The notes below the pieces were generated by a model. That model ran no database searches and was not told the DNA's origin. It saw nothing but the letters and a program-made list of their open reading frames with translations. Below, piece after piece: positions 1 to 20,492 of a stretch of DNA of 20,492 nucleotides (its first letter is position 1; every line of letters begins with the position of its first letter). A program made the translations under genes and the position numbers. The stretch comes from a virus: positions 1 to 20,492 of the IMG/VR virus record IMGVR_UViG_3300046532_004812. One strand, 5' to 3'.

Positions 1-434
1 AGCCTCGACAGCATGTTGAAGTCCTCCTCTTTCAGCTGGTTGTTATTGTTTTTTTGCTCAGTAAGGGAGAGTTTTTGAGATCCTATTGATTCTATTTTAT
101 TATTTAATAAATTTAATTGGGCTACATGCTGATAGGATCCAGACTCTTGCTCTATGTGAGACTTACTTAGAAAGCCGAAAATTCCCATACTCGTTATCAG
201 GGATAGTATCACTACGGATAATACGAGGTACCCTCTTATTAACCTTCTTGAGTTCTTCCAGTTCCTGTGGAGCCATACTGCGGTAATGAGTTTGCCTACC
301 TCGAGCGAGCTACCCATTATGACTATTGACCAAAAGGCACCGGGGAATATAGTAGTTAACCCGATTATGCTAAAATACGCAGCGACTGTAGCTAAGGATA
401 GTGCAGATAGAGTTATTAAGAAGGGAAATATCAT
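1..434 (-). CDS. Partial membrane protein with N-terminal helices and start of a coiled coil (C-terminus beyond window)
   Basis: The frame is open from an ATG at 434 to the left edge, giving the first 144 residues; in-frame TGA at 456-458 lies just upstream. Residues about 3-55 are strongly hydrophobic (probably two helices, with GSSLEVGK between them), then a basic stretch (WLHRNWKNSRR), then another hydrophobic helix at about 68-92 containing ITSMGIFGFLSK. From about residue 95 the protein turns polar and rich in Q, N, K, E and L, as at the start of a long coiled coil. I recall this N-terminal pattern from predicted proteins of marine tailed phages, where the function is unknown; that is memory, not a search. 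It follows the nuclease gene by 17 nt. No Shine-Dalgarno is visible. The opposite strand also has open frames here, but they give no recognisable protein. Confidence 0.75.
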   Translation of the reverse strand, partial: MIFPFLITLSALSLATVAAYFSIIGLTTIFPGAFWSIVIMGSSLEVGKLITAVWLHRNWKNSRRLIRGYLVLSVVILSLITSMGIFGFLSKSHIEQESGSYQHVAQLNLLNNKIESIGSQKLSLTEQKNNNNQLKEEDFNMLSR

Positions 435-439
435 ATGTG

Positions 440-445
440 ATATTA
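440..445 (-). promoter_or_regulatory. -10-like box TAATAT, 5 nt before the membrane-protein ATG
   Basis: On the minus strand the sequence GTGTAATAT precedes the ATG at 434 with a 5-nt gap. There is no -35 match 17 nt upstream. The same GTGTAATAT string occurs 6 nt before the start at 4399. It may be a late-type promoter that needs only a -10 box, or chance in an AT-rich gap. Confidence 0.25.
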
Positions 446-451
446 CACTAA

Positions 452-1537
452 TTAATCAAATAGGTCGGTGTGCTCAGGCTTTTTCCAATAGGGGCATCCC
501 TCGTAATGCATTAACTCTATGGAGTCCGTTTCCCCTTTTTTATTTAATAATTTATGATGGTCTTCAACGAATGATGTTGATATTAATTTTCCGGACTCAT
601 TCTTCAGAGCGTAGTACGAAAATGCTTTTCTGTATGAACATATAAATGCTTTGATTGGCTTTCCTGCTTTATCTAGAACTGGTTCGCCTTTGCTTATTTT
701 AAATCCATCCTTACCGCATGCGAGAGGGCCCCCGAACGTTCCATCTGATGGGTATGATTGAGCTCCAGCATAGTTTGATGTAGCCTTCTCTTCATCAAAG
801 CTGTCTATGTATTCCTGAATTATGGTCAACTCATGCTCTAGGCCGAGTAGCTCCCCGTCAGAAACAGGCTCCATCCTGATAATTCCATTGCCTTTGTGGT
901 TGAACATATCCTTGGAGAGATCGAATTTTAAAAATATAAATTCACTCTCCCTGTTTTTATGCTTTGGATAAAGATGTCTAACCGCAAGGGAGTACATTAA
1001 GTTTTGCAAGTTGTCCGTTATTTCCTTACCTTTAAATACCTGCTTGCTACTTTTGAAATCTCTAATTAGGGCATATGAGTTTTCCTTATATAGGAAAAGC
1101 TTATCTATGAAGCCTCTAATTCTATAGGATATATCACCCTTTTCTATAGAAATATCAAAAGCTTCTTCCGAGATGGCTTTGTATGGCTTGTTGTCATCTC
1201 CTCCAAAGAAATCATAATGCAAACCGTTAACTGTCATCTTGTCAATAAGCTCTAAATTCTCGGAGTCGTCAACCTTGAGTCGTCTTGCATGATAAAGGGT
1301 GAGCCTCTCTATGGATTTAGAGGAAAAAATACTTCCGTTGCTAGTGATGCGATCATAGTGATGCTTGTGTCTAGGGTTGCCGAGTAGCTCAAATATTAAG
1401 TGACATATCCACCCTCTACTTGCGCCGTCGTTAGATGTGTCTGGGAGTTTTAGTATATAGTTGCACCAATACTTCCAAGAGCACTGCTGTAGGGTCTTTA
1501 TTCTGCTTGCGGACAGCGCTGATTCATGCTTTTTCAT
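452..1537 (-). CDS. PD-(D/E)XK nuclease, RecB/Cas4-like
   Basis: A 361-aa predicted DNA exonuclease of the RecB/Cas4-like PD-(D/E)XK superfamily, probably acting in phage recombination or end processing. Motifs run in the family order: SASRI at 9-13 with a cysteine at 19, the RG-x3-H histidine at 46, GFID with Asp145, the catalytic DFK at 160-162 and the Q-x3-Y helix (Gln178, Tyr182). Single cysteines at 274, 300 and 348 lie in the C-terminal part. Together with Cys19 they recall the one-plus-three cysteine arrangement of Cas4/AddB iron-sulfur nucleases, although they are more widely spaced than usual, so a cluster is only inferred. The ATG overlaps the primase TGA by 4 nt (ATGA), so translation is probably coupled. 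Neighbouring primase and helicase genes support a role in DNA metabolism. Confidence 0.85.
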   Translation of the reverse strand: MKKHESALSASRIKTLQQCSWKYWCNYILKLPDTSNDGASRGWICHLIFELLGNPRHKHHYDRITSNGSIFSSKSIERLTLYHARRLKVDDSENLELIDKMTVNGLHYDFFGGDDNKPYKAISEEAFDISIEKGDISYRIRGFIDKLFLYKENSYALIRDFKSSKQVFKGKEITDNLQNLMYSLAVRHLYPKHKNRESEFIFLKFDLSKDMFNHKGNGIIRMEPVSDGELLGLEHELTIIQEYIDSFDEEKATSNYAGAQSYPSDGTFGGPLACGKDGFKISKGEPVLDKAGKPIKAFICSYRKAFSYYALKNESGKLISTSFVEDHHKLLNKKGETDSIELMHYEGCPYWKKPEHTDLFD

Positions 1538-2586
1538 GTTATAAGTTTTAGGTTTTTTATTAAATTCTTAGGGATCTTCCTCTTGTCTTTAAGCTTTATA
1601 GCTAGAGGGACAATATTTGGAACCTGATCAATGTTAATAACTTTGGATAGTTTAATTTTCCATTTCTCGAAATCCTCAAGCTCCATTTCTCCGAAGTCAT
1701 TTTTTGTGGGTAGGCATATTTTTACATTGCTTGGATCGTAATAACTTAACAGTTTTAAGTAGTTCTTAATTGAGGCATCCATTCCCCTGTTTTCACTTTT
1801 GTCTGAATCGTTGTTGAATGAAATGACAACTTTTTTAAAATTAAACTGAACCAGCGAGCATAAAAGTTTGGAAGATATATCCAGCCCAAAAGCTACTAAG
1901 ACATTAAATATTCCGTTTTCCATAAGGTTGAGGCAGTCACCTATACTTTCAACTATGACCACATGATCTTTATCTATATCGTCAAACAAATTGCCTTCTC
2001 CGCCTTTAAGCTTTGTGTATGCAGGATACACCCACCCTTTCTTTTTGCCCATGTGTTTCCACTTTGGGCGACCCTCCTTATTTGACATATCCCTTCCCGA
2101 AAATCCGTGTATTTGTCCGTACTGATTGTATATTGGGAAAACGAATCTTTGGTACATTTGACCTTTTGTGGCTAAGCCACCCTTGAGCTTTATTAGAATG
2201 TCGTTAGATATCCCTCTGTCATTGTAAAACTTATAATGTGGTAGGAGTTTTTTAAGTAAGGACTCTGGGTAAACCTCCTCCATATATAACTTATCGTCGC
2301 GGGACTTTGCATTCTCGGTGAGGAAAAAAGTTTCTTCTTTGCTTAGATACTTTGAGAGCTCCTTAGGGTCATTAGTATTAAGGGTTAAGATTAAGAGCTG
2401 CTTGAAGGGCATGAATGGAGAGTTTGTGACATAGTCCTTCCATGCTCCAGTGTCTTTATAAATCTGAAGAGCGGTTGAATTATCCCCGCTCCTATAAAGA
2501 GCGGCGCATTGCCAGTAGGACCCCTTGTCGCTCAGGGAATAACCGAGTTCTTCTAGTATTTGTTTAATTTTAGATGAATCGATCAT
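1534..2586 (-). CDS. DNA primase, DnaG-type with Toprim domain
   Basis: A 350-aa predicted primase making RNA primers for lagging-strand synthesis with the helicase encoded just upstream. The N-terminal 60 residues resemble a CHC2-type zinc domain (WQC...GAWKDY), but only Cys27 of the usual ligands remains, so zinc binding is probably lost. The catalytic core has YNDRGIS at 121-127 (compare the FxxRGI motif of DnaG) and GFSGRDM at 161-167. The Toprim domain follows, with the catalytic Glu213 in VESIGD and the DxD pair Asp260/Asp262 in NNDSD. The C-terminal helicase-binding region is short compared with bacterial DnaG (about 580 aa), as is usual in phages. The start codon overlaps the helicase stop by 4 nt, so the pair is expected to be translationally coupled. 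It takes the place of T4 gene 61 but looks DnaG-like. Confidence 0.88.
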   Translation of the reverse strand: MIDSSKIKQILEELGYSLSDKGSYWQCAALYRSGDNSTALQIYKDTGAWKDYVTNSPFMPFKQLLILTLNTNDPKELSKYLSKEETFFLTENAKSRDDKLYMEEVYPESLLKKLLPHYKFYNDRGISNDILIKLKGGLATKGQMYQRFVFPIYNQYGQIHGFSGRDMSNKEGRPKWKHMGKKKGWVYPAYTKLKGGEGNLFDDIDKDHVVIVESIGDCLNLMENGIFNVLVAFGLDISSKLLCSLVQFNFKKVVISFNNDSDKSENRGMDASIKNYLKLLSYYDPSNVKICLPTKNDFGEMELEDFEKWKIKLSKVINIDQVPNIVPLAIKLKDKRKIPKNLIKNLKLIT

Positions 2587-4094
2587 ATGTCCGGAAGCTC
2601 ACTGTTGGAATTGCTAAGGTTAATGTCCGCAGCGGGGGCTTGGAAGTTCGCGAGATCCTGAAGATCTCCTACTTCTGTAGCTCTAAAGTTTTCTAAATTG
2701 AGAAAAATGCAGTTCTTTTGAAGGGTTCCATCTTCCATCCTTACTGGCTGGACGGCTCTAAAGTAATCCGAACCTAAATGCCTATGCTTAAAGCATGTTA
2801 ATTTGTGGGTGCCAAAGCTTGGAGCGTCTAACATCTCCTCGGGAGACTTCTGTCTTAGGCTGAAGAGGTGTGAGCTGAATTGAATAATTCTGTCAGAAAG
2901 AGAAACGATGCTCTCGTCATCCACAATATGCTCGGGCCTTCTGTTGTTGGTGATTCCGGACCTATTACTTTGAACGCTGGTCATCATTGTTATCATGGGG
3001 TTACCGTCAAAAAGCACATCTCTTTGGATTAACTTCTTGAACTTATCCACCATCTCACCGACAACTTGCCATTCATTTTTATTGCCTAGATTCTCGGAGG
3101 TAGTTTTAATGTAATCATAGTTTAATATCATGGGTTTGCCTCTACCGACTTTTGCATAATAAAACCGCATCACTAGATTAATCATTTGATCTACAGTCAT
3201 ACCTCCCACATTAAAGTAATGAAGGTTATACTTTGTAATTTTGGACCAAACTGATCTTATTTTATTGATTACATCTGGCCCCGCCCTTCTCCATTTGCCT
3301 GTTTCAATGAGATGGAGGGAGACTCCGGATAGGGAGGAGCACAATCTTCCCATTAGCTCTTCCTTGCTCATCTCGCCATTGTCTAGGTGTAGGATTGGAA
3401 CTCCCCCATTGAGTTCTGATGTCTTGATGCAGAAGTCAAGGCAGAACTGAGTTTTGCCAACTCCGGATCTGGCTGTTATTGTGGTAATGTTTCCAGCTCT
3501 CAAGAGCGAGCCGTATAATTGGTGGAGTCTGGAGTGGGGGCCTACTAAACCGGGCTCGTCAACGGGATTATTTCCTTTTTCTTCTACATAATCCTCCATG
3601 CCTAAGAAAAGATCTTCAGGAATATTTGCCCCATTATCATATACCCCCATAGATTCGTTGTACATTTTGTCAGCATCATCAACAAGGGTAGCGAATGACT
3701 CTTCGGAGGAAGCGGTCTTCATCCTGTGGGCAATTTTCAAGACACTAGAACTAATTTGCCTTCTGACGGAATATTTCTTGAGCTCCTTGGCGACCTCCGT
3801 GAGGGTGCTCGCCTGAGTTTTTCTTAGAGAGAGGGCTTGTATGTAATCGGGTATGTTTATGTTGTCCTCAAAAGAGAGCCCTAGGGACAGGATTCTTTCA
3901 GACAATATTACATAGTCTATTTTGTCCCCAGACTCTATTGAGTTCTTTAATAAAGAGAAAATCGTTTTGTTTACTTGGGAGCTATCATCGTAAAAGTCCC
4001 CTGCAGTTATTAGGGAGGATATCTCTATAAATAAATCTGGATGATTTATCAGAGCAGCCAAAAACTGCCTTTCTAATTCATAGGAATGCATCAT
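2583..4094 (-). CDS. dnaB: Replicative DNA helicase, DnaB family
   Basis: A 503-aa hexameric 5'-3' replicative helicase, equivalent in role to T4 gp41. Residues 5-110 match the DnaB N-terminal domain (YELERQFLAALI at the start, and DYVILSERI). The RecA-like ATPase domain begins near residue 195: Walker A ARSGVGKT at 208-215, the catalytic-Glu segment HLDNGEMS at 236-243 (Glu241) and Walker B-like MILNYDYI at 322-329 (Asp327). The gene ends in TGA overlapping the primase ATG. Two ATGs stand in tandem (4094 and 4091) and either could start it. A near-consensus sigma70 promoter lies directly upstream, leaving almost no 5' leader. The C-terminal 25 residues are low-complexity and Asp/Asn/Ser-rich. 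Confidence 0.93.
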   Translation of the reverse strand: MMHSYELERQFLAALINHPDLFIEISSLITAGDFYDDSSQVNKTIFSLLKNSIESGDKIDYVILSERILSLGLSFEDNINIPDYIQALSLRKTQASTLTEVAKELKKYSVRRQISSSVLKIAHRMKTASSEESFATLVDDADKMYNESMGVYDNGANIPEDLFLGMEDYVEEKGNNPVDEPGLVGPHSRLHQLYGSLLRAGNITTITARSGVGKTQFCLDFCIKTSELNGGVPILHLDNGEMSKEELMGRLCSSLSGVSLHLIETGKWRRAGPDVINKIRSVWSKITKYNLHYFNVGGMTVDQMINLVMRFYYAKVGRGKPMILNYDYIKTTSENLGNKNEWQVVGEMVDKFKKLIQRDVLFDGNPMITMMTSVQSNRSGITNNRRPEHIVDDESIVSLSDRIIQFSSHLFSLRQKSPEEMLDAPSFGTHKLTCFKHRHLGSDYFRAVQPVRMEDGTLQKNCIFLNLENFRATEVGDLQDLANFQAPAADINLSNSNSELPDI

Positions 4095-4103
4095 GAGGGT
4101 CTC

Positions 4104-4132
4104 ATTATAAGGCAGAAACTTAAAAAAGTCAA
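4104..4132 (-). promoter_or_regulatory. Sigma70-type promoter before the DnaB helicase gene
   Basis: On the minus strand TTGACT (4132-4127) is followed by a 17-nt spacer and a perfect TATAAT (4109-4104). This is the best promoter match in the window. The expected transcription start, 6-8 nt further on, falls within 0-4 nt of the ATG at 4094, so the message would be leaderless or nearly so. It would drive helicase, primase, the RecB-like nuclease and perhaps the membrane protein. Confidence 0.65.
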
Positions 4133-4139
4133 GCCTTAT
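4107..4139. repeat. 7-bp inverted repeat bracketing the helicase promoter
   Basis: ATAAGGC at 4107-4113 and its exact complement GCCTTAT at 4133-4139 flank the -35/-10 region, with 19 nt between the arms. The inner arm overlaps the -10 box. A smaller inverted repeat, ACTT/AAGT, lies at 4118-4129. This could be an operator. A terminator for the upstream gene is less likely, since no T-run follows on the minus strand. Confidence 0.35.
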
Positions 4140-4399
4140 TCTTGGTCGTCATTTATGTCGAACGGCTTGTCTACGTTCTCTATTCCAATTAAATACTGCT
4201 CTAGAGCTTTCCTTATGCCCATCTCGACAATTTGACTACCGCTCTTACAGAAAATCATAGGAGATCCGCTTTGGTCCGTATGAACAAGAAGAAAACCCTT
4301 GGAGTTGTCGTTAGACCCTCCAGTGAACTCATACAGCTTATCCAAAAGATCTTCAGGCATCTGGAATGAAGGAAGGTTCTCTGGGTCAATTGAGCTCAT
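4136..4399 (-). CDS. Hypothetical protein, 87 aa, acidic
   Basis: A small protein of unknown function. I start it at the ATG at 4399; the codon before it is TTG at 4402, which could add one residue. The sequence has two parts: an acidic, proline-containing N-terminus (PENLPSFQMPEDLLDKLYEF) and a likely alpha/beta segment (SKGFLLVHTDQSGSPMIFC, then KALEQYLIGIENV), ending in an acidic tail (DINDDQE). No catalytic motif, signal peptide or membrane segment is visible. It is encoded between the small nuclease and the helicase, so a helper role in DNA replication is possible but is only a guess from position. It seems to be the last gene of the upstream run, because a strong promoter begins right after it. 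Confidence 0.7.
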   Translation of the reverse strand: MSSIDPENLPSFQMPEDLLDKLYEFTGGSNDNSKGFLLVHTDQSGSPMIFCKSGSQIVEMGIRKALEQYLIGIENVDKPFDINDDQE

Positions 4400-4405
4400 C
4401 AATGT

Positions 4406-4411
4406 ATATTA
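4406..4411 (-). promoter_or_regulatory. -10-like box TAATAT, 6 nt before the ATG at 4399
   Basis: GTGTAATAT on the minus strand lies in the 18-nt gap between the small nuclease and the 87-aa gene. No -35 match is present at 17 nt. It repeats the string seen before the gene at 434. Confidence 0.25.
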
Positions 4412-4417
4412 CACGTC

Positions 4418-4828
4418 TTACAATAAAATATCTAACTTTTTAAAGAAATGCTTGGATAGTTTATCCTTTTCGTATATTTCCACTAACTGAATGTCATTTA
4501 AGTCGCAGAAATCTTGTTTTTGGTGGTCTCGTTTCAATTGCATTAGGTAGTTGTTCTTGTATTTGCCATGAAAGAAGGGGACGTGTCTGGTGTGCTGACC
4601 TCCCTGAACTTCTACCGCTATCTTTTTATTTGCATTGTAGAGATCTAGGGTCATGCGGGTGCCCGCAACGGGGAACTCTTCGAAGACAACATGCCTATTC
4701 CAGTACTCCTTTAGGAAGTCTTTAACTGACTTCTGAAACTTACTCCTACTACTTCCGTCCCAATCGATAGCATATTTTTGTACACTTATAATTTTACGAG
4801 TGGAGCCCGTAAGGGTTTTGAATTTCAA
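4418..4828 (-). CDS. Small PD-(D/E)XK / Vsr-DUF559-like endonuclease
   Basis: A 136-aa predicted nuclease. The visible catalytic signature is Asp62 (TLDLY), then Glu73 and Gln75 in AVEVQGGQH, that is D-x10-ExQ followed by a His, as in Vsr/DUF559-type members of the PD-(D/E)XK fold. A basic segment with Asp101 follows (QLKRDHQKQDF), then a beta strand (IQLVEIY). The substrate is unknown; a structure-specific or nicking enzyme used in recombination would fit the context. The gene starts with TTG at 4828, overlapping the TGA of the upstream gene by 4 nt (TTGA). A purine-rich GAAAGGG stands upstream as a likely ribosome binding site, and no ATG occurs in the first 50 codons. Homing or repair nucleases are alternatives. 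Confidence 0.65.
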   Translation of the reverse strand: MKFKTLTGSTRKIISVQKYAIDWDGSSRSKFQKSVKDFLKEYWNRHVVFEEFPVAGTRMTLDLYNANKKIAVEVQGGQHTRHVPFFHGKYKNNYLMQLKRDHQKQDFCDLNDIQLVEIYEKDKLSKHFFKKLDILL

Positions 4829-6504
4829 CTTTCTACCCTTTCAGAATGATCGTAGTGTATGAATCTGTCATGGGTTATTGGAGAAGCTAAAAGGACTGCG
4901 CTTTTTAACTCTTCTCTTTTTGTTAATTGAAACATATGGGACATCCATGTTTGCTCGTATGGGCGTCCCCATGTGGTATCTATGAACATCTTTTGGTTGC
5001 CGGACTGGCTGACCACTTGAGGCCAATTGGCATAATAAACATCTCCAGTAAGATATGTTAAGTCTTCTTGTAGTTTCATTTCGTCGAACTTAACTAGAGG
5101 GGCTTTGGGGTCTAAGCCGTGCTCTGGCAGTTTGTTATAGTTGGGCCAGAACTCTTCGCGTACATTTTGGGGTACATTGTACCAAGACCACTGCGTTCTG
5201 TTGTCGCCAAAGAACTCGGTGAAGCTTAGTTTTAGGAAATCTAGACCCTCGGATTGCATTATCTTTATTGACTTATTAAAAATGTTGTCAACATATTTTC
5301 TGAATCCATTTTTACAGCAACCGATTTCGCTTGGGGGGTTTAGAAACATGTCGTCTTCAAAGAACATCATGTACTCGCAGTTCGTGGAGGCAAAATGCTC
5401 GGCAATAAATTGCCTGCCTCCGCATATGCCGATATTGTCTTTTTTAATTATTTCAAAACCATTTTGTTTTGCTATTAAGGCATTATCCTCAAAGACATTG
5501 CGATCTGTGGAGTTATCTAGTACATATTTCTCCTCGAATCCGCTAAGGAAGTTTCCTGCCTGATCAAATGACTCTATAATTTTGGATAGCTGCTGAGGTG
5601 AGTTGAATGTTAAAATATATAGAGCACAGCTAGAGTTGCTGGTCTTAACCTTTGGTTTGTCTTCGGAGTTTTCATTGTAGTTTTTTAAATACTCAAAAAA
5701 TGGTCCTATTAGGCCAGAGTTTGACTCTTCAAGCTCAAACCTATTGTATACTTCTGGCTGAACATGAGACATTATGGTAAAGATACTCTCTTCTGTACCC
5801 ATAAAGCCCTCGTGCAGGGATTGGCTTAGTAGCCTGTAGTAATATTCATTAGCATAAGCTATCCAGTCTTTATGCCCTCCAAATAACCCACCCCTGCATA
5901 CATACTGGGGGTCTGAAGAGCAATACCTCTCCATCTCGTTTCTGGGGAATCCATGTATTTCTCCCCCGTCCTTATAGGAAAAAGATATAAATAAAAACTT
6001 ATCAATAACATTATGAATTTTATCCATAACTTTATCGTGAGTAAAGTATCCCTCGTGAACTGTATTGGTTATTGCTCCATCAACCCAAACAAAATATTCT
6101 GTATCAAAGGGGTTGAATATTCTTGCGTCATTAAGCATGAACATCTTAGACATCACCATTGGGTTATATAAATCTAGGGTGGCTTGTGTGCTTTCTCTGA
6201 GCCAAGAGGCTTGATTAAGCCAGCTATCTTGAGATCTTATTTCTTGAACCTGATCGTAGAAGGGGAACATTTGGCCCTTCATGGATTCAGTTTCCTTTAT
6301 AACTAGGTGGGTGTTTTCCTTGCTTCTATACTCCCAGACAAAACTCTCATTTTCAGATTCTATAAAAATAACCATCGGACAGTCCGTGGCTAAAAGTTTT
6401 TTAAAGTTTTCTAGGTAATGACTGAAGGGCCTCTTGAAGCCTTCGCCAGCGGCATCCCTAGAGAGATTCCAAATCCCCGTAACGATTGTTGTGTGTTGGG
6501 CCAT
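4825..6504 (-). CDS. Two-domain protein: YibB/HtrL-like domain fused to a GT-A glycosyltransferase
   Basis: A 559-aa predicted sugar-transfer protein. Residues 1 to about 280 resemble the HtrL/YibB (WlaTC) family: TIVTGIW near the start, FVWVDGAIT with an acidic residue at 142, CRGGLFGGHKDW near 203-214 and GTEESIF near 236. After an Asn/Glu/Lys-rich linker (about 273-290) a second domain starts with ALYILTFNSP and reaches an EDD motif (383-385, MMFFEDDMFL), the expected metal/nucleotide-sugar site of a GT2-like GT-A fold. I chose the ATG at 6504. An in-frame ATG at 6564 would add 20 residues but would lie inside the methyltransferase gene, whereas 6504 leaves a 13-nt gap and matches where the family begins. 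Donor and acceptor are unknown. The family assignment of the first domain is from memory of its motifs. Confidence 0.72.
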   Translation of the reverse strand: MAQHTTIVTGIWNLSRDAAGEGFKRPFSHYLENFKKLLATDCPMVIFIESENESFVWEYRSKENTHLVIKETESMKGQMFPFYDQVQEIRSQDSWLNQASWLRESTQATLDLYNPMVMSKMFMLNDARIFNPFDTEYFVWVDGAITNTVHEGYFTHDKVMDKIHNVIDKFLFISFSYKDGGEIHGFPRNEMERYCSSDPQYVCRGGLFGGHKDWIAYANEYYYRLLSQSLHEGFMGTEESIFTIMSHVQPEVYNRFELEESNSGLIGPFFEYLKNYNENSEDKPKVKTSNSSCALYILTFNSPQQLSKIIESFDQAGNFLSGFEEKYVLDNSTDRNVFEDNALIAKQNGFEIIKKDNIGICGGRQFIAEHFASTNCEYMMFFEDDMFLNPPSEIGCCKNGFRKYVDNIFNKSIKIMQSEGLDFLKLSFTEFFGDNRTQWSWYNVPQNVREEFWPNYNKLPEHGLDPKAPLVKFDEMKLQEDLTYLTGDVYYANWPQVVSQSGNQKMFIDTTWGRPYEQTWMSHMFQLTKREELKSAVLLASPITHDRFIHYDHSERVES

Positions 6505-6517
6505 GGGTTGGTTTTGG

Positions 6518-7171
6518 CTAGGATTTAATAAACGACCCCCACACGCAAGATCTAAACTCGTCATATCTAAACGGAAGTAGGTTGTTTGCGGTGATGGCTG
6601 GCTCTAGTTCTACATATGTGGATTCACACCAGCTCCAAATTTTGCCTTTCACATTTTCTTCAAAATCTTTTCTATCGGAAGAGTAATCGTGAGACATGAT
6701 TATATCGCCAGATTTAAGAAAGGGCGACAGGGTTTTGAATTCATTAATTTTATACCCCCCATCGCAAAGCAGCAGTGTGGTTCCGGATCCCTGTATGTCT
6801 AACTTTAATTCGTTAAGATTTTCTGTGTCGTTCGGGTCGAAGCAACTCTTTATTCTGTGATCAATGCCCATCTCCTTGAGCCCCTTGTGCCATTGATTTG
6901 GGGTAATGTCATAGCTAATAATTTTAGCATTAACATTTAACTCTTCTGAGGCAAACTTTAGAAATCTGGTGAGGCCGCCCGCTGCGGTGCCTATTTCTAT
7001 AATGGTGGAGGGTTTTTCGTCTGAAATTAATTGCCACAAAGAAAAGAAGGCTTTGTGATGCTGCATTACTGTATGTCCGTTACCCTCATGATCAATAAAC
7101 CCACATAGGCCGTTCTCATGGTTTTTTTCGGGATCGTAATTTAATTTACTTTCAAGTATTGAGTTGTTCAT
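6518..7171 (-). CDS. SAM-dependent methyltransferase, class I (CmcI/Methyltransf_24-like)
   Basis: A 217-aa Rossmann-fold methyltransferase. The SAM-binding motif is IIEIGTAAGG at 57-66 (Glu59, Gly61), motif II places Asp88 in YDIT, and a later motif has Asp137 in LLLCDGGYK, followed by SGDIIMSHDYS. The CDGGYK...F-x8-GD-x-HD pattern is typical of CmcI/rhamnosyl O-methyltransferase-like enzymes, which often methylate sugars. Because glycosyltransferases surround it, capping or decorating a transferred sugar by O-methylation is a reasonable inference. The ATG at 7171 overlaps the upstream glycosyltransferase by 20 nt and no Shine-Dalgarno is seen, so translation is probably coupled. The length fits a single-domain methyltransferase with no added domain. 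Confidence 0.78.
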   Translation of the reverse strand: MNNSILESKLNYDPEKNHENGLCGFIDHEGNGHTVMQHHKAFFSLWQLISDEKPSTIIEIGTAAGGLTRFLKFASEELNVNAKIISYDITPNQWHKGLKEMGIDHRIKSCFDPNDTENLNELKLDIQGSGTTLLLCDGGYKINEFKTLSPFLKSGDIIMSHDYSSDRKDFEENVKGKIWSWCESTYVELEPAITANNLLPFRYDEFRSCVWGSFIKS

Positions 7172-8111
7172 ATTTAAGTTTTTTTAGAATGTTTTTTAAT
7201 CTGGCTGTGGGGCTTATGTTTTTTAGATAGTAATCTCTGGCATTTTCGCTAATAAAATTAAGCAGCTTGCTATCATCTTTTATTTCTTTAAATTTTTCTA
7301 TATATAAATCTCTATAGTTTTGGCCTCCCTGAGCATCGTACCTCTGATGTCTTTGCATATCTGGTAGCCTATCTATTGAGATGTAGTGGACATTGGGTAT
7401 AAGTTCCGGCTGGTAGGAATGCACGTACTCTAGGCGCATTTTAGGAAGACCTATAGCCATATATTCTATATCCCTATGGCAAATTTCGTATCCGCCTCCC
7501 GATAAAGAAAGGCCGACTTTGTACTTTATGATTTCTTTAAGGTAATCATCTAGGCTCATTGGCCTTACTCTGTCATTGACTAGTGGGTGTTTTTGTAGCT
7601 CTACCTCATCCCCCCGTCCGGTGGTGCTCCTGAAATACATCTTGTCCGTAAAGTCTTGATCAAAAGGCAGAAGCCTTCTTTGTCTGTAGTAAAAGCTATA
7701 GTCACACTTAGGGTCAAATGTAAACAATATGCTGTCTTCTATTGTGAAGTTAAAGTCGTTGGATTTTAGAATCTCCGGAAAGCCCCAGTTTGCTTGACCG
7801 TGAACAGCTAGTAGTAGGTCGTTTTTATTATTTCTGGGAACTAATATCTTTCCCCAAGAGTCGGTCCTTATCTCGGAAAATGAAATGATTTTAAATGAAT
7901 CCTCTTTATCGTCATGTATGATTATTTCGCAGTCTGGAACAACACAGTCAAACTCTTTAATTTTAACTTCAGCATCCTTACCCTTCTGCCAGCCATAGCC
8001 CATATGGAGCTCTGCATTAAAGTTATCTTTAAGGAATAGGGCGAGTTCGATAATGAAGTCATGCGAGGTCCATATCGGGTTAATTGTTTTATTGAAATAA
8101 ACTTTAATCAT
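7152..8111 (-). CDS. Putative glycosyltransferase, GT-B-like, family uncertain
   Basis: A 319-aa protein that I judge to be a glycosyltransferase mainly from its C-terminal half. There VGLSLSGGGYEICHRDIEYMAIGLP, written here as positions about 223-247, followed by an R/E-rich strand and LIPNVHYISI, resembles the donor-binding region of GT-B enzymes such as the CAP10-like group, where a Glu contacts the nucleotide sugar. The N-terminal part (KVYFNKTINPIWTSHDF, then IIHDD) has no motif I can name. The start at 8111 leaves 11 nt after the upstream stop. The in-frame ATG at 8186 would add 25 residues that overlap the upstream gene and look unlike a protein start (basic, Arg-rich). The gene lies between another glycosyltransferase and the methyltransferase. 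Confidence 0.6.
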   Translation of the reverse strand: MIKVYFNKTINPIWTSHDFIIELALFLKDNFNAELHMGYGWQKGKDAEVKIKEFDCVVPDCEIIIHDDKEDSFKIISFSEIRTDSWGKILVPRNNKNDLLLAVHGQANWGFPEILKSNDFNFTIEDSILFTFDPKCDYSFYYRQRRLLPFDQDFTDKMYFRSTTGRGDEVELQKHPLVNDRVRPMSLDDYLKEIIKYKVGLSLSGGGYEICHRDIEYMAIGLPKMRLEYVHSYQPELIPNVHYISIDRLPDMQRHQRYDAQGGQNYRDLYIEKFKEIKDDSKLLNFISENARDYYLKNISPTARLKNILKKLKYEQLNT

Positions 8112-8122
8112 TTTGGGTCTTT

Positions 8123-8902
8123 TTACATTAGCTCTTCGGGTGGAAGGCTGCCAATGCCGGTAACGGGGCTCCCGAAAAAGTTGCACACGAACCCAAGGTT
8201 ATGAAGGTTCCAAAAATCAGTGTAATTTTCAATGCCCCATTTTCTCCTTTGATCATATGCAAAAAAAGTCATGTTTGCTTCCTGCATTGATATTGCTATT
8301 GGGTAGCCTATCCTGAAGGTTGTGTGACTCTTGGGTGTTAGTTTCTCGATTTTTTTCCAAGTTTCAATAAATTTATTTAGTTTGTCGCTAACTCTAAAAA
8401 CTAGATTGGTTTCCATGGGGATTGGGTATCGGGAGGGGGTCCAATTAAGGGGTTTGACAACTGGGTCCCAGTTTTTGTCGCCAGTAGCCTTTCCTATCCT
8501 GCAGAAAAAGCAATCCACGGCCTTCATGCTTTCGTGGTTGAAAAAGTTTTTGACTGTTTCGCTATCGAAATTTGAATTAGGGAAAGTGTCTACGTCGCAG
8601 TAAATTATGAATTTGGAATCAAAGGACATTAAAGCTTCATTGATGGCATGAAGCTTTATGTGCATCCATATGCTTTTGGTTCTTTCTGACTTAAGTATGT
8701 ATTTATCACCTACATCCACAAGTTTAACTCTTGCGTTATTTTGAAATTCAGAAAAGGATTCGACCTTATTGGTGAGTAAAACTATATTGTATGGTGTATT
8801 GTTAAGGGAGTGCTTTAAGAAATTAACCCCCCATTTTATGTAGCTTTTCTTGATACTTCCGAGACTAATAGCTGCAGAAGTTAATGTGACTTCTTGACTC
8901 AT
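8123..8902 (-). CDS. Putative GT-A glycosyltransferase with DVD motif
   Basis: A 259-aa protein with the layout of a GT-A nucleotide-sugar transferase. An N-terminal Rossmann-like strand (TLTSAAISLG), strand IVLLTNK and helix KLHAINEAL are followed by the metal-binding DxD at 103-105 in FIIYCDVDTFP. The C-terminal half has METNLVFRVS and a WKKIEKLT helix. It recalls GT8-like or other small capsule/LPS transferases, but I cannot place it in a numbered family. The gene begins 3 nt after the stop of the GlcNAc-transferase-like gene and ends 11 nt before the next glycosyltransferase, so it belongs to the same run. Donor and acceptor are unknown. Confidence 0.65.
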   Translation of the reverse strand: MSQEVTLTSAAISLGSIKKSYIKWGVNFLKHSLNNTPYNIVLLTNKVESFSEFQNNARVKLVDVGDKYILKSERTKSIWMHIKLHAINEALMSFDSKFIIYCDVDTFPNSNFDSETVKNFFNHESMKAVDCFFCRIGKATGDKNWDPVVKPLNWTPSRYPIPMETNLVFRVSDKLNKFIETWKKIEKLTPKSHTTFRIGYPIAISMQEANMTFFAYDQRRKWGIENYTDFWNLHNLGFVCNFFGSPVTGIGSLPPEELM

Positions 8903-8905
8903 TGG

Positions 8906-10165
8906 CTAAAGGGGAACTTTAATCTGATCACACCAATCTTCGCTCTTTGAGTGGGGCCATACAATACAGTGATCTGGCTTTTGCGGGCTATGGAATGTTT
9001 TCCATATTTTACAATATCCATCTGGGTCTGACTTCGCTCTTTTGACCTCGTCTTCATTTAAATCTTCCCTGAAAATTGTATTTCCATTTTCATCATGGAA
9101 TGCTACGACCCAAAAGTCATAATCGGTAAGGGGGACTTGGTCAAATCCGACATCGACACAATGCTTGAAGATGGGGTGAAATGAACTGTCATAGGTGGGG
9201 TCGGTTTGTTTGACGGGGTTGGGCGGATAGTGGAGGTTTGTGGTATATTCCTGAACAGACCTCCTCCTCATACTAACGCCGCTATACTCTTCGTAGTCCT
9301 CGATGGTTCTTTCTGTGCCCACGTCATAATCTTCAAAGTCAATATCTTTTTCCTCTCCATCCATTTCGAAGAATTTTCTATTCCTTAGATGTGACTTGGA
9401 ATTTTGAAACCCCCAAGTGGGATCATCGTCCCAGCACTTTCTTGGCCTATGGGACCTAGAGTATTCATGGTAAACCACTGGCTTGTGTGGGTGAAAGAGA
9501 TCGTACCCATGGGTGTAAGCTCGAACGGTTAGGTTAATTTCTTCTCCATGAAAAAGGTAATACGGGTCGTATATTACTTCTTTGCAAAATTTTCCATCGA
9601 CGAAGATCATGTGGCCACTAATGAAGCGAGATGGGACGGGAAACTTTTTGTCTTCCCAGTCTGGAATTAGGCCGGATTTAAAAAACAATGCCCCTTCTGG
9701 GGTAAACCTATCGAAGTCCATTTGGGTGGCATGATCAAACTTTTCGCCGGTCTGCTGAATGAAGGCTGGACAGTAGGTTGTTAATAGTGGTTTTTTGTGG
9801 CCCTCTTTCTTGAGGTCCTTAAGCATGCCAATCAGGGCAAGATCCCAGTCTTTAATGAACCGATGGTGGGAGTCCAGCTGGAGGGTATATGTTTCATTCT
9901 TATACTTTTTATTAAGTAGGTGCCTGACCCAGCATACGCCTTTTGTCTTCTGGTAGTCAACTTCCTCAAAATCCAAAGAAGCATGTTTGCTCTTTAACTT
10001 TTCGAAGTCTTTTTCTAAATTATAGTAATTATCTTCATTGCAAACTTGGTCAATTACCCCTACCCTTAGTTTGTTTTTACCGCTGGACTGGGAAACTAAA
10101 TCCTGAACTGTATTTGTTAGATCTGGATCTCTATAGGAGGCTATTTGTATATATATGCTAGACAT
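8906..10165 (-). CDS. GlcNAc-transferase (Skp1-type, PF11397-like), copy 2
   Basis: A 419-aa glycosyltransferase of the family that includes the eukaryotic Skp1 polypeptide GlcNAc-transferase. It opens with IYIQIASYRDPDL at 4-16, has GVCWVRH at 76-82 and the central LQLDSHHRF at 95-103 (Asp98, His100 as a DxH in place of DxD). FHGEE and GYDLFHPHKPVVYHEYSR follow. A further C-terminal region of about 100 residues ends in VWPHSKSEDW. Known relatives transfer GlcNAc to hydroxyproline on protein; whether this enzyme acts on protein is not shown. It is clearly paralogous to the gene directly upstream, which it overlaps by 8 nt, with GAGG 10 nt before its ATG. Sequence divergence between the two suggests different acceptors or linkage steps. 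Confidence 0.82.
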   Translation of the reverse strand: MSSIYIQIASYRDPDLTNTVQDLVSQSSGKNKLRVGVIDQVCNEDNYYNLEKDFEKLKSKHASLDFEEVDYQKTKGVCWVRHLLNKKYKNETYTLQLDSHHRFIKDWDLALIGMLKDLKKEGHKKPLLTTYCPAFIQQTGEKFDHATQMDFDRFTPEGALFFKSGLIPDWEDKKFPVPSRFISGHMIFVDGKFCKEVIYDPYYLFHGEEINLTVRAYTHGYDLFHPHKPVVYHEYSRSHRPRKCWDDDPTWGFQNSKSHLRNRKFFEMDGEEKDIDFEDYDVGTERTIEDYEEYSGVSMRRRSVQEYTTNLHYPPNPVKQTDPTYDSSFHPIFKHCVDVGFDQVPLTDYDFWVVAFHDENGNTIFREDLNEDEVKRAKSDPDGYCKIWKTFHSPQKPDHCIVWPHSKSEDWCDQIKVPL

Positions 10166-11420
10166 TTACCGGAACCTCGCCCTCAATGATATCCATCCAG
10201 TCCTTGGATTTGGAGTGCGGCCAAACAAGCCAAGTGTGTGGTAGTTCGGCGGTTTCAAATTCTCGCCACAACCTAACGAAATCGTCAGAAGGATTTCCAT
10301 TGAGAAGGTTTTTAACTTCGCCTTCACTCGCATCTAGCCGCACCATTTCTTCTCCATTCTTATCCTTGAAGGCAATAACCCACACATCATAATCCTCCTC
10401 AGTAAACGAGGGTTTGTGTATGTCAATGCAATACTTAAATTGGGATACGAAATTTTTAATATATTCAGATTTTGTTTTAAATGGGGTTGGGGGCTCTTTT
10501 CGGTCTAGGGTGTGCTTCTGAATTTTTCTGTCTTTAAATGATATGCCAGAATAGATTTCATAGTCAGATAAAGATCTAACCTTTCCGAGTCCATACTTAG
10601 GAAAGTGCTGTCTCTTGCACCCGTCCATTCCGAGGAGCTTTCTGTATCTAGTAAAGCTTTGCTTGTTGAGGTTGCTCCATTTAGATACATCGTCCCAGTG
10701 TCTTGCCTTGCCGTCCCTAGTATAGTGGTGCCAGACCCAAGGTCTATGAAGGTGAAATAGATCATAGCCACAAGTATATGCTCTAGCCGCTAGAGAACTT
10801 TCTTCTCCGTGAAAATAAAGCTTTGGGTCGTATGGAACCTCCTCGCAAAACTTACCTAAAGTAAAAATGAAATGGCCACTTGTGAATCGGGCTCTTTCTG
10901 GGGTTTGGTTATTGAAGTCTTGAATGCTTTCTGGGAATATAAAAATTGGGCCTTCGGGCATAAATCTATCAATATACATTCTCCATACATCATTCAGCCT
11001 ATCCTCATCCTCTTTTTCTGGATCATAAGAGGGGAGATAAGCCGTAAGGAGGGGTCTTTCGGATCCGGAATCAGAAAGATCCTTAAGGGTGTCTTTAAGC
11101 TTTTCGTCCCAGTTCTCTATGAATCTATGGTGGGAATCTAGTTGGAGATAATATTCTTCCCCGTCGTAAAGCTCTTGTATTTTATGTCTAGCGTGGCAAA
11201 CGCCAACGCTCTTACTGTACAGAGTTTCGAAAACCTTAAAGTTTTTTCTCTTCTTGTATTTACTTAAATCATCAAAGCTTTCGTCTGGGTGATACTGCCT
11301 TGATATTCCAAACACCAAATTTCTTGGATTCTTTGCATTTTTAATACAATTTTCTATTGTGGGGATGAGTTCGGGATCCCTGTAACTAGCTATTGAAATA
11401 AATATTTTATTCTTTTTCAT
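10158..11420 (-). CDS. GlcNAc-transferase (Skp1-type, PF11397-like), copy 1
   Basis: A 420-aa paralogue of the following gene, collinear over its whole length. Shared blocks are IASYRDPEL (10-18), GVCHARH (73-79), LQLDSHHRF (92-100; Asp95, His97), FHGEE (203-207), GYDLFHLHRP (218-227) followed by a His-rich HHY, DYDVWVIAF (343-351) and VWPHSKSKDW (399-408). The DxH motif and IASYRDP opening define the PF11397-like GT-A family. It starts 14 nt inside the end of uvsX, which ties the sugar cassette to the recombinase transcript. No signal peptide or membrane segment is seen, so it should act in the host cytoplasm. The acceptor is unknown: phage virion protein, host protein, glycan or modified DNA all remain possible. 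Confidence 0.83.
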   Translation of the reverse strand: MKKNKIFISIASYRDPELIPTIENCIKNAKNPRNLVFGISRQYHPDESFDDLSKYKKRKNFKVFETLYSKSVGVCHARHKIQELYDGEEYYLQLDSHHRFIENWDEKLKDTLKDLSDSGSERPLLTAYLPSYDPEKEDEDRLNDVWRMYIDRFMPEGPIFIFPESIQDFNNQTPERARFTSGHFIFTLGKFCEEVPYDPKLYFHGEESSLAARAYTCGYDLFHLHRPWVWHHYTRDGKARHWDDVSKWSNLNKQSFTRYRKLLGMDGCKRQHFPKYGLGKVRSLSDYEIYSGISFKDRKIQKHTLDRKEPPTPFKTKSEYIKNFVSQFKYCIDIHKPSFTEEDYDVWVIAFKDKNGEEMVRLDASEGEVKNLLNGNPSDDFVRLWREFETAELPHTWLVWPHSKSKDWMDIIEGEVPVNV

Positions 11421-12504
11421 TGTCGAAGATATTATTAATGGTATTATAAAAGAAATCCTTTAAGTTTCCATTCGATTCAATCAGATCAAGCAGTTTGTTG
11501 TCCCCCTGAATCTTATCTGGACACTCAATCTTATTCTCCGCAAGCTCTTTGAGTATATCTTCGTCGAAAGAAATCCATGCTCCTTTTTTTTCTATAAAAC
11601 CCCACAAATACATCATGTCAATTATTTCCTTCTCGAGCCAAATAGAGTTCCCGTCTGCCCTTCCATACCTAATGGGGTATCTAACTTGAGCTCCGGTTTT
11701 TTCGTTAATGCTTTTTCTGAACCTGACTTTACAGTAGTGGCCAATTGGGTTTCCTTTGTCCTCTATTTTTGAGGCTGCTGGATTCTGCCACATAATATCA
11801 TTGTTGTACCTTTCCTCAAATTCAAGAATAAAATTAGAGTAATGCTTGATTGCGTTGCCTCCAGCCTGCTTTACTTTTGGGCCTCCTCGTGAGGCATAGG
11901 GGTTAGAAGACACTTCTACCCTTACTTGAGATGTGAGTATCATCATGTGTCCCATTTTGGTTATGGGCAAAACCATTTTTTTGAGAAAAACTGAGGTAAC
12001 GAGAGCTCCCCCTGCAACCTGCTCGCTTTCATTGAAAGGTTTATCCATATCATTCATCCTGCATAGGGCATCGACGCTATCGACTATGAACATATACTTT
12101 TTCTTTTCTTCGTTATTAAAAACAAGATCTCTTATTAACTCAAACACTTTCTCAAATATATTACAATCGAGTACGAAAAACCTTTCTGGGTCAGTGTTAA
12201 CTCCTGACCTTTTAAGCATGTCCTTACTAAGTCTACCTTCAGACTTAACTATAACAACCATTCCGTTACCCTTGAAGTGATCTTGGAAACTTTTTGCGAC
12301 AGCTAGAGCGCAGCTAGTTTTACCTCCCTCGTTCACTCCGGTAAATCGATGAGCTCCAGCGGAAAACCCTCCTCCTAGAGCTAAATCTAAATTAAGACTT
12401 CCGCTGGATATCTTATACTCTTCTTCGTTAAAATTATTAAAGTGATACTTCTTGTTATCTTTGTCTAATAGGAATTTATTGATTTGATCTAATGTCTTAC
12501 TCAT
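11407..12504 (-). CDS. uvsX: UvsX/RecA-type recombinase
   Basis: A 365-aa strand-exchange ATPase that would load on single-stranded DNA and drive phage recombination and recombination-dependent replication. Motifs: Walker A GVNEGGKT at 56-63, a catalytic glutamate in VKSEGR (Glu89), Walker B YMFIVDSVDAL at 137-147 (Asp142), the L2-like loop TSQVRVEVSS at 191-200 and GGNAIKHYSNFILEF at 215-229, matching the RecA GGNALKFY segment. Length and motif spacing fit T4 UvsX-like proteins. The ATG overlaps the upstream 110-aa gene by 4 nt (ATGA) and has AGAGGG 8 nt before it, one of the few clear Shine-Dalgarno sequences here. T4 also has a glucosyltransferase gene near uvsX and gene 41, a layout this window echoes. 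Confidence 0.93.
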   Translation of the reverse strand: MSKTLDQINKFLLDKDNKKYHFNNFNEEEYKISSGSLNLDLALGGGFSAGAHRFTGVNEGGKTSCALAVAKSFQDHFKGNGMVVIVKSEGRLSKDMLKRSGVNTDPERFFVLDCNIFEKVFELIRDLVFNNEEKKKYMFIVDSVDALCRMNDMDKPFNESEQVAGGALVTSVFLKKMVLPITKMGHMMILTSQVRVEVSSNPYASRGGPKVKQAGGNAIKHYSNFILEFEERYNNDIMWQNPAASKIEDKGNPIGHYCKVRFRKSINEKTGAQVRYPIRYGRADGNSIWLEKEIIDMMYLWGFIEKKGAWISFDEDILKELAENKIECPDKIQGDNKLLDLIESNGNLKDFFYNTINNIFDNEKE

Positions 12505-12833
12505 GATAAAAGCCCTCTGATGGTTTTAAGTTTCTTTGTAATTTTTTTATCCTCTCCAGTCTTTTCCGAGAGGGTTATTGTTGGAGGCTCAGGTATCTTA
12601 TAATGGAACTCTTTGTACTTTTTTTCAAGTAAAGATTTGCCATAGTCGGATTGAAATATAATCATAGAGTCCCAGCCGTTGTTAAAATTAACTTTTTGCC
12701 AAAACCTGTCGTCGGGAAACTTTTCCATTAGTAGGTTAAGTATTTTATACTCCCTAGACCAGAATGGACCCTTAATTCTTGAGGGCGGAGTAATGAGTCT
12801 TAGTACTATTTCCTTCTTGTTTAATTTTGCCAC
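12501..12833 (-). CDS. Hypothetical protein upstream of uvsX, 110 aa, basic
   Basis: A small basic protein of unknown function with a GTG start at 12833; no ATG occurs in the first 34 codons. The N-terminus is lysine-rich (AKLNKKEIVLRL), followed by PPSRIKGPFWSREYKILNLLMEKFP, then a segment ending in SLLEKKYKEFHYKIPEP and a charged tail (EKTGEDKKITKK). No enzyme motif, zinc ligand set or membrane segment is visible. Its basic character and 4-nt overlap with uvsX suggest a DNA-metabolism helper, but this is inference. I recall similar small genes next to uvsX in other marine phages. A promoter-like element lies 5 nt before the start codon, so this gene may head the transcript carrying uvsX and the sugar cassette. 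Confidence 0.75.
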   Translation of the reverse strand: MAKLNKKEIVLRLITPPSRIKGPFWSREYKILNLLMEKFPDDRFWQKVNFNNGWDSMIIFQSDYGKSLLEKKYKEFHYKIPEPPTITLSEKTGEDKKITKKLKTIRGLLS

Positions 12834-12838
12834 AGCTT

Positions 12839-12867
12839 ATAGTAGCACAAAAAAGGTTTGGTGTAAA
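12839..12867 (-). promoter_or_regulatory. Sigma70-like promoter before the 110-aa/uvsX genes
   Basis: TTTACA (12867-12862), a 17-nt spacer and TACTAT (12844-12839) lie in the 35-nt gap after nrdB. The -10 box ends 5 nt before the GTG start, so a transcript beginning at the usual distance would be leaderless. The -35 box matches consensus at 5 of 6 positions and the -10 box at 4 of 6. Confidence 0.45.
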
Positions 12868-12868
12868 G

Positions 12869-13882
12869 TTAAAAATCATCTTCAAGAGACCCGCTTTGTT
12901 GGTACTCTCTAACTCTGCGCTCAAAAAAGTTACCCATAGCCTGAACGTCAACCACTTCGCCGAGCCAAGGGAATGGATTTTTGTCGCTGGGGAAGCGATA
13001 ATCTAAGCCTATTGACTCAAGTCGACGATTGCCTATGTAGTGCATGTAGTCCACAAACATATCGGCATTTAAGCCTAAGATTCCAGTGGGTAAAACATCA
13101 TGGGCATAAGTAATCTCAAGATCTACGGCTTTTTTCATGTGCTCTACAAATTCAGACTGCATGGATTGTGTCCAGATGGATGGATTTTGCTCTATAAGCG
13201 TGTTGATTAAGTAAACCCCAAAGGCAATATGGGAGGATTCATCTCTGAGTGTGTATTTAATTTGATCGGAAACTCCCTGAAGTTTATTTTGACGCCCTAG
13301 GGCTAGCAGCATTGCAAATCCGCTAAAAAAGAAGGTTCCTTCACACACTATATAGTATGTTAATAGGTTTCGGAGGATCTCTTGCTTTCCGGATTTATTG
13401 TGGGGGTTGAAATCCTGACGGCTAATGTCATTGGTTATTTCCATAAGAAAATCATCCTTAGCTTTGATGCTGGGGACGGTTTCGTATGCAGCAAAAACTT
13501 CCTCTATGTCGAGATCGAGACTGTCGCAAATATATACTACGGTAAGGTTGTGAAGGCTTTCTTCAAACGCTTGGCGAAGGAGATACTGGCGGCACTCAGC
13601 GTCATTAATAAATTTAAAGGCAGAAAGAATAAGGTTATTGCCAACCAGAGACTCACTTCCAGCAAAAAACCCAAGACAGCGTTTAACAAGTAGTTTTTCA
13701 TCATCAGTAATTTCGTTGTTTTTCCACTGCTTGATGTCTGCCTGCATTGAGATTTCGGTAGGCATCCAATTATTCGCGCAACTCTGGAGGAAAAGGTCCC
13801 ATGCATATTTATGCTTATGCGGAAGGATTCTATTTACGCCCGCAACGTTTTCAGTGAGAAGCTCTCCAGATTTTTCAGACAT
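12869..13882 (-). CDS. nrdB: Ribonucleotide reductase beta subunit, class Ic-like
   Basis: A 337-aa ferritin-like radical-generating subunit that, with NrdA, converts ribonucleotides to deoxyribonucleotides. All six metal ligands are visible: Glu77 (SESLVGNN), Glu108 and His111 (FEESLH), Glu181 (VCEGTFFF), Glu215 and His218 (RDESSH). The radical tyrosine, four residues after the first His in E. coli NrdB, is Val115 here. The protein follows the Chlamydia trachomatis class Ic pattern closely (CANNWMPTEI, RQYLLRQAFEE, VDLEI-YA, NPFPW), including a Tyr two residues further on (Tyr117). Class Ic enzymes use a Mn/Fe centre instead of a tyrosyl radical. The C-terminal Tyr327 and acidic tail EDDF fit radical transfer and docking to NrdA. 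It has its own promoter, about 2 kb from nrdA. Confidence 0.93.
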   Translation of the reverse strand: MSEKSGELLTENVAGVNRILPHKHKYAWDLFLQSCANNWMPTEISMQADIKQWKNNEITDDEKLLVKRCLGFFAGSESLVGNNLILSAFKFINDAECRQYLLRQAFEESLHNLTVVYICDSLDLDIEEVFAAYETVPSIKAKDDFLMEITNDISRQDFNPHNKSGKQEILRNLLTYYIVCEGTFFFSGFAMLLALGRQNKLQGVSDQIKYTLRDESSHIAFGVYLINTLIEQNPSIWTQSMQSEFVEHMKKAVDLEITYAHDVLPTGILGLNADMFVDYMHYIGNRRLESIGLDYRFPSDKNPFPWLGEVVDVQAMGNFFERRVREYQQSGSLEDDF

Positions 13883-13901
13883 GTTTTTTGTATAACGATA
13901 G

Positions 13902-13921
13902 TTTAATCAAAAAAGATTAAA
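13902..13921. repeat. AT-rich inverted repeat in the nrdB leader
   Basis: TTTAATC and GATTAAA form a perfect 7-bp inverted repeat around a 6-nt A-run (T-run on the minus strand). It lies between the nrdB -10 box and the ATG and overlaps the expected transcription start near 13917. It may be an operator; as RNA it would be only partly transcribed. Confidence 0.35.
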
Positions 13922-13923
13922 TC

Positions 13924-13952
13924 ATCTTAACATTAAATCAGGGGTTTGTCAA
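13924..13952 (-). promoter_or_regulatory. Sigma70-type promoter for nrdB
   Basis: Perfect TTGACA (13952-13947), a 17-nt spacer and TAAGAT (13929-13924). The -10 box, spacing and following ATTT match those upstream of nrdA. The TGA stop of the upstream 122-aa gene is embedded in the TTGACA box. The predicted 5' leader is about 35 nt. Confidence 0.65.
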
Positions 13953-14317
13953 GAGCAAACTGTAGTAATGGAAAAAGTTGCAGCGCCAGTTAAGCTAGAG
14001 CTGATGGACAGGCCGGTTGTGAGGTCAAGTGCGGTGGTTGGGCAAAAAGAAAATGATTCATGGCTTAAGGTTCCGTTTGCTGTAAACTTAAGAACCGTAG
14101 TTGATCCGTCCTTTATTGAAACAGAGTCTCCATCGGTAGCTCCTGATATAGTTAAATATACAGCAAAAAGGCCAATATTTGAGTTATGTAGGGCTCCGTC
14201 TACAGTAACATGGTGGTACTCTGTTGAAAAAGATTCCCTGTCTAGCAGGTCATTTGAGGTTAGTGGTCTCCAGTTATTGGTGAGTGAGTCCTTTAGGTGT
14301 AATTCTGAATTAGCCAT
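13949..14317 (-). CDS. Hypothetical protein, 122 aa, beta-rich, possibly structural
   Basis: An unrecognised protein. The N-terminal 35 residues are polar (LKDSLTNNWRPLTSNDLLDRE). From about residue 36 on it consists of short alternating strands rich in Thr, Ser, Val and Gly (VTVDGALHNSNIGLFAVYLTI, here residues about 37-57, then GDSVSIKDGSTTVLKFTANG and ATFSITTVC). This composition is typical of small beta-sandwich proteins such as phage decoration, neck or fibre-associated proteins, but no family is identified. A TATAATAG box lies 5 nt before the ATG with no -35 element, compatible with a late-type promoter and hence a virion role. The opposite strand has a 123-codon open frame over the same bases; I prefer this strand because every other gene is on it and the product looks folded. 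Confidence 0.6.
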   Translation of the reverse strand: MANSELHLKDSLTNNWRPLTSNDLLDRESFSTEYHHVTVDGALHNSNIGLFAVYLTISGATDGDSVSIKDGSTTVLKFTANGTLSHESFSFCPTTALDLTTGLSISSSLTGAATFSITTVCS

Positions 14318-14322
14318 ATACT

Positions 14323-14328
14323 ATTATA
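14323..14328 (-). promoter_or_regulatory. -10-like box TATAAT, 5 nt before the 122-aa gene
   Basis: AGTGTATAATAGTAT directly precedes the ATG. No -35 match is found 17 nt upstream, where the DNA is only T/A runs. The 20 nt up to and including the ATG match the corresponding gmd region at 16 of 20 positions by eye. Confidence 0.4.
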
Positions 14329-14372
14329 CACTAAAATAGGTTTTTTTAAATATTATTTTAATACAATTTTTA

Positions 14373-15413
14373 TTAAAGTTTTTTTAATAATTGACTGTAA
14401 TCATTTTGATACATTTTTTTTACGAGAAGTTTAAAGTCGGACTTCCGTACCCAGCCCAGCTCTTTTTCTGCTAGAGATGAGTCTCCGTGCAAAATGTCAA
14501 CTTCGGCAGGTCTGTAGAAGTCTTTGTTTATGTCAATTAATGTTGATCCATTGGTGCTATGCGTGCATTTTTCAAGAAGATTTGAGCCCGACCAGTAGTG
14601 TCCTATTTCTGCATTGAGAAGGCACTCTTCGACAAAATCTCTAATTGAGTGGGTGCGCCCAGAGCTTAGTACATAGTCTTTCGGCTTGTCTTGGTTTAGC
14701 ATTAGCCATACACCGTCTATAAAGTCTTCCGCATCGGACCAGTCTCTCTTGGCGTCAATATTGCCTAGGGACAAGGTTTTTATGGGTTCGTTTTGTTCAA
14801 TAGCTATCTTTATTGACGCAACTCCCCTTGAAATTTTTCTGGTAACAAAATCAGCTCCGCGTCTGACCCCCTCGTGGTTAAATAGCCATCCTTGAACGGC
14901 ATACATGTCGTATGAGTCTCTGTAAACCTTCACGATTTGTCTAGCGGAAACCTTGGACGCTCCATATATGCTTCTTGGTCTTGGCGGATGAGTCTCGTTT
15001 TGTGGGCAGGATATAACGTCCCCAAATTCCTCACTACTTCCGGCATTGTAATATCTGCATGCACGGCAATGTTTTTTTATGGACTCAAGTTGATATAGTA
15101 CTGACATACAGTTTGTCTCCATGTGATTAACTGGCATCTTCCAGCTATTACCGACAAACGAGTTTGCTGCAAAATTAATAAAGTAATCAGGCTGTTCTTC
15201 AGAGATAACTGATGAAGTGTTTTCTGGGTCAGTTATGTCGAGATCAATTAGTTTAAATCTGGGGTGACCTTTTAAGTGCTCAATGTTTTGGTGATTACTA
15301 ACGCTCAGCCTCCTAATGCCGCCGACCACAAAGCCGAGGTTTTTATTTAAAAGATAATCAGCCATATGGCTGCCGTCTTGACCTGTGACTCCAGTGATTA
15401 ATATTTTTTTCAT
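14373..15413 (-). CDS. gmd: GDP-mannose 4,6-dehydratase
   Basis: A 346-aa short-chain dehydrogenase/reductase enzyme converting GDP-D-mannose to GDP-4-dehydro-6-deoxy-D-mannose, the precursor of GDP-fucose, GDP-rhamnose or GDP-perosamine. The NADP-binding GVTGQDG is at 8-14 and DLDITD near 57-62. The active-site Ser/Glu is in AGSSEEFG (124-131), with the catalytic YGASK at 150-154 (Tyr150, Lys154). Further typical Gmd segments are LFNHEG at 177-182, GNIDAKRDW at 217-225 and FYRPAEVD at 299-306. The length fits the family. No GDP-fucose synthase or RMD reductase is in the window, so the next step must be done by another phage gene or the host. It follows the Nudix gene after a 30-nt gap holding a palindromic TATAAT box. 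Confidence 0.93.
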   Translation of the reverse strand: MKKILITGVTGQDGSHMADYLLNKNLGFVVGGIRRLSVSNHQNIEHLKGHPRFKLIDLDITDPENTSSVISEEQPDYFINFAANSFVGNSWKMPVNHMETNCMSVLYQLESIKKHCRACRYYNAGSSEEFGDVISCPQNETHPPRPRSIYGASKVSARQIVKVYRDSYDMYAVQGWLFNHEGVRRGADFVTRKISRGVASIKIAIEQNEPIKTLSLGNIDAKRDWSDAEDFIDGVWLMLNQDKPKDYVLSSGRTHSIRDFVEECLLNAEIGHYWSGSNLLEKCTHSTNGSTLIDINKDFYRPAEVDILHGDSSLAEKELGWVRKSDFKLLVKKMYQNDYSQLLKKL

Positions 15414-15428
15414 AGTCTATTATAGACT
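15414..15428 (-). promoter_or_regulatory. Palindromic TATAAT element 5 nt before gmd
   Basis: AGTCTATAATAGACT is a perfect 15-bp palindrome (7-bp arms, 1-nt centre) containing TATAAT, ending immediately before the gmd ATG at 15413. No -35 match lies 17 nt upstream (CTAGAT). It could be a -10-only promoter giving a leaderless mRNA, or an operator for a dimeric regulator. Confidence 0.45.
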
Positions 15429-15443
15429 GAGGAAAATAAAAAT

Positions 15444-15866
15444 CTAGGAAGAGAGAGAGTCTGAGTATCGTTGTATCACCTCAACTATGGCCTCGTCTAT
15501 TTTTCCCTGAAAGTGTGTTATAACATCCATACTGAACCATCCGTATTGGCTGTGCTCCTCGTTTAGAATTGGGCTAATGAGGGTGTTTATTTCTGCAAAA
15601 TGAATATGTAGGTTGCATTCGGAGTTTTTAATTATATCAAAAAATTTAATTCCTTCTAGTGATCTATATATTTGAGACTCCTCCCAAAGTTCTCTCTGGG
15701 CACAAATGGGGGGAGTCTCTCCGTCCTCAATCGTGCCACCAAAAAAAGACCAATAACCCCCGAAGGGAACCTTTAGCCCCCTCCAGCATTCCGAACGCTT
15801 AGCTAGAAGAATGCTATTTTGAAAGGTTAACCCAATAAAGGAAGCTTCTTTATTGGCACGACTCAC
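15444..15866 (-). CDS. Nudix hydrolase
   Basis: A 140-aa Nudix-fold pyrophosphohydrolase. The Nudix box runs from Gly44 to Ile66: GTIEDGE, seven residues, then REL and WEE (Arg58, Glu59, Glu62, Glu63), with Gln65 where Gly is usual. GYWSFFGG before the box resembles GDP-mannose mannosyl hydrolases, which commonly sit beside gmd, though those enzymes usually have an altered box. A role in clearing damaged or unwanted nucleotides next to ribonucleotide reductase is equally possible. The start is GTG at 15866, overlapping nrdA by 17 nt, with GGGGAG four nt before it. No ATG is available in the first 80 codons, so the GTG start is well supported. Confidence 0.82.
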   Translation of the reverse strand: MSRANKEASFIGLTFQNSILLAKRSECWRGLKVPFGGYWSFFGGTIEDGETPPICAQRELWEESQIYRSLEGIKFFDIIKNSECNLHIHFAEINTLISPILNEEHSQYGWFSMDVITHFQGKIDEAIVEVIQRYSDSLSS

Positions 15867-18300
15867 AGGACTCCCCGTTATTCATTGCCTCTATACTGCA
15901 AGAGCTTGGCTCCTGAGTGGGTTCAGACGTAGACTTCTCAACTTTACTTGCAGCCCTATTTCTTAGATAGTATGTGGTTTTTAGTCCAGCTTCCCAACAT
16001 GCCATATATATGTCGTTGAGATATTTTAGGGATGTTTCTTTATTATATAAATTAAAACTAACAGATTGGTCTATCCATCTTTGCCTAGCTGCATTACACT
16101 CAATAAGTTTAAGCATATCTCTATCAAATGCAGTCTTATACTTGTTTTTAATATCATCTGGTATGGCTCCGTTTAGTAGGGATAGATCTCCGTCGCAATC
16201 TTTGACTAGATTTGACATTTCTGAGTTCCATAAACCAGCCTCCTTCATGTCTTTGACGAAATGGGGGTTGGTTATATAAAAGTTTCCGGATTTATTTTCA
16301 TAAACAAACAAAACGGAAAAGTTTGGCTCTATACTTTGCTCGACTCCATTAATATAGCCAATGGTTGCAGTGGGGGCAATAGCCATAACATTAGAGTTTC
16401 TCATACCGAACTCTCCGACATGAGTGCGAACTCGAGACCACTCTTCCTTTAGGCTTTGGCCATAACCAGTTAATGGTTTTCCTGTTACTGACTCCTCTGG
16501 AACCTCTTGCTTGCCTTTGTAAACCATTAGGTTATTATAGGAATCAATGGGGAATACTCCTCCGTGCCAAAGCGAGCCTTCGTAGTTTTCATAAGCTCCT
16601 CTCTCTTCCGCTAAAAGAGAGCTTGCATAGATGGCTTGGGAGGAGTAAAATTCAAAAAAATAATTATTAAATTTAACCGCCTCATCGCTATCGATGGGGA
16701 TGTTTTTAATATGCAGAACATCATGTAGCCCCATTACCCCTAGCCCTACGGGTCTATTTCTTAGATTTGAGTTGCTAGCTTCCCTTGTGGGGTAGAAGTT
16801 GATATCAATAACATTATCAAGCATCCTTACTGCGGTATGTATTGAGCTAGTTAGCTTCTCAAAGTCAAATTCGTCATCTTCAAGGTGGTTTACTAGATTG
16901 ATTGAACCTAGATTGCAAACGGCTGTCTCTCCGATTTTGGTTTTTTCACCACTTTTATACTCTGAGGCTTTTGTGTGTAATGTAATTTCAGTGCAAAGAT
17001 TGCTGCTGTTAACCGTTCCTTGGTGTTGGTTTGTATACCTTATGTTACAAGGATCCTTAAAGGTGTTCCAAGGGTGAGATGTTTCAAATAAAACCTTGAG
17101 CATTTTTTTCCAAAGGTCTTTAGCTGGGGTTTTTCTCCAGTTTTCTATATGGCCATTTTCGGCTAAGTCGATTAAATTATTGTATCTTTCGTCAAATTCC
17201 TTGCCGAAGCAATCGTGTAACTCTGCTTCCTTGGGGTCAAAGAAATACCAGTCATCTTCATTTTGGACTCTTCTCATGAACTCATCAGGGATCCAAGAGG
17301 CTGTATTTAGGTCATGGCAGCGAAGCCTGTCGTCACCGGTGTTTCTTCTTAAGTTGAGAAACTCTTCATAGTCTAAATGCCAAGGCTCTAGATATGCACA
17401 TCCGGCACCGGGCCTTTTTCCTCCTTGGTTTACCGCTATAAGTAGGTCGTTAAATATTTTTAGCCAAGGCACTAATCCGCTAGATATGCCGTTAGTACCC
17501 TCTATGTGCGAACCAGTAGACCTAAAGGGTGTAACGTCAAGCCCGAGACCCCCTGCAAATTTGGACTTTCTTGCTTCCTGCCAAGCTCCGTCAAAGATAC
17601 CATCAATGCTGTCGTCAAATGTATTTAGGTAGCAAGAGCTAAGTTGAGAGTGGGTTGTTCCGCTGTTGAATAGCGTTGGTGTTGAGGGAGTATATAGGAG
17701 TTTGCTCATTAAGTTATAAAACTCTATAGCTTTTTCATTTTTATGCTCTTCGTTTATAGCTAGACCCATCGCCACCCTCATCCAGAACGACTGTGGGGCC
17801 TCAACAACCTTTTTGACAGACCTTATGAAATATCTATCGTAAAGAGTTTGGACCCCTAGGTACTTAAGTTTCTTGTCTCTTCTGATTTTTATAGCCTCCG
17901 ACAGCCTAATTAAATCGAAGCTAAGGAGCCTTTCATCTAGCCTATTATCCTTGACTAGCTTTTTAATGTTCTGTATGAAGCTTTTCCTGTATTGAAGCTT
18001 GAAGGTGTCGGAGTCAACCCCCTCATTGAACACCTCTTTGTAAAGGTTATTGAGTAGCAGTTGAGCTGCAGCAAAGGAGTAGTTCGGCTCTTTCTCTATC
18101 TTCTCTCTAGCTGATAGTATAAGAGCTTGATCTATCTCTTTAGTGGTAATTTTGTCGTAGAGTTGAAGTTGTGCATCTAAAACTATTTCGCTAGCTGAAA
18201 CATCTTCTATTTCCTCGCAAGCTCTTTGGGCACTCGCATTTATTTTATCTACTGTAAAGCTTTGTAATCTTCCGTTCCTCTTCTTTACTTTAATATCCAT
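15850..18300 (-). CDS. nrdA: Ribonucleotide reductase alpha subunit, class I
   Basis: An 816-aa catalytic subunit reducing ribonucleoside diphosphates. Residues 1-90 form an ATP-cone (VKKRNGRLQSFTVDKI), so dATP/ATP overall activity control is expected. Catalytic residues are all visible: Cys223 (SSCYLN), Cys436 and Glu438 (NLCTEI), Cys462 (AVCNLGSINL) and the radical-relay pair Tyr777-Tyr778 (TTYYLRNRAAS). A flexible tail ends in the redox pair Cys812/Cys815 (SCESCQ), which would accept electrons from thioredoxin or glutaredoxin. The length is typical and no intein or insertion is seen. It is preceded by its own promoter and about 58 nt of leader without a Shine-Dalgarno. The Nudix gene overlaps its 3' end. 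nrdB is not adjacent: three genes intervene. Confidence 0.95.
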   Translation of the reverse strand: MDIKVKKRNGRLQSFTVDKINASAQRACEEIEDVSASEIVLDAQLQLYDKITTKEIDQALILSAREKIEKEPNYSFAAAQLLLNNLYKEVFNEGVDSDTFKLQYRKSFIQNIKKLVKDNRLDERLLSFDLIRLSEAIKIRRDKKLKYLGVQTLYDRYFIRSVKKVVEAPQSFWMRVAMGLAINEEHKNEKAIEFYNLMSKLLYTPSTPTLFNSGTTHSQLSSCYLNTFDDSIDGIFDGAWQEARKSKFAGGLGLDVTPFRSTGSHIEGTNGISSGLVPWLKIFNDLLIAVNQGGKRPGAGCAYLEPWHLDYEEFLNLRRNTGDDRLRCHDLNTASWIPDEFMRRVQNEDDWYFFDPKEAELHDCFGKEFDERYNNLIDLAENGHIENWRKTPAKDLWKKMLKVLFETSHPWNTFKDPCNIRYTNQHQGTVNSSNLCTEITLHTKASEYKSGEKTKIGETAVCNLGSINLVNHLEDDEFDFEKLTSSIHTAVRMLDNVIDINFYPTREASNSNLRNRPVGLGVMGLHDVLHIKNIPIDSDEAVKFNNYFFEFYSSQAIYASSLLAEERGAYENYEGSLWHGGVFPIDSYNNLMVYKGKQEVPEESVTGKPLTGYGQSLKEEWSRVRTHVGEFGMRNSNVMAIAPTATIGYINGVEQSIEPNFSVLFVYENKSGNFYITNPHFVKDMKEAGLWNSEMSNLVKDCDGDLSLLNGAIPDDIKNKYKTAFDRDMLKLIECNAARQRWIDQSVSFNLYNKETSLKYLNDIYMACWEAGLKTTYYLRNRAASKVEKSTSEPTQEPSSCSIEAMNNGESCESCQ

Positions 18301-18364
18301 CGATTAGCTTTACACTTGGGGGTTAGGTTTTTTAATAAAAAAAATTCTGTAGGAGAAAGAAATA

Positions 18365-18393
18365 ATCTTAACACGTAAATTGGTGTAATGCAA
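18365..18393 (-). promoter_or_regulatory. Sigma70-like promoter for nrdA
   Basis: In the 113-nt gap between the glycosyltransferase stop (18414) and nrdA, TTGCAT (18393-18388), a 17-nt spacer and TAAGAT (18370-18365) are found. The -10 region is nearly identical to that of nrdB (GTTAAGATTATTT here, GTTAAGATGATTT there). The -35 matches consensus at only 3 of 6, so the call rests on the similarity to nrdB. The rest of the gap is AT-rich with no hairpin of note. Confidence 0.5.
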
Positions 18394-18413
18394 GACTAAA
18401 GTTTATAAGTTAT

Positions 18414-19142
18414 TCACAATTCAAATTCTCTGCGAAACGATCCCGTTTTGGTCATATTTTCTATATCTAATCTGGATTTTGAGAAATACTTAGGCCTGTC
18501 TGTTTCGAAATTGTAAATTTTTGTGAGGTTTTCATCGTGGGATACTGCGCTATACAGCTTTAGCATGTGTTTGCCAAGCAGATATTTGGGGTTAAGGGCG
18601 CAAAACCTTTCAAGCCTCCACCAGTAGTCCGTATCTCCAGAGAATCTGGTGTCATCATAGTATCCTAGGATGTCAAAGGTTTTTCTGGGAAATATAGCTA
18701 TACCCTCAGAGGAGTATACATCAAGCTTGTTTGGGTTCATCCTGTCTTTCTGGGGAGATCCGTTTTCATCTACTCTAGAGTATGTGGTTTTGAGTCCAAG
18801 TAAATCGGGGTTGGAGAATGGTTTTACAATTTCCCTAAACCTCTCCGGATCTGAGTAGTCGTCTGAGTCATGTATGGTGAAAAATCCCCAGTCTTCCCCT
18901 TTGAATTTGTATAGGGCATGGTTTCTGGTATGATAGCAACCCATGTTCTTTTTGTTTCGCAGAAGGGTTACGTTGCTAAGGGATTCATATTGCTTTGATA
19001 TATCTAGGGATCCATCGGTAGAGCAGTCGTCAACTATTACTAGATGAAAGTTCTCGTGAGTCTGGTCGAGGACACTGTGTATTGCTTTGTCTAGAAATTT
19101 TTCCCTATTATAGACAGGCATTATAACTAATATTTTTTTCAT
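18414..19142 (-). CDS. Family 2 glycosyltransferase
   Basis: A 242-aa GT2-type enzyme with an inverting GT-A fold. It opens with the standard VIMPVYNREKFLDKAI at about 6-21 and has VSVL-like HSVLDQT, then VDDCSTDGS at 37-45 with paired Asp38/Asp39, and the metal-binding DSDD at 92-95 in FTIHDSDDY. GDTDYWWRLERF near 170-180 corresponds to the acceptor-site ED region, with Asp replacing the common Glu. No membrane segment is present, so it is soluble and cytoplasmic. It begins 3 nt after the stop of the preceding glycosyltransferase. Substrates cannot be read from the sequence; the upstream WecB epimerase suggests a ManNAc-containing glycan as one option. Confidence 0.87.
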   Translation of the reverse strand: MKKILVIMPVYNREKFLDKAIHSVLDQTHENFHLVIVDDCSTDGSLDISKQYESLSNVTLLRNKKNMGCYHTRNHALYKFKGEDWGFFTIHDSDDYSDPERFREIVKPFSNPDLLGLKTTYSRVDENGSPQKDRMNPNKLDVYSSEGIAIFPRKTFDILGYYDDTRFSGDTDYWWRLERFCALNPKYLLGKHMLKLYSAVSHDENLTKIYNFETDRPKYFSKSRLDIENMTKTGSFRREFEL

Positions 19143-19145
19143 AAA

Positions 19146-19886
19146 TTAAATGTAGGGGTTAACCCTCCAGTCGTTAACCCAGCCGTCTTGGATATGACTT
19201 AGTACAACTGAGTCCCTAATCTGGGAGTGGCTGTTTGTTTTTCTGTTTTGATAGCTGGAGTAAGCATCGTCGCCATACAGATGCCCTTTTGTGGAGCCTA
19301 GGTTGGATTTTTCCCCAGTCTGGTCGGGCACATAGCTTGATATGTTGCCGTGTTTTTGGCACATATATCCAAAGTGTATATCCTCTGCATTTTCAAAGCT
19401 GATGGGCTCTTCCATGAAGAAGTATTTTAAATGATTTTTATCAAAAAACCAAGAGTGCCCGACAAGGTCAACCTCCATAAGTCCGCCTTTTCCGTTCCAG
19501 CCTACTTTGTGGTGGTTCGAGTAATTTGTTGACATTAACCTAATGCCGGAACACCCCAGAATTCCATCATGACCAGAGGTTATGGTGGACATGCAGTTTT
19601 CAAACCATTTACAGCCCGGTATAGTGTCGTCATCAAACATGGCTATATATTTTGTTTGAGCTAAAGTGGCTAGTGCAAACCTTCCAAAAAAGGAAAAATT
19701 ATGGTTAGATTGCACTACTCTATATTTGCCTTTAAGTTCTTTATTCAGATCAACCTGAGATCCGTCTTCTGGATTGTTGTACCAAATCCAAATATCTTTC
19801 GGGGGTATGGACTGGTTTTCTATTGATGAGATTTGATCCTTGAGGTAGTCCAGCCTCTTGTAGCAGGTTAAAATGGTTGTGATCAT
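19146..19886 (-). CDS. GT-A glycosyltransferase (GT2-like)
   Basis: A 246-aa glycosyltransferase. It starts ITTILTCYKRLDYLKDQI, has QSIPPKDIWIWYNN at about 25-38, and the metal-binding DDD at 85-87 in YIAMFDDDTIPG. The later FENAEDIHFGYMCQKHG segment (about 164-180) is the expected acceptor/catalytic acidic region. The combination resembles GT2-like and GT64-like enzymes; I do not assign it more closely. The ATG overlaps the WecB stop by 4 nt (ATGA), so the two are translationally coupled, implying that the sugar made by WecB is used by enzymes encoded with it. The protein ends WVNDWRVNPYI and lacks membrane segments. Confidence 0.78.
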   Translation of the reverse strand: MITTILTCYKRLDYLKDQISSIENQSIPPKDIWIWYNNPEDGSQVDLNKELKGKYRVVQSNHNFSFFGRFALATLAQTKYIAMFDDDTIPGCKWFENCMSTITSGHDGILGCSGIRLMSTNYSNHHKVGWNGKGGLMEVDLVGHSWFFDKNHLKYFFMEEPISFENAEDIHFGYMCQKHGNISSYVPDQTGEKSNLGSTKGHLYGDDAYSSYQNRKTNSHSQIRDSVVLSHIQDGWVNDWRVNPYI

Positions 19887-20492
19887 GCTTTATTTTTTGA
19901 TTGAATTATATTTTTAATTTTTAAACTAGACTGACCGTCACCATAGGGGCAGGGTTGACTAATGGTAAAATTGTTGTTAATCTTTTCAAAAATTGAAAGA
20001 AGCCCTTGGGGGTTTTCGCAAAGGTGGAGGTGTCCTGTTTTTATTCCTTCTGGGCGTTCTGTTGTTTTTCTGCAAACAATTACTTTTTTATTAAAAAACG
20101 AGCCTTCTTCTTGTAGTCCGCCACTATCGCTAATTATAAGCTTGCATCCAACTAGTATATCTAGTAGCTCGGAGTGGGGAAGGGGGCCTACTACGCTTAC
20201 GTTGGTAAGTAGATGTTTGTGTTTCTGTACATTTGGGTTTGGGTGTATTGGCAGTATGAAGTCTAGGCCTGAATTAAGGGCGGCCAGCTTATTAAGCTCA
20301 GTAAACCAACCCTCCATTTGGTGGTGATTTTCTCTTCTGTGAAGTGTCACTAGTACTTTATTGGCATATTTGCACTGATTTTTGTATGGTAATAAATTAT
20401 CCAAAACAGTATTTCCCACAACATGACATTCTCCTTTTACTTTTTCATTGATTAAATTTTGTTTAGACAGTTCTGTGGGGCATAAATTAACA
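19883..20492 (-). CDS. wecB: UDP-N-acetylglucosamine 2-epimerase, partial (N-terminus beyond window)
   Basis: The frame is open to the right edge, so about 203 C-terminal residues are present; the ATG/GTG-like codons inside (for example GTG at 20419) are not real starts. The enzyme interconverts UDP-GlcNAc and UDP-ManNAc. Family signatures are clear: LCPTELSKQNL at the edge, VVGNTVLDNLL, TLHRRENH, IHPNPNV, GPLPHSELLDIL, the UDP-binding ISDSGGLQEEG and CRKTTERPEG. These correspond to the C-terminal half of non-hydrolysing WecB-type epimerases of about 370 aa. A UDP-ManNAc dehydrogenase (WecC) is not seen, so ManNAc itself or a later product may be the transferred sugar. Its stop overlaps the next glycosyltransferase start by 4 nt. 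Confidence 0.92.
   Translation of the reverse strand, partial: VNLCPTELSKQNLINEKVKGECHVVGNTVLDNLLPYKNQCKYANKVLVTLHRRENHHQMEGWFTELNKLAALNSGLDFILPIHPNPNVQKHKHLLTNVSVVGPLPHSELLDILVGCKLIISDSGGLQEEGSFFNKKVIVCRKTTERPEGIKTGHLHLCENPQGLLSIFEKINNNFTISQPCPYGDGQSSLKIKNIIQSKNKA

Follow-up and report, generated by a model that had tools for sequence, protein, structure and literature searches.

The enzymes closest to the system described here are the GT60 alpha-GlcNAc-transferases, which include TcOGNT1 of Trypanosoma cruzi and the mucin-type and Skp1 enzymes of Dictyostelium. A passage of one paper groups GT60 together with GT27, as families that both carry out Ser/Thr O-glycosylation of polypeptides and have DxH in place of DxD (PMC7185993). 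TcOGNT1 is described, in part of another source, as the enzyme that initiates GlcNAc-alpha-Thr on mucin-like proteins (PMC9472816). GT60 is also described, in an excerpt of a third paper, as being without the ricin-like domain of GT27 (PMC8724618). A literature search for GT60 enzymes of phages, or for mucin-type glycosylation by phages, brought up no paper on either among those listed.

The sequence under study is a virus record of 20,492 bases from IMG/VR (the window, meaning this whole stretch of DNA), which encodes two adjacent GT60 proteins, copies A and B. Like TcOGNT1 and the Dictyostelium enzymes, the pair has PF11397 and the DxH motif, and its acceptor class is probably alike, namely Thr-rich, mucin-like proteins. 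Unlike those enzymes, the pair is phage-encoded, arranged in tandem, equipped with a C-terminal module and part of a multi-enzyme cassette, and it would act without a Golgi. The pair shares its nearest solved fold and its DxH motif with GT27, as in human GalNAc-T2, but identity is only ~13-14%, and a different beta-rich C-terminal module is present where no ricin-type lectin domain is recognised. In mycobacteriophages, glycans are likewise carried by proteins of the phage particle, whereas they are located there on the C-termini of capsid and tail-tube proteins, according to work cited in a passage of PMC12619734. The preferred reading, with a probability of about 0.6, is that A and B initiate mucin-type O-glycans on Thr-rich virion proteins of the phage.

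Family, motifs and fold of the pair

Copy A (10158..11420, minus strand, 420 aa) occupies slot 1 and is the kept, first transcribed member of the pair. Copy B (8906..10165, minus strand, 419 aa) occupies slot 2, where several relatives have an enzyme of clade C instead. The two ORFs overlap by 8 bases. The sequence-only reading had described two collinear, diverged tandem paralogues with shared motifs, and this description was confirmed: the coordinates agree, IASYRDP, LQLDSHHRF, GYDLFH-HxP and VWPHSKSxDW are present in A and B alike, and a pairwise comparison gave 41% identity over 419 columns (E 1e-104). The DxH motif is DSH at positions 95-97 in both copies, and an alignment of 89 rows shows no variation at D95, H97, E207 and H231 (numbered as in A). 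The PF11397 profile matches A with E 4e-62 and B with E 1e-68, with best stretches ending at residue 295 in A and 299 in B. Its scores for the pair, 232.6 and 211.1 bits, are far above the cut-off of 21, and phrog_24687 covers A and B almost end to end (E 8e-135 and 1.4e-116). Judged from these profiles, membership of both copies in CAZy GT60 and PF11397 can be regarded as secure.

An AlphaFold2 model of A (87 rows) reached a pLDDT of 95.2 and a pTM of 0.89. When the model was compared with the PDB by Foldseek, ranks 1-28 of the best 50 rows were all polypeptide GalNAc-transferases. VIA-align recovered a GT27-like GT-A catalytic fold, with a Z of 22.5 and an rmsd of 3.5 over 276 residues against human ppGalNAcT-2 (2ffu). 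The predicted structure of A thus resembles the polypeptide GalNAc-transferases, which are the initiators of mucin-type O-glycans, more closely than any other PDB entry. The common fold fits a function of A in polypeptide O-glycosylation without proving it.

Cassette, flanks and exchange of the second slot

On the minus strand, the gene for a UvsX-like recombinase is followed by A and B, by genes for two unassigned proteins of 259 and 344 aa, and by those for a methyltransferase-like protein, the HtrL_YibB protein and an endonuclease-like protein of small size. The 259-aa protein (8123..8902, minus strand) lies 3 bases past B and has a homologue in two related loci (L005 and L007); Pfam and PHROG searches with it gave no match above cut-off. 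The 344-aa protein (7152..8186, minus strand), also unassigned, has members of its cluster in 27 of 93 viral loci with GT60. The methyltransferase-like protein (6518..7171, minus strand) matches RMNT_CmcI (PF04989, 24.8 bits, cut-off 23.2), a sugar O-methyltransferase family, and its cluster occurs in 20/93 loci. The HtrL_YibB-domain protein of 579 aa (4825..6564, minus strand; PF09612, E 3e-10) has the most widespread cluster of these, with 82 of the 93 loci, and in at least 71 of the 82 it stands 2-6 genes downstream of GT60. Recurrent clusters in the same loci, besides HtrL_YibB and the methyltransferase-like one, are an unassigned 317-aa cluster (27), GT25-like (22), carbamoyltransferase (12), GT2-like (8), GT10-like (7), GT7C-like (6) and GDP-mannose dehydratase (5). 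All of these counts include the window and near copies, and each cluster was labelled from one representative. GT60 is usually the first member of a glycan cassette that looks like an oligosaccharide assembly line.

The gene upstream of A encodes a UvsX-like recombinase (11407..12504, minus strand; phrog_97, E 3e-37), which is the conserved upstream flank of the pair in the window lineage and is context outside the system. In T4, the beta-glucosyltransferase gene lies near uvsX. The uvsX neighbour, together with the carbamoyltransferase of the cultured Xanthomonas phage XacN1, suggested as a first alternative that hydroxymethylated pyrimidines in the DNA of the phage are the acceptors of the pair, in the style of the T-even glucosyltransferases. 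PF00303 genes (synthases or hydroxymethylases) in the GT60 phages XacN1 and RAS14 and a weak match of the HtrL protein to a DNA glucosyltransferase PHROG (E 0.002) agree with such a role, and GT60-cassette carbamoyltransferases are reminiscent of a hydroxymethylcytosine carbamoyltransferase described in part of PMC8670742. However, in contigs that may be incomplete, PF00303 was found in 0/16 from IMG/VR and in 6/22 long GT60 contigs with 0/3 of the window lineage, and Tet_JBP was found in 0/24 GT60 records by a search without a positive control. DNA modification lost weight on these counts, and the closest solved folds are those of peptide transferases, which makes it an improbable function of the pair. 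A kinship of the window with T4 was rejected as well, because the best UvsX matches among 75 phage records all stayed below 60% identity, with values of 24-28% for the 25 that were listed, and the siphovirus-like tail genes of G006, a long relative from the window lineage, also count against it.

A scan of IMG/VR brought up no fewer than 586 related stretches. With A as the query, an A-type enzyme sharing 70-81% identity with A was seen in ten contigs; a second GT60 adjoins A in nine of them, and the tenth contig stops inside A. Of the nine, three have a B-type enzyme (67-83%) in slot 2, and six have a C-type enzyme there, with 30-36% identity to A and B. In a wider set of 80 loci (L027-L106), two GT60 genes were found in 18, two of which are contigs counted already, and a single one in 62 within the stretch available. 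Loci L007 and L008 share 94.7% DNA identity over 4.9 kb spanning nrdB, uvsX and A. Their blastn match stops 7-10 bases short of the end of A; beyond this point one has B and the other C, and slot 2 plus everything downstream differs. The position of this break indicates that slot 1 travels with the conserved flank, whereas slot 2 travels with the exchangeable part.

Clades A, B and C are each well supported in a careful tree of 59 rows (100/98, 100/100 and 100/100, respectively). Their relationships vary with the tree: B was placed with C in the same tree (82/90, with long stems), near the single-copy enzymes in a quick tree of 113 rows (support 91), and A was placed with C in a tree of 30 rows (support 90). 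AU tests rejected none of the one-clade hypotheses (A+B, p 0.51; B+C, 0.25; A+B+C, 0.26). A recent tandem duplication is ruled out, since A and B are only 41% identical and fall into separate, well-supported clades, and the pair is old. On the earlier question of whether the phage duplicated one gene or acquired two, A and B are separate old clades, and the AU tests are compatible with either origin.

Threonine-rich proteins as candidate acceptors

Genes for Thr-rich proteins are found next to GT60 in many phages. When GT60 sequences more than 85% identical to a kept one were removed, 93 loci were reduced to 51, of which 38 offered an upstream gene that could be used. In 22/38 loci this immediate upstream neighbour of GT60 encodes at least 10% Thr, compared with 55/475 of the remaining ORFs in the same loci (Fisher 1.5e-10). 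The window lineage accounts for five of the 38 loci, and its upstream gene is uvsX, which is not Thr-rich; outside this lineage the proportion is 22/33. Examples are the upstream protein of L074, with 39% Thr over at least 1541 aa, and that of L040, with 33% Thr over 1757 aa. No mucin-like gene lies within the 20-kb window. Long relatives of the window do encode such proteins, as in G006, an A+C contig whose six Thr-rich genes lie at 95-114 kb in five cases and include one for a 1180-aa protein of TPTSTI repeats. In G006, a tape-measure gene starts 4.4 kb from the end of the Thr-rich cluster and is followed by minor tail genes. Contig G009, which has A+B as the window does, carries TQTQTV repeats within its first 12 kb.

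The association was also examined from the side of the repeats. PF11397 was found in 17 of 44 contigs with TPTx repeats, in 0 of 33 contigs selected by an arbitrary 14-mer (Fisher 1.4e-5) and in 1 of 25 contigs selected by a collagen-like pattern (Fisher 1e-3); it was missing from the other 27 TPTx contigs. Each set was drawn from 80 matches listed, with contigs of at least 40 kb in the TPTx and collagen-like sets and 26 of at least 40 kb plus seven of 30-40 kb in the arbitrary set. Among contigs of at least 100 kb, the counts were 11/17 for TPTx and 0/11 for controls (p 6e-4). In addition, an alternating-Thr DNA pattern was present in 18 of 24 long GT60 records, missing from six, and in 0 of 26 controls (p 7e-9, or 1.5e-5 when only controls of at least 99 kb are used). 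All three long window-lineage contigs (G006, G007 and G009) carry it. The reversed pattern gave 4/24 and 1/26, with far fewer matches. The 24 records are 22 IMG/VR contigs of at least 99 kb plus XacN1 and RAS14, and the controls are 18 random-pattern contigs above 50 kb plus eight of the 25 collagen contigs; L467, a PF11397-positive contig above 80 kb, was excluded. Controls in the TPTx and alternating-Thr comparisons are unmatched for habitat, host and G+C, so an ecology common to large aquatic phages may account for the co-occurrence.

At the level of loci, Thr-rich ORFs were found in 24/51 viral GT60 loci, 4/66 random loci, 10/69 collagen loci and 11/80 bacterial GT60 loci, where a Thr-rich neighbour is thus rare; ORF rules and stretch lengths vary between these four sets. 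A search for Thr-rich windows in parts of eight contigs found none in five (G005, G018, G020, G017 and G027). The fact that GT60 phages usually also encode Thr-rich mucin-like proteins suggests that they may cover parts of their own virions with sugars.

The main rival is that the cassette modifies host surface glycans, such as lipopolysaccharide, against superinfection, with the Thr-rich proteins being just neighbours in a host-recognition region. Glycosyltransferases in the host-recognition region are read in this way in a passage of a pelagimyophage survey (PMC7029224). Cassette and surface-glycan loci have enzyme classes in common, and the window itself encodes a GDP-mannose dehydratase and an Epimerase_2 protein. 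This explanation is unlikely: the acceptors known for GT60 are polypeptides (parts of PMC9472816 and PMC7185993), PF11397 accompanies TPTx repeats far more often than collagen-like ones, and the window lineage has both the cassette and the Thr-rich genes, yet apart from each other.

The sequence-only reading had placed its emphasis on hydroxyproline, by which the pair would glycosylate a hydroxyproline of a phage or host protein in the manner of Skp1. GnT1, the GT60-type enzyme of Dictyostelium Skp1, acts on hydroxyproline according to an excerpt of PMC8724618, and the Thr repeats are also rich in Pro. This emphasis was not borne out, as a search for the dioxygenase family PF13640 found it in 1/24 GT60 records and the genomic context favours Thr-rich proteins, which leaves a Skp1-like role highly improbable. 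The counts for PF00303, Tet_JBP and PF13640 make DNA and hydroxyproline less likely acceptors than Thr/Ser, and phage-made hydroxyproline or hydroxymethylcytosine finds little support as an acceptor.

XacN1 is the cultured relative in which mucin-type glycosylation of virion proteins by GT60 is testable already. Its single GT60 copy, ORF334, is 37-40% identical to B and A and resembles the pair in having an HtrL-cluster protein in its cassette and many mucin-like genes, whereas the pair consists of two copies. ORF334 is followed by a gene for a carbamoyltransferase. XacN1 has 16 Thr-rich ORF pieces, nearly all mucin-like, corresponding to ~15 genes, some of which are split at piece borders; the Thr-rich ORF369, ORF370 and ORF372 come after tail-sheath genes, and ORF384 is a further Thr-rich example. 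In the relevant passages of PMC5852040, virion proteomics is reported to have revealed at least two glycoproteins, and the authors suggest that the two annotated glycosyltransferases of the phage, ORF328 and ORF334, make them; the glycoprotein passages name no mucin-like acceptors. The presence of ORF328 as a second glycosyltransferase besides GT60 weakens the link of these glycoproteins to GT60. The virion proteomics data are deposited as PXD008065 (cited in PMC5852040).

Proposed roles of the two copies, and their C-terminal module

In the preferred reading, A and B would be soluble GT60 polypeptide HexNAc-transferases, with both activity and donor sugar predicted from the family, and would place the first sugar on Thr (and Ser) of long Thr/Pro-rich mucin-like stretches. 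The acceptors would be virion proteins of the phage itself, either tail-associated or adhesin-like. The downstream cassette, composed of the 259- and 344-aa proteins, the sugar methyltransferase and the HtrL_YibB protein, may then extend and cap the chain; enzymes of the GT25, GT2, GT10, GT7 and carbamoyltransferase families would have this role elsewhere among the phages. Slot 1 (A) is a candidate general initiator, and slot 2 (B here, C in relatives) may hold a second isoenzyme with a different sequence or glycopeptide preference, which moves with the exchangeable cassette. The subfunctionalisation claimed earlier is plausible in so far as slot 2 is exchanged and slot 1 is kept.

A different division of labour, in which B would add the second sugar to a chain begun by A instead of both copies acting on peptide, agrees with the gene order of A then B and with the joint difference of slot 2 and the downstream cassette between two close phages. 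Such successive transfer is possible but doubtful, given that both copies keep the same motifs and the C-terminal module, that 62/80 loci have one GT60 in the stretch available, and that other families are at hand for elongation.

More broadly, and as a tentative proposal, many aquatic phages may make their own mucins by cytoplasmic O-glycosylation, with paired GT60 initiators, Thr-rich virion carriers, a swappable cassette that sets the displayed glycan and a slot 2 matched to the carrier repeat. In a comparison of eight tandem with 41 single-GT60 loci, in which near copies were included and the statistics ignore phylogeny, the Thr-rich stretches of tandem loci had more Ser, Ile and Val and less Asn. 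Repeats of the Ile/Val/Ser type also occur in single-copy G014 and XacN1, and because of these counterexamples the relation between repeat composition and slot type is only a lead. Should GT60 indeed initiate mucin-type glycans, the many Thr-rich phage proteins that now lack annotation would, as a class, gain a function in carrying glycans. Mucin-type O-glycosylation, which the cited papers describe from eukaryotes, would then be common in phages. Exchangeable glycan cassettes would be an extra layer in the recognition between phage and host and in the protection of the particle, and the enzymes, which are soluble, could serve as tools.

The last ~110 residues of each copy fall outside the Pfam PF11397 model. 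In A, residues 310-420 (10161..10493, minus strand) form a predicted beta-rich domain, and the module of B (8909..9226, minus strand) was located by alignment to these residues. The C-terminal region had been proposed as an acceptor-binding module; a separate module with its own predicted fold is upheld, as the module of A modelled alone has a pLDDT of 90, while acceptor binding is still a guess because its comparison with PDB structures gave no significant match (best E 0.032). A Pfam search for a ricin-type lectin domain likewise gave no match at E 0.1. The weak top rows of the PDB comparison include Wzt carbohydrate-binding domains. With one best-scoring ORF taken per locus and near copies included, the C-terminal part is present in 98/98 complete viral GT60 ORFs and in 44/76 complete bacterial ones, where the match stops more than 90 positions short of it for 21 of the 76. 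The module is therefore shared and not peculiar to this pair.

HtrL_YibB-domain protein of the GT60 loci

The Pfam family HtrL_YibB has no known function. A protein with this domain is encoded in the window at 4825-6564 (minus strand), and some of its relatives are 745-1017 amino acids long. The cluster to which the window protein belongs is found in 82 of the 93 viral GT60 loci, and this context suggests that the protein is a glycan enzyme.

Possible donor-sugar genes and neighboring ORFs

Profile matches identified a GDP-mannose 4,6-dehydratase (14373-15413) and a partial UDP-GlcNAc 2-epimerase-family protein (19883-20491) in the window, which are possible donor-sugar makers. Two overlapping ORFs of 122 and 123 amino acids lie on opposite strands at 13949-14339, between an nrdB-like gene and the GDP-mannose dehydratase gene; the PHROG search returned no match for the minus-strand ORF.

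Thr-rich proteins and GT60 genes on other contigs

The Thr-rich stretches of proteins from loci L203, L206, and L078 match phrog_15511 and phrog_5353, two PHROGs of unknown function that may represent families of low-complexity, mucin-like proteins of phages.

L107, a 5.7 kb MAG contig (JAKPTO010000033.1) assigned to a bacterial bin, encodes a phage-like GT60 pair whose second copy is of the C-type, the clade replacing copy B in some relatives of the window. This contig is probably phage DNA. The collagen-pattern phage contig L467 (87.9 kb) carries two GT60 genes, short and distant, on opposite strands, with open frames of 319 and 338 amino acids.
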